Shown one piece after another: positions 1-64,000 of a stretch of 64,000 nucleotides of DNA (its first letter is position 1; every line of letters begins with the position of its first letter). A program made the translations under genes and the position numbers. Origin of the DNA: Acinetobacter sp. ANC 4169 (GTDB taxonomy: Bacteria > Pseudomonadota > Gammaproteobacteria > Pseudomonadales > Moraxellaceae). A model generated the notes under the pieces. That model searched no databases. It was given only the letters and a program-made list of their open reading frames with translations, and was not told the origin of the DNA. The DNA is taken from NCBI RefSeq assembly GCF_002135355.1, contig NZ_NEGE01000002.1:124001-188000 (forward strand), in the 5' to 3' direction.

Positions 1-1
1 T

Positions 2-2374
2 TTAAATTGTCCTTTCCGGTTGGTATTTGCAGAAGTTTATACTAATGATGTTCTGCCGGAAATTCCAATATCTAAAGCTGAAAATCACTATACCACCCTG
101 TTTTTAAGTACAAATATAAATAGCACCGAGATCAATGAACTGGTACGTTTTTATCAAGACCAAGAGGGTCAGTTATATATTCGTCCTGAAGACCTGGAAA
201 AAATCCGCATACTCCCGCCTAAACTAAACAATACTTTTATTTCACTAGATGAGATTCCTCAATTAAAATATAAATATGACCTAAACAATCAAACCATCAA
301 AATTTCTATTCCGGAAAATAAACTGATTGCTTCCAGTATAGATTTAAATAAACAGCCACAAATAAAAAATTCTGATCTGAATATAAAAAGTATGAATGCG
401 CTTATTTTAAATTATGCTCTTTATCATACAGTGACGAATAATGAAAATTCATTTTCTGGAACTTTTGATGCTTTACACAATAGCCAATATGGTAATTTTA
501 ATTCAGGTTTTCTGTACCGAAATGCTCAACCCCTAAACTCCTCTTCAGAACACTGGGTCAGACTCAATAGTTTTTGGCAAAAAATTGATGCTGAAAAAAT
601 TCAGCAATATACCGTCGGTGATTTTATTAGCCATACTCCAGATTGGGGAAATAGCGTGCGACTGGCGGGTTTGCAATGGTCATCTGCTTATGCACAGCGT
701 TCCGATATTGTCACCACTGCCCTGCCACAGTTTTCCGGTTCAGCCGCTTTGCCCTCAAGCCTAGATTTATATGTGAATCAACAAAAAATTTATAGCGGAG
801 AAATTCCTTCGGGTCCATTTGACTTAAAGTCATTGCCTTTTATTTCCGGAAATGAAGTCACGCTGGTCACTACCGATATCACGGGGCAGCAAATTGTAAA
901 AAAGCAGGCTTATTATTTCTCACCCAAAATTTTAGCCAAGGACATTCATCAATTTTCTGTCGATCTGGGATTTCCCCGCTATAACTTTGCCAATGAATCC
1001 AATCAATATGATGAAACCCTTTTTGCTGCGGCCAGTTCCCGTTACGGTTTGAGTCACACACTCACTTTAAGTGCAGGCCTGGAAGCAAGTAGTGATGGCT
1101 TGGTCAATCTGGGGATCGGTGCTGCCAAGAATTTTTTAGGCCGCGGTGTGATCAATGCCAGTGTTACAGGGAGTCATTATGATGATGAACAGGGCCTGCT
1201 TTCAGTAGTGGGGCTGGAAAGCCGTCTGAGTAAAGATCTGTCTATGAATATCAGTTACCAGAAGGCCTCAGAAGGTTATCATGATCTGGCGCGGGTCAGT
1301 GAAAAGCTGTATTTGAGCAAGAATCATCAATATACGAATCCCGATTATCCTGCCACGCTCAGCTCCTCTGCCAATGAGATTTTTCGTGCTGGCCTCAATC
1401 TGAACATCAATAGCGGAGTGAATGTTTCAACCAATTACAGTCAAATTAAATATGCAGATGAACAATATAAACTGGCGACCCTGAATATCAGTGCCAATTT
1501 ATCCAATAGTTGGAGCATATTTGGTTCAATCTATAAAGATTTCGTTAAAGATCAGGATTATGGCGGTTTTGTTGCATTGCGCTTTACCCCATCTGCACGC
1601 TTTAACAGTATCAGCAGCATCAGCCGAGATGACGGCTCGATTTCTTATCGACAGGAAGTGAACGCAGTCACTGACCAGCGTATTGGTGGCTTGGGTGTCG
1701 GTGCCTCGGTTGGACATAGTGAAGGTCAATCCAGTACTGCAAGTGCCTATGTGAATTATCGTGCCAGACCGGCCTATCTGACAGCGCAATATCATCAATA
1801 TGATAATACTGAACAAATCGCGCTTTCTGCCACCGGTGCACTTGTGGCTGCACAAGGACGTTTATTTATGGCACATGAAATTGGCGATTCCTATGCCATT
1901 GTGACCAATGCCGGTCCGCACAGCCAGATTTTAAATGGCGGGGTGAATCTGGGAGAAACCGATAAAAAAGGTCGTTTCTTTATTTCCCATCTCAGTCCCT
2001 ATGAAAAGCATCAGATTTTCCTTGATCCGCAAAATCTGCCACTGGACTGGCAAGTGGATAAAACCTCATTAAATACCATCACTCGTTATCGTCAAGGTAC
2101 AGTGCTGGATTTTCAGGCACATAAAGTGATTTCTGCTACGGTTATTTTGCATGATCAAAATGGACAAGCTCTAAAACCGGGCTATGCCGTGACCGTTAAC
2201 CAGCATCCCGACCAAGCCATGGTCGGTTATGGCGGCGAAGTCTTTATTAGGGGGCTTTTAAAAGACAATTTAATTGAAGTCGATTTGTTAGATCAGGGCA
2301 GCTGCTCGGTCAGTTTTAAATATACGGCAACACATTCTGCACAGAAAAAAATGGGGCCTTTGATATGCCAATAA
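2..2374 (+). CDS. Outer-membrane fimbrial usher (chaperone-usher pilus, Csu/sigma type), 5' end cut by window
   Basis: Usher that receives chaperone-subunit complexes in the periplasm and threads pilus subunits through the outer membrane. The frame is open to the window edge; the first possible in-window start is a TTG at 20 and the residues before it (ending RLVFAEVY) look like the tail of a signal peptide, so the true start lies upstream. About 784 residues are visible against roughly 830 for complete ushers. An N-terminal usher domain is followed by a long beta-barrel region rich in alternating aromatic and small residues, then a C-terminal domain with a pair of Cys residues near the end. 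The last 10 bases overlap the tip adhesin gene, so the two are co-translated. Csu-type is inferred from the downstream spore-coat-U adhesin; the exact subfamily is not certain. Confidence 0.88.
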   Translation, partial: LNCPFRLVFAEVYTNDVLPEIPISKAENHYTTLFLSTNINSTEINELVRFYQDQEGQLYIRPEDLEKIRILPPKLNNTFISLDEIPQLKYKYDLNNQTIKISIPENKLIASSIDLNKQPQIKNSDLNIKSMNALILNYALYHTVTNNENSFSGTFDALHNSQYGNFNSGFLYRNAQPLNSSSEHWVRLNSFWQKIDAEKIQQYTVGDFISHTPDWGNSVRLAGLQWSSAYAQRSDIVTTALPQFSGSAALPSSLDLYVNQQKIYSGEIPSGPFDLKSLPFISGNEVTLVTTDITGQQIVKKQAYYFSPKILAKDIHQFSVDLGFPRYNFANESNQYDETLFAAASSRYGLSHTLTLSAGLEASSDGLVNLGIGAAKNFLGRGVINASVTGSHYDDEQGLLSVVGLESRLSKDLSMNISYQKASEGYHDLARVSEKLYLSKNHQYTNPDYPATLSSSANEIFRAGLNLNINSGVNVSTNYSQIKYADEQYKLATLNISANLSNSWSIFGSIYKDFVKDQDYGGFVALRFTPSARFNSISSISRDDGSISYRQEVNAVTDQRIGGLGVGASVGHSEGQSSTASAYVNYRARPAYLTAQYHQYDNTEQIALSATGALVAAQGRLFMAHEIGDSYAIVTNAGPHSQILNGGVNLGETDKKGRFFISHLSPYEKHQIFLDPQNLPLDWQVDKTSLNTITRYRQGTVLDFQAHKVISATVILHDQNGQALKPGYAVTVNQHPDQAMVGYGGEVFIRGLLKDNLIEVDLLDQGSCSVSFKYTATHSAQKKMGPLICQ

Positions 2375-3408
2375 TTTTATCTCCATCGTTTGCTGCGTCA
2401 TTTTCTAGGGTTTATACAAACGCTTTTGATCCTTCTTTCTTTAAACCCTTAAAAAAATATCTAGGCATCATATTCATTGTATGGCTGGCCTTATGTGCCC
2501 AGTCTGCTTATGCGGTGTGCAAATCTACAGACCCGACTTCAGGATCCTATACTTACACCGCGGCTACACTTACAACGGATGCGGTGATTACTTTCAGCGG
2601 TTCTTTTAAATGCTATAACGGCGCTTTGGCTGAAACTTTACAACAAGCTTCAACCAGTGCCAATATTTGCATGTCCGCAACCTTTTCAGGAAATAGCCAG
2701 CCCAATAATGGAGCGACTTTACCTTATACGGTTTCAGCCAGTGTGGGCTCGATTGCTGAAACGCCATTAACCAGTGGTGTCTGGTATGGAGTAGGCAGTT
2801 CCAATCCGAACAATAATGCCGTTTCCTACACCGTCAAGATCAGCATTCCTGCTCAAACAACGCTGCGTCCTGCCAATACCTATACCATTAACGACGTAAA
2901 ACTGTTTTTTGACATGCAAGGGATTAGCGGAAGCTGCGATAAAAATGGCGGCTGGGATCAATATAGTCCAACATTTACCACGACCTTTAGCCTGCCTAAG
3001 GCCTGTTTTTTACAGTCTGTTAATAATATTGATTTCGGAAGTATTTCAGATATCGGGCTTGCTTCAAAAAATTATGACACTGCTGGTGCCATTACTTCAA
3101 AATGTACCAGCGGTACCCCGTATTCTATTTATCTCGGGGATGGAAATAACCGGATTTCTGGAGGCAATCGTAGAATGCGAAATGGAAGCAATTATTTGCC
3201 TTATCAGCTGTATAAAAGTTCGACCTATAGTGCCATTTGGGATGCCACCGGAGGTACAGTAGCAGTCGGTGGTTCGGGAGGTGTTTCACTCACTGGCACA
3301 GGTATTAATCAAACCACAGCTGTATTTGGCAGAATTGCCACTAGCACCGTGTTGCCCAATATTGCAGGAAACTATAGCGATGATGTCATTGTGACCATTA
3401 CCTACTGA
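2365..3408 (+). CDS. Spore coat U domain pilus tip adhesin (CsuE-like)
   Basis: Predicted secreted adhesin at the tip of a chaperone-usher pilus, last gene of the operon begun by the usher. The 347-residue product has a long N-terminal segment with a hydrophobic core and an AYA-type signal cleavage site near residue 50 (the start may be further in). Two domains follow: an N-terminal one (about 52-205) with several Cys, and a C-terminal spore-coat-U domain (about 213-347) beginning KACFLQ..IDFGSI and ending in VIVTITY, the typical donor/acceptor strand end. This two-domain plan and last-gene position match CsuE of the A. baumannii biofilm pilus; orthology rather than family membership is inferred. 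It overlaps the usher by 10 bases. Confidence 0.82.
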   Translation: MPIILSPSFAASFSRVYTNAFDPSFFKPLKKYLGIIFIVWLALCAQSAYAVCKSTDPTSGSYTYTAATLTTDAVITFSGSFKCYNGALAETLQQASTSANICMSATFSGNSQPNNGATLPYTVSASVGSIAETPLTSGVWYGVGSSNPNNNAVSYTVKISIPAQTTLRPANTYTINDVKLFFDMQGISGSCDKNGGWDQYSPTFTTTFSLPKACFLQSVNNIDFGSISDIGLASKNYDTAGAITSKCTSGTPYSIYLGDGNNRISGGNRRMRNGSNYLPYQLYKSSTYSAIWDATGGTVAVGGSGGVSLTGTGINQTTAVFGRIATSTVLPNIAGNYSDDVIVTITY

Positions 3409-3527
3409 TTTGCTTTACCCTGTTTATGATCAGCCATAGATAAAAGAATTAACTTAACTTTAAATGATTCAGTTTTATCAGTGTTAAGTCATTCAAACTT
3501 GATCCAAGAGAAAACAAATAAGCGCTG

Positions 3528-3566
3528 GCCCATATTCAGATTGAGTGATTTAAACTGAATACGGGC
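3528..3566. terminator. Hairpin between convergent genes
   Basis: A 12-bp stem (3528-3539 with 3555-3566, one wobble position) lies between the converging pilus adhesin gene and the stress-protein gene. It has no clear T run on either side, so bidirectional termination is inferred from position. Confidence 0.5.
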
Positions 3567-3601
3567 TATAGATATGCGGAAATCATACAAGCTGAGCGTA
3601 G

Positions 3602-4102
3602 TTATAAATCAAGTTTTTGGTGCTCTGCATGAGGCACATCCTTTTTACCGGTGAGATTACCTTTCATCACCTTAAACAGTTGGGTCATTTTATTGTCTGT
3701 AACGTTCCAATACTCGGCACTGATCGCTTCCGCAACCAAAACCCGTACACTCGGATCATCTCTTCCTTCAAACCAGTTTTCAGCCCATGAATTCCAAAGT
3801 TCATCGATCAGGGCCGAGTTTGTGCTGATATGTGCATGCGCACTAATCGAAACATAAATACTATCAGAAGGTTTGGCGAAGGATAATCCAATCTGATTAC
3901 GGCCAGATTCAATCGCATTGACCAGATCATTGGTATTTCTCAAGATAAAATAAAGATTTTGGCTTTCATTGATCTGTTCAGAGTTGAGCATGGTCATCGG
4001 TTGAGCATGAATTTCCTCAGATTCAGTGGTGTGACTGATCATGGAAAATCGTACATCCTTAATCAATTCCCATAATTTTTCACGATTTTGATTATCTGTC
4101 AT
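3602..4102 (-). CDS. Pyridoxamine 5'-phosphate oxidase-fold general stress protein
   Basis: Small flavin-binding split-barrel protein of the general stress protein 26 type; members bind FMN or FAD, and their substrate is usually unknown. The 166-residue product shows the expected pattern: a helix (REKLWELIKDVRFSMI), a strand with the AQPMTM segment, a central LYFILRNTNDLVNAI motif and a late W..WFEGRDDPSVRVL motif typical of the family. No signal peptide, so cytoplasmic. The ATG at 4102 is preceded by an AGGAG ribosome-binding site. It appears monocistronic, convergent with the pilus operon and separated by about 400 bases from the next gene upstream. Family assignment is confident; function is not. 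Confidence 0.8.
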   Translation of the reverse strand: MTDNQNREKLWELIKDVRFSMISHTTESEEIHAQPMTMLNSEQINESQNLYFILRNTNDLVNAIESGRNQIGLSFAKPSDSIYVSISAHAHISTNSALIDELWNSWAENWFEGRDDPSVRVLVAEAISAEYWNVTDNKMTQLFKVMKGNLTGKKDVPHAEHQKLDL

Positions 4103-4436
4103 AACTATTCTCCTGAAACTAAAATGGAATAAGAAAAAATGCTCTAATTTTGTCGGCTGTTCTCTTTTTAGATTAATTGTATTTTGCAGTTTGAATATGC
4201 CATCTCACCTAACTTATACATTTCAATAATCAAAGGTGAGATTAACAATCATAAAAAATAACGAAAACCAATGCAGTTACATTTCATTTAAAAAAGAAAG
4301 TAAATCATGGATTTTTTTGAATGCTGGTTGATAAAAAATCTGCACTCGATATGCAGCGCTATAGCTGGCCTATCAAACATAGGTTCAATTTAAAGCGGTA
4401 AATGCGGTATATGGAATTAAACGCCTTAAAAAGCTG
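4103..4436. other. Non-coding stretch upstream of stress-protein gene
   Basis: No gene seen. The right part holds the terminator hairpin of the neighbouring acyl-CoA synthetase gene; the left part must carry the promoter of the minus-strand stress-protein gene. I cannot point to a convincing -10/-35 pair. Confidence 0.4.
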
Positions 4437-4475
4437 AATCCCTCTTTATTTCTGCTGAAGGAATAAAGAGGGATT
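4437..4475 (-). terminator. Terminator hairpin of acyl-CoA synthetase gene
   Basis: A perfect 14-bp stem (4437-4450 with 4462-4475, 11-base loop) sits just past the stop of the minus-strand synthetase gene and is followed on that strand by a short T-rich stretch. The same stem resembles the AATCCC..GGGATT palindromes common in this genome. Confidence 0.65.
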
Positions 4476-4501
4476 TAAATAGCTATACGATTCAGTGCAT
4501 C

Positions 4502-6190
4502 TTAAGCGATTTCTTCGAGTTGCAACTCTTGGCGCATCAGTTCCTGTAATTTGAATTTTTGCGCCTTGCCTGAAGCAGTCATTGGGAATTCGCTAAAGAA
4601 GCGCACATAACGTGGCACTTTATTGTGAGAAATATGTTCTGCACAATAGTCACGAATCGCTTGTTCATTGACCTGATGATGGTCGTGCAAAATAATACAG
4701 GCACAGAGTTCTTCACCATATTTGGCATCTGGCAATCCAATCACCTGTACATCCGAAACATCCGGATGGGTATAAAGGAAATCCTCAATTTCTTTGGGGA
4801 ACAGGTTTTCACCGCCACGAATCACCACATCCTTGATCCGGCCTTTAATTTTAACAGAACCCTCTTCGTCCATTTCTGCAATATCACCGGTGTGCATCCA
4901 CTTGGCAACATCTATCACTTCCTGAGTTTTGTCATTGTCTTCCCAATAACCCAACATGACTGAATAGCCGCGCACACAGAGTTCACCGAGTTTTCCACGC
5001 GGCACAACTTTGCCATTTTCATCGACAATTTTGATTTCCAGATGTGGATGTACCCGGCCAACAGTTCCGACACGGCGTTCAACCGAATCTGAAGTCGAAC
5101 TTTGTGCACTGACCGGTGCAGTTTCAGTCATGCCATAACAGATGGTAATTTCGCTCATATGCATACGGTCAATCACACGCTGCATAATTTCACGTGGACA
5201 CGGGCTGCCCGCCATGATTCCGGTACGTAAGCTGCTCAGGTCAAACTCCTCGAATTGCTCATGTTCGAGCATGGCAATAAACATGGTCGGAACGCCGTAA
5301 GATGCAGTACATTTTTCTTGTTGAATCGTTTTCAGGGTGTCGAGCGGATTAAACACGGCAGATGGATACACCATGGTAGAACCATGCGTAATACAGGCCA
5401 AATTACCCATGACCATGCCAAAACAGTGAAATAGCGGAACCGAAATACAAACCCGGTCCTGGGGAGTTAAATGAATCGCTTCACCGACAAAATAGCCATT
5501 ATTCAAAATATTATTATGCGTCAGCATGGTTCCTTTCGGATTACCTGTCGTACCCGAAGTAAACTGAATATTAATGGTTTCATCAAACTGTAAATCAGCG
5601 GCAATGGCTTGCAATTGATTTAACTGTGCAGCAGTAGGTTCTGACAATAAATCAGCAAAACGGTGAATACCGATATGCTGTTCATGATCAATTTTAATCA
5701 CGTGCTGTAAATGCGGCAGGCGTTGTGCAGAAAGTCGTTTATCTACCGATTCGGTAATTTCAGGGGCAATCTTGGTCAAAATTTCCTGATAATGACTGGT
5801 TTTAAATTGCGCGGCAATGACCAATGCCTTGCAGGATACTTTGTTCAGTACATATTCAAGTTCACTGCTTTTATAGGCAGGATTCAAATTGACCAGAATC
5901 ATGCCGGCTTTAAAGGCTGCAAACTGGGTGATGGTCCATTCCACACAATTAGGCGACCAAATCGCAATCCGGTCGCCCTTTTCCAAGCCTAGTTGAAGTA
6001 GGCTACAAGCAAATGCATTGACCTGGTCCTGCAGCTGTTTATAGCTTAAGCGTACCTTTTGATGCACGCTGACCACCGCATCCTGCTCAGCATATTGCTG
6101 GCATGCCTGATCAAACTTTTCACCAATGGTCATCCCAAGTAAAGGCTGACTGCTTGTTCCATAGGCATAACTTAACCGTACTTGTGTCAT
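4502..6190 (-). CDS. AMP-binding fatty-acyl-CoA synthetase (liu-linked)
   Basis: ATP-dependent acyl-CoA ligase of the ANL superfamily, which adenylates a carboxylic acid and transfers it to CoA. The 562-residue product has the P-loop TSGTTGNPKG at residues 211-220, the A5-type YGMTET motif, the HTGDIAEMDEEG motif and the C-terminal lysine region (MTASGKAQKFKL), so the catalytic set is complete. An AAGGAG ribosome-binding site precedes the ATG. It lies next to the TetR gene and back to back with the liu operon, so a branched short- or medium-chain acid such as isovalerate is a plausible substrate, but the substrate is inferred from context only. Confidence 0.87.
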   Translation of the reverse strand: MTQVRLSYAYGTSSQPLLGMTIGEKFDQACQQYAEQDAVVSVHQKVRLSYKQLQDQVNAFACSLLQLGLEKGDRIAIWSPNCVEWTITQFAAFKAGMILVNLNPAYKSSELEYVLNKVSCKALVIAAQFKTSHYQEILTKIAPEITESVDKRLSAQRLPHLQHVIKIDHEQHIGIHRFADLLSEPTAAQLNQLQAIAADLQFDETINIQFTSGTTGNPKGTMLTHNNILNNGYFVGEAIHLTPQDRVCISVPLFHCFGMVMGNLACITHGSTMVYPSAVFNPLDTLKTIQQEKCTASYGVPTMFIAMLEHEQFEEFDLSSLRTGIMAGSPCPREIMQRVIDRMHMSEITICYGMTETAPVSAQSSTSDSVERRVGTVGRVHPHLEIKIVDENGKVVPRGKLGELCVRGYSVMLGYWEDNDKTQEVIDVAKWMHTGDIAEMDEEGSVKIKGRIKDVVIRGGENLFPKEIEDFLYTHPDVSDVQVIGLPDAKYGEELCACIILHDHHQVNEQAIRDYCAEHISHNKVPRYVRFFSEFPMTASGKAQKFKLQELMRQELQLEEIA

Positions 6191-6291
6191 TGAATCATTC
6201 TCCTTGATTCTTTGTAATTATGATTCTTTCACTTTAATTGTTTTGACTCAGACGACTTTCCCAAACAGCCTTAGTTCTTGTGTTTAACTAA

Positions 6292-6918
6292 TTACTCGCC
6301 CTCCTTTAAATCAACACCACTCACACAAAAATCGGCAATCTGTTTGACAAAATAGTCTTTATAGGCCTGATCAAACCTGACATTTTTAGATGGATTTAAC
6401 GGTTCAATGACCACAAAAGTCATTGCGCCCACCACACACAGCGCTGCGGTATTTAAATCTTCAAATCCAAACTCGCCATTGATTTTCCCTTCGGCAAGTA
6501 TTTCATTAATGCTCTGTTTAATCAGTTGTTTGCTGCGAAAACGCTCATGCTCTATCGAAGCATCGACAGGTTCAAACATCAGCGAATACGCAAGCTGGGG
6601 ACTGTTTAATGCACGTTTGACGAAAGTTGATACTGCTTTGTGCAATTTTTCAGTAACGGGCAGATGACTTGCAGCAATGCTATTCAAAATTTGAATTTCA
6701 TGCTGAATGGCATCCGACAATACTTCAATTAACACCTGGCTTTTATTATCGAAATAACGATAAACCAGACCACTGGAAACGCCAGCACGCTCAGCAATCG
6801 CCTGAATTTGCGCATCCTTAAATCCCCCTTGAGCAATCAGTTCACGAGCAGACTGCAAAATCGTTTCACGGTTTTGCTCCATTCGCTCCTGCATCAACGA
6901 TGATCTTTTATAACTCAT
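6292..6918 (-). CDS. TetR-family regulator of the liu locus
   Basis: Predicted repressor of 208 residues. A TetR N-terminal helix-turn-helix occupies about residues 20-65 (helix AQIQAIAERAGVSSGLVYRYF), followed by a variable ligand-binding domain. I chose the ATG at 6918 (MSYKRSS), preceded by a GAGAATAAG stretch; an in-frame ATG at 6957 would add 13 residues and would run into the palindrome at 6939-6960. The gene is divergent from liuA, with two inverted repeats in the 150-base gap, suggesting control of both itself and the isovaleryl-CoA pathway, with an acyl-CoA as likely inducer. In Pseudomonas the liu operon is instead under a MerR-type LiuR, so this is a different regulatory solution. 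Confidence 0.85.
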   Translation of the reverse strand: MSYKRSSLMQERMEQNRETILQSARELIAQGGFKDAQIQAIAERAGVSSGLVYRYFDNKSQVLIEVLSDAIQHEIQILNSIAASHLPVTEKLHKAVSTFVKRALNSPQLAYSLMFEPVDASIEHERFRSKQLIKQSINEILAEGKINGEFGFEDLNTAALCVVGAMTFVVIEPLNPSKNVRFDQAYKDYFVKQIADFCVSGVDLKEGE

Positions 6919-6938
6919 AATCTTATTCTCAACCAGAT

Positions 6939-6960
6939 AAAATGAATTGTAAATCATTTT
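6939..6960. promoter_or_regulatory. Inverted repeat, possible TetR operator
   Basis: AAAATGA-N8-TCATTTT, perfect arms at 6939-6945 and 6954-6960, in the TetR/liuA divergent gap. Role as operator is inferred from position and symmetry. Confidence 0.5.
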
Positions 6961-6976
6961 GTGAATTTAGATTCAC
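6961..6976. promoter_or_regulatory. Perfect palindrome GTGAAT-N4-ATTCAC, likely TetR operator
   Basis: GTGAATTTAGATTCAC is a perfect 6-4-6 inverted repeat directly adjoining the previous repeat and about 90 bases upstream of liuA. Size and position fit a TetR-family operator overlapping the liuA promoter. Confidence 0.6.
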
Positions 6977-7066
6977 TTTTTTAAAAAATAGTTGTATTGT
7001 AAAAATCAAGCACAACAACAATGCTTTTTTGGAACAACAAATATAACCATCAGGATGAATGAAGAA

Positions 7067-8239
7067 ATGAATCTACAAAGCTTAAATTTCGGTTTGGATG
7101 AAACGCTAGTTGCCTTACAAGATTCAATCGCAGCATTCTGTGCAAAGGAGATTGCACCGATTGCTCAGCAAGTTGACCAAGACAATAAATTCCCCGCTCA
7201 CCTCTGGAAAAAATTTGGTGATATGGGACTGCTTGGCCTGACTGTCAGTGAAGAATACGGTGGTACTAACCTTGGTTATTTGGCCCATATTATTGCCATG
7301 CAGGAAATTTCCCGTGCATCAGCATCGATTGGCTTGTCTTACGGCGCCCATTCTAACTTATGTGTAAACCAAATTAAGCGAAATGGTAGCGAAGAACAGA
7401 AGCAAAAGTACTTGCCTAAACTGGTTTCTGGCGATTTTGTCGGTGCTCTGGCGATGTCGGAACCCAATGCCGGTTCAGACGTGGTCAGCATGAAATTAAA
7501 AGCTGAAGATCAAGGTGATCATTACCTGCTGAATGGTTCAAAAATGTGGATCACCAATGGCGGCGATGCTGATGTATTGGTGGTTTATGCCAAAACTGAC
7601 CTGAAAGCCGGTTCTAAAGGCATGACGGCTTTTCTGGTTGAAAAAGGCATGCCGGGTTTTAGTCATGGCACCCATCTCGATAAGTTAGGCATGCGCGGTT
7701 CAAACACCTACCCGCTTTTCTTCGACAATGTAAAAGTACCGAAAGAAAATGTGCTGGGCGGTGTGGGTAATGGCACCAAAGTTTTAATGAGTGGTTTGGA
7801 CTATGAACGTGCGGTTTTAAGTGCCGGTCCACTGGGCATTATGGATGCCTGCCTGGACACGGTGATTCCTTATATTCATGACCGCAAACAGTTTGGTCAG
7901 GCGCTTGGTGAATTCCAGTTGATGCAGGGCAAAATTGCAGATATGTATTCGACTTGGCTGGCATGTAAAGCACTGGTGTATGCCGTGGGCGCGGAATGTG
8001 ACAAGGCGGAACATAGCCGCAGTCTGCGCAAAGATGCAGCCAGTGCGATTTTATATGCCGCTGAAAAAGCCACCTGGATGGCAGGTGAAACCATTCAAAC
8101 CTTAGGCGGTAATGGTTATATCAATGAATTTGCAGCAGGACGTTTATGGCGCGATGCCAAACTTTATGAAATTGGTGCGGGAACTTCTGAAATCCGCCGC
8201 ATGCTGATTGGTCGTGAACTGTTTAATGAAACAGCTTGA
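7067..8239 (+). CDS. liuA: Isovaleryl-CoA dehydrogenase
   Basis: FAD-dependent oxidation of isovaleryl-CoA to 3-methylcrotonyl-CoA in leucine breakdown. The 390-residue product carries acyl-CoA dehydrogenase signatures ([13 protein letters not shown] near the middle; [19 protein letters not shown]). Diagnostic for the isovaleryl group, the C-terminal motif reads [12 protein letters not shown], with glycine-alanine where most family members have the catalytic glutamate, and a glutamate is present in [14 protein letters not shown], the known alternative site in isovaleryl-CoA dehydrogenase. I chose the ATG at 7067 (AGGA 11 bases upstream; matches the usual length); ATG 7055 is an alternative. 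First gene of liuABCDE. Confidence 0.92.
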
Positions 8240-8281
8240 ATCACGGTCCGTTAGTACACTGAATAACAAGGAAGTTCGAGA

Positions 8282-9883
8282 ATGAATATATTACAAAGCA
8301 AAATCAATATTCGAAGCGAAGATTTTAAAACCAACCAAACTGCCATGCAGATTTTGGTGGATGATTTGAAACAAAAAGCGCAGCAGATCGCTTTAGGCGG
8401 CGGCGAAAAAGCCCGTGAAAAACATTTGGCTCGCGGCAAACTTTTACCGCGTGAACGGGTTGATCATCTGATTGATGCCGGAACTGCCTTTTTAGAAATT
8501 GGGCAATTGGCAGCTTATAACGTCTATCCGGATGATGTGCCTGCTGCGGGTGTGATTGCCGGAATTGGTCAGGTGAATGGCGTGACCTGCATGATTGTGG
8601 CCAATGATGCCACGGTAAAAGGTGGAACCTATTATCCACTCACGGTGAAGAAACATTTACGTGCCCAAGAGATTGCTGAACAAAACCATTTACCGTGTAT
8701 TTATCTGGTGGACTCTGGTGGTGCGTATTTACCGATGCAGGATGAAGTGTTCCCGGATCGTGATCACTTTGGACGTATTTTCTATAACCAGGCGCGTATG
8801 TCGAGCCAAGGCATTGCCCAAATTGCCGTGGTGATGGGTAGCTGTACCGCAGGTGGTGCTTATGTGCCTGCCATGTCGGACGAAACCATTATCGTGCGTA
8901 ATCAAGGTACCATTTTCCTCGGTGGTCCGCCTCTGGTAAAAGCCGCAACCGGTGAAGTGGTCAGCTCTGAAGATCTGGGTGGTGGTGATGTGCATACCCG
9001 TCTATCAGGCGTGGCCGATCATCTGGCTGAAAATGATGAACATGCGATTGCAATTGCCCGCAACATCGTGGCGAACTTAAATAAAAAACCCAATAAAACC
9101 GCACATCAAATTGAAGCACCATTATTTAATGCAGATGAGCTGTACGGCATTGTACCAAGTGATGCACGTAAGCCTTTTGATGTGCGTGAAGTGATTGCCC
9201 GTATTGTCGATGGTTCACGTTTTGATGAATTTAAAGCCCGCTTTGGTACGACATTGATCACAGGTTTCGCTGAACTTTTTGGTATGAAAGTCGGCATCAT
9301 TGCCAATAACGGTATTCTGTTTTCAGAATCTGCACAAAAAGGCGCGCATTTTATTGAACTGTGTACCCAGCGCAATATTCCCCTGCTCTTTATTCAGAAC
9401 ATTACCGGTTTTATGGTCGGTCGCCAGTATGAAAATGAAGGCATTGCCAAAAATGGCGCCAAACTGGTGATGGCGGTTGCCAATGCCAATGTGCCTAAAT
9501 TGACTTTAGTGATTGGTGGTTCATTTGGTGCCGGTAACTATGGCATGTGTGGTCGTGCCTATTCTCCGCGCTTCCTGTGGACTTGGCCAAACTCGCGTAT
9601 TTCGGTGATGGGCGGTGAGCAAGCTTCAAGCGTTTTATCTACCTTAAAACGCGACCAGATTGAGCAAAAAGGTGAAAGCTGGTCAGCCGAACAGGAAGAT
9701 CAATTTAAACAACCGATTCGTGATCAATACGAGCGCCAAGGTCATCCTTATTATGCTTCAGCGCGCCTTTGGGATGATGGTGTGATTGATCCTGCGCAAA
9801 CACGTCAGGTCTTGGGCTTAAGTTTGGCAGCTGCGCTGAATGCACCGATTTTACCAACCAAATTTGGCGTATTCCGCATGTAA
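8282..9883 (+). CDS. liuB: 3-methylcrotonyl-CoA carboxylase, carboxyltransferase (beta) subunit
   Basis: Transfers the carboxyl group from carboxybiotin to 3-methylcrotonyl-CoA, giving 3-methylglutaconyl-CoA. The 533-residue product covers the whole acetyl-CoA carboxylase carboxyltransferase fold: N-terminal half with [20 protein letters not shown] and [13 protein letters not shown], and C-terminal half with QNITGFMVG and [17 protein letters not shown], whose glycines form oxyanion holes. Length equals that of known MCC beta subunits. AAGGA precedes the ATG; the gene lies 42 bases after liuA and 11 before liuC, and its biotin-carrying partner is liuD. Confidence 0.94.
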
Positions 9884-9894
9884 GGGGTGAAAAA

Positions 9895-10695
9895 ATGAGC
9901 TATCAATTTTTACAACTCGAACAACAGAATCAGGTGGCTACGGTTTGGATTAACCGCGCTGAATTGCATAATGCCTTTAATACCCAGGTGATTGAAGAAC
10001 TGCATGCCTGCTTTCAGTCTTTAAATAACCGTGATGATGTACGTGTCGTGGTTTTAGCCGGACGTGGCAAAAGCTTCTCGGCCGGCGCCGACCTGAACTG
10101 GATGAAACAGGCAGGTCAGGCTTCGCAAGCGGAAAATGAAGCCGATGCGCTGAAACTGGCGAAAATGTTACAAAGTCTGGCGACTTTAAAACAGCCAACT
10201 ATTGCCCGGGTACACGGCATTGCTTTTGGTGGCGGTATGGGACTGGCTTCAGCCTGTGATATCTGTATTGCCAGCTCTGATGCCAAGTTTGCTACCTCTG
10301 AAGTTCGTTTAGGTTTGGCGCCATCGACCATTAGCCCCTATGTGATTCGTGCCATCGGTGCGCGTCAGGCTTCTCGCTATTTCTTAACCGCAGAACGCAT
10401 CACTGCCGAGCAAGCGCAAAAAATTGGTCTGGTGCATGAAGTCACGGCGATTGAAGAGCTGGATAGCAAGATTGATGAAATTGTTCAAGCCTTGCTTTTG
10501 GGTGGCCCTAAAGCACAGGCATCATCCAAACAGCTGATTCAACTGGTCGACCAGCAGGTATTAACTGAAGAATTACTGCTGCAAACAGCGCAACATATTG
10601 CTCATGTACGCCAAGGATTAGAGGCAAAAAATGGCTTGAGTGCTTTTTTAGATAAGCAAAGTCCTTCCTGGATTATCTCTACAGCACAACAATAA
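9895..10695 (+). CDS. liuC: Methylglutaconyl-CoA hydratase (enoyl-CoA hydratase family)
   Basis: Crotonase-fold enzyme expected to hydrate 3-methylglutaconyl-CoA to HMG-CoA. The 266-residue product has the crotonase CoA-binding segment GRGKSFSAGADLNWMKQAG and the second oxyanion glycine region ARVHGIAFGGGMGLASACD, followed by the EVRLGLAPSTISPYV segment with the glutamate-containing helix typical of this clade. GGGGTG lies just upstream of the ATG. Position between liuB and liuD makes the substrate assignment firm; sequence alone would only say enoyl-CoA hydratase. Confidence 0.9.
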   Translation: MSYQFLQLEQQNQVATVWINRAELHNAFNTQVIEELHACFQSLNNRDDVRVVVLAGRGKSFSAGADLNWMKQAGQASQAENEADALKLAKMLQSLATLKQPTIARVHGIAFGGGMGLASACDICIASSDAKFATSEVRLGLAPSTISPYVIRAIGARQASRYFLTAERITAEQAQKIGLVHEVTAIEELDSKIDEIVQALLLGGPKAQASSKQLIQLVDQQVLTEELLLQTAQHIAHVRQGLEAKNGLSAFLDKQSPSWIISTAQQ

Positions 10696-10708
10696 TAAGG
10701 ATCATACA

Positions 10709-12706
10709 ATGTTTGAAAAAATCTTAATTGCCAATCGTGGTGAAATTGCCTGCCGTGTGATTCGTAGCGCAAAAAAACTGGGAATCGCAACGGTGGCGGT
10801 CTATTCCGATGCCGATGCACAATCACAACACGTGAAACTTGCCGATGAAGCCATTTATATTGGTGAATCCCCGGCAGCACAAAGTTATTTACAGATTGAT
10901 CGTATTATTCAAGCCGCGGTAAAAACTGGTGCACAAGCCATTCACCCAGGTTATGGTTTCTTGTCGGAAAATGACCAGTTTGCCGAAGCCTGCCAAGCCA
11001 ACAACATCAATTTTATTGGTCCACCGGTCGCCGCCATTTTGGCCATGGGTTTAAAAGCCACCTCTAAAGCCTTGATGGAAAAAGCTGGTGTGCCTTTAAC
11101 CCCGGGCTATCACGGCAGCAATCAGGATGCTGAATTTTTAAAACAACAGGCTGATGGCATTGGCTATCCTGTGCTGATTAAAGCCAGTGCCGGTGGCGGT
11201 GGTAAAGGCATGCGTCTGGTTGAACGCAGTGAAGATTTCCTGAGTTCACTGGCATCTTGTAAAAGCGAAGCTAAATCCAGCTTTGGCAATGATGAAGTCT
11301 TGATTGAACGCTATGTGATTAATCCGCGTCATATTGAAGTACAGGTATTTGGCGACTCACACGGCAACTATGTGCATTTATTTGAACGCGATTGTTCAGT
11401 ACAGCGTCGTCATCAAAAAGTGCTTGAAGAAGCGCCAGCACCGTTGGTTTCACAAGACAAACTCGATGCTATGCGCCAAGCCGCGATTGATGCCGCGCGT
11501 GCGGTCGATTATGTCGGTGCCGGCACGGTTGAATTTATTGTCGAGCAAGACGGTACCGCGTATTTCATGGAAATGAATACCCGTCTACAAGTTGAACATC
11601 CGGTCACTGAAATGATCACGGGTGTTGATCTGGTGGAATGGCAGTTGCGTGTAGCCTTTGGTGAGCCATTACCGAAACAGCAAGATCAGTTAAAAATTCA
11701 CGGCCACGCCATTGAAGCGCGCGTCTATGCCGAGGAACCGGAAAAAGGCTTTATTCCTGCAATTGGTCAAATTAGCTATCTGCATTACCCTGAACAAAAT
11801 CAGCATGTTCGTGTCGACAGCGGCATTGTTCAAGGCGATGAAATCAGCAGCTATTATGATCCGATGATTGCCAAACTGATTGTCTGGGGCGAAAACCGTG
11901 AAGCTGCTTTATTGCAAATGCACCATGCCTTAGGTCAGTTCCATGTCGATGGTTTGGGCAACAATATCGCTTTCCTGGACCGCATCATTCGCTGTGATTC
12001 ATTTAAAAGTGCCAAACTGGATACCAACCTGATCCAGCGTGAAGATGAATTTTTATTTAAAAATATTCAATCTTTAGCCCCTGAATTGATCGTGGCAACG
12101 GCACTGACCGAATTATTATTACGTTTTAGCAAAAATAAACCGGCAAGCAATCCGGTCTGGCAAAGTGAAACGCTATGGCGCGTGAATATCAGCCCAAGCT
12201 ATGCCATTAAATTAAAGTTGGATGCGACCCTTGTTCAAGTCAATTTAAGTGCTGAAAAAGAAGGTTTTGTGGCTGAATATCAAGGTGAAAAATTCCATAT
12301 TTCCGGACAGCTTTTAAATAATAATAATACTGCACATTTCAATATTAACGGCAAACAGGACAAAATTGCATTTAGCCAAAATGCACATGGCCTCACCATT
12401 TTCAAAAATGGTCAAAGCCATAAGTTTAGTTATCTGAATCAAAAATTTAGTTCTGATGATGCACAAAGTACTGAAGGCAATTTAAAAGCACCAATGCCAG
12501 GCGTAATTACTCAAGTTCTGGTTGCTGCTAACGATCAGGTAAAAAAAGACGATGTGCTGATGACGCTTGAAGCCATGAAAATGGAATATTCAATTCGTGC
12601 ACCACATGACGGTATTGTTGCAGCTTCCTATTTCCAGGCCGGTGACCAAGTCAAAGCCGGTGATGAACTGGTGGAATTTCAGGCCTTGACGGAGGAAGTC
12701 GCATGA
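10709..12706 (+). CDS. liuD: 3-methylcrotonyl-CoA carboxylase, biotin-carrying (alpha) subunit
   Basis: Biotin carboxylase and biotin carrier subunit acting with LiuB. The 665-residue product starts with the biotin carboxylase N domain (FEKILIANRGEIACRVIRSA), has the ATP-grasp glycine loop KASAGGGGKGMRLV near residue 160, the MEMNTRLQVEHPVTEM active-site segment near 290, an intermediate domain, and a C-terminal biotinyl domain with the biotinylation motif EAMKMEY about 45 residues from the end. AAGGA precedes the ATG. Its stop overlaps the liuE start by 4 bases (ATGA), indicating coupled translation. Confidence 0.95.
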   Translation: MFEKILIANRGEIACRVIRSAKKLGIATVAVYSDADAQSQHVKLADEAIYIGESPAAQSYLQIDRIIQAAVKTGAQAIHPGYGFLSENDQFAEACQANNINFIGPPVAAILAMGLKATSKALMEKAGVPLTPGYHGSNQDAEFLKQQADGIGYPVLIKASAGGGGKGMRLVERSEDFLSSLASCKSEAKSSFGNDEVLIERYVINPRHIEVQVFGDSHGNYVHLFERDCSVQRRHQKVLEEAPAPLVSQDKLDAMRQAAIDAARAVDYVGAGTVEFIVEQDGTAYFMEMNTRLQVEHPVTEMITGVDLVEWQLRVAFGEPLPKQQDQLKIHGHAIEARVYAEEPEKGFIPAIGQISYLHYPEQNQHVRVDSGIVQGDEISSYYDPMIAKLIVWGENREAALLQMHHALGQFHVDGLGNNIAFLDRIIRCDSFKSAKLDTNLIQREDEFLFKNIQSLAPELIVATALTELLLRFSKNKPASNPVWQSETLWRVNISPSYAIKLKLDATLVQVNLSAEKEGFVAEYQGEKFHISGQLLNNNNTAHFNINGKQDKIAFSQNAHGLTIFKNGQSHKFSYLNQKFSSDDAQSTEGNLKAPMPGVITQVLVAANDQVKKDDVLMTLEAMKMEYSIRAPHDGIVAASYFQAGDQVKAGDELVEFQALTEEVA

Positions 12707-13605
12707 CTGATTTCGTCAAAATCGTTGAAGTTGGGCCACGCGATGGCCTGCAAAATGAAAAGACGCCCCTCACTCTGGATGACCGCAAAAACCTGATTCT
12801 GGATTTAATGAAAACCGGTTTGCAGGCAATTGAAGTAGGTTCCTGTGTTTCGGCGAAATGGGTGCCACAAATGGCAGACAGTGATGCACTTTTTGCCCAA
12901 TTGCCGCAAGATCCCAATATCCAGTTCAGCTTGCTAACCCCGAATTTAAAAGGTTTTGAATCTGCACTGGCAGTTGGCTGTAAAGAGGTTGCGGTGTTTA
13001 CCGCAGCTTCTGAAAGTTTTACCCGCAAGAACATCAACTGTTCCATTGACGAAAGCTTTGAAAAGTTTGCCGATGTCATGGCAGCTGCCAAAGCCAATAA
13101 CATCAAAGTTCGCGGTTATGTCTCTTGTATGGTGGATTGTCCCTATGAAGGTGCCATTGATCCGCTTCAAGTCACCAAAGTCAGTAAACGCTTACTGGAT
13201 ATGGGCTGCTATGAAGTGTCCTTAGGAGAAACCATTGGTACTGCCACTCCCGATCGGGTGAAAAAGGTCTGGGATGCTTGCCTTGCCGAATTGGACAGTC
13301 AGGTTCTAGCCGGGCATTTTCATAATACCTACGGCATGGCGATTGCCAATATCTATCAATCGCTTAATCAAGGCATTCGGGTGTTTGATTCTTCGATTGC
13401 CGGTTTGGGCGGCTGCCCCTATGCCAAAGGTGCTTCGGGCAATGTGGCTACGGAAGATTTGTATTACTTATTGTCTAAGATGGGTTTTGAAACCGGCATC
13501 AACTTGGATGCCTTAATGCAGGCTAGCCGTAACATCAGTCAGGTGTTAAAGCGCAATAATCCATCAAACTATGCCAATGCCTATTGGCAAACCCGGTGTG
13601 CCTGA
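12703..13605 (+). CDS. liuE: Hydroxymethylglutaryl-CoA lyase
   Basis: Cleaves HMG-CoA to acetoacetate and acetyl-CoA, the last liu step. The 300-residue TIM-barrel protein has the N-terminal VEVGPRDGLQNE metal/substrate motif, HFHNTYGMAIAN metal-binding histidines, and the family signature GLGGCPYAKGASGNVATED with its catalytic cysteine. A GGAGG ribosome-binding site lies within the end of liuD. The 82 bases that follow separate it from the CoA-transferase pair, which can activate the acetoacetate it makes. Confidence 0.95.
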   Translation: MTDFVKIVEVGPRDGLQNEKTPLTLDDRKNLILDLMKTGLQAIEVGSCVSAKWVPQMADSDALFAQLPQDPNIQFSLLTPNLKGFESALAVGCKEVAVFTAASESFTRKNINCSIDESFEKFADVMAAAKANNIKVRGYVSCMVDCPYEGAIDPLQVTKVSKRLLDMGCYEVSLGETIGTATPDRVKKVWDACLAELDSQVLAGHFHNTYGMAIANIYQSLNQGIRVFDSSIAGLGGCPYAKGASGNVATEDLYYLLSKMGFETGINLDALMQASRNISQVLKRNNPSNYANAYWQTRCA

Positions 13606-13687
13606 CACAAAGCGGCGATTTTTAAACTGATAAAAAAATTAAAGTTGGTCATACCCAGGACTGACCAGGAATAACAAGAGGGATTAA

Positions 13688-14395
13688 ATGCCAAATAAAG
13701 TTTATGAAAGTGCACAAGCGGCCTTACAAGATATTGTCAAAGACGGTCAAACCTTAGCAGTCGGTGGTTTCGGTTTATGTGGTATTCCGGAAGCGTTAAT
13801 TGCGGCCCTCAAAGACACTGGTGCCAAACAGCTGACCTGTATTTCCAACAATGCCGGTGTGGATGGTTTTGGTTTGGGTCTTTTGCTGGAAACCAAACAA
13901 ATCAAAAAAATGATTTCATCTTATGTGGGTGAAAATAAAGAATTTGAACGTCAATATTTAAACGGCGAACTGGAAGTCGAACTGACCCCGCAAGGTACAT
14001 TGGCTGAAAAATTACGTGCTGGCGGTGCCGGTATTCCGGCCTTTTTTACCCAGACCGGTGTCGGCACTTTAATTGCTGAAGGTAAAGAAGTTCGTGAATT
14101 TGATGGCAAGGAATATATTCTGGAAAATTCCTTAACTGCCGATATTGCCTTGGTCAAAGCCTATAAAGCCGATAAAGCCGGCAATCTGATTTTCCGTAAA
14201 ACCGCACAAAACTTCAATCCTGTCTGTGCCATGGCCGGCAAAATCAGCATTGCTGAAGTGGAAGAAATTGTCGAAATTGGCGATTTGGATCCAGATGAAA
14301 TTCACCTTCCCGGAATTTATATTAACCGGATTATTTTAAATCCCCATCCTGAAAAACGCATCGAACAAATGACATTAAAAGCGGAGGCGGTATAA
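13688..14395 (+). CDS. 3-oxoacid (succinyl-CoA:acetoacetate) CoA-transferase subunit A
   Basis: Alpha subunit of a class I CoA-transferase. The 235-residue product has the glycine-rich [17 protein letters not shown] motif at residues 25-41, the [16 protein letters not shown] segment and the C-terminal [10 protein letters not shown] typical of the SCOT/ScoA branch. Its stop is immediately followed by the subunit B start, so the two are translated together. Placement directly after liuE makes acetoacetate the likely acceptor of CoA from succinyl-CoA. The window also contains the related catI, which is better placed for 3-oxoadipate. Confidence 0.9.
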
Positions 14396-15025
14396 ATGGC
14401 TTGGACGCGTAATGAAATGGCACAGCGTGCCGCTTTGGAACTGGAAGATGGGTTCTATGTCAATTTAGGCATTGGCTTGCCGACATTGGTGGCAAACTAC
14501 ATTCCTGAAAATATGGATGTCTGGTTACAGTCGGAAAATGGCCTGCTCGGGATTGGTGAATTTCCAACTCAGGAAACGGTCGATGCCGACCTGATCAATG
14601 CCGGCAAACAAACCGTCACGGCTCGTAAAGGTGCGGCTTTTTTCTCCAGCGCTGACTCTTTTGCCATGATTCGTGGCGGTCATGTCAACATTGCCATTTT
14701 GGGTGCCATGGAAGTTTCCCAAACCGGTGATTTGGCCAACTGGATGATTCCGGGTAAAAAAGTCAAAGGCATGGGTGGAGCCATGGACTTGGTCGCAGGT
14801 GTACAAAAAGTGGTGGTGTTGATGGAACACTGCGCCAAAGATGGCACGCCAAAAATTGTACAGCAATGTGCCCTGCCACTGACCGGTAAGGGCGTGGTAC
14901 ACCGGATTATCAGTGATTTGGGGGTGCTCGATATTACCGCTGAGGGTGTCAAACTGGTGGAACTGGCGAAAGATGTCAGCTTTGAAGAGATTCAAAAAGT
15001 CACTGGGGTAAAACTGCTTCAGTAA
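14396..15025 (+). CDS. 3-oxoacid (succinyl-CoA:acetoacetate) CoA-transferase subunit B
   Basis: Beta subunit carrying the catalytic glutamate that forms the glutamyl-CoA thioester; this is in the [12 protein letters not shown] motif near residue 46. Also visible are [37 protein letters not shown] and the [12 protein letters not shown] segment. 209 residues, usual length. The start codon directly follows the subunit A stop. With subunit A it should return liu-derived acetoacetate to acetoacetyl-CoA. Confidence 0.91.
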
Positions 15026-15058
15026 TGCTGTGTTGATGGAATCTTCTATTCTCCTGCT

Positions 15059-15088
15059 CCCCTTAAAGCTGACTAAAGTTTTAAGGGG
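15059..15088 (+). other. Intercistronic hairpin before the AtoE-type transporter gene
   Basis: A 9-bp perfect stem (CCCCTTAAA at 15059 with TTTAAGGGG at 15080) lies between the CoA-transferase and transporter genes. No T run follows, so it may set partial read-through or mRNA processing rather than full termination. Confidence 0.45.
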
Positions 15089-15157
15089 AAATCATTTCTG
15101 GCATGGATTTGCCTGCTTTAAAACAAGAGTTTCAACTATAACAAGGAAATGAAAAGT

Positions 15158-16567
15158 ATGGATAACTCGCAAAATATCTTGCAACGCTTTGCCCTGAAAG
15201 TCAGTGACTGGTCAGAAAAATGGTTTCCCGACTCCTACATCTTTGCACTTTTAGGCGTAGTCATTGTGGCGATTGCAGCCATCGGTATAGGCGCACCTGT
15301 GCAAGATGTGGCCATTTCATTCGGTAACGGATTCTGGAGCCTGATTCCGTTTACTATGCAAATGTGTATGTTGATCGTGGTCGGCTATGTGGTTTCCGTA
15401 TCCAAACCGGTAGAACTACTGATTCAAAAAATGGCACAGATTCCGACTTCCGGCCGTAAGGCCATTGTGATGGTGGCCACCGTCAGTTTATGTATTTCTT
15501 TAATTAACTGGGCCATGAGCACAGTGTTGACCGCTCTTTTAGTCATTGCCCTAGCAAAACGTAAAGAGCTGAATATGGACTATCGTGCTGCCGCGGCAGC
15601 TGCCATTATTGGCATGGGCGCGACTTGGGCACTGGGCATCAGTTCATCCGCTGCGCAATTACAGGCCAATAAAGCCAGTTTGCCTGAGCCGATTTACAAC
15701 TTAACTGGCGTGATTCCTTTTACTGAAACCATCTTCTTGCCACAGTCAATGATCATGACTGGCGTACTGATTATTGCCTCGATCGCGATTGCCTTCTGGT
15801 CCGCGCCGAAAGGCAATAGCATTAAAACCCTGGACGACTTTCCCATCCAGTTTGAAGATGAAAAGAAAGACGTTCAGCTCAGTAAACGACCAGGAGACTG
15901 GCTGGAAAATTCTCCCGTTTTGAGTATTCTGATTGTCGCGTTAGGTCTGATCTGGATGTTCAACGAATTTACCAAAAGCAATCCGATTATCGCGATCTCC
16001 AGCCTGAACACCTATAACTTTATCTTCTTAATGCTCGGAATTGCCTTGCATGGCACACCCCGAAATTTCTTAAATGCCGTGTCCAAAGCCGTACCTGCGG
16101 TATCCGGTGTGCTGATTCAATTTCCGTTGTATGGCAGTATTGCTTTCATTATGACCAGTGCCATGAATGCACAAGACTTGTCCCTGTCGCACTATATTGC
16201 GGAATTTTTTGTCTCGATTGCCTCTAAAGAAACCTTTGCCATTGTGATGGGTATTTATTCAGCCATTCTCGGTTTCTTTATTCCCTCTGGTGGCGGGAAA
16301 TGGATTATTGAAGCGCCGTATGTGATGCAGGCAGCACATGATTTAAAAGTCCATTTAGGCTGGTCAGTGCAAATTTATAATGCTGCTGAGGCACTTCCAA
16401 ACCTGATCAATCCTTTCTTTATGTTACCAATGCTAGGCATCTTAAAACTCAAAGCCAAAGATGTGATTGGCTTTACCGTGACCCAGCTGGTTTTCCATGT
16501 TCCTTTGGTCTTATTCTTATTATGGATCCTGGGTCGAACTTTAACTTATATGCCGCCTACTTTTTAA
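15158..16567 (+). CDS. atoE: AtoE-type short-chain fatty acid transporter
   Basis: Inner-membrane permease of the short-chain fatty acid transporter family, about 469 residues with about ten or more hydrophobic segments. Typical features are an N-terminal RFALKVSDWSEKWFPDSYIFALLG start, INWAMSTVLTALL, MGATWALGISSSAAQ, and FFIPSGGGKWIIEAPYV, a strongly conserved family motif. I chose ATG 15158 because AAGGA lies 10 bases before it; ATG 15149 is only one base from that site. Its place at the end of the liu/CoA-transferase series suggests import of isovalerate, acetoacetate or a similar acid; the substrate is inferred. Confidence 0.87.
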   Translation: MDNSQNILQRFALKVSDWSEKWFPDSYIFALLGVVIVAIAAIGIGAPVQDVAISFGNGFWSLIPFTMQMCMLIVVGYVVSVSKPVELLIQKMAQIPTSGRKAIVMVATVSLCISLINWAMSTVLTALLVIALAKRKELNMDYRAAAAAAIIGMGATWALGISSSAAQLQANKASLPEPIYNLTGVIPFTETIFLPQSMIMTGVLIIASIAIAFWSAPKGNSIKTLDDFPIQFEDEKKDVQLSKRPGDWLENSPVLSILIVALGLIWMFNEFTKSNPIIAISSLNTYNFIFLMLGIALHGTPRNFLNAVSKAVPAVSGVLIQFPLYGSIAFIMTSAMNAQDLSLSHYIAEFFVSIASKETFAIVMGIYSAILGFFIPSGGGKWIIEAPYVMQAAHDLKVHLGWSVQIYNAAEALPNLINPFFMLPMLGILKLKAKDVIGFTVTQLVFHVPLVLFLLWILGRTLTYMPPTF

Positions 16568-16584
16568 CGATAAACTAATGAACT

Positions 16585-16610
16585 AAGGGCATGTAAACAT
16601 GCCCTTTTTT
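16585..16610. terminator. Rho-independent terminator
   Basis: AAGGGCATGT / ACATGCCCTT perfect 10-bp stem (16585-16594 with 16597-16606) followed by a run of T, just after the transporter stop and before the converging reductase gene. Confidence 0.85.
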
Positions 16611-16632
16611 ATGCTGAGTTTAATGCGACAAC

Positions 16633-18111
16633 TTAATAGACATCCCGCTGGTAACGCCCTTCAAGTTTCAGCTGTGCTAATTGTTCAGCACCTAAAAGAC
16701 TTAACAGGGTTTGCTCCACTTCTTGTGCCATGCCTTTTAAACTGCCACAAACATATATGGCGGCGCCCGCATCAATCCAGCTTAAAAGCTGTGCCGATTT
16801 TTGCTGCAAGATATGCTGAACATAGATTTTTTCCGCCTGATCACGGGAAAATGCATAATCCACTTCAGGCAGAAAACCCTGCGCTTGCCACAGTTGAATC
16901 TGGTCTTTATAAAGATGGTCGAACTGCTGTTGTCGTTCACCAAAAATCAGCCAGTTTTGCGGCTCATTCCATTGCTGTCTTTGTACCAGATGAGCCACCA
17001 AGCCTGCAATACCGGTACCATTGCCAATTAAAATTAAAGGCTGATGCGAGGCTTTTAAATGAAAAGATGGATGAGAACGAATTCTGGCCAGAATGTTCTG
17101 TTCCAACGTTGCATATTCCGTTAACCAACCCGAGCCTAAACCTAGACCAGTCGCGGTTATTTCCTGTCTAACCACCAATTCAACGTTTCCTTGTTCAGGG
17201 ATGCTGGCGATAGAATATTCACGCATAGCCAAATTATCAAAACGTTGAATCCAATCTTTAAAAGACTCATTCAGCAACTGTTCAGGAACTTGTCTTAAAT
17301 TCTTAAACTGCAATGCCACTAGTAAATCTTCATTCACTGTTGGTTGCTGAGCTTGTAAAAATACCTGTATATCTTCAAGCCGATTACCACATTGAACTTC
17401 AAGAATATCGCCTGATGACCAAGTTGTACTTTCTGCATAAGACAGTTGAATTTGATAAATCGGATTGCCCTGGCTACCCGTATTTAAGCACACCCGATTT
17501 TTTAAAATAAATGGCTGCCAATTCTGTTCTGGTTCAACAACTGTGAACTGTTGTTTTGTGATCTGTTCTAAACTTTGTGTCCAGAGATTCAAATCTGCCC
17601 GCTTCAAGTGATCGACACAGACCATGTCAAACAAAGCTTTCGCATGATGCTGCTGCAAGTATTGATTTATAACCTGTCCAAATTGGCAAAAATGCGTATA
17701 GCGTTTATCGCCTAAAGCTAAAATGGCATACGACTGATGTGAAAGGTCTAAAGAAGAATCGCTAAAGATGGTTTTTATCGCCAGTCGTGCCGTATCAGGC
17801 GCATCGCCTTCCCCATAAGTACTCACAAACCACAAAACTTTATTGGCTGCTCGCAATTGTTCAACCGTCAAGTATTGAATATCAACGACGCTCATGCTTT
17901 GCCCGATGCGTTCCAACTGTTGCGCCGTCTGCCGGGCATAATGTTCTGCCTGACCGGACTGCGTCGCGAAAACAATCAGATCATCATTTTGGCCCAATAC
18001 CGCCTTTGGTTTGTGCTGATGATTAATCAGAATCAGATAAGCGATCCATATCGCATAAAGCAACAGTAAAATGACCAATGCAATTAAAACTATAGCAACA
18101 GAATATGTCAT
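16633..18111 (-). CDS. Membrane-anchored NADPH flavodoxin-type reductase (sulfite reductase flavoprotein-like)
   Basis: Predicted NADPH-dependent diflavin electron donor. The 492-residue product begins with a hydrophobic anchor (about residues 5-30), then a flavodoxin domain (about 45-190; phosphate loop ATQSGQAE and VSTYGEGDAPD), an FAD-binding domain with MREYSIAS (the RxYS FAD motif), and an NADP-binding domain with LIGNGTGIAGLV and the C-terminal YVCGSLKGMA and GRYQRDVY ending. This order equals CysJ-like reductases but with an added membrane anchor. It lies 13 bases after the PepSY gene in a three-gene minus-strand operon led by the ApbE-DUF2271 gene, so it probably feeds electrons to the membrane PepSY protein. 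Iron control is inferred from the upstream Fur box. Confidence 0.82.
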   Translation of the reverse strand: MTYSVAIVLIALVILLLLYAIWIAYLILINHQHKPKAVLGQNDDLIVFATQSGQAEHYARQTAQQLERIGQSMSVVDIQYLTVEQLRAANKVLWFVSTYGEGDAPDTARLAIKTIFSDSSLDLSHQSYAILALGDKRYTHFCQFGQVINQYLQQHHAKALFDMVCVDHLKRADLNLWTQSLEQITKQQFTVVEPEQNWQPFILKNRVCLNTGSQGNPIYQIQLSYAESTTWSSGDILEVQCGNRLEDIQVFLQAQQPTVNEDLLVALQFKNLRQVPEQLLNESFKDWIQRFDNLAMREYSIASIPEQGNVELVVRQEITATGLGLGSGWLTEYATLEQNILARIRSHPSFHLKASHQPLILIGNGTGIAGLVAHLVQRQQWNEPQNWLIFGERQQQFDHLYKDQIQLWQAQGFLPEVDYAFSRDQAEKIYVQHILQQKSAQLLSWIDAGAAIYVCGSLKGMAQEVEQTLLSLLGAEQLAQLKLEGRYQRDVY

Positions 18112-18124
18112 GAAATGATCTTTC

Positions 18125-18715
18125 CTATACCGCAGACCAGATCAGTAAAATAATCATTGCCAGGCTGACTGCCGTCAGCACAAGATGGGTGACCAAACGG
18201 GTTTTAATGCTTAGAAATAGAATATAACCAGCCAAGGACAACACAATATAAATAATCGCGCTGATATCAATCAGCCAGCTCCACGCCAGACCTGAATTTT
18301 TACCCCGGTGCAAATCATTCAGCAGCGACACTGTAGAAGCCGGCTTTTGGGTGATTTCAGTTTCACCGGTATCGGCCATGACCCAAATATCGGTCGCACC
18401 GGCCGGGCTTTCCAGGCGAATCATCACCTCATTGTCCATCACTTCGCTGCTTTGATAACGGCCCACCAGATTGTGCTGTTGACGGACGAAATTCAAAATC
18501 GTATCGCTTGGGTTCTCGGTTTGCTTAATCGATTTTAGAACCGACTCAGGTAAAATCAGTTTAGTGGTTTCTTCTGTTTTGGCAGGTTCAAACCATTCAG
18601 GATGATTCAGCAAAAGACCGGTCACAGAAAAAAATAACAAAGTGATAAAGGCAAAAGCTGAAAGCCAGCCATGCAGATAGCGCGCATGGCGGTAAAAATC
18701 ACGACGTTGATACAC
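18125..18715 (-). CDS. PepSY-associated membrane protein
   Basis: Inner-membrane protein of 196 residues. One helix at about 17-36, a periplasmic PepSY-like domain (about 40-140) and two or three helices at about 143-195. Histidines 10, 15, 38 and 136 flank the helices and could bind heme, as in related PepSY reductases; this is inference. Residues 102-108 (ESPAGAT) resemble, with D-to-E and S-to-A changes, the DxxSGAT motif to which ApbE attaches FMN. The start is a GTG at 18715, only 10 bases after the preceding gene. Middle gene of the Fur-box-led operon; a role in moving electrons across the membrane for ferric reduction is likely but unproven. Confidence 0.75.
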   Translation of the reverse strand: MYQRRDFYRHARYLHGWLSAFAFITLLFFSVTGLLLNHPEWFEPAKTEETTKLILPESVLKSIKQTENPSDTILNFVRQQHNLVGRYQSSEVMDNEVMIRLESPAGATDIWVMADTGETEITQKPASTVSLLNDLHRGKNSGLAWSWLIDISAIIYIVLSLAGYILFLSIKTRLVTHLVLTAVSLAMIILLIWSAV

Positions 18716-18725
18716 GTATTTAGCC

Positions 18726-20282
18726 TTAGTTCACTTTCTGGAAATTAAGTTTAACTGCGCCAATTTCTTTTTGTGCAGCCAAGGTCTGGTTTGAAGCTTT
18801 GGCTTTTACATCCAGGTCAAAGGTTTGATAAGAATGATCGCCGTGTTCGCGTGAGGTTTCAATATGAATCAGATATTTACCTGCTGCGACTGGCTTACCT
18901 GTTTCATCTTTACCATCCCAGGCCAACTTGTAATGACCCGGTTGACGTGAAGGCTTGGCCACTGCATCCAGATTGGGCATTTGACGGCCATAACGGCGAT
19001 ACCAGACATAGTTGGAGTTGATCCATTTTTCATCTTTGCCCCACACTGCCAAGGTACGCACAATTTTTTTATTGGCATCGGTGACCCAAACTGAAACATA
19101 CGGCGCACGGTATTTTTCAACATCAATTTTAGGAATAGTCAAATCAACAATGGCTTGATAACCCGCTGGCCATTTTGCAGAAGACTGGCTGGCCACGGTA
19201 CGCATTTCTGCATTTTGTGGTGTTTGCACCAGACTGTTCCAGCCAGAAGTTTGATGCACATCACCATTGCTTAAAGTCAACTTCGCTTCATAACCAATTA
19301 AAGCTTCAATCAGCTCCAAACCTTCTGAAGGTGTCATTGCAGCCAAGGCTGTCGCCAAAGCATCGGCATCTGCTGCACATTGACCGACTACAACACATTG
19401 TTCAACTTGCTGTAGAGGCATGCCTGTTTTCGGATCAAGCAGATGGCTTTGTCCGGCAAGGGTACGGTAACCTTGGCCACTTACGGCAATGGCTTGATCA
19501 TTTAAATTCAGCAGCTGTTGTGGCGCAGTGTTATCGGTATTCACAAATGCATTCTGCACACCAACTTTCCAGCCCTGTTGTTGCGGTGCATTACCCCAAA
19601 CCCGGATGTCACCACCAATATCAACCAATAGACCTTCAATGCTTGGAACAGCTTCACGTGCTGCCACCAGCGCACGGTCAATAATATAACCTTTGGCATA
19701 GGCATCCGGTGCAAATTTCACTGCATCATCCATGGCAATACTGCGTTGTTCTGCATCCAGTTTTACGCTGTCTGCTTTTAACTGATTCAGTACCTGACTA
19801 CGGGTGGCTTGATCCAGCTGAACCACACCTTGGGACTTTTCCCATAAAGTGATCAGTTGTCCTAAACGGGCATCAAAAGCACCACAGGTTTTATCACGCC
19901 AGTTTTCACAGGCTGCAATCACTTCAAACAGTTCAGCGGAGACATTGCCCTGCTTATTGTTATTTAAGGCAGTAATTTCACTGTCATCGCGCCAGATAGA
20001 CAACAACTTATCCAAATGGCCAATTTCTTTCTGTATGGCATCTACAGCACGTTTGGCTTCTTGTTGAGATGCTCCTTGCACCACCACATCTAAAGAAGTT
20101 CCCAAGACATAGTCACGATGAAAACGATGAGTCTGGGTCGCGATCTGTTCGAATTGTTCTATTTTATCGCCAGGTTCAGCAGCATTGGCATGAAAAGGAG
20201 AAATCAGTGCCAGTGCCATGACCAGTGGCGAAAGACGAAAGGCTTTATGCAGCGGATAGAAATTTCTTGCAGCAGATGACAT
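18726..20282 (-). CDS. Secreted FAD:protein FMN transferase (ApbE) fused to DUF2271 domain
   Basis: Periplasmic fusion of 518 residues. A signal peptide (hydrophobic core about 17-33, ANAAEP cleavage region) is followed by an ApbE domain (about 60-345) with GTSLDVVV, DIGGDIRVWG, SHLLDPKTGMP and the metal-binding AADADALATAL, so the flavin transferase looks complete. Residues about 370-510 form a DUF2271 domain (YVSVWVTDANKKIVRTLAVWG, DGKDETGKPVAAGKY). ApbE enzymes attach FMN from FAD to a Thr/Ser of exported redox proteins. GGAG lies 8 bases before the ATG. First gene of the minus-strand operon, with a Fur box directly upstream, divergent from the DUF4198 gene. Confidence 0.85.
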   Translation of the reverse strand: MSSAARNFYPLHKAFRLSPLVMALALISPFHANAAEPGDKIEQFEQIATQTHRFHRDYVLGTSLDVVVQGASQQEAKRAVDAIQKEIGHLDKLLSIWRDDSEITALNNNKQGNVSAELFEVIAACENWRDKTCGAFDARLGQLITLWEKSQGVVQLDQATRSQVLNQLKADSVKLDAEQRSIAMDDAVKFAPDAYAKGYIIDRALVAAREAVPSIEGLLVDIGGDIRVWGNAPQQQGWKVGVQNAFVNTDNTAPQQLLNLNDQAIAVSGQGYRTLAGQSHLLDPKTGMPLQQVEQCVVVGQCAADADALATALAAMTPSEGLELIEALIGYEAKLTLSNGDVHQTSGWNSLVQTPQNAEMRTVASQSSAKWPAGYQAIVDLTIPKIDVEKYRAPYVSVWVTDANKKIVRTLAVWGKDEKWINSNYVWYRRYGRQMPNLDAVAKPSRQPGHYKLAWDGKDETGKPVAAGKYLIHIETSREHGDHSYQTFDLDVKAKASNQTLAAQKEIGAVKLNFQKVN

Positions 20283-20317
20283 GCTGATTCTCCAGAATAT
20301 TTTTTATGAATATTATT

Positions 20318-20336
20318 GATAATGATAGTAATTATC
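20318..20336. promoter_or_regulatory. Fur box
   Basis: GATAATGATAGTAATTATC matches 17 of 19 positions of the classical Fur consensus and is an almost perfect palindrome. It sits midway in the 105-base gap between the ApbE-DUF2271 operon and the DUF4198 gene, so both divergent units are probably repressed by iron-loaded Fur. Confidence 0.82.
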
Positions 20337-20387
20337 AAGTAGATTACACGCATTATATTAAATAAATCTTTACTGGAGTTCTTAACA

Positions 20388-21278
20388 ATGAATAACTGGC
20401 TCAAAATTGCTTTACTGACCTCATTACCGGTCCTTTCTCATGCACACACCATGAGCCCTTTTTTACTGCCTGAAGTATTCGATACCAAGGCAGCATCTAA
20501 TATCAGCTTCCAAAGTGCGATTACGGTCGAGAAATTTTTTGTCGCAGGAAATAATTTTAAAACCAGTTATGTCATTACCCAACCTGATGGCCAGCAAAAA
20601 CCGGTCACCGCAGCAGCGACTTTAAAGCGTTTTAATATTGCAGAAGTCGATTTACCTACGGATGGCACTTACCGTATCCGTACTCAGGATGCCGTAGGGA
20701 ATAGCGGCAAATATGCCTTGGTTGATGGCCGCTGGTTACGTGTGCGTCCAGTACGCGCAGGCATGCAAAATCCTGCACCTGCCAAAGCTGCTGAAACAGC
20801 AACGGCTCAAAAAGCACCCGCGCCGACCCAGCCACCACGTATGATTGCAGCAGACCAAGTGCCAGCAAATGCAAAAACACTTGAAGTGACCAATCACCTG
20901 ATTGCTGAAAGCTATGTCACCAAAGGCAAACCATCTGCTATTCCTTTACCAAGCAAAAAAGGTTTTGAGTTTAAATTGTTGACTCACCCAAATGAGCTCT
21001 ATGCCGGTGAATCACTCAAAGCTCAAGTGTTAATGAATGGTAAACCGGTACCGAATCTTGAAGTGGACGTATTTAAAGGTGCCAGCAGTTACGAGCCAAA
21101 TGCCAAACGTGAACAGCCGCATGTCAAAACCAATGCCAAGGGTGAAGTCGAAATTAAATTCGAACAAGCCGGTATTTACTTAATGACTGCGTCTTATCCG
21201 GAAGCAAATCCTGATGCCACTAAAAAACCGGCAACAGATAACTTTACTTATGGCTTAACCGTTGAAGTGACTGAATAA
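20388..21278 (+). CDS. DUF4198 periplasmic protein
   Basis: Exported protein of 296 residues with a clear signal peptide (residues 1-19, ending SHA). DUF4198 proteins are bacterial periplasmic proteins often found with metal uptake genes. The visible pattern is an N-terminal beta domain (HTMSPFLLPEVF start), a Pro/Ala-rich linker near residues 125-160 and a C-terminal immunoglobulin-like domain (LYAGESLKAQVLMNGKPV). GGAG precedes the ATG. It is divergent from the redox operon across a shared Fur box, so it is probably made under iron limitation. Exact role is unknown. Confidence 0.78.
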   Translation: MNNWLKIALLTSLPVLSHAHTMSPFLLPEVFDTKAASNISFQSAITVEKFFVAGNNFKTSYVITQPDGQQKPVTAAATLKRFNIAEVDLPTDGTYRIRTQDAVGNSGKYALVDGRWLRVRPVRAGMQNPAPAKAAETATAQKAPAPTQPPRMIAADQVPANAKTLEVTNHLIAESYVTKGKPSAIPLPSKKGFEFKLLTHPNELYAGESLKAQVLMNGKPVPNLEVDVFKGASSYEPNAKREQPHVKTNAKGEVEIKFEQAGIYLMTASYPEANPDATKKPATDNFTYGLTVEVTE

Positions 21279-21319
21279 AGTTTATAAATAGATAAAATCT
21301 AAACAATGATTCAGATCAA

Positions 21320-21347
21320 AAAGCCCCTATTTTAAAATAGGGGCTTT
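21320..21347. terminator. Bidirectional terminator
   Basis: AAAGCCCCTATTTT followed by its exact complement (14-bp stem, no loop spacer) between the converging DUF4198 and porin genes; A/T-rich ends serve as U tracts on both strands. Confidence 0.88.
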
Positions 21348-21369
21348 CTTAATGGGTCGCTATAAAAAA

Positions 21370-22677
21370 TTAAAAGTTATAGATCGCAACAACATTCAGG
21401 CGGTTATCTTCACCGGTTTTGCTACCATTGGGTGCAGCAGCAAAAGCCTCACGCTCGCCATAAACGTATTCAAGACCAAAGCTTAAAGGTTTGGTTGGGC
21501 TATAAAAAACATTTGCCCAAGCTTGCCATAAATCTTTATTGGCTGCAGTCTTATTGGTTAAGGCATTAATATAATCTTGATTTTCATCAAAAGTCATATA
21601 GCCATAACCTACGGTGCCACGCAGTTTTTCATTAAACTGTTGGGTCAAACCTACAGTAACCGAATCAAATTCGCTCTGAACCAGGCCACCCTCTGCTTGT
21701 GCCACGACCCCGCTATTGCTATATGAAACAAAGCTGCTGTCGCCTTTGACATGATAGTAGTCTGCTTTTAAAGTCGTTCCGGGAATCACTTCATATTTAG
21801 CGCCTAAGCCCACACCCCATGCCATTTCTTCATTATTATTGACACGTTTTTCATGCCCCATGGCACGTGCACTGACATTAAAATTATTGGCAAATTGATG
21901 GTTTAAACGTGCAGTTAAAGCCGGTAAACGTTGCGTAATTGAAGCATTTTTCGGATCTTCAAGTGCCATAACCAGATTGGTTTTTGGCGTAAATTTGGTG
22001 GTATGACGCACCTGGGGAGTACGTTTCACAGACCCGCCTACATAAGCCAATGCGTCAACGGTTTCAGGCATATAATCTGGAACCGCAAAGTTTGACCAGG
22101 TTTGACCAATTAACCAGTCGGCATAAGTTAAGTAAGCATGACGGATACGCAAGTTATCAAAATTCGGCCCACCCAAGAAATCAACTTCAACCTTGCCTCC
22201 GACATCCCCCTGAGAGGTTGCGGTTTTAAAATCCATGCCTAAACGTGTCGCAGAAAGTGTCGATTTAAATTCATCGCTACGTTCTCCTGTGCCCTCAAGC
22301 GGTACCGTATTAATCTGGTTATAAAGTCGGGATGCAGCGCCACCTTCCGCCTGATAAGACGCATCAGCACGCACATTGCCATAAAAACTGACTTCTGCCC
22401 CACCCAGGCTCATGGCTAGACCTTTTTTATCTTTCGCTGGTTTTTTTTCAGTAGCTTGAATCGGTGAAGCTGAAACTTGGGCTTGATAAGACTTTATCTC
22501 CTCGCCTTGTTGCTTGGATTGTGTGGCGTATTGTTCGATTAAACTGCGCAGTTCTTTGACTTCTTTTCGCAGTTGTTCGACTTCAGTGGCCGATTGTGCA
22601 TGGACTAAAGCTGTGCTGCTTAATCCTACAGCCAAGACTAAAGTTTTTAATTTAAAAAGATTGTTTTGAGTGTTCAT
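21370..22677 (-). CDS. benP: DcaP/BenP-type outer-membrane porin
   Basis: Trimeric-type outer-membrane channel of 435 residues. Signal peptide to about residue 27 (VHAQ), then a heptad coiled coil (about 30-60, VEQLRKEVKELRSLIEQ) typical of DcaP-like porins, a charged linker, then a beta-barrel from about residue 90 (SFYGNVRADASY) to the C-terminal aromatic NVVAIYNF. I chose the ATG at 22677 because AGGTCAGG precedes it and the signal peptide then starts properly; an upstream ATG at 22743 would add 22 unlikely residues. It follows benK by 84 bases in the same direction, matching benP of A. baylyi, so uptake of benzoate or related acids is likely. Confidence 0.82.
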   Translation of the reverse strand: MNTQNNLFKLKTLVLAVGLSSTALVHAQSATEVEQLRKEVKELRSLIEQYATQSKQQGEEIKSYQAQVSASPIQATEKKPAKDKKGLAMSLGGAEVSFYGNVRADASYQAEGGAASRLYNQINTVPLEGTGERSDEFKSTLSATRLGMDFKTATSQGDVGGKVEVDFLGGPNFDNLRIRHAYLTYADWLIGQTWSNFAVPDYMPETVDALAYVGGSVKRTPQVRHTTKFTPKTNLVMALEDPKNASITQRLPALTARLNHQFANNFNVSARAMGHEKRVNNNEEMAWGVGLGAKYEVIPGTTLKADYYHVKGDSSFVSYSNSGVVAQAEGGLVQSEFDSVTVGLTQQFNEKLRGTVGYGYMTFDENQDYINALTNKTAANKDLWQAWANVFYSPTKPLSFGLEYVYGEREAFAAAPNGSKTGEDNRLNVVAIYNF

Positions 22678-22761
22678 CCTGACCTCTATCCCGTCAAATG
22701 AATGACGTGTTTCCATATATAAATAAAAAAGGTCGCCTGACATCCTGCAGGCGACCCGATT

Positions 22762-24156
22762 TTAGCTGGCTAAATTTTTAGCGGTATTGGTTTTATTCAG
22801 CATATTTGGCTGTGACTGCTGTTTTGCACCATCCACAGACGCTTTTAAATTCACCAGATAAATCGCAATGGCTGCAATAATTCCTGGAATCGCGATAGCC
22901 AAGAAGTTCATTTGGTGCGGTAATTCAAAGGTCAGTAAAGTGCCGGTCAAGACTGGCCCAACAATGGCACCAATTCGTCCAATTCCTGATGCCCAGCCCA
23001 TACCTGTCGAACGAACTGCGGCTGGATAAAACTGTGCAACAAAGGTATAAAGCAGAATCTGTGAACCGATGGTTGCAGCACCAGCAATCGCAATCAGAAT
23101 ATACAGCACGGCTTGCGGGCTGTTAAAACCAAGCAGGATTAAAGCAATCGCACCCACAGTGAACATCGTGCTCAGTACCGGTTTTAAATGGAATTTATCT
23201 GCTAAAACTCCGCCACCAATTGCACCGATCATGCCGCCGATATTTAAGGCGAACAGGAACATCAGACTTGCACCCAATGAATAGCCGGCCTGAATCATCA
23301 ATTTTGGCAACCAGCTGCCTAGCGCATAAACCATCAGCAGGCACATAAAGAAGGCTGCCCAAAACATTAAGGTACTGAACATGCGGCCTTGCTGAAATAA
23401 AGCGCGTAATGGTGCGTCATCACCCACAGTCGGTTCATTCAGAACAAACGCCGTTTGTGGGCCAATCTCTTGTTCAGGCGCAATTTTTTTCACAATGATA
23501 CGGGTTTTTTCTGTTTCGCCCTTTTTGGTCAAAAACATCAATGATTCTGGAAGGTATTTCCAAATTAACGGCAAGGTAAATAACGGAATACTGGCGATAT
23601 AGAACATGATTTTCCAGCCATAATCTGCCACCAGCCATGCACCTAACAAGGCAGAAGCCATACCGCCAATGGCATAACCACTAAACATAATGGCCACCAG
23701 GGTACTGCGAATACGTTTAGGGGCATATTCAGTCATCAGCGCCACCACGTTTGGCATGACCCCACCAATACCTAACCCTGCCAGGAAGCGTAAAATTCCA
23801 AATTCAGTCGGTGTGGTGGCAAATGCACCCATAAAAGTAAAGCCACTAAAAATAGCGATACAGATCATGATGGTCTTTTTACGGCCCAGTTTATCTGAGA
23901 GTGTTCCGAAACTCATGGCACCAAACATCATGCCGAATAATGCGGTACTGGCAAGCAGACCTGCCTGTACGGTGCTGAGTGCCCACTCTTGCATTAAAAT
24001 CGGTAAAACGACGCCATAAATGACTAAATCATAACCGTCGAAAATAATAATCATTAAACACCAAATCAGGACTCCCCAATGAAAAGGGGTAAATTTGGCT
24101 TCATCCACTAAAGTGTTTATGTTCAGTTTATTGGTATTCACTTTGCGCTCCTGCAT
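22762..24156 (-). CDS. benK: Benzoate/aromatic acid MFS symporter
   Basis: Major facilitator of the aromatic acid:H+ symporter family, 464 residues with 12 predicted helices. Helix 1 contains the family motif DGYDLVIYGVVLP, whose acidic residues are needed for transport in relatives, and the loop 2-3 motif GTLSDKLGRKK is intact. ATG 24156 is used here, but a GTG at 24141 is preceded by GGAG at good spacing and may be the true start. It lies between benM and benP on the same strand. Half-site-like ATAC motifs upstream (24229-24284) suggest control by BenM. Confidence 0.88.
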   Translation of the reverse strand: MQERKVNTNKLNINTLVDEAKFTPFHWGVLIWCLMIIIFDGYDLVIYGVVLPILMQEWALSTVQAGLLASTALFGMMFGAMSFGTLSDKLGRKKTIMICIAIFSGFTFMGAFATTPTEFGILRFLAGLGIGGVMPNVVALMTEYAPKRIRSTLVAIMFSGYAIGGMASALLGAWLVADYGWKIMFYIASIPLFTLPLIWKYLPESLMFLTKKGETEKTRIIVKKIAPEQEIGPQTAFVLNEPTVGDDAPLRALFQQGRMFSTLMFWAAFFMCLLMVYALGSWLPKLMIQAGYSLGASLMFLFALNIGGMIGAIGGGVLADKFHLKPVLSTMFTVGAIALILLGFNSPQAVLYILIAIAGAATIGSQILLYTFVAQFYPAAVRSTGMGWASGIGRIGAIVGPVLTGTLLTFELPHQMNFLAIAIPGIIAAIAIYLVNLKASVDGAKQQSQPNMLNKTNTAKNLAS

Positions 24157-24228
24157 ATGAATCTTTAGATTTGAGGCAACAATGCAGCAAAGTGTTTTTC
24201 TTGTCCAAAACCGATTACATATATATTC

Positions 24229-24284
24229 ATACCTTAAAAGTTAGATTTGCGTTATTAAAAACGAAAACAATACCTTATAGATAT
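24229..24284 (-). promoter_or_regulatory. Possible BenM sites upstream of benK
   Basis: ATAC-N7-GTTA at 24229-24243 and ATAC-N7-ATAT at 24270-24284 are near matches to the ATAC-N7-GTAT BenM/CatM motif. The 12-mer ATACCTTAAAAG at 24229 is the exact complement of the one at the catB promoter (25442-25453). Confidence 0.45.
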
Positions 24285-24349
24285 CTAAAAACTGAATGCT
24301 GTTGGTTGTGACATTTTATTTTTTATTTCGAGCTTTATTTTCCTATAAA

Positions 24350-24397
24350 AAATATGCCTACTGATCAAATCTAAGCACTTGATCAGTAGGCATATTT
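24350..24397 (-). terminator. Terminator of benM
   Basis: A perfect 19-bp stem (24350-24368 with 24379-24397) with a 10-base loop, downstream of benM on the minus strand and followed there by a T-rich tract. Confidence 0.8.
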
Positions 24398-24425
24398 CAG
24401 AAATCACGCTTTGATTTAGGAATGA

Positions 24426-24445
24426 GCATACGAATAATTGTATGC
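24426..24445. repeat. Short palindrome GCATAC-N8-GTATGC
   Basis: Perfect 6-bp arms just downstream of the benM stop. It resembles an ATAC/GTAT LysR site but with an 8- instead of 7-base spacer; function unknown. Confidence 0.35.
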
Positions 24446-24463
24446 AAATCAGACCTCAACCGG

Positions 24464-25378
24464 TTAAATCACCGCACGGTCATAAACAATCGCTTCGAGG
24501 TCATAAACCTGATAAATACAATCAAATAATGAACGGATATCTTCACTTTCATCCATGCTGCGAATCGCCAGAAATATCGGGCTGACCGCAGCATCATCGA
24601 GTATCGGAATATAGTGCAAATGCGGTAACTGTATGGTTTTAGCGCTTTCCGGAACCACGCAAATGCCTTCACCTGCGGCAACCAGACCCAAAGCCAGCTG
24701 AATTTCGCGAACTTCTTTGAGACTTTTAGGATCGAGACCATATTCTGAAAAAAGTGATCGCACCTGGGTGGAAAAATTAGGTTTGGGATGACTTGGATAT
24801 AAAAACAGGTTCTCATCCACAATGTCGGTCAGAAAAACGCCCTTCTTTTGCGTGGCAAGTGGATGACTGGAATGCACCGCGACCATTAAAGGCTCTTCAC
24901 GTAAAAGCACCCGTCTCACTGCAGGATCAGAAATTCGTAGCCGACCAAAGCCTACATCTATACGCCCTTCTTTAAGGGCTTGAATCTGATCTTTGGTGCT
25001 CATTTCAATCAGTTCAATTTTTAAATGCGGTTGCTGCTGACGGAATAAATAGACAATTTTCGGCAGTAAACCATATAGCAGCGAACCGACAAAACCCATG
25101 GTTACGGTTTTTTCGACCATTCCCACCCGCTGGGTCATGGCTTTAATTTCTTCTGCATTAGACAAAAGTTTAACCGCATGCTGATAAAAGAATTGACCGG
25201 CTTCAGTGGTTAATAATGGTCGGCTACCTCGCTCAAAAAGCTGGATTCCCAGCTCTGCTTCAAGGTTCTGTATCTGTCGGCTTAAAGGTGGTTGAGCAAT
25301 AAACAGTTTTTCCGCCGCCTTGGTGAAACTCTGCTCTTCTACGACGGCCACAAAGTAGCGTAAATGTCTCAGTTCCAT
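24464..25378 (-). CDS. benM: LysR-type activator of benzoate/catechol degradation (BenM)
   Basis: LysR-type regulator of 304 residues. It starts MELRHLRYFVAVVEEQSF and keeps the winged helix-turn-helix of BenM/CatM (residues 1-60), then the effector domain. Muconate-site residues Ser99 and Thr128 are present. Arg160 and Tyr292 (BenM Tyr293 after a one-residue gap near 179) are the residues reported to form BenM's second, benzoate-binding site; CatM has His and Phe there. So this is BenM-like although it stands beside catB. No second LysR gene lies in the ben-cat block. It is divergent from catB, with candidate binding sites between. Confidence 0.9.
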   Translation of the reverse strand: MELRHLRYFVAVVEEQSFTKAAEKLFIAQPPLSRQIQNLEAELGIQLFERGSRPLLTTEAGQFFYQHAVKLLSNAEEIKAMTQRVGMVEKTVTMGFVGSLLYGLLPKIVYLFRQQQPHLKIELIEMSTKDQIQALKEGRIDVGFGRLRISDPAVRRVLLREEPLMVAVHSSHPLATQKKGVFLTDIVDENLFLYPSHPKPNFSTQVRSLFSEYGLDPKSLKEVREIQLALGLVAAGEGICVVPESAKTIQLPHLHYIPILDDAAVSPIFLAIRSMDESEDIRSLFDCIYQVYDLEAIVYDRAVI

Positions 25379-25386
25379 GATATTCC

Positions 25387-25453
25387 ATACCTTTAAAGCA
25401 TAATAAAATGCAAAATTGATCTTAGACAGTGTTTATCTATTCTTTTAAGGTAT
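25387..25453 (+). promoter_or_regulatory. catB/benM control region with BenM-type sites
   Basis: ATAC-N7-GCAT at 25387-25401 resembles the high-affinity site 1. ATTC-N7-GTAT at 25439-25453 is identical in pattern to site 3 of the A. baylyi benA promoter, and here too it overlaps the likely -10 element (TATTCT at 25438; -35-like TTGATC at 25416, 16-base spacing). Site centres are about 52 bases apart. Arrangement fits the known repression/activation switch; transcription start is inferred. Confidence 0.65.
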
Positions 25454-25493
25454 ATCACAAGAGATACACAAAGCAAGATTGAGAAGCTCAAAG

Positions 25494-26603
25494 ATGTATA
25501 AATCCATAGAAACGTTGCTGGTGGAAATTCCAACCATTCGCCCACACAAGATGGCGGTGGCGACGATGCAAACCCAAACATTAGTGTTGGTGAAAGTCAC
25601 GACTGAAGATGGTTTTACCGGTTGGGGTGAAGCGACCACTATTGGCGGCTTGGGCTATGGGGAAGAAAGTCCTGAAAGTATTAAAACCAATATTGAGACT
25701 TATTTTGCACCGTTATTAAAAAGCCTTACCGGTCTAAATATCGCTCAAACGATTAAAACCCTTAAACGCAATATCAATGGTAACCGTTTTGCTAAATGTG
25801 CCATTCAAACTGCATTACTGGATATTCAGGCACAACGCTTAGGTTTGCCGTTAAGTGAAATCCTCGGTGGCCGTCTGCGTGATAGCGTGCCGGTACTTTG
25901 GGTGCTTGCTTCAGGTAATACTGAGAAAGACATTGCCGAAGCGAAAAAAATGATTGAGCTGAAACGTCATAACGTATTCAAGCTCAAAATTGGTTCACGT
26001 CCTGTTGAAGACGATGTTGCCCATGTTTTAGCAATCAAGAAAGCTTTGGGTTCAGACATCTCGATTCGTGTCGATGTCAATCGTGCCTGGTCAGAACTTG
26101 AAGCGGTTAAAGGCATTCAGTTATTGCAGGATGGCGGTGTCGACCTGATTGAACAACCGTGTGCGATTGAAAATCTGGATGCAATGCAGCGTTTAACCCG
26201 TCGCTTCGATATTGCCATTATGGCGGATGAATCATTATACGGTCCGCAGAGTGCTTATCAGATTGCACGTAACAACGGTGCATCAGTGTTTGCAGTAAAG
26301 ATTGCCCAGTCAGGTGGTCTGATTGAAGGTTGTGAAGTTGGAAAAATTGCCAGACTTGCAGGCATTGACCTGTACGGTGGCACCATGCTTGAAGGACCGG
26401 TCGGTACGATTGCTTCAGCGCATGTGTTTTCTACTTTTGAAAGCCTGGCCTACGGCACAGAGTTATTTGGTCCACTGCTACTGACCGAAGAAATTTTAAA
26501 AACACCGCTTCAATATCAAAACTATGAGTTGGTTTTACCGACTGCACCCGGTTTAGGTATCGAACTGGATTTAGACAAAATTGACAACTTACGTCGTCAG
26601 TAA
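25494..26603 (+). CDS. catB: Muconate cycloisomerase
   Basis: Converts cis,cis-muconate to muconolactone in the catechol branch of the beta-ketoadipate pathway. The 369-residue enolase-superfamily protein starts MYKSIETLLVEIPTIRPHKM like other CatB proteins and has the KLKIG catalytic lysine motif near residue 165, metal ligands in RVDVNRAW, IEQPCAIEN and MADESLYGP, and the ending VLPTAPGLGIELD. ATG 25494 matches CatB homologues; a TTG at 25479 is a weaker option. First gene of the catBCA-benABCDE-catIJFD series. Confidence 0.95.
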   Translation: MYKSIETLLVEIPTIRPHKMAVATMQTQTLVLVKVTTEDGFTGWGEATTIGGLGYGEESPESIKTNIETYFAPLLKSLTGLNIAQTIKTLKRNINGNRFAKCAIQTALLDIQAQRLGLPLSEILGGRLRDSVPVLWVLASGNTEKDIAEAKKMIELKRHNVFKLKIGSRPVEDDVAHVLAIKKALGSDISIRVDVNRAWSELEAVKGIQLLQDGGVDLIEQPCAIENLDAMQRLTRRFDIAIMADESLYGPQSAYQIARNNGASVFAVKIAQSGGLIEGCEVGKIARLAGIDLYGGTMLEGPVGTIASAHVFSTFESLAYGTELFGPLLLTEEILKTPLQYQNYELVLPTAPGLGIELDLDKIDNLRRQ

Positions 26604-26618
26604 TTAAAGGAATTAGAC

Positions 26619-26909
26619 ATGCTTTTCCAAGTACGTATGGATGTAAATATTCCGCTAGATATGCCAAGCGATAAAGCCAACGACATTAAAGCGGTTGAAA
26701 AAGCTTATTCGCAGGACTTACAGCATCAAGGTAAATGGCGTCATATCTGGCGCATCACCGGTCAGTACTCAAACATCAGTATTTTCGATGTCGAAAGCAA
26801 CGAAGAACTGCACAACATTTTACAAGGTCTTCCCCTATATCCGTATATGAATATTGAAGTGATGGCTTTAAATCGCCACCCTTCCTCTATTCGTGAAGAC
26901 GACCGCTAA
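26619..26909 (+). CDS. catC: Muconolactone delta-isomerase
   Basis: Isomerises muconolactone to 3-oxoadipate enol-lactone; works as a decamer in known cases. The 96-residue product is full length, starting MLFQVRMDVNIPLDMP and containing WRHIWRITGQYSNISIFDV and LPLYPYMNIEV, the family's core pattern. AAAGGAA precedes the ATG; the gene is 15 bases after catB and co-transcribed. Confidence 0.95.
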   Translation: MLFQVRMDVNIPLDMPSDKANDIKAVEKAYSQDLQHQGKWRHIWRITGQYSNISIFDVESNEELHNILQGLPLYPYMNIEVMALNRHPSSIREDDR

Positions 26910-26927
26910 TTTTAACAATATGCAAAA

Positions 26928-26945
26928 GGGTGAATTTATTCACCC
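26928..26945 (+). repeat. Hairpin GGGTGAAT-TT-ATTCACCC between catC and catA
   Basis: Perfect 8-bp stem just after catC, with an A run rather than a T run following. It may stabilise the catBC transcript or reduce read-through; no proof. Confidence 0.4.
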
Positions 26946-27069
26946 GCTGCAAAAAAAAGCACCCTTAAAGGGTAATGACAAGGATTGTGGCCAGCCAGCT
27001 TTAGCCAGCCAATATAAACGCTAAACAGCCTGCCACCCAAAAATGTATACATACTTCAGGAGCAATAGT

Positions 27070-27990
27070 ATGAATCGCCAAGAAATTGATGCACTTGTAA
27101 AAGAAATGAATGTCGACACAGCGACAAAGCCAGTCGATGAACGTGTACAACAGGTTGTTGTGCGTTTATTGGGTGATCTTTTCCAAGCGATCGAAGACCT
27201 TGATATCTCACAATCTGAGTTGTGGAAAGGTCTGGAATATTTGACTGATGCAGGTCAAGCCAATGAATTGGGTCTTTTGGCGGCAGGTTTAGGTCTAGAG
27301 CACTATCTAGATTTACGTGCAGATGAAGCAGATGCCAAAGCAGGCATTACTGGCGGTACACCACGTACTATTGAAGGTCCACTATATGTCGCTGGTGCAC
27401 CGGAATCGGTAAGCTTTGCCCGTATGGATGACGGTTCTGAAGAAGGCAAAATCCCGACTTTAATCATTGAAGGTACGGTAACGGATACCCAAGGCAACCT
27501 CATTGAAGGTGCTAAAGTTGAAATCTGGCATGCCAACAGCTTGGGGAACTACTCGTTCTTTGACAAATCACAATCTGATTTTAACTTGCGTCGCAGCATT
27601 ATTACCGGTGCTGATGGTCAATACACCGCATTAACCACCATGCCAGTCGGTTATGGCTGCCCTCCAGAAGGCACGACTCAATTTGTTTTAGACAAACTTG
27701 GTCGTCACGGTAACCGCCCTTCGCACGTGCACTATTTCATCTCTGCACCGGGCTACCGCAAATTAACCACGCAATTTAACATCGAAGGCGACAAGTACCT
27801 TTGGGATGACTTTGCATTTGCAACCCGTGAAGGTTTAGTCGCAACTGCTGTTGATGTAACAGACGAAGCTGAAATTGCAAAACGTGGCCTGAATAAACCA
27901 TTCAAACACATTCAGTTCAATGTTGAACTTGTAAAAGAACAAGCTGCAGCACCATCGACTGAAGTTGAACGTCGTCGCGCAAGCGCTTAA
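27070..27990 (+). CDS. catA: Catechol 1,2-dioxygenase
   Basis: Iron(III) intradiol dioxygenase cleaving catechol to cis,cis-muconate. The 306-residue product has an N-terminal helical linker domain (about 1-105) and a beta-sandwich catalytic domain. Iron ligands are visible as Tyr161 (GNYSFFD), Tyr195 (PVGYGCPP), His219 and His221 (RPSHVHYF). ATG 27070 has AGGAG 7 bases upstream. In A. baylyi catA follows benE; here it sits between catC and benA, preceded by a 160-base gap, so it may have its own promoter. Confidence 0.95.
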   Translation: MNRQEIDALVKEMNVDTATKPVDERVQQVVVRLLGDLFQAIEDLDISQSELWKGLEYLTDAGQANELGLLAAGLGLEHYLDLRADEADAKAGITGGTPRTIEGPLYVAGAPESVSFARMDDGSEEGKIPTLIIEGTVTDTQGNLIEGAKVEIWHANSLGNYSFFDKSQSDFNLRRSIITGADGQYTALTTMPVGYGCPPEGTTQFVLDKLGRHGNRPSHVHYFISAPGYRKLTTQFNIEGDKYLWDDFAFATREGLVATAVDVTDEAEIAKRGLNKPFKHIQFNVELVKEQAAAPSTEVERRRASA

Positions 27991-28010
27991 TGAGCTCATG
28001 ATAAGGAACC

Positions 28011-28034
28011 GAGATGTCAATTTAATGACATTTC
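28011..28034 (+). repeat. Hairpin between catA and benA
   Basis: ATGTCA-N6-TGACAT (28014-28019 with 28026-28031), extendable to 9 bp with one mismatch. No T run. Possible mRNA processing or stabilising element at the cat/ben join. Confidence 0.45.
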
Positions 28035-28071
28035 GGGGACTTGCCTAAATTTGGAAAGTCGGAGAACGGAC

Positions 28072-29457
28072 ATGCCTCGTATCCCTGTAATTAACACCAG
28101 CCATCTCGATCGCATTGATGAATTACTTGTTGAAAACTATGAAACCGGTGAATTTAAGCTTCATCGTTCAGTCTTCACAGATCAGGCCTTATTCGATTTA
28201 GAGATGAAATATATCTTTGAAGGCAATTGGGTTTACTTGGCACATGAGAGCCAAATTCCGAATAATAATGATTTTTACACCACCCATATGGGTCGCCAAC
28301 CGATCATCATTGCGCGCAACCGTCAAGGTGAACTGAATGCCATGATCAATGCCTGTTCACACCGTGGCGCACAACTTTGCCGTCATAAGAAAGGCAATAA
28401 AGCAACTTATACTTGCCCTTTCCACGGTTGGACATTTAACAACTCGGGTAAATTGCTCAAAGTTAAAGATCCTACTGATGCAGGCTATTCAGACTGCTTT
28501 AACAAAGACGGTTCTCACGATCTTAAGAAAGTGGCCCGTTTTGAAAGCTATAAAGGTTTCCTGTTTGGCAGCTTAAATCCGGATGTTCCACCACTAGAAG
28601 AATATCTTGGCGAAGCAACCAAAATTATGGACATGATTGTTGATCAGTCTGATCAAGGTCTTGAAGTTTTACGTGGTGCGTCTACTTATACCTATGAAGG
28701 TAACTGGAAGCTCACTGCCGAAAATGGTGCCGATGGTTACCACGTTTCTGCCGTTCACTGGAACTATGCAGCCACAACTCAACAGCGTAAAGAAAAAGAA
28801 GCTGGTGATAATGTCCGCGCAATGAGTGCAGGATCTTGGGGCAAACAAGGTGGTGGTTCTTACGGCTTTGACAATGGTCACATGCTGCTTTGGACTCAAT
28901 GGGGCAATCCTGAAGACCGTCCAAACTTCCCGAAAGCCGCGGAATATACCGAGAAATTCGGTGCTGCAATGGCGAAATGGATGATCGAGCGTTCTCGTAA
29001 CCTGTGTATTTATCCAAACGTCTATTTTATGGATCAGTTCGGTTCACAAATTCGTGTACTTCGTCCTTTATCTCCCTCTAAGACTGAAGTCACTATTTAC
29101 TGTATCGCCCCTGTGGGTGAAGACAAAGAAGCACGTACCCGCCGTATTCGCCAGTATGAAGACTTCTTTAATGCTTCAGGCATGGCAACTCCGGATGACC
29201 TGGAAGAATTCCGTGCATGCCAAGCCGGATATGCAGGTATTGCGCTTGAATGGAATGATATGAGCCGTGGTTCCAAGCATTGGATTCAAGGTCCAGATGA
29301 TGCAGCCAATGAAATTGGTTTAAAACCAAAACTTTCAGGCATTAAAACTGAAGATGAAGGTTTGTATCTGGCTCAGCATGAACACTGGTTACATCTGATG
29401 AAAGAAGCGATTACTTCTGAAAAAGAACTTGCTGCAACTGAAGGAGAAAACGCATGA
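28072..29457 (+). CDS. benA: Benzoate 1,2-dioxygenase, large (alpha) subunit
   Basis: Catalytic subunit of the ring-hydroxylating dioxygenase that converts benzoate to its cis-diol. The 461-residue product has the Rieske [2Fe-2S] ligands Cys95, His97, Cys115 and His118, and the mononuclear iron motif [14 protein letters not shown] with His224 and His229. ATG 28072 has GGAG 7 bases upstream and gives the A. baylyi length. It overlaps benB by 4 bases (ATGA). Confidence 0.96.
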
Positions 29458-29945
29458 GCACGATTACTTTAGAAAATATTGCTCAATTCCTGTATCAAGA
29501 AGCGCGCTTTCTGGATGATGAACAGTGGGATGACTGGTTAACTTGTTATGCCCCTACTGCTTCTTTCTGGATGCCAGCTTGGGACGATGACGACAAGCTG
29601 ACCACAGACCCAGAGTCAGAAATTTCATTGATTTATTACCCTGACCGTCAAGGTTTAGAAGACCGTGTATTCCGTATCAAGACTGAACGTTCTTCTGCAA
29701 CCATGCCCGACACCCGTACCAGCCACAACATCTGCAATATTGAGATTGTTGAGCAAAACGGTAATCAAGTGACGGTTCGTTTTAACTGGAACACCTTAAG
29801 TTTCCGTTACAAAACCAATTACAGCTACTTCGGCATGTCACGTTATGTAATTGATTGTTCAGGCGAGCAGTTCAAAATCTTGAACAAATACGTAGTGCTG
29901 AAAAACGATTACATCAACCAGGTGATCGATATTTATCACCTCTAA
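29454..29945 (+). CDS. benB: Benzoate 1,2-dioxygenase, small (beta) subunit
   Basis: Structural beta subunit of the alpha3-beta3 dioxygenase, 163 residues with the cone-shaped SnoaL-like fold. Family pattern visible: [21 protein letters not shown] at the start, and [18 protein letters not shown] at the end. Overlaps benA by 4 bases, so translation is coupled. Confidence 0.94.
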
Positions 29946-31052
<1,107 letters not shown>

Positions 31053-31068
31053 TTCGGGAATCAATCAA

Positions 31069-31854
31069 ATGTCTGATCGTCAAAGATTTCAAGATAAAGT
31101 CGTGATTGTCACTGGTGCTGCGCAAGGCATTGGTCGCGGTGTAGCTTTACAAGTGGCAAGCGAAGGCGCACAGGTGGTCATGGCTGACCTTTCTCCTTAT
31201 GTGCAAGAAGTGTTAGCGGAAATTGAAGAACTAGGTGGCGATGCTGTCACCATCAATGCCGACCTGGAAACCTTTGCAGGTGCACAGTCCGTTGTTGAAA
31301 AAGCAATAGCGACTTATGGTCGTGTTGATGTCCTGATCAATAACGTGGGTGGCGCAATCTGGATGAAACCTTTCCAAGAATTTTCTGAAGCAGAAATTCT
31401 CAAGGAAGTAAACCGTTCATTGTTCCCAACGCTATGGTGCTGCCGCGCAGTGTTAACTGAAATGATTAAAAATCAGAAAGGTGCCATTGTAAACGTATCA
31501 TCGATTGCCACTCGCGGGATTAACCGCGTGCCTTACTCTGCGTCTAAAGGCGGGGTAAATGGTTTAACTGCTGCCCTCGCCTTTGAACATGCCAAAGATG
31601 GTATTCGTGTCAATGCAGTGGCTACCGGTGGAACTGAAGCACCTCCTCGTAAAGTACCACGCAATGCCAATCCATTAACCGAATCTGAACAAGCCTGGAT
31701 GCAAGAAGTGGTTGATCAAACCATTGATCGTACTTTCTTGGGCCGCTACGGCACCATTCAAGAGCAAGTCAATGCCATCGTATTTTTGGCTTCAGATGAA
31801 TCTTCATATATGACAGGAACTGTGGTCCCTGTAGGTGGTGGCGATCAGGGTTAA
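31069..31854 (+). CDS. benD: Benzoate cis-diol dehydrogenase (SDR family)
   Basis: Oxidises and decarboxylates the benzoate cis-diol to catechol with NAD. The 261-residue short-chain dehydrogenase has the TGAAQGIGRG cofactor motif near residue 14, INNVGG, and the YSASKGG catalytic Tyr-Lys pair near 150. ATG 31069 gives the usual BenD length, 16 bases after benC. Confidence 0.94.
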   Translation: MSDRQRFQDKVVIVTGAAQGIGRGVALQVASEGAQVVMADLSPYVQEVLAEIEELGGDAVTINADLETFAGAQSVVEKAIATYGRVDVLINNVGGAIWMKPFQEFSEAEILKEVNRSLFPTLWCCRAVLTEMIKNQKGAIVNVSSIATRGINRVPYSASKGGVNGLTAALAFEHAKDGIRVNAVATGGTEAPPRKVPRNANPLTESEQAWMQEVVDQTIDRTFLGRYGTIQEQVNAIVFLASDESSYMTGTVVPVGGGDQG

Positions 31855-31914
31855 ACCTGATCTCATCAAAATTCAACAGGATCATTGAAATCTACGCATG
31901 GAGGCAATAGCCCA

Positions 31915-33156
31915 ATGGCATCCCTGTTTAAAACTTTAAAAGATGATTGGTCACTTTCAGCAACAGTCGCAGGATTTCTGGCTGTGCTGATTTCCTATTC
32001 AGGGCCACTGATCATCTTCTTTCAGGCTGCACAAAAAGCCAATGTCTCCTCCGAGATGATGATCTCCTGGATCTGGGGTATTTCCATCGGGGCGGCAGTC
32101 GCCGGCATTTTTTTATCGATTAAATACAAAGTACCCGTAATTACCGCATGGTCTGCGCCCGGTACCGCCTTATTGGTGACCCTTTTTCCAGGTTTAAGTT
32201 TGAATGAAGCCATAGCAGCCTACATTACGGCTGCTTTAGTGATTTTATTCATTGGCTTAAGTGGCTACTTCGACAAATTATTACACTGGATTCCGCAGTC
32301 TATTGCTGCCGCGATGATGGCGGGAATTCTGTTCCAGTTTGGTCTGGGACTCTTTACTGCCACAGACAGTATGCCGTGGATTGTATTTAGCATGCTGCTG
32401 GTGTTTTTAGTGTCTAAACGGATTTCACCGCGTTATAGCATGCTTTGGGTCTTGATCACCGGTGTAATCTTAAGTCTGGTACTGGGCAAAATGAATCCGG
32501 TGGAAATGAACTTTAGCTTGGTTATTCCACAATTTATTGCGCCTGAATGGACCCTGAACGGCATGCTGAATTTTGCCATTCCCTTAATTTTGGTCAGTCT
32601 GTCCGGGCAGTTTCTACCGGGTATGGCCATCATGAAACTCAGCGGTTATGACACGCCGGCCAAACCCATCATTACAGCCACCAGTATTGCTTCATTAGCG
32701 GTGGCTTGTGTTGGCGGGATTACCATTGTATTGGCTTCCATTACCGCAGCCTTGTGTATGGGTAAAGATGCGCATGAACTGAAAGAAAAACGTTATATCG
32801 CCGGGATTGCCAACGGCATTTTTTACATTCTAGGCGGTTTATTTGCCGGCAGCATCGTCATGTTATTCAGCTTACTGCCTAAAGAACTGGTCGCCGCATT
32901 GGCCGGCTTGGCTTTGCTGGGTGCAATTGGCATCAATATTACAACAGCCATGAAAGATGAACATCAGCGAGATGCCGCACTGATAACATTTTTAGCCACT
33001 GCCTCTGGCATGCACTTCTTAGGTCTCAGTTCCGTATTTTGGGGAATTTGTATTGGCTTAATTGCCCATGTCATGCTGAGTAAAAAAGCAGACACCCCGC
33101 CTCCTCATTCAATGTCTAATCAAGAAACGCCATTATTGCGTCAGGAAAAACTATGA
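31915..33156 (+). CDS. benE: Benzoate transporter BenE
   Basis: Inner-membrane permease of the BenE family, 413 residues with about 12 hydrophobic segments. Family features: SYSGPLIIFFQAA near the start, VITAWSAPGTALL in helix 3, and GQFLPGMAIMK. A GGAGG site lies 10 bases before ATG 31915. It overlaps catI by 4 bases. It works alongside BenK as a second uptake route; relative importance unknown. Confidence 0.92.
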   Translation: MASLFKTLKDDWSLSATVAGFLAVLISYSGPLIIFFQAAQKANVSSEMMISWIWGISIGAAVAGIFLSIKYKVPVITAWSAPGTALLVTLFPGLSLNEAIAAYITAALVILFIGLSGYFDKLLHWIPQSIAAAMMAGILFQFGLGLFTATDSMPWIVFSMLLVFLVSKRISPRYSMLWVLITGVILSLVLGKMNPVEMNFSLVIPQFIAPEWTLNGMLNFAIPLILVSLSGQFLPGMAIMKLSGYDTPAKPIITATSIASLAVACVGGITIVLASITAALCMGKDAHELKEKRYIAGIANGIFYILGGLFAGSIVMLFSLLPKELVAALAGLALLGAIGINITTAMKDEHQRDAALITFLATASGMHFLGLSSVFWGICIGLIAHVMLSKKADTPPPHSMSNQETPLLRQEKL

Positions 33157-33839
33157 TTGATAAAAGTACAGCGTCTCTCAGCGACGCGCTCTCCCAGATT
33201 AAAGATGGTGCCACCATCATGATTGGTGGTTTTGGTACGGCTGGACAACCGGCTGAACTGATCGACGGTTTAATCGAACTTGGAGTGAAAGATCTGGTCA
33301 TTGTGAATAACAATGCCGGCAATGGCGACTATGGTTTAGCCAAGCTGCTTAAAACCGGTGCAGTACGCAAGATTATCTGTTCTTTCCCGCGTCAGTCCGA
33401 CTCCTACGTGTTTGATGAAATTTACCGTGCCGGAAAAATTGAACTAGAACTGGTGCCGCAAGGCAATCTGGCTTGCCGTATCCAGGCCGCTGGCATGGGT
33501 CTTGGCCCCATTTATACGCCGACCGGTTTTGGTACTTTGCTGGCTGAAGGCAAACCGACCCTGAACTATGAAGGCAAGGACTTTGTACTGGAAAACCCGA
33601 TCAAGGCGGATTTTGCCTTGATCAAGGCGCATCAGGGCGACCGCTGGGGCAACCTGGTCTATAACAAGTCGGCGCGTAACTTTGGCCCGATCATGGCGAT
33701 GGCTGCAGATGTGACCATTGCGCAAGTTGCAGAAGTGGTAGAACTGGGTGCACTCGATCCCGAACACATTATTACCCCGGGTATTTTTGTACAGCACGTC
33801 GTTGCTGTTGGCACGAAACCCCTTGAGCAATCTGCTTAA
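33153..33839 (+). CDS. catI: 3-oxoadipate CoA-transferase subunit A
   Basis: Alpha subunit of succinyl-CoA:3-oxoadipate CoA-transferase. The 228-residue product has the MIGGFGTAGQPAELIDGL glycine motif, VNNNAGNGDYGLAKLL and the TPGIFVQHVV ending that separate CatI/PcaI from the acetoacetate type. Start overlaps the benE stop. Together with catJ it activates 3-oxoadipate before thiolysis by CatF. CatI rather than PcaI is inferred from the cat context. Confidence 0.93.
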   Translation: MIDKSTASLSDALSQIKDGATIMIGGFGTAGQPAELIDGLIELGVKDLVIVNNNAGNGDYGLAKLLKTGAVRKIICSFPRQSDSYVFDEIYRAGKIELELVPQGNLACRIQAAGMGLGPIYTPTGFGTLLAEGKPTLNYEGKDFVLENPIKADFALIKAHQGDRWGNLVYNKSARNFGPIMAMAADVTIAQVAEVVELGALDPEHIITPGIFVQHVVAVGTKPLEQSA

Positions 33840-33857
33840 TTACGTGAGGATTAAAAA

Positions 33858-34511
33858 ATGAGCTATAGCAAACTATCCCGCGATCAAATTGCAGAGCGTG
33901 TGGCACAAGACATTCCCGATGGTGCTTATGTGAACCTGGGCATTGGCTTGCCGACCAAGATTTCCAATTACTTACCAAAAGACAAAGACGTGTTTCTACA
34001 CTCTGAAAATGGCTTGCTGGCCTTCGGTCCACCGCCGGCGAAAGGTCAGGAAGACCCGGAACTGATCAATGCCGGTAAAGAGTTTGTGACTTTATTACAG
34101 GGCGGCGCGTATTTTCATCATGGCGATTCCTTCGCGATGATGCGTGGTGGTCATCTGGATATTGCGGTACTGGGCGCTTTTCAGGTAGCTGAAAATGGTG
34201 ATCTGGCCAACTGGCATACCGGTGCTCCTGATGCGATTCCGGCTGTAGGCGGTGCGATGGATCTAGCTGTAGGTGCAAAGAAAGTTTTCATCACCACCGA
34301 TCACGTCACTAAAAAAGGCGAGCCAAAAATCGTGGCAGAACTTTCTTACCCTGCCACTGGCCTGAAATGTGTCGACCGCATCTATACCGACCTGTGCGTG
34401 ATTGATGTTACAAGCGATGGCATGAAAGTGATTGAGAAAGTCGAAGGCCTGAGCTTTGAAGAATTGCAGTCATTGACTGGCGCCAAACTGATTGATGCGA
34501 CTCAGGGTTAA
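33858..34511 (+). CDS. catJ: 3-oxoadipate CoA-transferase subunit B
   Basis: Beta subunit with the catalytic glutamate in the SENGLLAFGPPP motif near residue 50; the PPPAKGQEDPELINAGKE segment is the 3-oxoadipate-type variant of this region. 217 residues, full length. AGGA lies 12 bases before the ATG. The gene is followed by a 131-base gap filled with palindromic repeats before catF. Confidence 0.93.
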   Translation: MSYSKLSRDQIAERVAQDIPDGAYVNLGIGLPTKISNYLPKDKDVFLHSENGLLAFGPPPAKGQEDPELINAGKEFVTLLQGGAYFHHGDSFAMMRGGHLDIAVLGAFQVAENGDLANWHTGAPDAIPAVGGAMDLAVGAKKVFITTDHVTKKGEPKIVAELSYPATGLKCVDRIYTDLCVIDVTSDGMKVIEKVEGLSFEELQSLTGAKLIDATQG

Positions 34512-34512
34512 A

Positions 34513-34620
34513 AAATCCCTCCTAACCTCCCTGAGCGAGTTTTAAAGCACTGCTTTTAAAACTCAGCACAAGAAAGGGAGGAAAAGTCCCCCTTTTTTAA
34601 AGGGGGATTTAGGGGGATTA
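34513..34620. repeat. Palindromic repeat cluster upstream of catF
   Basis: A fold-back region (CCCTCC near 34518 with GGGAGG near 34575; GAGTTTTAAA and TTTTAAAACTC inside) is followed by a 35-base unit at 34585-34619 starting AGTCCCCCTTTTTTAAAGGG. The unit recurs at 35860-35894. REP- or miniature-element-like. Confidence 0.75.
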
Positions 34621-34642
34621 AAAGGTTTTAAGGATTTAATAA

Positions 34643-35848
34643 ATGAAAAACGCCTATATTATCGATGCCATCCGTACGCCATTTGGCCGTTATGCCGGTG
34701 GCCTCGCTCCTGTTCGTGCCGACGACCTTGGTGCGCTGCCAATTAAGGCTTTGATGCAACGCAATCCATCGGTTGACTTTGAGAAAGTGGATGACGTGAT
34801 TTACGGCTGCGCCAACCAGGCCGGTGAAGACAACCGTAATGTCGGCCGGATGTCGGCACTGCTTGCCGGTGTGCCGTATCAGGTGCCGGCAACGACCGTC
34901 AACCGTTTATGTGGTTCATCGCTGGATGCGGTGGCGATGGCCGCACGTGCCATTAAGGCCGGTGAAGCAGACCTGATTATTGCCGGTGGTGTGGAATCCA
35001 TGAGCCGTGCACCCTTGGTGATGGGTAAATCTGAAGGTGCCTTTGGCCGCAGCCAGAAGCTTGAAGACACCACCATGGGCTGGCGTTTTATCAATCCAAA
35101 ACTGAAAGAAATGTATGGTGTGGAAACCATGCCGCAAACGGCTGAAAATGTCGCTGAACAGTTCAACATTAACCGTGCAGACCAAGACCAGTTTGCTTTC
35201 TCAAGTCAGCAACGCACAGCAGCAGCACAAGCCAAAGGTTTCTTTGCCAACGAAATCGTGCCTGTGGTGATTCCACAGCGTAAAGGCGAGCCTGTTGTCG
35301 TGGATAGCGATGAACATCCACGGGCTTCAACAACATTAGAAGGTTTAAATAAACTGAAACCGGTGGTGAAAGCCGAAGGTACGGTAACGGCGGGTAATGC
35401 ATCAGGAATTAACGATGGTGCCGCAGCGCTGCTGATTGCTTCGGATGATGCTGTAGCACAGTATGGTTTAAAACCACGGGCCAAAATTATTGGTGCAACC
35501 GTGGTGGGTGTTGAACCTCGCATCATGGGCTTTGGCCCGGCACCTGCGATTAAAAAGCTGTTGAAACAAACCGGTCTGACTTTAGAGCAGATGGATGTCA
35601 TTGAGCTGAATGAAGCTTTTGCCGCACAAGCCTTGGCAGTCACTCGTGACTTAGGTTTAGAGGATGGCTCAGAGAAAGTCAATCCAAATGGTGGCGCGAT
35701 TGCGATTGGTCATCCCCTCGGTGCATCGGGTGCACGATTAGTCACTACTGCACTGAACCAGTTGGAACAAACCGGGGGTAGATACGGCCTATGTTCAATG
35801 TGTATTGGTGTCGGTCAAGGCATTGCCTTGATTATTGAACGTGTTTAA
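34643..35848 (+). CDS. catF: 3-oxoadipyl-CoA thiolase
   Basis: Cleaves 3-oxoadipyl-CoA to succinyl-CoA and acetyl-CoA, the last step. The 401-residue thiolase has the acylated Cys90 (NRLCGSSLDAV), the ELNEAFAAQALAV segment, IGHPLGASGAR with its catalytic His, and SMCIGVGQGIA with the second Cys. AAGGA precedes the ATG. The gene is bracketed by two copies of a palindromic repeat. Confidence 0.94.
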   Translation: MKNAYIIDAIRTPFGRYAGGLAPVRADDLGALPIKALMQRNPSVDFEKVDDVIYGCANQAGEDNRNVGRMSALLAGVPYQVPATTVNRLCGSSLDAVAMAARAIKAGEADLIIAGGVESMSRAPLVMGKSEGAFGRSQKLEDTTMGWRFINPKLKEMYGVETMPQTAENVAEQFNINRADQDQFAFSSQQRTAAAQAKGFFANEIVPVVIPQRKGEPVVVDSDEHPRASTTLEGLNKLKPVVKAEGTVTAGNASGINDGAAALLIASDDAVAQYGLKPRAKIIGATVVGVEPRIMGFGPAPAIKKLLKQTGLTLEQMDVIELNEAFAAQALAVTRDLGLEDGSEKVNPNGGAIAIGHPLGASGARLVTTALNQLEQTGGRYGLCSMCIGVGQGIALIIERV

Positions 35849-35859
35849 TCCTCATTAAA

Positions 35860-35894
35860 AGTCCCCCTTTCATAAAGGGGGATTCAGGGGGATT
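35860..35894. repeat. Second copy of AGTCCCCC repeat between catF and catD
   Basis: 35-base unit beginning AGTCCCCCTTTCATAAAGGG; about 32 of 35 positions equal the copy at 34585-34619. Contains a GGGGGATT tandem (AAAGGGGGATTCAGGGGGATT region). Confidence 0.8.
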
Positions 35895-35917
35895 TATAAG
35901 ATTAAGGATTTAAAAAA

Positions 35918-36694
35918 ATGCCAACATTTACATCTAACGATGCCCAGATCAATTACCAGACTTTTGGTGACCAGGCCAAACCTGCACTGGTGTTCTCAAA
36001 TTCACTGGGGACCCAATACAGCATGTGGCAGCCGCAAATTGATGCGCTCAAAAATGAGTTCTATCTGGTGTGTTATGACACCCGCGGTCATGGTGCATCA
36101 TCGGCGCCCAAAGGCCCTTATAGCCTTGAACAGCTAGGTCAGGATGTCGTAAATCTGCTTGATCACCTGAATATCCAGAAAGCGGTGTTCTGTGGTATTT
36201 CCATGGGTGGTTTAACTGGCCAATGGTTAGCCATTAACAGACCCGAACGTTTTAGCCATGTGATTGTTTGCAACACTGCAGCCAAAATTGGGCAGGAACA
36301 AGCGTGGCTTGAGCGTGCAGCACTGGTACGTGAACAAGGTTTACAGCCTATTGCCTCAACCGCAGCCGGGCGCTGGTTTACTGAAGGCTTTATTGAAAGC
36401 AATGCACCAATTGTTGCAAAACTTTCAAATGAACTGGGTCTGGGTAGCCCGGAAGGTTATGCTAGTTGTTGTGAGGCTTTGGCAAAAGCAGATTTATGTG
36501 AACAGTTAAAAGAAATTCGTGTACCGGTACTGGTTATTGCAGGTCAAAAAGACCCTGTCACTACCGTTTCAGACGGTCAATATATGGTCAATCATATTAA
36601 AAATAGCGCTTTGTTTGAAATTAATGCGTCGCATATTTCAAATATTGAATGTCCAAACGAGTTCAATCAGGCTGTTCAGCAGTTTATCGCTTAA
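35918..36694 (+). CDS. catD: 3-oxoadipate enol-lactonase
   Basis: Alpha/beta hydrolase converting enol-lactone to 3-oxoadipate. The 258-residue protein has the nucleophile elbow CGISMGG (Ser95), an acid in GQKDPVT and a late His in ASHISN, giving a full triad. AAGGA lies before the ATG, in a leader nearly identical to that of catF. Last gene of the ben-cat block. Confidence 0.93.
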   Translation: MPTFTSNDAQINYQTFGDQAKPALVFSNSLGTQYSMWQPQIDALKNEFYLVCYDTRGHGASSAPKGPYSLEQLGQDVVNLLDHLNIQKAVFCGISMGGLTGQWLAINRPERFSHVIVCNTAAKIGQEQAWLERAALVREQGLQPIASTAAGRWFTEGFIESNAPIVAKLSNELGLGSPEGYASCCEALAKADLCEQLKEIRVPVLVIAGQKDPVTTVSDGQYMVNHIKNSALFEINASHISNIECPNEFNQAVQQFIA

Positions 36695-36711
36695 TGTGAA
36701 AAATGAAATTC

Positions 36712-36744
36712 CTAGGCCCTGCTAATGAGTGGGGCTTAGTTTTA
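36712..36744 (+). terminator. Possible terminator of the ben-cat operon
   Basis: Imperfect stem CTAGGCCC / GGGGCTTAG followed by TTTTAT, just after catD. Confidence 0.55.
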
Positions 36745-36846
36745 TAGCGGCGAACAATAAAATTAAACTGTTCAATAACACCTATAAAAAAACATCAATA
36801 TTTTATGCTAAGTTGATTAAAAATTTAAAATAGTGAATCGATAGAA

Positions 36847-37563
36847 ATGCCAAAAATCGTGATCTTTTCCGGTGCAGGAATGAGTGCAGAAAGTGGAATA
36901 AATACCTTTCGCGATCATGATGGACTTTGGGAAAACCACAAGATTGAAGAAGTCGCGACACCGGAAGCCTGGCAAAGAAATCCGGAGTTGGTGCAGCGTT
37001 TCTATAATGCACGGCGCAAAAGTATTTTGGAAGCACAGCCCAATTTAGCCCATCAACTTATTGCCAAAATCCAAGACTTTGCAGAGTGTCATGTGATTAC
37101 CCAAAATATAGACGACTTGCATGAGCGTGCAGGAAATCGTCATGTTTTACATTTACATGGCAATATCCGCTTGGCTAAAAGCTCTGCACCGGGGGCACAG
37201 TATTCTGAGATTTTCTATCCGATTCAAGGCTGGGAACTAAACCTGCAACGCGATAAATGTCCGCAAGGCTATCCGCTACGTCCGCATGTGGTCTGGTTTG
37301 GCGAAGCTGTTCCTGCTTATGAACAGGCCATTCAACTGGTTCAGAATGCCGACATTTTTATTGTGATCGGCTCCAGTCTAGTGGTTTACCCAGTTGCAGG
37401 ACTGATTCATGAAATACCTGCAACATGTGAAGCCTATTATATCGATCCTAAAGCCGATCATCTTCGTGTCCCCACGCAATATCATTTGATTCCTCAAACC
37501 GCAACTCAAGGCATGCAAATGCTATTTGAACAGCTTGAAAAACGATTTTCCAATCACCGTTGA
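36847..37563 (+). CDS. Sirtuin (SIR2-family NAD-dependent deacylase), zinc-ribbon cysteines missing
   Basis: NAD-dependent protein lysine deacylase of 238 residues. Conserved features: FSGAGMSAESGINTFRD (NAD loop, residues 7-23), TQNIDDLHERAG (85-96), catalytic His104 in HLHGN, and LRPHVVWFGEAVP. Tyr53 and Arg56 (YNAR) form the YxxR signature of Sirt5/CobB-type enzymes that prefer succinyl and malonyl lysine. Unlike usual sirtuins, the zinc module has a single Cys (Cys138); no CxxC pair exists. It stands alone after the ben-cat block. Function as desuccinylase is inferred. Confidence 0.85.
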   Translation: MPKIVIFSGAGMSAESGINTFRDHDGLWENHKIEEVATPEAWQRNPELVQRFYNARRKSILEAQPNLAHQLIAKIQDFAECHVITQNIDDLHERAGNRHVLHLHGNIRLAKSSAPGAQYSEIFYPIQGWELNLQRDKCPQGYPLRPHVVWFGEAVPAYEQAIQLVQNADIFIVIGSSLVVYPVAGLIHEIPATCEAYYIDPKADHLRVPTQYHLIPQTATQGMQMLFEQLEKRFSNHR

Positions 37564-37647
37564 AACTGGAAAAGTTTTGTACTTTAACCGATCTGCTGAT
37601 TCAAACCAGATATAATTCGGCTCATTCAAACCACATGTAAGATAAAA

Positions 37648-38358
37648 ATGTTTCAAGGGAAGAAGTTAATTTGTTTTGATTTGGATGGAACGCTTATTGA
37701 TTCAGTCGGAATCTGGAATCAGGTCGATGCAACCCTGATTCAACAATTATCGAATATTGAGGTAGATCTCAACGCAATTCAGCAACAACGCGATCTTCAG
37801 CTGAAAATTTTTAGACAATCCGCTGATCCATATTTGGAATACTGTGCTTATTTAAATGAGCTCTATGGTTTTGATCTGGGCAAAGAAGAGGTAAAAACCC
37901 GCCGTTATGCTATTTCACGGCATTTTCTGGATCACGTGGTGGAGCTTAAACCCCAAGCGGAACTTTTGATTCAAGCGCTGAAACATCAAGGTATGCAACT
38001 GGCACTGACCACCACTACCAGTGTGTACAATATTCAGCGTTATCAGGACAACAACCAGAATATTAATCAAAAGATCAGTTTTAATGATGATTTTGACAGC
38101 ATGTTAACGCGTGAAAATGTCGAAAACATCAAACCACACCCAGAAATGTATTTAAAAGCACTTCAGCATTTTGATGTTCAAGCTGAGGACTGCCTGATTA
38201 TTGAAGATTCTTTGATTGGGGTTGAAGCTGCCAACAATGCAGGAATCGATGTGGTGGCCATCTATGATCAATATTCAACGCATGAAATTGAAGAAATTAA
38301 AGCCAAAGCAGATTATTTTGTAGAAGATTTTGCAGCCTTATTAAGTTTCATAAAATAA
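37648..38358 (+). CDS. HAD-family phosphatase (phosphoglycolate phosphatase-like)
   Basis: Haloacid dehalogenase superfamily hydrolase of 236 residues. Motif I is FDLDGTLIDS (nucleophile Asp15 and acid Asp17), motif II the TTTTSVYN threonine, motif III a Lys in NIKPHPEMYLKAL, and motif IV IEDSLIGVEAAN. A helical cap lies between motifs I and II. Substrate unknown; phosphoglycolate or a sugar phosphate is typical. About 85 bases follow the sirtuin gene; a shared role is not evident. Confidence 0.85.
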   Translation: MFQGKKLICFDLDGTLIDSVGIWNQVDATLIQQLSNIEVDLNAIQQQRDLQLKIFRQSADPYLEYCAYLNELYGFDLGKEEVKTRRYAISRHFLDHVVELKPQAELLIQALKHQGMQLALTTTTSVYNIQRYQDNNQNINQKISFNDDFDSMLTRENVENIKPHPEMYLKALQHFDVQAEDCLIIEDSLIGVEAANNAGIDVVAIYDQYSTHEIEEIKAKADYFVEDFAALLSFIK

Positions 38359-38381
38359 AAAGCTTCGTAAACTAAATAAGA

Positions 38382-38408
38382 TGCCATGAATCATCCGTGT
38401 TCATGGCA
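38382..38408. terminator. Hairpin between converging genes
   Basis: TGCCATGAA / TTCATGGCA perfect 9-bp stem between the HAD gene and the minus-strand lipoprotein gene; no strong T run. Confidence 0.5.
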
Positions 38409-38435
38409 GCTTCTGTAGATACACTACTTGAATGA

Positions 38436-38777
38436 TTATTTGGCTTTTTTATAGATTGAGCCTGAACCCACCAGATTTCCGGTTTTTTCGTCAATCGCAA
38501 AATCAACCATGCCGGCACCGGCATTGACCTGAAGAAAACCACTCTTGCCCACTGAGGCAGGCACCGGATTTTTCTTTTCTGTTTTACCGGTGGCTTTATC
38601 TTTTAAGGTATTGGTAATGAAATAATTATCACCATTTTTGGCAATCACCAGTGAATTTTCAAGCTGTGGATTTTCTAAGGTATTGTTCCAGGTTCCCTGA
38701 TAATCGGGTGCTTCTGTGCTACAAGCAGTTAACAGCAGTAATAATGAGATTGCTGAAAAATATTGAAGATATTTCAA
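38436..38777 (-). CDS. Small lipoprotein of unknown function
   Basis: A 113-residue protein with a lipoprotein signal peptide: hydrophobic residues 6-17 and lipobox LTAC with Cys19, so it should be anchored in a membrane. The mature part has a YQGTWNNTLENPQLENSLVI strand pattern like small lipocalin-type Acinetobacter lipoproteins. I do not recognise a functional family. Gene is monocistronic, convergent with the HAD gene. Confidence 0.72.
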   Translation of the reverse strand: MKYLQYFSAISLLLLLTACSTEAPDYQGTWNNTLENPQLENSLVIAKNGDNYFITNTLKDKATGKTEKKNPVPASVGKSGFLQVNAGAGMVDFAIDEKTGNLVGSGSIYKKAK

Positions 38778-38993
38778 AACTTAAGACCTTGAGTGTTGCG
38801 ACGCGGCCATTATAGGAACAACACGCTGCTGATGAAGTGGCTTGTTGTAGGCAAAGCGTTTCAGCCGTACTCGCTCTGTTTTGCTTTGGTCATTTTTTGA
38901 AAATTCTCTCCACATTTCATTCATAAAAACTTGGGTTAGAATTAAATTAGAAATTAAAAAAACCCATCATGAGATTAATGCTGATCAGTTAAG

Positions 38994-39022
38994 GAGTTTA
39001 GAAATAAACTCTTTAATTTTTT
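38994..39022 (+). terminator. Orphan terminator-like hairpin with GAAA tetraloop
   Basis: GAGTTTA-GAAA-TAAACTC followed by TTTAATTTTTT. No plus-strand gene lies within 600 bases upstream, so it may end a small RNA. Confidence 0.5.
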
Positions 39023-39075
39023 AATAATTCATGGCGGAGCCTTACCATTTTAAATCAAACCCTTGCAGCCCATTT

Positions 39076-39101
39076 GTTACTTTGGTTTCGCCCAAAGTAA
39101 C
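39076..39101. repeat. Palindrome GTTACTTTGG-N6-CCAAAGTAAC
   Basis: Perfect 10-bp arms; the motif is of a type I associate with dispersed repeats in Acinetobacter and relatives. Copy number in this genome cannot be judged from one window. Confidence 0.6.
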
Positions 39102-39240
39102 CAAAGGCATTTGTCATCCGCAAAACTCGTCAGCCACTATCAATTAGCAAATTTATCGCAAAAACAATCACTTTTTAATGTAGTCCGGCCTCAAACAGTT
39201 GCGGATGACTTTTCCACATATCAACTACAGTGATGAATTT

Positions 39241-39280
39241 AAAAAAGAAAATGCCAGTCAATTTATTAACTGACTGGCAT
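39241..39280 (-). terminator. Terminator of the acetyl-CoA hydrolase/transferase gene
   Basis: ATGCCAGTCA / TGACTGGCAT perfect 10-bp stem (39251-39260 with 39271-39280); on the minus strand a T-rich tract follows. Confidence 0.78.
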
Positions 39281-39321
39281 TACATCATGAGATGGGTTTT
39301 GTTTTATACATTTAGCTGCAT

Positions 39322-40821
39322 TTATGCAGTTTTATGCATGCTTCCGGTTTCTTCAAATTTGGCATGCCAGGACAAGGCTTCTTCCAGCAGATGCGGCGTT
39401 TGCCCACCACGCTTACAAGCACGGTCGAAGTAATCATTTAAAGCATCGCGATAATCAGGATGCGCACATAAATCGATAATCTTACGGGCACGTTCACGTG
39501 GAGCAAGGCCGCGTAAATCCGCCAGACCGTTTTCTGTCACCAAAACATCAATATCATGTTCGGTATGGTCAGTATGACTCACCATCGGTACTACGGAAGA
39601 AATGGCTCCGCCTTTGGCAACCGATTTGGTCACAAAAATCGCCAAATGGGCATGACGGGTAAAGTCGCCTGAACCGCCAATTCCGTTCATCATTTTGGTG
39701 CCGGTGACATGGGTCGAATTGACGTTGCCGTAAATATCGAACTCCAGTGCGGTATTAATGGCAATAATTCCCAAACGGCGAATGATTTCAGGATTATTGG
39801 AAATTTCCTGCGGACGCAGCACAATCTTGTCTTTATATTGCTCAAAATTCTGCATCACACGTTGTGCACAAGAATCCGACAAGGTCATGGAACAACCTGA
39901 AGCGAAGGTCATTTTGCCCGAATCGATCAAGTCAAAAGTACAGTCCTGTAGAACTTCGGAATACATTTCCAGATGATGGAAATTAGAATGTTCAAAACCT
40001 GAAAAAACTGCATTGGCAATTGAACCGACACCTGACTGTAGCGGGCCCAGATTTTGCGGTAAACGCCCTGCTGCCACTTCGCCTTCAAAAAACTGAATCA
40101 GGTGTTTGGCAATGGCCAAGGTATCCTGATCCGGTTCATCCATGTTAAAGGAAGTATCGGGAAGGTCGTTCAGTACAATGGCTGCAATTTTTTCCGGACT
40201 CACCTGAATGCCCACCGTTCCTATCCGGTCGCCCGCATGAATCAAGGGAATCGGTGAACGGTTTGGACGGGCTTTGGGTACATAAATATCGTGTACCCCT
40301 TCCAGGATTGGATTAATGGTATTGTCAATTTCAATAATGACCTGATCTGCCATTTCCACAAAGTTTGCCGAGTTACCGCAAGAACCGGTTGGAATAATCT
40401 GGCCATCTTCAGTAATGGCGGTGGCTGCAATCACTGCCACATTAATCGACGGCAAGTTGTGATGGCGGATATTATCGGCCATTTCAGACAAATGCTGATC
40501 GATATACATTACTTCGCCAGCATTGATTGCTTTACGCAGGCCAGGATCGGCCTGATACGGATAACGGCGCGCAATCGCATGGGCTTCATTTAGACGGCCG
40601 TCAATTCTATTGCCTAAGCTTGCACCTGTAGCGAGGGTAATTTTTAATGGATGTTGTTTGGCATGTTCAGCCAAAGCCAAAGGTACAGTTTTTGCCTCAC
40701 CTGCACCACCAAAACCACTTAAACCCACTACAGCACCGTCTTGAATCAATTCAATCGCTTGTTCAGCTGACATAACTTTGTCGCGAAGGGAGACTAAGCG
40801 AATGCGATCTAAACCATTCAT
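39322..40821 (-). CDS. Acetyl-CoA hydrolase/succinyl-CoA:acetate CoA-transferase
   Basis: Single-chain class I CoA-transferase of the Cat1/AarC/ScpC family, 499 residues. N-terminal half has GLSGFGGAGEAKTVPLAL; C-terminal half has GTKMMNGIGGSGDFTRHAHLAIFV and LVTENGLADLRGLAPRERA, where the glutamate of ENG is the expected acyl-CoA catalytic residue. I chose ATG 40821 (MNGLDRIRL) over an upstream start that adds 13 residues. It lies downstream of a thiolase and an acyl-CoA dehydrogenase on the same strand, fitting interconversion of acetate or propionate with CoA esters. Confidence 0.86.
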   Translation of the reverse strand: MNGLDRIRLVSLRDKVMSAEQAIELIQDGAVVGLSGFGGAGEAKTVPLALAEHAKQHPLKITLATGASLGNRIDGRLNEAHAIARRYPYQADPGLRKAINAGEVMYIDQHLSEMADNIRHHNLPSINVAVIAATAITEDGQIIPTGSCGNSANFVEMADQVIIEIDNTINPILEGVHDIYVPKARPNRSPIPLIHAGDRIGTVGIQVSPEKIAAIVLNDLPDTSFNMDEPDQDTLAIAKHLIQFFEGEVAAGRLPQNLGPLQSGVGSIANAVFSGFEHSNFHHLEMYSEVLQDCTFDLIDSGKMTFASGCSMTLSDSCAQRVMQNFEQYKDKIVLRPQEISNNPEIIRRLGIIAINTALEFDIYGNVNSTHVTGTKMMNGIGGSGDFTRHAHLAIFVTKSVAKGGAISSVVPMVSHTDHTEHDIDVLVTENGLADLRGLAPRERARKIIDLCAHPDYRDALNDYFDRACKRGGQTPHLLEEALSWHAKFEETGSMHKTA

Positions 40822-40932
40822 AATAAAAATCTCAAAAATAAGCGTATTTTTTTGCCACAATCCCAGCGTGCTGGAATGGTGGCTTTTATTGCTGATTAAA
40901 TGCGTTACTTATAAATCTATTTTATGAAGATT

Positions 40933-42111
40933 TTAAAGGAGTTCAACTGCAACTGCGGTTGCTTCACCACCACCAATACATAGCGCAGCAATACCCTTTT
41001 TGCCGCCCGTGCGTTTTAAGGCATGCAATAAGGTCACAATAATGCGCGAACCTGATGAGCCCAATGGATGGCCGAGTGCACAGGCACCACCGTTAATGTT
41101 TACTTTTGCCGGATCTAAATCAAAAGCATCCATCGCCGCCATGGTGACCATGGCAAATGCTTCATTGATTTCCCACAGATCTACGTCTTTAGCGTCCCAA
41201 CCGGCTTTTTTCAAAACCTTTTCTATCGCGCCGACTGGTGCAATACTGAACTCTGTCGGGTGCTGTGAATTTGAAGCATAAGCCACAATGTTGGCTACTG
41301 GAGCCAAACCACGCTGTGCAGCAATGTCGTCTGAAGTGATGACTAAAGCGGATGCACCATCTGAAATGGAGCTGGAATTGGCAGCGGTAATGGTGCCATC
41401 TTTTTTAAATGCCGGACGTAAAGTCGGTATTTTATCGGCCTTGGCATTTAGCGGCTGTTCATCTTGCTCAACCACCACATCACCTTTACGCGAAGTCACG
41501 GTTACAGGCACGATTTCTTCCTTAAAATAACCATTGTTGATGGCAGTCACTGCTTTATTCAATGAGCTGATCGCGAAGGCATCTTGCTGTTCACGGGTAT
41601 ATCCTTTCTTGTCGGCCATTTGCTGGGCAAGTACACCCATGGAAAGACCAGTTTCCGCATCTTCCAGGCCTTCCTGGAACATGTGATCGGTAATTTTTCC
41701 ATGACCCATACGGTGACCGGCACGGGCTTTATCGAGTAGATATGGCGCATTACTCATTGACTCCATGCCGCCTGCGACCACAATCTCAGCGGAACCCGCT
41801 TTTACGGCATCGGCAGCCTGCATCACCGCTTTCATGCCTGAACCACAAATTTTATTAATGGTGGTTGCACCTGTGGTGTCGGGTAAACCCGCCTGACGCA
41901 TAGCCTGACGCGCCGGCCCCTGTTTTAAACCGGCTGGAAGTACGCAGCCAAAAATTACTTCATCAATATCTGTCGGTTGTAAACCAGAACGTGCAACAAC
42001 TTCTTTAATGGCTGCTGCACCTAAATCTGGTGCTGTACAGGAAGAAAGCGCACCCTGGAAGCCACCCATTGCTGTACGAACACCATTTACGATAACAATC
42101 ATTTTTTCCAT
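40933..42111 (-). CDS. Acetyl-CoA C-acetyltransferase (thiolase)
   Basis: Biosynthetic-type thiolase of 392 residues, reversibly joining two acetyl-CoA into acetoacetyl-CoA. Catalytic Cys89 lies in NKICGSGMKAV, the active-site His in GGACALGHPLGSSGSR, and the second Cys in ALCIGGGEATAV. Closest to AtoB/PhaA enzymes by length and motifs. Same strand as the CoA-transferase (111 bases downstream) and the acyl-CoA dehydrogenase (upstream). It can also cleave the acetoacetyl-CoA formed by the liu pathway. Confidence 0.88.
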   Translation of the reverse strand: MEKMIVIVNGVRTAMGGFQGALSSCTAPDLGAAAIKEVVARSGLQPTDIDEVIFGCVLPAGLKQGPARQAMRQAGLPDTTGATTINKICGSGMKAVMQAADAVKAGSAEIVVAGGMESMSNAPYLLDKARAGHRMGHGKITDHMFQEGLEDAETGLSMGVLAQQMADKKGYTREQQDAFAISSLNKAVTAINNGYFKEEIVPVTVTSRKGDVVVEQDEQPLNAKADKIPTLRPAFKKDGTITAANSSSISDGASALVITSDDIAAQRGLAPVANIVAYASNSQHPTEFSIAPVGAIEKVLKKAGWDAKDVDLWEINEAFAMVTMAAMDAFDLDPAKVNINGGACALGHPLGSSGSRIIVTLLHALKRTGGKKGIAALCIGGGEATAVAVELL

Positions 42112-42207
42112 CCTAATTTATATATTTTGTTGTGTGACATGAGCTGAACACTCAGCCCATATCATTTCCATCTTTGTTAAAGCCTGTATTAAAGCGTAAT
42201 GCCAAAT

Positions 42208-43989
42208 TTAAGATTGAGCAGTAAAGTACTCCTCTGGCAACTGCATCACCACATCGGCACCAGCTTGAATACGTTGTACACGTGCTGCCAAGTCCGGTAA
42301 AACTTTGGCCACATAGTACTGCGCCAACACCAGCTTGTTCTGGAAGAACGCTTCAGCCTTGGGTTGAGCGGCCTGGCTAATACGCGCATACATATAAACA
42401 AAGCTGAGCAGTCCCACAACATGCAAGTAATCCACTGCCACGGCATTGGCAAAATCAGGTGCTGTTTTCGCCTGAGTCACAATAAAGGCAGTAATGTCTT
42501 CAACTTGTGTACAGGCGTCTAATACAGCAGATTTAATCGTCAATGCATCATCCAGACCTTGGGCAAATTCACGAATTTCTGCGATGTATTCAGCAACATA
42601 TGCACCACCACATTTGATGGTTTTACGGCCAATCAGGTCAATCGCCTGAACGCCGTTGGTGCCTTCGTAAATTTGTGAAATACGCAGGTCACGAATACAC
42701 TGTTCCATGCCCCATTCACGAATATAACCATGACCACCAAACACCATTTGTGCTTCCAGGCTTGAATCGAGCGCCTTGTCGGTTAAGTAAGCTTTTGCAA
42801 TTGGGGTGAGCAGTGCAACACGGTCATTGGCTTTACGGACTGCTTCAGCATCGGTTGAGTATTTGGTAATGTCGAGCTGTTGACCGACATAGACCGCAAA
42901 GGCACGTGATGCTTCGTTATTGGCACGGACATTCAACAACATACGGCGCACATCGCCATGCACCAAAATGGAATCGGCTGGTTTTTCTGGCGATTTTGCA
43001 CCGGTTGCTGCACGGCCTTGCAAACGGTCAGTCGCATATTGCGCAGCATTCTGGTAAGCGTATTCTGCTGCACCAATCCCTTGAATACCCATGGATAAAC
43101 GTTCGTAGTTCATCATCACGAACATGGCTGCCAAGCCTTCGTTTTCCTTACCTACGATATAACCTTTGGCACCGTCAAAGTTCATCACGCAAGTCGCAGA
43201 TCCCTTGATCCCCATTTTGTGTTCGATTGAACCCGCTGCCACCGCATTACGTTCACCTACTGACCCATCTGCATTGACATGGAATTTCGGCACGATGAAT
43301 AAGGAAATACCACGTGAGCCAGCTGGTGCATTCGGGGTTTTTGCCAGAACCAGATGGATGATGTTTTCACACAGGTCGTGTTCACCGCTGGTAATAAAGA
43401 TTTTGGTCCCGGTGATGTTGAAAGAGCCATCTTCATTCGGTTCAGCTTTGGTTTTAATAATGCCCAGATCGGTACCGGAATGTGGTTCGGTCAGGCACAT
43501 GGTCCCTGACCATTCTCCGGTATAAAATTTAGGTAAATAGGTTTCTTTCTGTTCTTGAGAAGCACGGTCATTAATGGCCATACCTGCACCCACAGTCAGT
43601 AATGGGTAGAGCATAAATGATGGGTTAGTACTCCAGATCATTTCATCAGCCAGTACCGTCAGCATTTTAGGCATGCCCTGGCCGCCCCATTCTTCAGATG
43701 CACCCAGACCAACCCAGCCACCTTCAGCAAACTGTTTAAATGCTTCCTTAAATCCTTTAGGCGTGGTCACCACACCATTATTAAACTGTGCGCCGCCTTC
43801 TTCATCACTGCTGCGGTTTAAATCGAGGATGACGTTTTTAGAAAACTTGGCCATTTCCTCTAAAATCGCGTTAGCCGTTGCCATATCTAAATGAGCCAGA
43901 TTTTCATTGCCCTTCCAGAATTCATCTGCCTTAAATACATCATTTAAAATAAATTCCATGTCTTTAAGGGGTGCGTTATAAATAGGCAT
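42208..43989 (-). CDS. Acyl-CoA dehydrogenase with extra C-terminal domain (DmdC/FadE-like)
   Basis: FAD-dependent acyl-CoA dehydrogenase of 593 residues, longer than the usual 380-400 because of an added helical C-terminal domain (about 470-590). Features: short N-terminal extension (MPIYNAPLKDMEFILNDV), GTMCLTEPHSGTDLG, the NYERLSMGIQG helix and IYEGTNGVQAIDLIGRK with the catalytic glutamate. This matches the subgroup that includes 3-methylmercaptopropionyl-CoA dehydrogenase and medium/long-chain enzymes of Acinetobacter; substrate cannot be set from sequence. First gene of the minus-strand series, facing a divergent TetR gene across a 600-base gap. Confidence 0.87.
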   Translation of the reverse strand: MPIYNAPLKDMEFILNDVFKADEFWKGNENLAHLDMATANAILEEMAKFSKNVILDLNRSSDEEGGAQFNNGVVTTPKGFKEAFKQFAEGGWVGLGASEEWGGQGMPKMLTVLADEMIWSTNPSFMLYPLLTVGAGMAINDRASQEQKETYLPKFYTGEWSGTMCLTEPHSGTDLGIIKTKAEPNEDGSFNITGTKIFITSGEHDLCENIIHLVLAKTPNAPAGSRGISLFIVPKFHVNADGSVGERNAVAAGSIEHKMGIKGSATCVMNFDGAKGYIVGKENEGLAAMFVMMNYERLSMGIQGIGAAEYAYQNAAQYATDRLQGRAATGAKSPEKPADSILVHGDVRRMLLNVRANNEASRAFAVYVGQQLDITKYSTDAEAVRKANDRVALLTPIAKAYLTDKALDSSLEAQMVFGGHGYIREWGMEQCIRDLRISQIYEGTNGVQAIDLIGRKTIKCGGAYVAEYIAEIREFAQGLDDALTIKSAVLDACTQVEDITAFIVTQAKTAPDFANAVAVDYLHVVGLLSFVYMYARISQAAQPKAEAFFQNKLVLAQYYVAKVLPDLAARVQRIQAGADVVMQLPEEYFTAQS

Positions 43990-44590
43990 ATTGCTTTCCT
44001 TGTGTGAAGACTTCGCATCAAAATATTGAAGTGCTTTTAAAATTTTTAGGAACCTATACTGAAATTACGGTTTTATTCCAACGAACATCTATCCAAATAA
44101 AATCGGGGCATTCACGCGGTTTTCAACATTCATGAGGAGAAATGCATGGAGCGAAAAACCTGGGTTGAATGCTTTGTCCATCAACTTAAGTGTTAAGCAT
44201 ATCTTCATAATTTTATCATCACGCTTATGAATAACGAATAAAACATGGTTTCTGTAAATCACTTTAAACTGAAGGTTTTATCTTTAAGCGAAAACTCAAA
44301 TGTACGAATGAAATACTGTTCAATCAGCATAGCTGCGCTTTGCGTTTTATGGGTTAATCCCTTTTGGCAACGCCAAAAGACAATAAAATAATTACGCTGC
44401 AATTGGAATTTTATTGATGATTATTGACCTCAAAGGTTCTCATTTATTGACTTTTATTTTGTGCTATGCCTTTGAGAATATGAATTAAATTAAACAGTAA
44501 TTTGCTACTCACATGCGACATTAGTTGAGTTGCCATATTTATTTTATCGGTATATGTTGAATTGGCTTTTTATGTCTTTCCGGGACTTAT
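43990..44590. other. Long gene-free regulatory gap between acyl-CoA dehydrogenase and TetR genes
   Basis: About 600 A+T-rich bases with no convincing gene. It must hold both divergent promoters. It includes a perfect palindrome CTTTTGGC-AAC-GCCAAAAG at 44361-44379 and a 16-codon frame at 44146 behind an AGGAG, which I do not call as a gene. Confidence 0.45.
44361..44379. repeat. Palindrome CTTTTGGC-AAC-GCCAAAAG
   Basis: Perfect 8-bp arms, 3-base loop, in the TetR/acyl-CoA dehydrogenase gap. Could be a dispersed repeat or an operator. Confidence 0.55.
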
Positions 44591-44593
44591 GTG

Positions 44594-45193
44594 ATGAATA
44601 CCGTACGCCAACAAAATTTTCTACTCCGTAAAGAGAAAATTTTAGCCATGGCAGAAACCCTGTTGCTGGATAATCATCAAGATATTACCCTCGCAGAACT
44701 TGCTTCAGAGCTGGATATTGCCAAAGGCACCATTTACAAGCATTTTAAAAGCAAGAATCAGCTCTATTTAGAACTCATCATCTTAAATGAAAAAAGATTA
44801 TTAGAAATTTCAAAAAAGTATAAAAATAATATTAAAACTTATGTTTCACAGTACATGCTCTATAACATGTTAAATTCCAACCGGACCATTTTATTGCATG
44901 TGATTGAAGAACGGTTAACCAATAACGAGCGTAAACTGAAAGAATTATTTGAAGAATTATATCAAGTACGTGAAGAACGGATTATTGAAATTAAGGACAT
45001 GACCGATGATTATCTAAAATCCTTTAATAGTGCCATGTCGATTCGCGATTATTTATCCTATATCTGGACGGTCACTTACGGCGCTTCGCTCTTGCTTAAT
45101 TCAACCCATTACCAGAAATCAATTGGTTCACGTGAACGTCTGATTAAACTGTATATCAACCAGGCCTTAATGACGCCAGATAAAATTTCTTAA
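44594..45193 (+). CDS. TetR-family regulator
   Basis: Predicted repressor of 199 residues. Helix-turn-helix at about residues 25-65 (ITLAELASELDIAKGTIYKHFKSKNQLY), then an all-helical ligand domain. Start is ATG 44594; a GTG three bases earlier is possible. Divergent from the acyl-CoA dehydrogenase-thiolase-CoA-transferase series, which it probably controls in response to an acyl-CoA or fatty acid; inferred from arrangement only. Confidence 0.84.
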   Translation: MNTVRQQNFLLRKEKILAMAETLLLDNHQDITLAELASELDIAKGTIYKHFKSKNQLYLELIILNEKRLLEISKKYKNNIKTYVSQYMLYNMLNSNRTILLHVIEERLTNNERKLKELFEELYQVREERIIEIKDMTDDYLKSFNSAMSIRDYLSYIWTVTYGASLLLNSTHYQKSIGSRERLIKLYINQALMTPDKIS

Positions 45194-45217
45194 GCTCATC
45201 CAGCTTATATGATTCAG

Positions 45218-46153
45218 TTATGGATGAATGACTTTATGCACTGAATCTTCTATATCATTCATTTGACTAAATAATTCATAACACATCTGACGCAGCCACT
45301 GATGGCTGGTTTTATGATGGCAGGACATATGCCAATACTGCTTGACTGCATAAGTGGGAAAAGTAATCGGTGCATCAAAAATCTGTAAATTGCCACGCGA
45401 CAATAACACTTCGCTTAAATAATAAGGTACGGTCGCAATCGCATCGGTTTCTTGTACCACCAGTCCCACGCCTAGATAACTGGGTAAGCGCATCAAGATA
45501 TTGCGTTTCAGTTCTAAATTTAACAGCTCGTTTTCAATATGGTAATGCCCCATTCCGGCATCAATATCAATATGGGTTTCGGCAATATATTGTTCGGTCG
45601 TTAAGCTATTTTCACTGAGCCGCGGATGGTTTTTGGAGGCGATCACCACATAATATTGTTCAAACAGTTTTTGCTGATAAAAACCGTTTTCCAGATTGGG
45701 TAAAAAACCAATCGCCAGATCAATTTCTCCATTGGCCATTTGATAACTGGTTTCAGAAGTAATGGCGCGAACATTTAAACGGATATGCGAAGCATGCTGT
45801 TTTAGATATTGGGAAATTTTCGGCAATAATACCAAATGCGACACATCGGTCATGGCAATGGTAAATTTTTGCTGTGAGGTGGTTTGGTCAAAATCAACAG
45901 TGAAATTATTGATAATTTCGACTTTACTTAAAGCTTCACTGACCAGTGGAAACAGCTGTTTCGACAGTTCAGTCGGCACCATTTCATTGCCAATTCTTAA
46001 AAACAGCGGGTCATTATAATGCTGGCGGATTTTATTCAGGATATTACTGACGGTGGGCTGGCTCATGGCCAAATATTCAGCCGCGACAGAAACACTTTTA
46101 TATTTGTAAATATAAAGAAAAACACTGAGTAATTTACAGTCGAGCTCAAACAC
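45218..46153 (-). CDS. LysR-family regulator of unknown target
   Basis: LysR-type protein of 311 residues with N-terminal helix-turn-helix (VSVAAEYLAMSQPTVSNILNKIR, residues 21-43) and an effector-binding domain (FTIAMTDVSHLVLLPKI onwards). It belongs to the NodD/PcaQ-distant branch with an LLSVFLYIYKYKSV start rather than to the BenM branch. Convergent with the TetR gene; its other neighbour, cysK, is on the same strand 266 bases upstream. No target can be inferred with confidence. Confidence 0.83.
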   Translation of the reverse strand: MFELDCKLLSVFLYIYKYKSVSVAAEYLAMSQPTVSNILNKIRQHYNDPLFLRIGNEMVPTELSKQLFPLVSEALSKVEIINNFTVDFDQTTSQQKFTIAMTDVSHLVLLPKISQYLKQHASHIRLNVRAITSETSYQMANGEIDLAIGFLPNLENGFYQQKLFEQYYVVIASKNHPRLSENSLTTEQYIAETHIDIDAGMGHYHIENELLNLELKRNILMRLPSYLGVGLVVQETDAIATVPYYLSEVLLSRGNLQIFDAPITFPTYAVKQYWHMSCHHKTSHQWLRQMCYELFSQMNDIEDSVHKVIHP

Positions 46154-46363
46154 CGATTAAAATCCCTAAATCTTTGATTGGTAACGGCACTACATCTTCT
46201 GCCATTTTAGTGCTATTTCCAATGTCCATTTATACCGAAATAGCATGTCATGCGAATAATTTTCGTCTTAATCTTATAATACTAAAATGAAGCCTATAAA
46301 TAAAAATCACCACTCAAACCATTCAAATAAAGCACTTATTTAAATCAAGCAATCATTCAAGCG

Positions 46364-46402
46364 GTTTGACTTAAATCCGAATTGTTCAGATTTAAGTCAA
46401 AC
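46364..46402. terminator. Long hairpin downstream of cysK
   Basis: Perfect 14-bp stem (46364-46377 with 46389-46402, 11-base loop) just past the cysK stop; only weak T content follows, so efficiency is unclear. Confidence 0.6.
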
Positions 46403-46419
46403 TTTAAAGCATGCGTCAA

Positions 46420-47418
46420 TTATTCTGCTAAAATATCTTCAAATAACACTGAAGATAAATAGCGTTCACCGGCATCCGGTAAAATCACCACAATGGTTTT
46501 ACCGGCATTTTCAGGACGGGCTGCCAATTGAGCTGCTGCTGCCATCGCTGCCCCACTTGAAATCCCCACCAAAATACCGTCATGGGTGGCAGTTTTACGT
46601 GCCCATTCAATCGCTTGAGCACTTTCAATGGCAATCACTTCATCCACTAGATCCAGATCCAGGTTTTTAGGAATAAAGTTTGCACCAATACCCTGAATTT
46701 TGTGCGGTCCCGGTGTTAATGGCTCACCACGTTTCGCTTGACCAATAATCGGCGATTCCGCAGGTTCAACAGCAACGGAATAAAGCGGCTGATTTTGTAC
46801 CTGTTCAAAATAACGTGAAATACCGGAAATGGTGCCGCCTGTACCTACGCCAGACACCAGAATATCAACCTTTCCGCCTGTGGCTTCCCAGATTTCAGGA
46901 CCTGTGGTCTGTTCATGGATTTTCGGGTTGGCCGGATTTTCAAACTGCTGCGGTAAAAAATACACATCCGGTTGTTCAGTCGCTAAACGTACTGCTTCAT
47001 CTACTGCGCCTTTCATGCCTTTTGCCGGTTCGGTCAACACCAGATTTGCATCAAAAGCCTTCAACACCTTACGGCGTTCAACACTCATACTTGCCGGCAT
47101 GGTTAAGGTAATCTCATAACCTTTGGCAGCTGCAACAAATGCCAATGCAATACCGGTATTACCACTGGTTGGCTCGACTATGTGCATACCCGGTTTAAGC
47201 AAACCTTTTTCTTCAGCATCCGCAATTAAAGCGGCACCCACACGGCATTTTACCGAAAATGCAGGATTACGGCCTTCTACTTTTGCCAATACAGTTGCTG
47301 GTGATGAAATAGCACGATTAATACGAATTAATGGGGTGTTACCAATCGCTTCAGCATTATCGCTATAAACCGCTATACCTAAATTCTTTGGTGTTGGAAA
47401 AGCAGAATCAGTACTCAT
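46420..47418 (-). CDS. cysK: Cysteine synthase A
   Basis: PLP enzyme making cysteine from O-acetylserine and sulfide. The 332-residue product has the PLP lysine in [15 protein letters not shown], the substrate loop [20 protein letters not shown], the phosphate-binding [15 protein letters not shown] and the late [11 protein letters not shown] segment. An AAGGAG ribosome-binding site precedes the ATG. Divergent from plsB across a 267-base gap; monocistronic by appearance. Confidence 0.94.
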
Positions 47419-47685
47419 TTGAACTCCTTGAGTTGTCTTTTGATTTTAAAGTCATGCTTTCATCATAAGCCATTTGGGCCTGCAAGATAAGTTTTTCTAT
47501 CACTTCTCTTATAAGACTTAGATGTATTTTTAAGATTAAAAGTCAAGATTTTTTAAACAAATACACAGCTATTTTTAATCAAATCGTTACAACTTAAATG
47601 ACGTATTTGTCATCAATAAGGTTTGTATTTATTCATGCAATTGCACACAATATCAAGCAAATGAAAAACTGATTTAGGGAATCAA

Positions 47686-50187
47686 ATGTCTAACAAGAGT
47701 TATAGCCGGTTCTATCGTCAATTTACGCAGAAAATTCTAGATAAAATCGTGACTCCTCAAGTCTTAGGCAATACTGAAGAATTAAAAAAAACCATACAAG
47801 ATCAAACAGATAAAAAAATAATTTGCTATGTATTACAGGATGCCTCACTCAGCAATACGGTTTTAATTGATACTGAAGCAAAGGCCCGTAAGCTGCCTTC
47901 CGTGTTTGGGCCTTTGAGCATTCATGAATATGAGGAAGATGATTCCATTCTGGCTTTAAATGTGCCGAACTCAACCCATGAGGCCTATCATTATTCAGCA
48001 AAATTGATCCGCCTGATTGAAGCTCTGGAAAAATATCCCGAATACGATATTGAACTGGTTCCAGTCACAGTTTTATGGGGACGTTCACCTGCCTATGAAG
48101 ATTCCTGGTTTAAAGCTTTATTTGCTGATGCCTGGGCAACGCCTTCCAAATTAAAACAAGCCTTGAATATTTCTTTATACAGCCGTGAAAATTACATCGA
48201 ATTTCACAAACCGATTTCCCTTAAATCGGCTATTCAACATTCCAAGATTGAGTATCCCAATTTTTCTCCGGCACATTCTGTGGTGAAGGAACTCAATAGC
48301 AATTTTAATAAATACAAAGAAGCCATTTTAGGTCCTGACTTATCTGACCGCCGTAATCTCATTAACAAGTTAATGAAAACCGAAACGGTGCAAGATGCGA
48401 TTCGTAAAGAAAGCATTGATAACAAAATCAGCATGTTTGAGGCGGAAAACCGTGCCAAGGGCTATTTAACCGAAGTGGTTTCGGACTTTTCCTATTCCAC
48501 CCTGCGTTTTGCCGAACTGGCACTGACCAAACTCTGGACGCAACTTTACGATGGTATTGAGGTGCATAATTTCGATACCGTGCGCGAGTTAGCCAAAGAT
48601 TACGAAATTGTCTATACCCCTTGCCACCGCAGTCATATCGACTATTTACTACTTTCTTATGTGATTTTTAACCGTGGCTTGATGGTTCCGCATATTGCTG
48701 CCGGTATTAACCTGAACTTGCCTGTGGTCGGTCAAATCATGCGTGGTGGTGGCGCTTATTTTATCCGACGTACCTTCAGCGGCAATGAACTCTATACTTC
48801 TGTGTTTAAAGAGTATTTACACAGCCTTTTATCTCGCAATACCCCACTGGAATACTTTATTGAAGGCGGTCGTTCCCGTACTGGCCTGCTGTTACCGCCG
48901 AAAAAAGGCATGCTGTCGATGACGGTACAAAGTCATTTACGGGGTGCAACCAAGCCAATTGCCTTTATTCCTACCTATTTTGGTTATGAAAAACTGATTG
49001 AAGGCACCTCTTATTTAAATGAACTGAATGGCAAGCCTAAAGAAGCCGAATCGATCTGGGGCATTTTGAGTTCGGTGCGTAAAATTGAAAAAGTCTTTGG
49101 CCAGGTACACGTCAATTTTGGTGAACCGGTATTTCTGGACCAGGTGTTAACTGAACATCAGGCCAAGCAAATTAAACTCAATATTCATGATGAATTGCCC
49201 CAACCGGTCATTCAAACGGTCAATCAGGTGGCCAATTCAATCCAGGAAAATATTAATAAAGCGGTAGTGATTAATCCTATTTCTTTAATTTCGCTTATTT
49301 TACTCAATGCAGATGATCATGCTTTAAGCGAAAAGCATTTAATTTCACAGATTAGCCAGTATCGTGATTTATTAAAAATGACTCAATATGATTCGCGAAT
49401 GATAATGAGCGAATTATCCAGCGCTGAAATGATTCAGTATGCTGAAAAATTAAAACAGGTTGAAACATTAAACCAAAACAATGAAAAATGGGTACAGGTT
49501 GCTGAAAGTCAAAAGATACTGTTAAGTTATTTTAGCAACAATATTTTGCATTGTTTTATTCTACCGGCATTAATTGCCATGCTTATTCATTCCTATAAAA
49601 AAATCTCAACTCATTATTTAAGCGATACCATTAAAAATATCTACCCTTATTTTAAGGAAGAATTTTTCTTAAAATGGTCTATGGATGAATTAGAAAAAGA
49701 AATAGTATTAATTATAGACAAGTTAGAACATTTAGGCTGGATTGTTCGTCAGGATGGTAGCCTTTCTATTCCGGCTGATGAACAACTGCAAAAGCAGCTT
49801 TTAACTCTGGCGCATTTGTCTGCTTCTAGTCTGAATAACATGAACATGATCGCTGCATTGCTACAGCAGTATGCTCCGCTGCAAGCGCTTAGCCTGAAAG
49901 AACTGGAGAAGATGGGTAAAGCAGTACTGAACAAACTGTCGCAAACGAAAAAGATTCAGGCAGGTTATTATTTTGACAGTGCAACCTTAAAAAGCTTTAT
50001 TGCCATTCTAAAAAACAATGGATTACTTAGCATTCAAGAAGATCGTTTTATTATCAGCGAAAATTTTGAAGAAAAAATATCCGCTATTTTTAATTGGTAT
50101 AATCCGGAAACACGACAAGCTATTATTGAAGCTCTGCAATTTAATGAAAAGGAATTAAAAGGATTTAAACAGTCCAAGAAATTATAA
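47686..50187 (+). CDS. plsB: Glycerol-3-phosphate 1-O-acyltransferase
   Basis: Inner-membrane acyltransferase starting phospholipid synthesis by acylating glycerol 3-phosphate at sn-1. The 833-residue length equals PlsB. Acyltransferase block I is CHRSHIDYLLLSYVI (HX4D catalytic pair, about residue 310), block II GGGAYFIRRTF, block III FIEGGRSRTG, and block IV IPTYFGYEKLIEG. AGGGA precedes the ATG. Monocistronic, ending at a strong hairpin. Confidence 0.94.
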   Translation: MSNKSYSRFYRQFTQKILDKIVTPQVLGNTEELKKTIQDQTDKKIICYVLQDASLSNTVLIDTEAKARKLPSVFGPLSIHEYEEDDSILALNVPNSTHEAYHYSAKLIRLIEALEKYPEYDIELVPVTVLWGRSPAYEDSWFKALFADAWATPSKLKQALNISLYSRENYIEFHKPISLKSAIQHSKIEYPNFSPAHSVVKELNSNFNKYKEAILGPDLSDRRNLINKLMKTETVQDAIRKESIDNKISMFEAENRAKGYLTEVVSDFSYSTLRFAELALTKLWTQLYDGIEVHNFDTVRELAKDYEIVYTPCHRSHIDYLLLSYVIFNRGLMVPHIAAGINLNLPVVGQIMRGGGAYFIRRTFSGNELYTSVFKEYLHSLLSRNTPLEYFIEGGRSRTGLLLPPKKGMLSMTVQSHLRGATKPIAFIPTYFGYEKLIEGTSYLNELNGKPKEAESIWGILSSVRKIEKVFGQVHVNFGEPVFLDQVLTEHQAKQIKLNIHDELPQPVIQTVNQVANSIQENINKAVVINPISLISLILLNADDHALSEKHLISQISQYRDLLKMTQYDSRMIMSELSSAEMIQYAEKLKQVETLNQNNEKWVQVAESQKILLSYFSNNILHCFILPALIAMLIHSYKKISTHYLSDTIKNIYPYFKEEFFLKWSMDELEKEIVLIIDKLEHLGWIVRQDGSLSIPADEQLQKQLLTLAHLSASSLNNMNMIAALLQQYAPLQALSLKELEKMGKAVLNKLSQTKKIQAGYYFDSATLKSFIAILKNNGLLSIQEDRFIISENFEEKISAIFNWYNPETRQAIIEALQFNEKELKGFKQSKKL

Positions 50188-50214
50188 TCAGCATTTCTCA
50201 CCCATACTCGCACC

Positions 50215-50257
50215 AAGATAAAGCATTTAATAAAAATTAAATGCTTTATCTTATTTA
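50215..50257 (+). terminator. Terminator of plsB
   Basis: 16-bp stem AAGATAAAGCATTTAA (50215-50230) with its complement at 50237-50252, 6-base loop, then ATTTAT. Confidence 0.8.
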
Positions 50258-50379
50258 TATAAGAATATCTGATAATTACTTTCATTAAAAACCATTGAAA
50301 TGGTATTTTATATAATGTATTGGATTATTCAGGCATTATATACTGCGTACATTACTGATATGTAGTATGGAAATGCTGT

Positions 50380-50697
50380 ATGAATACCGATCTTGAAATT
50401 GCTTCTATGCATGATGCTATTGATACCGTGGTCACGGTATTAAAATCATTAGCCAATCCAGATCGTTTACTTATTTTATGTTATCTCGCAAAACAAGAAT
50501 TGAATGTTTCACAAATAGAAGAGCTGACCCAAATTAATCAGCCCACCTTGTCCCAGCAGCTGATGATGTTACGTAAAAGTGATGTAGTGAGCACGCGTCG
50601 TGACGGCAAACAGATTTTTTATTCCATTAAAGATCAAAAACTGGTTCAGGTACTGAATACCCTCTATCAACTGTATTGTCCTAAAAATCTAATTTAA
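50380..50697 (+). CDS. ArsR/SmtB regulator of the BigR/YgaV sulfide-sensing type
   Basis: Winged-helix repressor of 105 residues. Recognition helix region: NVSQIEELTQINQPTLSQQLMMLR. Two Cys residues, Cys34 in LLILCYLA and Cys100 in QLYCP, fall where BigR, SqrR and YgaV have the pair that forms a tetrasulfide or disulfide on sulfide exposure; metal-site residues of classic ArsR are absent. No sulfide-oxidation gene is adjacent, unlike typical BigR loci. The imperfect palindrome TACAT-N7-ATGTA at 50348-50364 just upstream may be an autoregulatory operator. Confidence 0.8.
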   Translation: MNTDLEIASMHDAIDTVVTVLKSLANPDRLLILCYLAKQELNVSQIEELTQINQPTLSQQLMMLRKSDVVSTRRDGKQIFYSIKDQKLVQVLNTLYQLYCPKNLI

Positions 50698-50745
50698 TCA
50701 TACTTATACAATAGAATTGGGAAGATATTAAAATCTTTTGACATT

Positions 50746-50897
50746 TTATAGTGATAACCAGATAAAGATACAAGCTAAGGCAACAGTACTTTTATAGTTT
50801 TGCTTTAGCTTGTTATATTGGGTGGCAACAGCTCAAACTGTTTTAATCTTGCACATGCATTTTCCACTGAATGCCTGATTTTATATAAATACCCTTC
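50746..50897 (-). pseudogene. IS5-family transposase remnant (C-terminal end only)
   Basis: On the minus strand, translation gives YLYKIRHSVENACARLKQF, then, after a one-base deletion, ATQYNKLKQNYKSTVALA and the ending CIFIWLSL with a stop at 50746-50748. This is the typical C-terminus of IS5/IS427-group transposases. The N-terminal part, reading frame and inverted repeats are gone, so it is an old scar between the ArsR gene and the LOV phosphodiesterase gene. Confidence 0.8.
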
Positions 50898-50899
50898 TA

Positions 50900-51287
50900 T
50901 CTGGATATGACTTGATTTTCTATTCAATTTCTTTGCAATATTGACTATTACCGTTTAGAAAATAAGCACGGATTTTTCATGGCTCTGAACAGAACACCTG
51001 GTACTGTAAGTTTGTTATCCGGTTTTAAGAAGGTCAGATCGCTTTTGTTTTTAAGAAATAGTTCTACTTTCAATAGCTATTATTTTTAGAGGAATGAATA
51101 TTGATGCAAGTTGTTTAAGTCAACGCTTGAGATTCATCAAGATTTTCAGATAATTGTAGGTAAGTATAATCACATTTTTGTTATATTGTTTATATAAAAT
51201 TAATAATCAGTATATCGATCTGATTTCAAGTTTTTTGATTGAGAATCTATTAAAAATACGCGATACAACTCAAGGAAGGGATGCGAT
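50900..51287. other. Gene-free region upstream of the LOV phosphodiesterase gene
   Basis: About 390 A+T-rich bases with no gene seen. It adjoins the IS5 remnant and must contain the promoter of the next gene; an AAGGA lies 12 bases before its ATG. Confidence 0.45.
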
Positions 51288-53849
51288 ATGAGTCAAACAG
51301 CGAGTTATTTAGATACTCAATCTATCTTTAATTTAATTGGGCAACACGCTGACTTAACCCTCATCTTTCAAACTGTCAGTGAATGGCTAGAAGCCCGGAT
51401 ACCTGATTCAATGGTATCCATTATGTTGTACTCAGAGAGAGAACAAACTTTAAGCCTGATCAGTGGTACCCAACATTTTTCACCCCAATATCAAGAAGCG
51501 ATTAATGGTTTAGAAATAGGCCCAAATGTCGGTGCTTGTGGTGCAGCAGCTTTTCACCGAAAACTTGTGATTTGTGAAAATTTAGCCACTGACCAGAACT
51601 GGGAACCTTTCAGGACCTTGACTCAAGAGGAAAATCTGAACGCATGTTGGTCTACGCCTATTATTAATGCCCATGGAAAACTCTATGGTACCTTTGGGAC
51701 ATATTATCGTTCGCCTAAATGTCCCACACCGACTCATATTAAATTACTTCGTCATGCAGCATCTTTAATTGCCTTAAGTATGGATCTGCATGAAGAACGG
51801 CAACAAAGACTGGCTCTTCATGATAAATATCGCTCTTTCTTCACTTACCATCCGGACGCGATTTTTGAACATAATCTAGAAGGCATCGTGATTGATGTTA
51901 ATCTTGTCTCTGAAAAAATTACTAAATTCAATCTTGAACAGGCTCGGGGCTTACATTTCTCGAATTTTATTTGTGCTGAATTTCAATCTTTAGCGCAAAC
52001 TGCATTTGAACAAGCCTTAAAGGGAAACAGTCAGCACCTGGAAATTCAGGCACTGAATGCCGCAGGTGAATGTTACTGGTTAGACCTGACTTATTTACCC
52101 ATTCAACAAGCTCAACATGTGGTTGGCGTATTTGCAATCGCTCGTGATATTTCAGAACGGCGTGAAACTGAAGAAATGCTACGTCTACTTAAACGAAGTG
52201 TCGATGCTAATCCTCATGGAATTATATTGAGCAATGCCGCCCCAGATCAGGCCATTGAGTATGTTAATCCTGCGTTTGAATGCCTGACCGGTTATAAAAA
52301 AGAAGAAATTATTGGTAAAAATTGTCGTTTTCTGCAAGGTCCTGATACAGATCCTGAAGCAGTTAATAAAATACATAATGCGCTTAAAGAGCAACAAGAA
52401 ATCCAGATCACCTTAAAAAATTATCGTAAAGATGGGAGCTGGTTCTGGAACCAACTGATATTAGGACCGGTTTTTGATGACAAAAATTTCTGCACACATT
52501 TTATCGGAATTCAGCAGGATATTACTCAACAACGGGCAAATAGCGAATATATCGCCCGTCAACAAACCCACGACAGTTTAACCGGATTAATTAATCATCA
52601 TACCTTCGAAAAAATACTGGATGTCGCATTCCACATGCAACATGAGCATCATCACCCTCTGATCGTCATGTATGTTGATTTAGATGGTTTCCAGCCTTTA
52701 AATCAAAGTTTGGGACACCTCAGTGGTGATCAGCTCCTGATTGCTGTAGCAAATCGCCTGCGTCAGATCGTTCAAGAAGAGGATATCATTGCTCATTTTT
52801 CAGCAGATGAATTTGGCATACTGTTGAATAAATGCCATGATTTAAAACAGGCCGCGGTCATTGCAGAGCAAATATTAAGAAGCCTGTCAGTTCCATTTGA
52901 TATCGATGGCCATAAAATCCATATGAGCGCGAGTATTGGTATTGCAGATGATGGAACTCAAATAGAAAAATCTACCCAATTGCTTCATCATGCGATACAT
53001 GCGATGAATGAAGCCAAAAAAGAAGGTGGAAATGCCTGGCACTGGTATGCTTTTGACGCTATGTGCGCACCGAAAATCGATTATGTGCTTATGCGGCATG
53101 AATTAATGGTTGCTCTGGAAGAAAAACAGTTTAGGTTAGTCTATCAACCGGTTATTGATGCTCATTCAGGCCAGGTAAAAAGTGTAGAAGCCTTAATCCG
53201 TTGGCAGCATCCACAAAGAGGTTTTATCTCTCCAGCAGACTTCATTCCATTCGCCGAAAAAACCGGTCAAATTGTAGTCATTGGCCAATGGGTTTTACAG
53301 CAGGCCTGTCAGGATATTGTTGAATGGAATAAGAAAAATGGCGCTAGCCTGAGTGTAGCCGTCAATCTTTCTCCCTTACAGTTCAAGCGCACCGGCTTTT
53401 TGCATGAGTTAAAGGAAACTCTGACCACTACACAGTTACAGCCTGAATTATTAAAAATTGAAGTTACTGAAACCATGTTAATTGCAGGTGCTGACCGTTC
53501 TTTAGAAATTTTAATGGCGATTCGTGATTTGGGCATTAAAGTTTCTGTCGACGACTTTGGAACAGGATACTCCAGTCTGAGTTATTTACGTACTTTACCT
53601 GTTGATGAGATAAAACTTGATCGTAGTTTTATTGAAGATTTACCTAAAAATGAGAAAGATGGTGCTATTGTCGCAGCCATTATTGTCATGGCTCATCAAC
53701 TCGGATTACAAGTGGTCGCTGAAGGTGTAGAAACTCACGCCCAAGCCAAATTTCTCAGAGAATATGAATGTGATCATTTTCAAGGCTACTATTTTGCTAA
53801 ACCAGCTTCCCTTACAGAGCTCAAACTTCATTATAAGCCGGTAGAATAA
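51288..53849 (+). CDS. GAF-PAS-LOV-GGDEF-EAL protein: predicted blue-light-controlled c-di-GMP phosphodiesterase
   Basis: Cytoplasmic signalling protein of 853 residues. Order: GAF (about 15-165), PAS (about 180-290), LOV-type PAS (about 302-415), GGDEF (about 425-590), EAL (about 605-850). The LOV domain has GKNCRFLQG with photoactive Cys346, plus Asn378, Asn388 and Gln409/410 where LOV flavin contacts are expected. The GGDEF site is degenerate (SADEF at 505-509), so cyclase activity is unlikely. The EAL domain is intact: EALIRW, NLSPLQF, EVTET, DDFGTGYSS, KLDRSF, EGVET and QGYYFAKP. It should bind FMN, sense blue light and hydrolyse c-di-GMP. Convergent with a diguanylate cyclase gene 27 bases away. 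Confidence 0.9.
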   Translation: MSQTASYLDTQSIFNLIGQHADLTLIFQTVSEWLEARIPDSMVSIMLYSEREQTLSLISGTQHFSPQYQEAINGLEIGPNVGACGAAAFHRKLVICENLATDQNWEPFRTLTQEENLNACWSTPIINAHGKLYGTFGTYYRSPKCPTPTHIKLLRHAASLIALSMDLHEERQQRLALHDKYRSFFTYHPDAIFEHNLEGIVIDVNLVSEKITKFNLEQARGLHFSNFICAEFQSLAQTAFEQALKGNSQHLEIQALNAAGECYWLDLTYLPIQQAQHVVGVFAIARDISERRETEEMLRLLKRSVDANPHGIILSNAAPDQAIEYVNPAFECLTGYKKEEIIGKNCRFLQGPDTDPEAVNKIHNALKEQQEIQITLKNYRKDGSWFWNQLILGPVFDDKNFCTHFIGIQQDITQQRANSEYIARQQTHDSLTGLINHHTFEKILDVAFHMQHEHHHPLIVMYVDLDGFQPLNQSLGHLSGDQLLIAVANRLRQIVQEEDIIAHFSADEFGILLNKCHDLKQAAVIAEQILRSLSVPFDIDGHKIHMSASIGIADDGTQIEKSTQLLHHAIHAMNEAKKEGGNAWHWYAFDAMCAPKIDYVLMRHELMVALEEKQFRLVYQPVIDAHSGQVKSVEALIRWQHPQRGFISPADFIPFAEKTGQIVVIGQWVLQQACQDIVEWNKKNGASLSVAVNLSPLQFKRTGFLHELKETLTTTQLQPELLKIEVTETMLIAGADRSLEILMAIRDLGIKVSVDDFGTGYSSLSYLRTLPVDEIKLDRSFIEDLPKNEKDGAIVAAIIVMAHQLGLQVVAEGVETHAQAKFLREYECDHFQGYYFAKPASLTELKLHYKPVE

Positions 53850-53876
53850 GTAGAAAAATAAATACCGTTCCACTCT

Positions 53877-55442
53877 CTAATAACGAATACAGTTACGTCC
53901 GTTATTCTTGGCTTGATAAAGTTTATTATCAGCCATTTTAAAAACTTCGGTCACACTGTCTGAGCTTTTAGGCCAAAAGGCAATTCCAATAGATATTGTT
54001 ATTGGTCCAATAGAATTGATGTTGCTTGATTCCATTGTTTTTCTTAAACGCTCCGCAGCATTGTAAGCTACCTTAGGATCTAAAGTCGTCATTAATACAA
54101 TAAACTCTTCCCCTCCTATACGGCAACAAATGTCTCCATCTCTGAAGTTATGATTCATAAGACTGGCCAGGTTTTTTAAAACCATATCCCCCTGATCATG
54201 GCCATAGGTATCATTCACCTTTTTAAAAAAATCGATATCAATCGCAAGAACGGCAAAATCTCTCTCTAAACTCACTACTTCTTTTAAGAAGATTTGCATC
54301 CCCCGCCGATTATATAAACCTGTCAATGGATCGGTATTTACATGTTGACGCAATTCAGTAATCTTTTCACTGAATGCTTGTGAACTGAGCAGCAATGACG
54401 TTCTAAACTTTAAAACTTCAAAATACCAAGGATCAACCTGCTTGATTTTATCTTGAATGTCTGGCTGATTGAGCATACTGGCCATTTTTGCCAAGCTATT
54501 TAAAGGTGAAGAAATAAAGCGCGACATTCTCCAGACAATAAAAAATATAAACAAATAAAAAATTAAAATTCCCACTGAAACTTTTAAAAGAATCACATTG
54601 GCCTGCTTTAACAGCTCTTCGGTTGGTTGCTGGGAAACGACAATCCAGTTCGTACTCGGAATGTAGGCAAAACCTGCCAAATTTTCGACCCCCCGACTAT
54701 TGATTAGCCGGATATTCCCCATCCGTTTATGGACCATATAGTCCAGACCCGTATTATTGACAATTTTTTCGCCAATTCTAGTCGGATCGGGATGAAAAAT
54801 AATTCGATTATCCTGATCCATGACATACATATAACTTTTCTTAAAGTCATACTCGGTTGAAAGCATTTTCTGGATGAGATTATTTTTTTGTAAATAAATC
54901 GTGCCACCAATCATGCCCTGATAATTTTTATTTCGGTCATAAATGGGTTGGGACAGCATCACAACCAAATTATGTCGAACTGACCAATAGGGAGGAGAAA
55001 TATAAGTGGTTTTATACTTTAAAGATTCAATAATTCCCACTGATTTATATGAAATATGGGTACTCAAATTTAAACTTTGCGGTGCAAAAGAGATGATTCT
55101 TCTTTGCTTATCCACAATTAGTAAACTATTAAATTTGTTGGACTGATTTTTAAGACGCTTTGCTTCTTCTTGTATTAATTGAGGATTAGAAAAATTTTGT
55201 CCTAACAGGTCAGCACTATATTTTAGCTCTTTGAGCATATCATCGAAATGCTGATCTGCACTGTTGGCAACCTTTGAAGCATATTTGACATTCACTAAAA
55301 GTGAATTTTGAATGAGCTGGTCTTTAATCACATAATTGAGAATAAATACAGAAACAATAAACAAGCACGAAACACTGATAATAGTCGAAATCAGGATCAG
55401 TTTACGAAGATTTAATTTAAGTGCCAAAAGAATCTGTTTCAA
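53877..55442 (-). CDS. Membrane diguanylate cyclase with periplasmic Cache sensor
   Basis: Inner-membrane c-di-GMP synthase of 521 residues. Helix at about 15-37, periplasmic double-Cache-type sensor (about 40-285, with YISPPYWSVRHNLVVMLSQPI and MIGGTIYL), second helix at about 288-310, linker, and a GGDEF domain (about 370-521). Active site reads RIGGEEF; the inhibitory RxxD site is RDGD five residues before it, so product feedback is expected. Magnesium and substrate residues IDIDFFKKVNDTYGH are intact. Its end faces the end of the LOV phosphodiesterase gene. Ligand unknown; Cache sensors often bind amino or organic acids. Confidence 0.9.
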   Translation of the reverse strand: MKQILLALKLNLRKLILISTIISVSCLFIVSVFILNYVIKDQLIQNSLLVNVKYASKVANSADQHFDDMLKELKYSADLLGQNFSNPQLIQEEAKRLKNQSNKFNSLLIVDKQRRIISFAPQSLNLSTHISYKSVGIIESLKYKTTYISPPYWSVRHNLVVMLSQPIYDRNKNYQGMIGGTIYLQKNNLIQKMLSTEYDFKKSYMYVMDQDNRIIFHPDPTRIGEKIVNNTGLDYMVHKRMGNIRLINSRGVENLAGFAYIPSTNWIVVSQQPTEELLKQANVILLKVSVGILIFYLFIFFIVWRMSRFISSPLNSLAKMASMLNQPDIQDKIKQVDPWYFEVLKFRTSLLLSSQAFSEKITELRQHVNTDPLTGLYNRRGMQIFLKEVVSLERDFAVLAIDIDFFKKVNDTYGHDQGDMVLKNLASLMNHNFRDGDICCRIGGEEFIVLMTTLDPKVAYNAAERLRKTMESSNINSIGPITISIGIAFWPKSSDSVTEVFKMADNKLYQAKNNGRNCIRY

Positions 55443-55819
55443 AAACCTGACCCTGAAATAGTGTGACCATATTTACATTTTATAACATATTTATTGATAA
55501 AATTAACAAAGATTTAATCGTGAATTTTCATTTGAAGCGTGCCTAGACTATCGGAGCAAAGCTTTTTAAGTCAATGTCCTAATGACAAAATCATCATATA
55601 CGCCAGAACTCAAGGAATGCTCTGTGCGCTTACTTTTTAAATCCGAAAAAAGATCATCCTTTTATCTGGACTGAACTTGCTGCTAAATTTGGTTTGGCGA
55701 TTAAATTTTAAGTTCTCGCCATTTTTGCACAGTAAAGGTTATCAAGCCCTATCTTCCTGACAAGACTTCTTAGCACTTTTTGTGCATAATATATCTAAAA
55801 TAGTGATTTAGCTTTAGAT
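55443..55819. other. Gap holding IS3 scar and two promoters
   Basis: Apart from the transposase remnant at 55582-55711, no gene is seen. It must carry the diguanylate cyclase promoter (minus strand) and the SulP promoter (plus strand). Confidence 0.45.
55582..55711 (+). pseudogene. IS3-family transposase OrfA remnant with frameshift
   Basis: A short frame starts MTKSSYTPELKECSVRLLF and continues KSEK, then after one extra A the next frame gives DHPFIWTELAAKFGLAIKF and a stop. This is the N-terminal signature of IS3-family OrfA (YTPE-K--AVRLL--S--DHPS-W-A---IA-KFG). No OrfB or terminal repeats remain. It lies between the diguanylate cyclase and SulP genes. Confidence 0.75.
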
Positions 55820-57544
55820 ATGTCAGATTTTAATGCCCGCTTAAGCTCGTTATTGCCCGCATGGCAATGGCTGCGTCAATATACCCCAGCCAAATTTAAA
55901 TCTGACCTTCTTTCGGCCCTGATTGTCATCGCCATGCTGGTTCCGCAAGGCATGGCCTATGCCATGCTGGCTGGACTACCGCCTATTATGGGGCTGTATG
56001 CCAGTATTCTACCCATGATCATTTATGCCATGGTGGGGAGCAGCCCGACGCTTTCGATTGGCCCGGTCGCGATTATTTCCATGATGACCTTCGCGACGCT
56101 GAATCCCTTGTTTGAGGTTGGCTCTCCAGTTTATATACAGGCCGCCTGTCTGCTGGCAGTGATGGTTGGTATTATCTCTTTATTGCTCGGGATTTTCCGA
56201 TTCGGCTTTCTGATTCAGCTGATTAGCCATCCGGTGATCAAGAGTTTTATTATTGCCTCTGCCTTGCTGATTGCTTTAGGCCAGTTTAAATTTTTAGTCG
56301 ATATCCCGTTAAAAGCCAATAATCTTCCTGAATTTTTTCTAAGTGCCTGGCAGTACCTGCGTTATAGCCATATCGAAAGCTTCATTTTCGGGCTGCTTGC
56401 CTTAGTATTTCTGATTTATCTTCCCAGAGTTTTAAATTCCAATGCCATTCAAAGCCGGGTCGGTTCAACTGCTTTTATTGTTAAAGCCTTGCCTTTGGCC
56501 TTGGTGGTGATTTCGATTGCCGCGGTGTACTTTCTGGATTTAAAAGCGGTAGGCATTAAAACCGTAGGTGAAATCCCTTCAGGTTTTCCACCCATCAGCA
56601 TGCCCTACTGGAATATGGAACTGATCATCACCTTATTCCCCGGTGCAGCCATGATCGCCATGATTAGCTTTGTCGAGTCTTTATCTATTGCTCAGGCGAC
56701 GGCATTACAGCAACGCAGTCATTTAAATAGTAACCAGGAACTGATCGCGTTGGGTTTATCCAATTTAAGCGCGGGCTTAAGTTCGGCATTTCCGGTTACC
56801 GGTAGCTTATCGCGCACGGTGGTGAATGCGGATGCCGGTGCTAAAACACCGCTGGCAGGCGTGATATCCTCATTATTTATAGTCTTGGTTAGCCTCTATT
56901 TCACGGCTTTTTTCCGTGATTTGCCTTTGGCTATTCTGGCTGCAACCATTATTGTTTCAATCTGGAAACTGGTCGATTTCAAGCCCTTTATAGACACCTG
57001 GCGTTATTCCAAAGCAGATGGCATTGCAATGTGGATCACCTTCTTTGGCGTGCTGTGCATAGATATTTCGACCGGTTTGATACTGGGTATTGTCTCAACC
57101 TTTATTCTGCTGTTGTGGCGGATCAGCCGTCCGCATATTGCCGTGATTGGCCTGGTAGAAGGCACCCAGCATTTTAGAAATGTACAACGCCATGATGTAC
57201 TCACATCAAATAAAGTTCTGTCCATGCGTATAGATGAGAATCTGACCTTTTTAAATGCCAATACTTTTAAAGGTTTCCTGATTAATGCTGTGAGTCAGTA
57301 TGCTGATTTAGAGCATGTGGTCATTAACTGCTCCAGTATTAGTGCCATTGACCTGAGTGCGCTGGAAATGCTGGAAGATCTCAATGCCGAGTTAAATAAA
57401 CTGGAGATTAAACTGAATTTCTCCGAAATTAAGGGTCCAGTCATGGATAAATTACAGCATTCAAAACTGCTGAATCAGTTAAGTGGCCAGATTTATCTGA
57501 CTCATTTTCAGGCCATGCAAGAACTTTCACCAGAAGTCTTTTAA
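55820..57544 (+). CDS. SulP-family anion transporter with STAS domain
   Basis: Inner-membrane permease of 574 residues: about 12-14 helices with the family start AWQWLRQYTPAKFKSDLLSA, LVPQGMAYAMLAGLPPIMGLYASILP and the FPVTGSLSRTVVNADAGAKTPLAG motif, followed by a cytoplasmic STAS domain (about 435-560, INCSSISAIDLSALEML). SulP proteins carry sulfate, bicarbonate or C4-dicarboxylates; the substrate cannot be told here. The ribosome-binding site is weak. Monocistronic. Confidence 0.87.
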   Translation: MSDFNARLSSLLPAWQWLRQYTPAKFKSDLLSALIVIAMLVPQGMAYAMLAGLPPIMGLYASILPMIIYAMVGSSPTLSIGPVAIISMMTFATLNPLFEVGSPVYIQAACLLAVMVGIISLLLGIFRFGFLIQLISHPVIKSFIIASALLIALGQFKFLVDIPLKANNLPEFFLSAWQYLRYSHIESFIFGLLALVFLIYLPRVLNSNAIQSRVGSTAFIVKALPLALVVISIAAVYFLDLKAVGIKTVGEIPSGFPPISMPYWNMELIITLFPGAAMIAMISFVESLSIAQATALQQRSHLNSNQELIALGLSNLSAGLSSAFPVTGSLSRTVVNADAGAKTPLAGVISSLFIVLVSLYFTAFFRDLPLAILAATIIVSIWKLVDFKPFIDTWRYSKADGIAMWITFFGVLCIDISTGLILGIVSTFILLLWRISRPHIAVIGLVEGTQHFRNVQRHDVLTSNKVLSMRIDENLTFLNANTFKGFLINAVSQYADLEHVVINCSSISAIDLSALEMLEDLNAELNKLEIKLNFSEIKGPVMDKLQHSKLLNQLSGQIYLTHFQAMQELSPEVF

Positions 57545-57884
57545 GATGAATGGGATAAATATTGCAATACGCAATTTCTAAATTTCTAGTAGAGATATCT
57601 AAAATAATGCTGGATATCTCCTCAGTATTTTCATATAGCACTTAAAATAGATTGCAATAGAACGATTAAACATAATGCAGCACAGCAGAATGATCCGAAG
57701 CATTTGTATTATTTGAATATTTAAAAATCGGCAAAAATTTTATTAAAAACTGAAAATATCAACTTTAAAAATAAACAGTTAGTTTTTATATGGCAATTAT
57801 TTTTTAGCAAGATCATTTTTAGGTATAAAATGCCACCCATCTTTGTGATTTTTTTAGTCCTCGTATGTGTGACAAGGCACCTTT
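57545..57884. other. Gene-free gap with hairpin, SulP/SstT
   Basis: About 340 A+T-rich bases without a gene. GAGATATC (57592) pairs with GATATCTC (57613) in an 8-bp stem followed by a moderately T-rich tract and may terminate the SulP transcript. The rest should hold the sstT promoter. Confidence 0.45.
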
Positions 57885-59078
57885 ATGTTCTCTGCTTTAA
57901 TGCGTTTGAGTTTAGTCTCCCGAATTATTATCGCCATTATTTTAGGTATTGGTGTAGCTGTTTTGTGCCCCAATGTGGCTCCTTATCTAAGCCTATTGGG
58001 TGACTTATTTATTAAAGCACTTAAATCTGTTGCGCCTATTTTAGTTTTTGTCCTGGTTTTATCTTCCATTGCCAATTTTAAAGTCGGACATAGTGCCAAA
58101 ATCAAGCCCATTATGCTGATGTATGCAGTGGGTATGTTTCTGGCGGCATTAAGTGCCGTAGTTTCTAGCATGCTGTTTCCAAGCACATTATTTTTGGATG
58201 TTCCTGCGCAAACTGACCTTCAGGCGCCGGGCAGTCTGGTTCAGATTTTAAAAAATCTGCTGCTTAGTTTTGTAGCGAATCCTGTGGTTGCCATTAGTGA
58301 AGCAAACTTTATTGGGATTCTGGCCTGGGCGGTTGCTTTAGGTGCTGCGTTCCGTCATTCATCTGACAGCACGAAAGCTTTTTTAACCGATGCTGCTACT
58401 GCAGTGAACCAAGTGATTCGTCTGGTGATTAACTTTGCTCCAGTCGGTATTTTTGGTCTAGTTGCAGTGACCTTTGCTGAAGCCGGTTTAAGTACTTTTG
58501 AAAGCTATGCACAATTGTTGGCGGTATTGATTGGTACCATGTTTTTTGTGGCATTGGTGGTCAATCCGATTATGGTCGCCTTTGTTACCCGCGCGAACCC
58601 TTATCCATTGGTGCTTCAATGTTTGCGTGAAAGTGGTATTACTGCATTCTTTACCCGAAGTTCGGCAGCCAATATTCCGGTAAACCTGGATTTAGCCAAA
58701 CGTTTAGGCGTGAATGAATCTACCGCTAGTGTGGCTATTCCACTCGGTGCGACCATCAATATGGCTGGTGCTTCTGTAACGATTACCGTGCTTACTTTAG
58801 CTACTGTGAATACTTTGGGTATTTCGGTGGATTTCACCACCATGCTGGTTTTATCGGTACTTGCAACAATTTCAGCCTGTGGTGCCTCGGGTGTTGCCGG
58901 TGGATCTTTACTGCTGATTCCTGTGGCGTGTGGCCTGTTTGGGATCAGTTCAGATATTGCCATGCAAGTGGTGGCCATCGGTATGGTAATCAGTGTGTTA
59001 CAGGATTCGACCGAAACTGCATTAAATTCTTCAACAGATGTGCTATTTACTGCTGCTGTTGATCGCGGTTTAGATTAA
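57885..59078 (+). CDS. sstT: Serine/threonine:Na+ symporter
   Basis: Dicarboxylate/amino acid:cation symporter family (DAACS), 397 residues with eight helices and two hairpin loops. Characteristic motifs: [22 protein letters not shown] (HP1 serine-rich loop), [21 protein letters not shown] (helix 7) and [23 protein letters not shown] (HP2), all in the SstT form. Full length. Imports serine and threonine with sodium. The following YoaK-type gene is 32 bases away and may be co-transcribed. Confidence 0.92.
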
Positions 59079-59110
59079 GATAGTCATTATTAAGTATTTT
59101 TTATGACGTT

Positions 59111-59785
59111 ATGCCTTTTCAAACTTTACCGCTTTGGGTTCAATTAGGGGCTTTTTTCCTTGCAGTCAATGCAGGGATGATTAACGTTCTCGGACTGGTG
59201 ACCGTATTGCATCAGTCCGTTTCCCATATGACCGGAAATGTCAGCATGCTGGCCATGGCTTTACTGAAGTGGGAACCGGATACAATTCTGTTCTTGGGCC
59301 TGGTTGTTCTATGTTATGTGACCGGTTCATTTTATAGCGGATTCATTCTTGGGAATAGCCAGTTTAAGTTAGGCAGCCGCTACGGTTTACCTTTAAGCCT
59401 GGTGGCTCTTTTTATCCTGTTGTGTTGGTTTTTGCTTCCCTATTTTCCACGTTATGCCTTACTTTGGGCATGTAGCGCCATGGGCGTACAAAATGCTATG
59501 GTAAGTCACTATAAAGGTACCATCATTCGGACAACGCACTTATCTGGCGTTTTGACGGATTTGGGTTTGGCGTTAGGCTATAAGTTACGTGGTCTAAAAG
59601 TAGAGCGTAGACGCATTATTCTTCACTTGCTCATTTTATTTGGATTTTTCCTTGGCGGTTTGCTTGCCAGCCTGATTTATCCTTATTTAAAATTAAATGC
59701 TTACCTTGTCCCAGCGATGTTAAGTTTGACACTTAGCTCAATTTACTGGGTTATTTACTATCGTTATCGGCAGACTCAAGAGTAA
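59111..59785 (+). CDS. YoaK (DUF1275) family membrane protein
   Basis: Inner-membrane protein of 224 residues with about six helices. DUF1275 features: AFFLAVNAGMINVLGLVTVLHQSVSHMTGNVS at the start and WACSAMGVQNAMVSHYKGTIIRTTHLSGVLTDLGLALG in the middle. Molecular function is not established for the family. Short gaps to sstT and the DUF2058 gene suggest one transcription unit. Confidence 0.85.
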   Translation: MPFQTLPLWVQLGAFFLAVNAGMINVLGLVTVLHQSVSHMTGNVSMLAMALLKWEPDTILFLGLVVLCYVTGSFYSGFILGNSQFKLGSRYGLPLSLVALFILLCWFLLPYFPRYALLWACSAMGVQNAMVSHYKGTIIRTTHLSGVLTDLGLALGYKLRGLKVERRRIILHLLILFGFFLGGLLASLIYPYLKLNAYLVPAMLSLTLSSIYWVIYYRYRQTQE

Positions 59786-59799
59786 TATCGGAATTTATT

Positions 59800-60336
59800 A
59801 TGGTCAAAAATGCATTACAGGCTCAATTGCTAAAAGCAGGTTTAGTTGATAACAAGAAAGCTAAAAAACTATCCAAACAGGCAGTCCATGAGCAGCGTAC
59901 CGGTCAAAGCGATGAAGCTGAATTAAAAGCAAAAATCGCACAGACTCAGCAAGAAAAGCTGGCGAAAGATCAGGCTTTGGATTTAGAAAAAAAACGCCTG
60001 TTACAGGGTAAAGAACTCAAAGCTGCCATTGTTCAAATGATCAACCAGCACAAAATTAAAGAGATTGATGGTGAGGTGGTCTATCAGTTTATTGATGACA
60101 ATAAAGTTAAAAAAATCTATCTCAATCAGCAGATTTATAATGCCTTGGTGGCGGGTTCATTAATCATTGCCAAAGAAGCCGAAAGTTATGCTGTTTTACC
60201 CAAAGCCTTGGCTGAGCGAATTAATGACAAGATGGAAGGCTTTATTATTGTCAATAATTCTGAACAGAATGAACAAACCACAGATGAAGATGATCCATAT
60301 GCAGCTTATGTGATTCCAGACGATTTAATGTGGTAA
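59800..60336 (+). CDS. DUF2058 protein
   Basis: Soluble, highly charged protein of 178 residues with the DUF2058 pattern: ALQAQLLKAGLVDNKKAKKLSKQ at the start, a long Lys/Gln/Glu-rich helix, then the globular IDGEVVYQFIDDNKVKKIYLNQQIYNALVAG segment and a late DDPYAAYVIPDDLMW end. No enzyme function is known. Probably the last gene of the sstT unit. Confidence 0.85.
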   Translation: MVKNALQAQLLKAGLVDNKKAKKLSKQAVHEQRTGQSDEAELKAKIAQTQQEKLAKDQALDLEKKRLLQGKELKAAIVQMINQHKIKEIDGEVVYQFIDDNKVKKIYLNQQIYNALVAGSLIIAKEAESYAVLPKALAERINDKMEGFIIVNNSEQNEQTTDEDDPYAAYVIPDDLMW

Positions 60337-60426
60337 GTTCGCTTCATCAATAGTTAAAATAATTCTCTATGCCAGTATTCATATTGGCATAGACTACAAG
60401 AACAGAATAATAATAAAAAATTAATC

Positions 60427-60463
60427 AATTCCAGCATCCACCCGGCTGGTGAATTTTGTTTTA
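60427..60463 (+). terminator. Terminator after DUF2058 gene
   Basis: AATTcCAGC and GCTGgtgAATT form a stem with a small bulge, followed by TTGTTTT. A second hairpin, CTATGCCA / TGGCATAG, lies at 60367-60392. Confidence 0.6.
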
Positions 60464-60550
60464 GTTCATGTATATAAAACGTTATCTTTATAATAATAAA
60501 AAAATAACCCTATAGACTGTTCCATAATTTGCAAATTTAAGGGTAAGTTT

Positions 60551-61822
60551 TTGGAACAATTGGCATTTATACAAAATATTCAGGACTGGTCAGATCAATA
60601 TCCCTGGCTGGAAATGTTGACTTCCTTAAGCCTGTTAATTCTACTGGCAATCGTTGCCAATTTTATTGCCAAGCAGGTGGTGGTTCGTGGAATTCGCCAA
60701 CTGATTTCCAAGATGAAATTTGTCAATCATGAAATTTTTGCCCAGCACAGTGTAATCCGACGGATTTCCAACATTGTGCCCGCTATTGTGATTATGAACG
60801 GAATTATCACTGTTCCACATCTTTCAGAAAAAGTAATTGTTTTTGTGCAGATGGCGGCACAGGCGTTTATTTTTCTTACTCTTGCTTTGGCCATCAGTGA
60901 ATTTTTAAGTATTTTCAATCTGGTTTATCAACGTAATCCCAAATCAAAAAACAAGCCGATTAAAGGCTATTTACAGCTGGTTAAACTGATTATTTTTATT
61001 GTCTGTGGCTTGATGATTTTAGGTACGTTCCTTAAAAAAGATGTCTTTACCTTGCTGGCAGGTTTTGGTGCCATGGCGGCAGTACTGATGCTGGTATTTC
61101 AAAATACCATTCTGTCTTTGGTGGCCTCGGTACAAATTTCATCTTATGACATGGTGCGCATTGGTGACTGGATAGAGATGCCTTCACTGAATGCCGATGG
61201 TGATGTCATTGATATGTCATTACATACCATTACAGTTCAGAATTTTGACAAGACCCTGACCACTATTCCGACCAATAAACTGGTGACAGATACTTTTAAA
61301 AACTGGCGCGGTATGGCTTATGCGGGAGCTCGGCGGATCAAAAGATCAATCTTTATCGATCAAAGCAGCGTGCATTTTATGACCCCGACTGAACAGCAGA
61401 AGCTGAAAGAATTTTTATTGCTGGATCAATATTTAAATAGCAAACATGATGAGCTGGAAAGCTTTAACCAGCAACTCTCGAACCAATCCTCATACAATCA
61501 GCGCCGTTTAACCAATTTAGGCACCTTCCGCGCCTATGTCGAGTTTTACTTAAAACAGCATTCCGGCATCGCGCAAAATCAATCGCTGATTATTCGGCAA
61601 TTACAGCCCACCAGTGAAGGCTTGCCACTGGAAATTTATGCTTTTGCAAATACCACGGTATGGAAGGATTATGAAGCAATACAATCCGATATCTTTGATC
61701 ATTTGATTGCCATTATTCCTGAATTTGGCTTGAAAGTTTATCAGGCGCCATCCGGTGCGGATTTCAGGCAATTCACGGCAAGCTCGGCAGATCAAGAAAA
61801 ATCCAGTGATCCTGAAGTTTAG
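60551..61822 (+). CDS. MscS-family mechanosensitive channel
   Basis: Inner-membrane channel of 423 residues. Helices at about 22-45, 78-100, 105-125 and 150-170; the pore helix and beta domain (LAGFGAMAAVLMLVFQNTILSLVASVQISSYDMVRIGDWIEMP) carry the MscS signature, followed by a cytoplasmic alpha/beta domain. The start appears to be a TTG preceded by AAGGGTAAG; no ATG gives a full N-terminus. Expected to release solutes on hypo-osmotic shock; it belongs to the YbdG/larger-loop branch rather than MscS proper, by length. Confidence 0.87.
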   Translation: MEQLAFIQNIQDWSDQYPWLEMLTSLSLLILLAIVANFIAKQVVVRGIRQLISKMKFVNHEIFAQHSVIRRISNIVPAIVIMNGIITVPHLSEKVIVFVQMAAQAFIFLTLALAISEFLSIFNLVYQRNPKSKNKPIKGYLQLVKLIIFIVCGLMILGTFLKKDVFTLLAGFGAMAAVLMLVFQNTILSLVASVQISSYDMVRIGDWIEMPSLNADGDVIDMSLHTITVQNFDKTLTTIPTNKLVTDTFKNWRGMAYAGARRIKRSIFIDQSSVHFMTPTEQQKLKEFLLLDQYLNSKHDELESFNQQLSNQSSYNQRRLTNLGTFRAYVEFYLKQHSGIAQNQSLIIRQLQPTSEGLPLEIYAFANTTVWKDYEAIQSDIFDHLIAIIPEFGLKVYQAPSGADFRQFTASSADQEKSSDPEV

Positions 61823-61933
61823 GCTTTTAAACGTCATGCTATAAAGTGCAATATTTAAAGCATGGTAATTTAAAGCATCCTACCGTTCCTGTTAGACTTG
61901 AATGATTCAGCTTCAGATAAGGCATCCCGGTTC

Positions 61934-63355
61934 ATGCAATTAATATGGTTTCGACAGGATTTACGTATACAGGATCATGCTGCACTTTGGCATGCGACTC
62001 AATCTGGAAACTGTATGGCCTTGGTGATTCTCTCACCTGAGCAATGGCAACGACATGATGATAGTCCTGCCAAGCAAATTTTTTATTTGCGCCAACTGGA
62101 AACTCTAAAATCCCAGCTCAATCAACTGAATATCCCCCTGCTCATCAAACAGATTCCCTTATGGGATGATGTCCCTCATCAATTGCTGCAACTTTGCCAG
62201 CAACTCAGCATTAATGCTGTACATGCCAATATCGAAATTGGAGTGAATGAATTAAAGCGTGATGCCCAGACCCAAAAAAAACTGGAAAAACATCAGATCT
62301 CCCTTGAGCTTTATCATGACCAGACGATTTTTCCCGTCGGTTCGATCTGCAATAAATCTCACCAGCCTTATCAAGTGTTTAGTGCTTTTAAAAAGCGCTG
62401 CTATGAACTTCTTAGCATCAGCCTGCCGCAATGTTATCCAGCAGTCGCACAGCAAGAAAAAATACAGCTGGACTTTGATTTGGGTCATGCGCTCATTAGC
62501 GCATCAACATCTATGCAAAGTCCTGACACAGATCAGTTACAGCAACTTTGGCCAGTAACCAAAGACTATGCATTAGAAGTGCTGGACAATTTTATCGATG
62601 CTAAAATAGAGCATTATCAACAGGAGCGGGATTTCCCTCACCTCAATTCCACCAGCCAGCTGTCGCCTTATTTGAATATTGGTGCGGTTTCAATCCGGCA
62701 GTGTTTACAGGCTATCTTTAGAAAGCAAGCAGGCTATTTCCATATCGACAATCTGGGACAGCAAACCTGGCTGGATGAATTGCTGTGGCGAGAATTTTAT
62801 CAACATATTCTTTATCAATTTCCTGCCGTTTCCAAACATCAACCGTTTAAGATCAATACTCAAAAGATTGAATGGCGAAATTCAGAGCAAGACCTGATTG
62901 CCTGGCAGCAAGGCCAAACCGGTATTCCGATTGTAGATGCGGGTATGCACCAGTTACTGCAAACCGGCTGGATGCATAATCGGGTACGCATGATTACTGC
63001 AATGTTTTTGACCAAGAACCTGCTGATTGATTGGCGTCTGGGTGAAAAATGGTTTATGCAGCATTTAATTGATGGCAATTTGGCAGCCAATAATGGCGGT
63101 TGGCAATGGTGTGCTTCAACGGGAACAGATTCGGTGCCCTATTTTCGGATTTTCAACCCGGTAAATCAATCGCAAAAATTTGATAAAAATGGCGATTATA
63201 TCCGTAAATGGGTACCGGAACTGGCGCATCTGGATGCAAAAAAAATTCATGAACCTTATGCTTTTGAACCAGCTCAAGCATTACATTACCCACGTCCCAT
63301 TGTGGATTTAAGCTTATCGCGCAAACGTGCCATAGAGGCATTTAAGGCGATATAA
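61934..63355 (+). CDS. phrB: Deoxyribodipyrimidine photolyase (CPD photolyase)
   Basis: Light-driven repair of cyclobutane pyrimidine dimers. The 473-residue product has the N-terminal antenna domain (MQLIWFRQDLRIQDHAALW) and the FAD/DNA domain with WLDELLWREFYQHI, IPIVDAGMHQLLQTGWMHNRVRM and NNGGWQWCASTGTDSVPYFRIFNP, the class I photolyase core. I chose ATG 61934 (AAGG 11 bases upstream); a TTG at 61898 would add 12 residues without a ribosome-binding site. Monocistronic. Confidence 0.92.
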   Translation: MQLIWFRQDLRIQDHAALWHATQSGNCMALVILSPEQWQRHDDSPAKQIFYLRQLETLKSQLNQLNIPLLIKQIPLWDDVPHQLLQLCQQLSINAVHANIEIGVNELKRDAQTQKKLEKHQISLELYHDQTIFPVGSICNKSHQPYQVFSAFKKRCYELLSISLPQCYPAVAQQEKIQLDFDLGHALISASTSMQSPDTDQLQQLWPVTKDYALEVLDNFIDAKIEHYQQERDFPHLNSTSQLSPYLNIGAVSIRQCLQAIFRKQAGYFHIDNLGQQTWLDELLWREFYQHILYQFPAVSKHQPFKINTQKIEWRNSEQDLIAWQQGQTGIPIVDAGMHQLLQTGWMHNRVRMITAMFLTKNLLIDWRLGEKWFMQHLIDGNLAANNGGWQWCASTGTDSVPYFRIFNPVNQSQKFDKNGDYIRKWVPELAHLDAKKIHEPYAFEPAQALHYPRPIVDLSLSRKRAIEAFKAI

Positions 63356-63724
63356 CTTTAGCTATCAATCATGAGTTCCCTTCCAAACCAGGCTAAGTCA
63401 AAATTCACTGAAATCCCTCCAGCTTTTGACTTGGCTCAATTCATCTAGATATCGCTTGAATAAGACCAAGCAAATTCAAAATCAATATTCTAGTCGTGAT
63501 TGTTTTCATTGATAAATAAAATTGACTTGAATAAATTATTCCATAAATTTAAATCATTTTTCTTTTCGTTAATTAAAAGGTAATCATTATTACTTACCAA
63601 TAAATTGAAATTGTACTAATGTTCCAGCTTTAGATTAATTTCAAATATGAGTTATTTTTTTAATTTTTAAAAGATATATAAATATGTCTTTGTATTTTAT
63701 TTCTAATATTTTACCAAAATGAGA
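63356..63724. other. AT-rich gene-free stretch
   Basis: About 370 bases, strongly A+T-rich in the right half, without a gene. A stem GCTAAGTCAAAA (63392-63403) with TTTTGACTTGGC (63424-63435) follows the photolyase gene and may be its terminator. Composition differs from the preceding 60 kb. Confidence 0.45.
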
Positions 63725-63985
63725 TCAATATAATGGTTGGGTTTTTCTTTTAAATTTAAAGAATTGTTTCTCTTTCATTACCTCGAAAATTTTTCCTGTT
63801 CCAGGATGAATAAAAGTATTATTTTCATTTAAATTAATCACCTTTTCCGTGATCACAATTTTAGGTAAGGGCAACCAGATCAATCCCTCGGGGTTTAAAA
63901 TCTTTTCAAAAACCTGCTCTACAATTATTTTAGTGCCACATGCACTTTTCGCACTCACCTCTTTTAGAATCAAAATTTTAGCCAT
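63725..63985 (-). CDS. Small protein of unknown function
   Basis: An 86-residue basic protein I do not recognise (starts MAKILILKEVSAKSACGTK, ends FKFKRKTQPLY). No signal peptide or membrane segment; predicted beta-rich middle (VITEKVINLNENNTFIHPGTGK). An AAGAG lies 9 bases before the ATG, and the frame fills the space, supporting a real gene. Located in A+T-rich DNA at the window's end, so it may belong to an island that continues to the right. Confidence 0.5.
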   Translation of the reverse strand: MAKILILKEVSAKSACGTKIIVEQVFEKILNPEGLIWLPLPKIVITEKVINLNENNTFIHPGTGKIFEVMKEKQFFKFKRKTQPLY

Positions 63986-64000
63986 TTTTTTTGCTCTTAT

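Follow-up and report, generated by a model that had tools for sequence, protein, structure and literature searches.

Can blue light reach cyclic di-GMP (c-di-GMP) directly in Acinetobacter, through a photoreceptor domain that carries its own enzyme, and does such an enzyme stand alone? The question is raised by a gene in the window, the 64,000-nucleotide stretch of DNA analysed here (Acinetobacter sp. ANC 4169, contig NZ_NEGE01000002.1, positions 124,001 to 188,000). The gene lies on the + strand at 51288-53849, as the initial annotation had it, and is an open reading frame for 853 amino acids with an ATG start and a purine-rich stretch directly upstream. Pfam divides the product, a probable LOV-type c-di-GMP phosphodiesterase, into GAF, PAS, LOV, GGDEF and EAL domains. 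The GAF domain, already placed upstream of the LOV domain in the initial annotation, covers residues 21-165 (51348-51782, +; GAF_2, PF13185, E 4.1e-16) and is followed by a first PAS domain at residues 189-293 (51852-52166, +; PAS_4, PF08448). Two cysteines of the GAF domain are common among the 39 full-length copies described below, Cys84 in 34 and Cys120 in all 39, and a redox or ligand role is possible. When the GAF domain was searched against solved structures, the best matches were hemoglobins at E 0.08 or worse, which were taken as chance. Among the 25 of 43 NCBIfam matches listed for the whole protein no equivalog cut-off was reached, and the score against the blue-light receptor model YtvA_fam was 146 bits, below its curated cut-off of 250. 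A promoter and terminator scan gave counts near those of shuffled sequence (22 against 18.1 promoters, 2 against 3.9 terminators).

The LOV domain (residues 309-414; 52212-52529, +) was recognised as PAS_9 (PF13426) with an E value of 1.6e-36 that applies to the whole protein, by alignment to YtvA (2mwg), and by an AlphaFold2 model searched with Foldseek. Residues 343-351 read GKNCRFLQG, in which Cys346 occupies the adduct-forming cysteine position of the GxNCRFLQ motif. Counted along the 2mwg alignment, Cys346, Asn378, Asn388 and Gln409 fall on YtvA residues 62, 94, 104 and 123, the last three being the flavin-ring Asn, Asn and Gln. Reading the sequence gave the same motif, cysteine and asparagines as had been named before; for the glutamine, which had been left at 409 or 410, the pocket residue is 409, whereas 410 is Glu in several copies. 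Among the matches listed, the LOV stretch reached solved LOV proteins with E values down to 4.9e-31 (158 distinct PDB sequences matched at E<=0.001, of which the best 60 were listed).

The AlphaFold2 model of the LOV region, built from eight sequences, had a mean pLDDT of 80.5, the five models ranging from 80.5 to 44.4. LOV structures came first in Foldseek (9vf7 best, E 1e-14, 40% identity), but in a slower fold comparison the LOV-activated cyclase 8c05 (Z 17.2), the non-LOV PAS domain 4hp4 (Z 17.3) and 9vf7 (VIA, Z 17.7) scored nearly alike, so that LOV and other PAS domains cannot be told apart by fold alone. A chance or mis-called LOV domain was ruled out by the Pfam domains, the sequence matches to LOV structures and the Foldseek result.

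A linker of 21 residues, from D411 to L431 (52518-52580, +), connects the LOV and GGDEF domains if it is counted from the Asp of D(I/V)(T/S) to the Leu of DxLT, as defined in the excerpted text of PMC10396304. The same excerpts assign 21 residues to a short-linker class and also to earlier LOV-GGDEF-EAL systems and constructs derived from them, citing the SL2 paper, and call light regulation of the EAL domain plausible in those systems. The GGDEF domain (residues 427-582; 52566-53033, +; PF00990) is degenerate. Its GG(D/E)EF motif reads SADEF at residues 505-509, confirming the initial reading, and the RxxD inhibitory site, which is common in GGDEF cyclases and not essential, is absent and reads QEED. 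Judging from these motifs the domain is probably catalytically dead. The EAL domain (residues 605-839; 53100-53804, +; PF00563, E 4.9e-81) contains E634, N693, E725, E728, D755, D756, K776, E812 and Q832, nine catalytic positions, and the earlier claim of intact EAL motifs thus stood at every position checked. A full-length AlphaFold2 model (pLDDT 74.9, pTM 0.41) had low confidence between domains and says little on their coupling.

To place the protein in its family we used a sample of 175 Acinetobacter genomes, all of which have some match to it at E<=0.001. Full-length relatives of at least 49% identity occur in 35 of them, four of which hold two, giving 39 copies. Residue counts refer to all 39 and leave out a 328-aa fragment, a decayed copy comprising only about residues 534-853 (L103/L068; G075:C23). 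Cys346 is kept in 37 copies (Trp in L064, Tyr in L067), Gln409 in 38, Asn388 in 36 and Gln350 in 34. Asn378 is kept in 27 and replaced in 12, and Arg347, which adjoins the cysteine, is kept in 22 and replaced in 17; because these two residues are often replaced, some members of the family may have an altered photochemistry or none. All 39 copies keep the nine EAL positions. The second glycine of the GGDEF motif is kept in 17 copies (16 with [S/A/T]GDEF, one with AGGEF) and lost in 22, and RxxD is kept in three. The initial description of a dead cyclase domain therefore suits this protein, but it does not extend to the family, where those 16 copies keep [S/A/T]GDEF. As far as residues can tell, the phosphodiesterase site is fully held and the cysteine nearly fully, and the cyclase motif is decayed in several lines. 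Many of the 39 rows are close relatives; in a reduced set of 26 rows less than 93% identical to one another, the majority fraction at the cysteine was 0.92, compared to a mean of 0.72 over residues 305-415.

The exact LOV motif was found at 18 places in 15 of the 175 genomes, against one place for a reversed control pattern; it misses diverged copies and was not used for counting. Three of the places lie outside the family copies (G012 C1, G092 C9 and G103 C1). Across the order, the GAF-PAS-LOV part matched at E<=1e-40 in 19 of 293 genomes; Acinetobacter accounts for two of these, one being the genome of the window. In two other families, three copies (L073-L075) show the GAF-PAS-LOV-GGDEF-EAL arrangement in open reading frames of 862-902 aa with the cysteine present, and the arrangement is therefore not confined to Acinetobacter.

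The cysteine is missing from two of the 39 genome copies and from one of the three plasmid copies that were read. Since these copies keep the EAL residues, the enzyme could be retained without canonical photochemistry, and they are ready natural comparison proteins for what photochemistry contributes. One of them, the second copy of A. brisouii G012 (L064), has Trp at the cysteine site, and another, on the A. soli plasmid pA0075 (L117, 6986-9535), has Tyr; both keep the Asn, Asn and Gln. The third (L067, G115:C7:2673070-2675601) sits on a long branch. Its pocket has Tyr for the cysteine, Lys and Cys for the two asparagines and Ile for the glutamine, and its GGDEF motif reads IEDKF, but the nine EAL positions are kept. 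Its sequence suggests that it is likely a light-blind phosphodiesterase derivative.

The LOV gene does not stand alone. It forms half of a recurring convergent pair with a cyclase gene, a neighbourhood that the initial annotation overlooked. The partner, 27 nt away on the opposite strand (53877-55442, -; Pfam, sequence motifs), encodes a dCache_1-GGDEF diguanylate cyclase of 521 aa. Its GG(D/E)EF and RxxD motifs are intact and read GGEEF and RDGD (RDGDICCRIGGEEF), so that this protein is likely an active cyclase with a periplasmic sensor. Full-length cyclase matches of at least 85% identity occur in eight of the 175 genomes, in all eight convergent with a LOV gene match at a distance of 30-39 nt, and the pair is found in at least three different surroundings. 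Among more distant cyclases, a split 73% copy adjoins the LOV gene in G036 and a 54% copy is convergent with it in G146. Other cases speak against a fixed pairing. In G133 and G170 a relative of 42-49% precedes the LOV gene in the same orientation and so does not converge with it. A cyclase match at E<=1e-100 was counted in 63 genomes, of which 28 have a full-length LOV gene and 35 lack one. In the flanks read around the LOV gene, no cyclase relative reached the cut-off in G117, G163, G162, G046, G079, G056, G115 and G043 (38% identity, 60 aa) or in those of L045-L053 and L070 (40%, 60 aa), and the contig of G011 ends too near the LOV gene to judge pairing. At L039-L042 and L044 the pair is followed by a malic enzyme gene and a ferritin-like gene (called by Pfam on L039 and L044 and by similarity on the remainder), a setting unlike the window's. 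Within a few kb of the pair, L039 and L040 have another dCache-GGDEF cyclase that is 55-58% identical.

In the window the pair sits in an insertion of about 5 kb with IS remnants near both edges. A distance of 5,125 nt separates an ArsR-like gene (50380) from a SulP gene (55820) in the window and likewise in its sister, Acinetobacter sp. ANC 3903 (G108), compared to 104-112 nt in 10/10 other genomes with an ArsR match of at least 87%. In the seven empty ArsR-SulP sites that were read, alignment with the window stops at 50694-50726 on the left side and resumes at 55751-55762 on the right side; by these alignments the missing segment extends approximately over 50727-55750. Its core (51106-55510) is shared as one block with A. 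kookii (G042, 86%), where it occupies another site, and, apart from 6 nt, with plasmid CP085288.1 (84%). The left-edge remnant (50747-50942) resembles IS5-family (ISAba31) transposase genes at about 74% in the plasmid matches listed, and the right-edge remnant (55530-55673) is about 70% like regions mostly annotated as IS3-family transposase in the best 8 of 21 plasmid records. A clear target-site duplication was not seen among the repeats in 50640-56000.

Plasmid p4 of A. haemolyticus w12 (CP085288.1), mobilizable according to its PLSDB typing, carries the whole pair with the pocket and EAL residues intact, the two proteins being 82% and 88% identical to those of the window. Contigs of G102 and G126 have the pair close to a Rep gene that resembles the one on p4 at 93-94%, and the G102 Rep gene encodes Rep3 domains. 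Five further plasmid records contain LOV relatives at a greater distance, 53-55% identical over the sensor part, four from A. soli and one from A. johnsonii. Two of the five were read; the A. johnsonii copy keeps the cysteine and the A. soli copy has Tyr. A truncated cyclase (L105, G086:C8; residues 1-404, 89%) was also found near a Rep gene, in a region 94% identical to p4 over 5.3 kb and in a genome without the LOV gene, and looks like a cassette that lost it. Phage carriage was rejected, as none of the 56 matching phage records covers 80% of the LOV phosphodiesterase. Searches of open-access papers gave us no account of a mobile LOV-cyclase pair.

Three other readings of the locus have to be weighed. 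The LOV domain may bind flavin and yet chiefly report redox state or oxygen to the EAL domain, light being incidental. A precedent is RmcA of Pseudomonas aeruginosa, a GGDEF-EAL phosphodiesterase controlled by a LOV-like PAS domain, for which a redox route is proposed in the excerpts of PMC8846402; the persistence of Cys-less copies with intact EAL residues would fit as well. The RmcA domain, however, has no cysteine according to the same excerpts, whereas here, across a family diverged to about 49% identity, the cysteine is present in 37 of the 39 copies, and its majority in the 26 less similar rows stands well above the mean of the domain. A redox role in place of light sensing thus appears unlikely to us. 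Nor do we expect the GGDEF domain still to make c-di-GMP, which would turn the protein into a light-switched bifunctional enzyme. Its residues D464, N472, D481, D507 and E508, which belong to the metal and GTP sites, are retained here, and each of them is found in 34 to 39 of the 39 copies, and the 16 copies with [S/A/T]GDEF also speak for such activity. But in this protein Ala replaces the second Gly and the RxxD site is lost, and an earlier LOV-GGDEF construct without the conserved GGDEF residues cannot be a cyclase (PMC10396304, in excerpts), which makes a bifunctional enzyme highly improbable.

The pairing itself could be an accident of a shared mobile block in which the two enzymes answer unrelated signals, given that the malic enzyme and ferritin-like genes are likewise found repeatedly next to it in some species, that the LOV gene occurs in several species with no cyclase at its side, and that many species hold a relative of the cyclase but no LOV gene. 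Such an accident would have to accommodate the convergent 30-39 nt spacing shared by 8/8 close copies of the cyclase, whose surroundings are of at least three kinds, and the convergent orientation also of the 54% identical cyclase in G146; we regard it as a real possibility, if a somewhat improbable one. The opposite reading, that the pair is a transferable two-gene module installing a light-gated c-di-GMP node, with synthesis on a periplasmic cue and removal in blue light, is put forward tentatively, as we lean slightly against it in this full form.

We consider it probable that the gene encodes a LOV phosphodiesterase in which Cys346 and a flavin would act as a light switch of the EAL domain, and which would form a make-and-break node with the dCache cyclase. 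The protein would be soluble, would bind flavin and would probably be a dimer. Under blue light Cys346 would form an adduct with the flavin of the LOV domain, and the resulting change would reach the EAL domain by way of the helical linker and of a GGDEF domain that is dead as a catalyst but may bind GTP. Hydrolysis of c-di-GMP would thereby be altered, most likely raised in the light as reported for SL2; we infer activation because of the 21-residue linker and of the hydrolysis by SL2 in its blue-light state. It is likely that blue light would switch the enzyme to destroy c-di-GMP, a biofilm messenger. The GAF and first PAS domains may add other inputs. The cyclase would make c-di-GMP on a periplasmic signal and may oppose the phosphodiesterase in the cell, the node being exchanged between Acinetobacter chromosomes and plasmids. 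The LOV phosphodiesterase would give blue light a direct route to c-di-GMP and, if the pair is such a transferable module, its presence on plasmids would mean that Acinetobacter can acquire a light response horizontally. The occurrence of the gene with a cyclase on a plasmid points to light control of biofilm and motility as something that can be gained, moved and lost.

Blue-light responses in Acinetobacter have mostly been ascribed to BLUF proteins acting via protein contacts (excerpts of PMC8508746 and PMC3554667). BlsA, which PMC8508746 discusses for A. baumannii, and the other BLUF proteins of the genus feed blue light into motility and biofilm; they are short and have no output domain (PMC3554667, in excerpts), whereas the LOV domain here comes with its own enzyme. 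The BfmRS two-component system has also been reported in the blue-light response at 37 C (PMC9814549). The word LOV does not occur in the main text of PMC3554667, and LOV, light, PAS, GAF and photoreceptor do not occur as whole words in PMC13243610. The window's genome also has one BLUF protein (G000:C30:159172-159453, 174-aa open frame), and LOV and BLUF inputs may coexist. That the phosphodiesterase is LOV-type and separate from BLUF, with a probably dead cyclase domain, as initially proposed, is supported by sequence, conservation and predicted fold. Neither the kind of protein nor, for the genus, its domain arrangement is new, as SL2, a light-activated LOV-GGDEF-EAL phosphodiesterase, is published and Table 2 of a 2021 review (PMC8508746, in excerpts) contains EXF56192.1 of 'Acinetobacter baumannii 1294596', a GAF+PAS+LOV+GGDEF+EAL protein (printed GGDEAL) of 855 aa. 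Compared by this table entry, which gives no function, it has the same domain order and nearly the same length as the protein described here.

SL2 of Synechococcus elongatus is a blue-light-sensitive LOV-GGDEF-EAL phosphodiesterase with a Cys-flavin bond, which hydrolyses c-di-GMP in its active, blue-light state (excerpts of PMC8846402). The LOV, GGDEF and EAL domains are common to both proteins, compared by description, and the linker here has the length given for earlier LOV-GGDEF-EAL systems. Unlike in SL2, a GAF and an extra PAS domain precede the LOV domain here, and a cyclase gene adjoins. LadC (structure 8c05) likewise connects LOV to GGDEF, through a coiled-coil linker (PMC10396304, in excerpts), and matches the LOV model as given above, but it makes c-di-GMP and has no EAL domain, whereas the GGDEF motif here is degenerate. 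The LOV-GGDEF-EAL phosphodiesterase design is thus already known, and it is the mobile partnership with a cyclase that is unusual: a known design occurs here, on chromosomes and on a plasmid, beside an enzyme that probably makes c-di-GMP.
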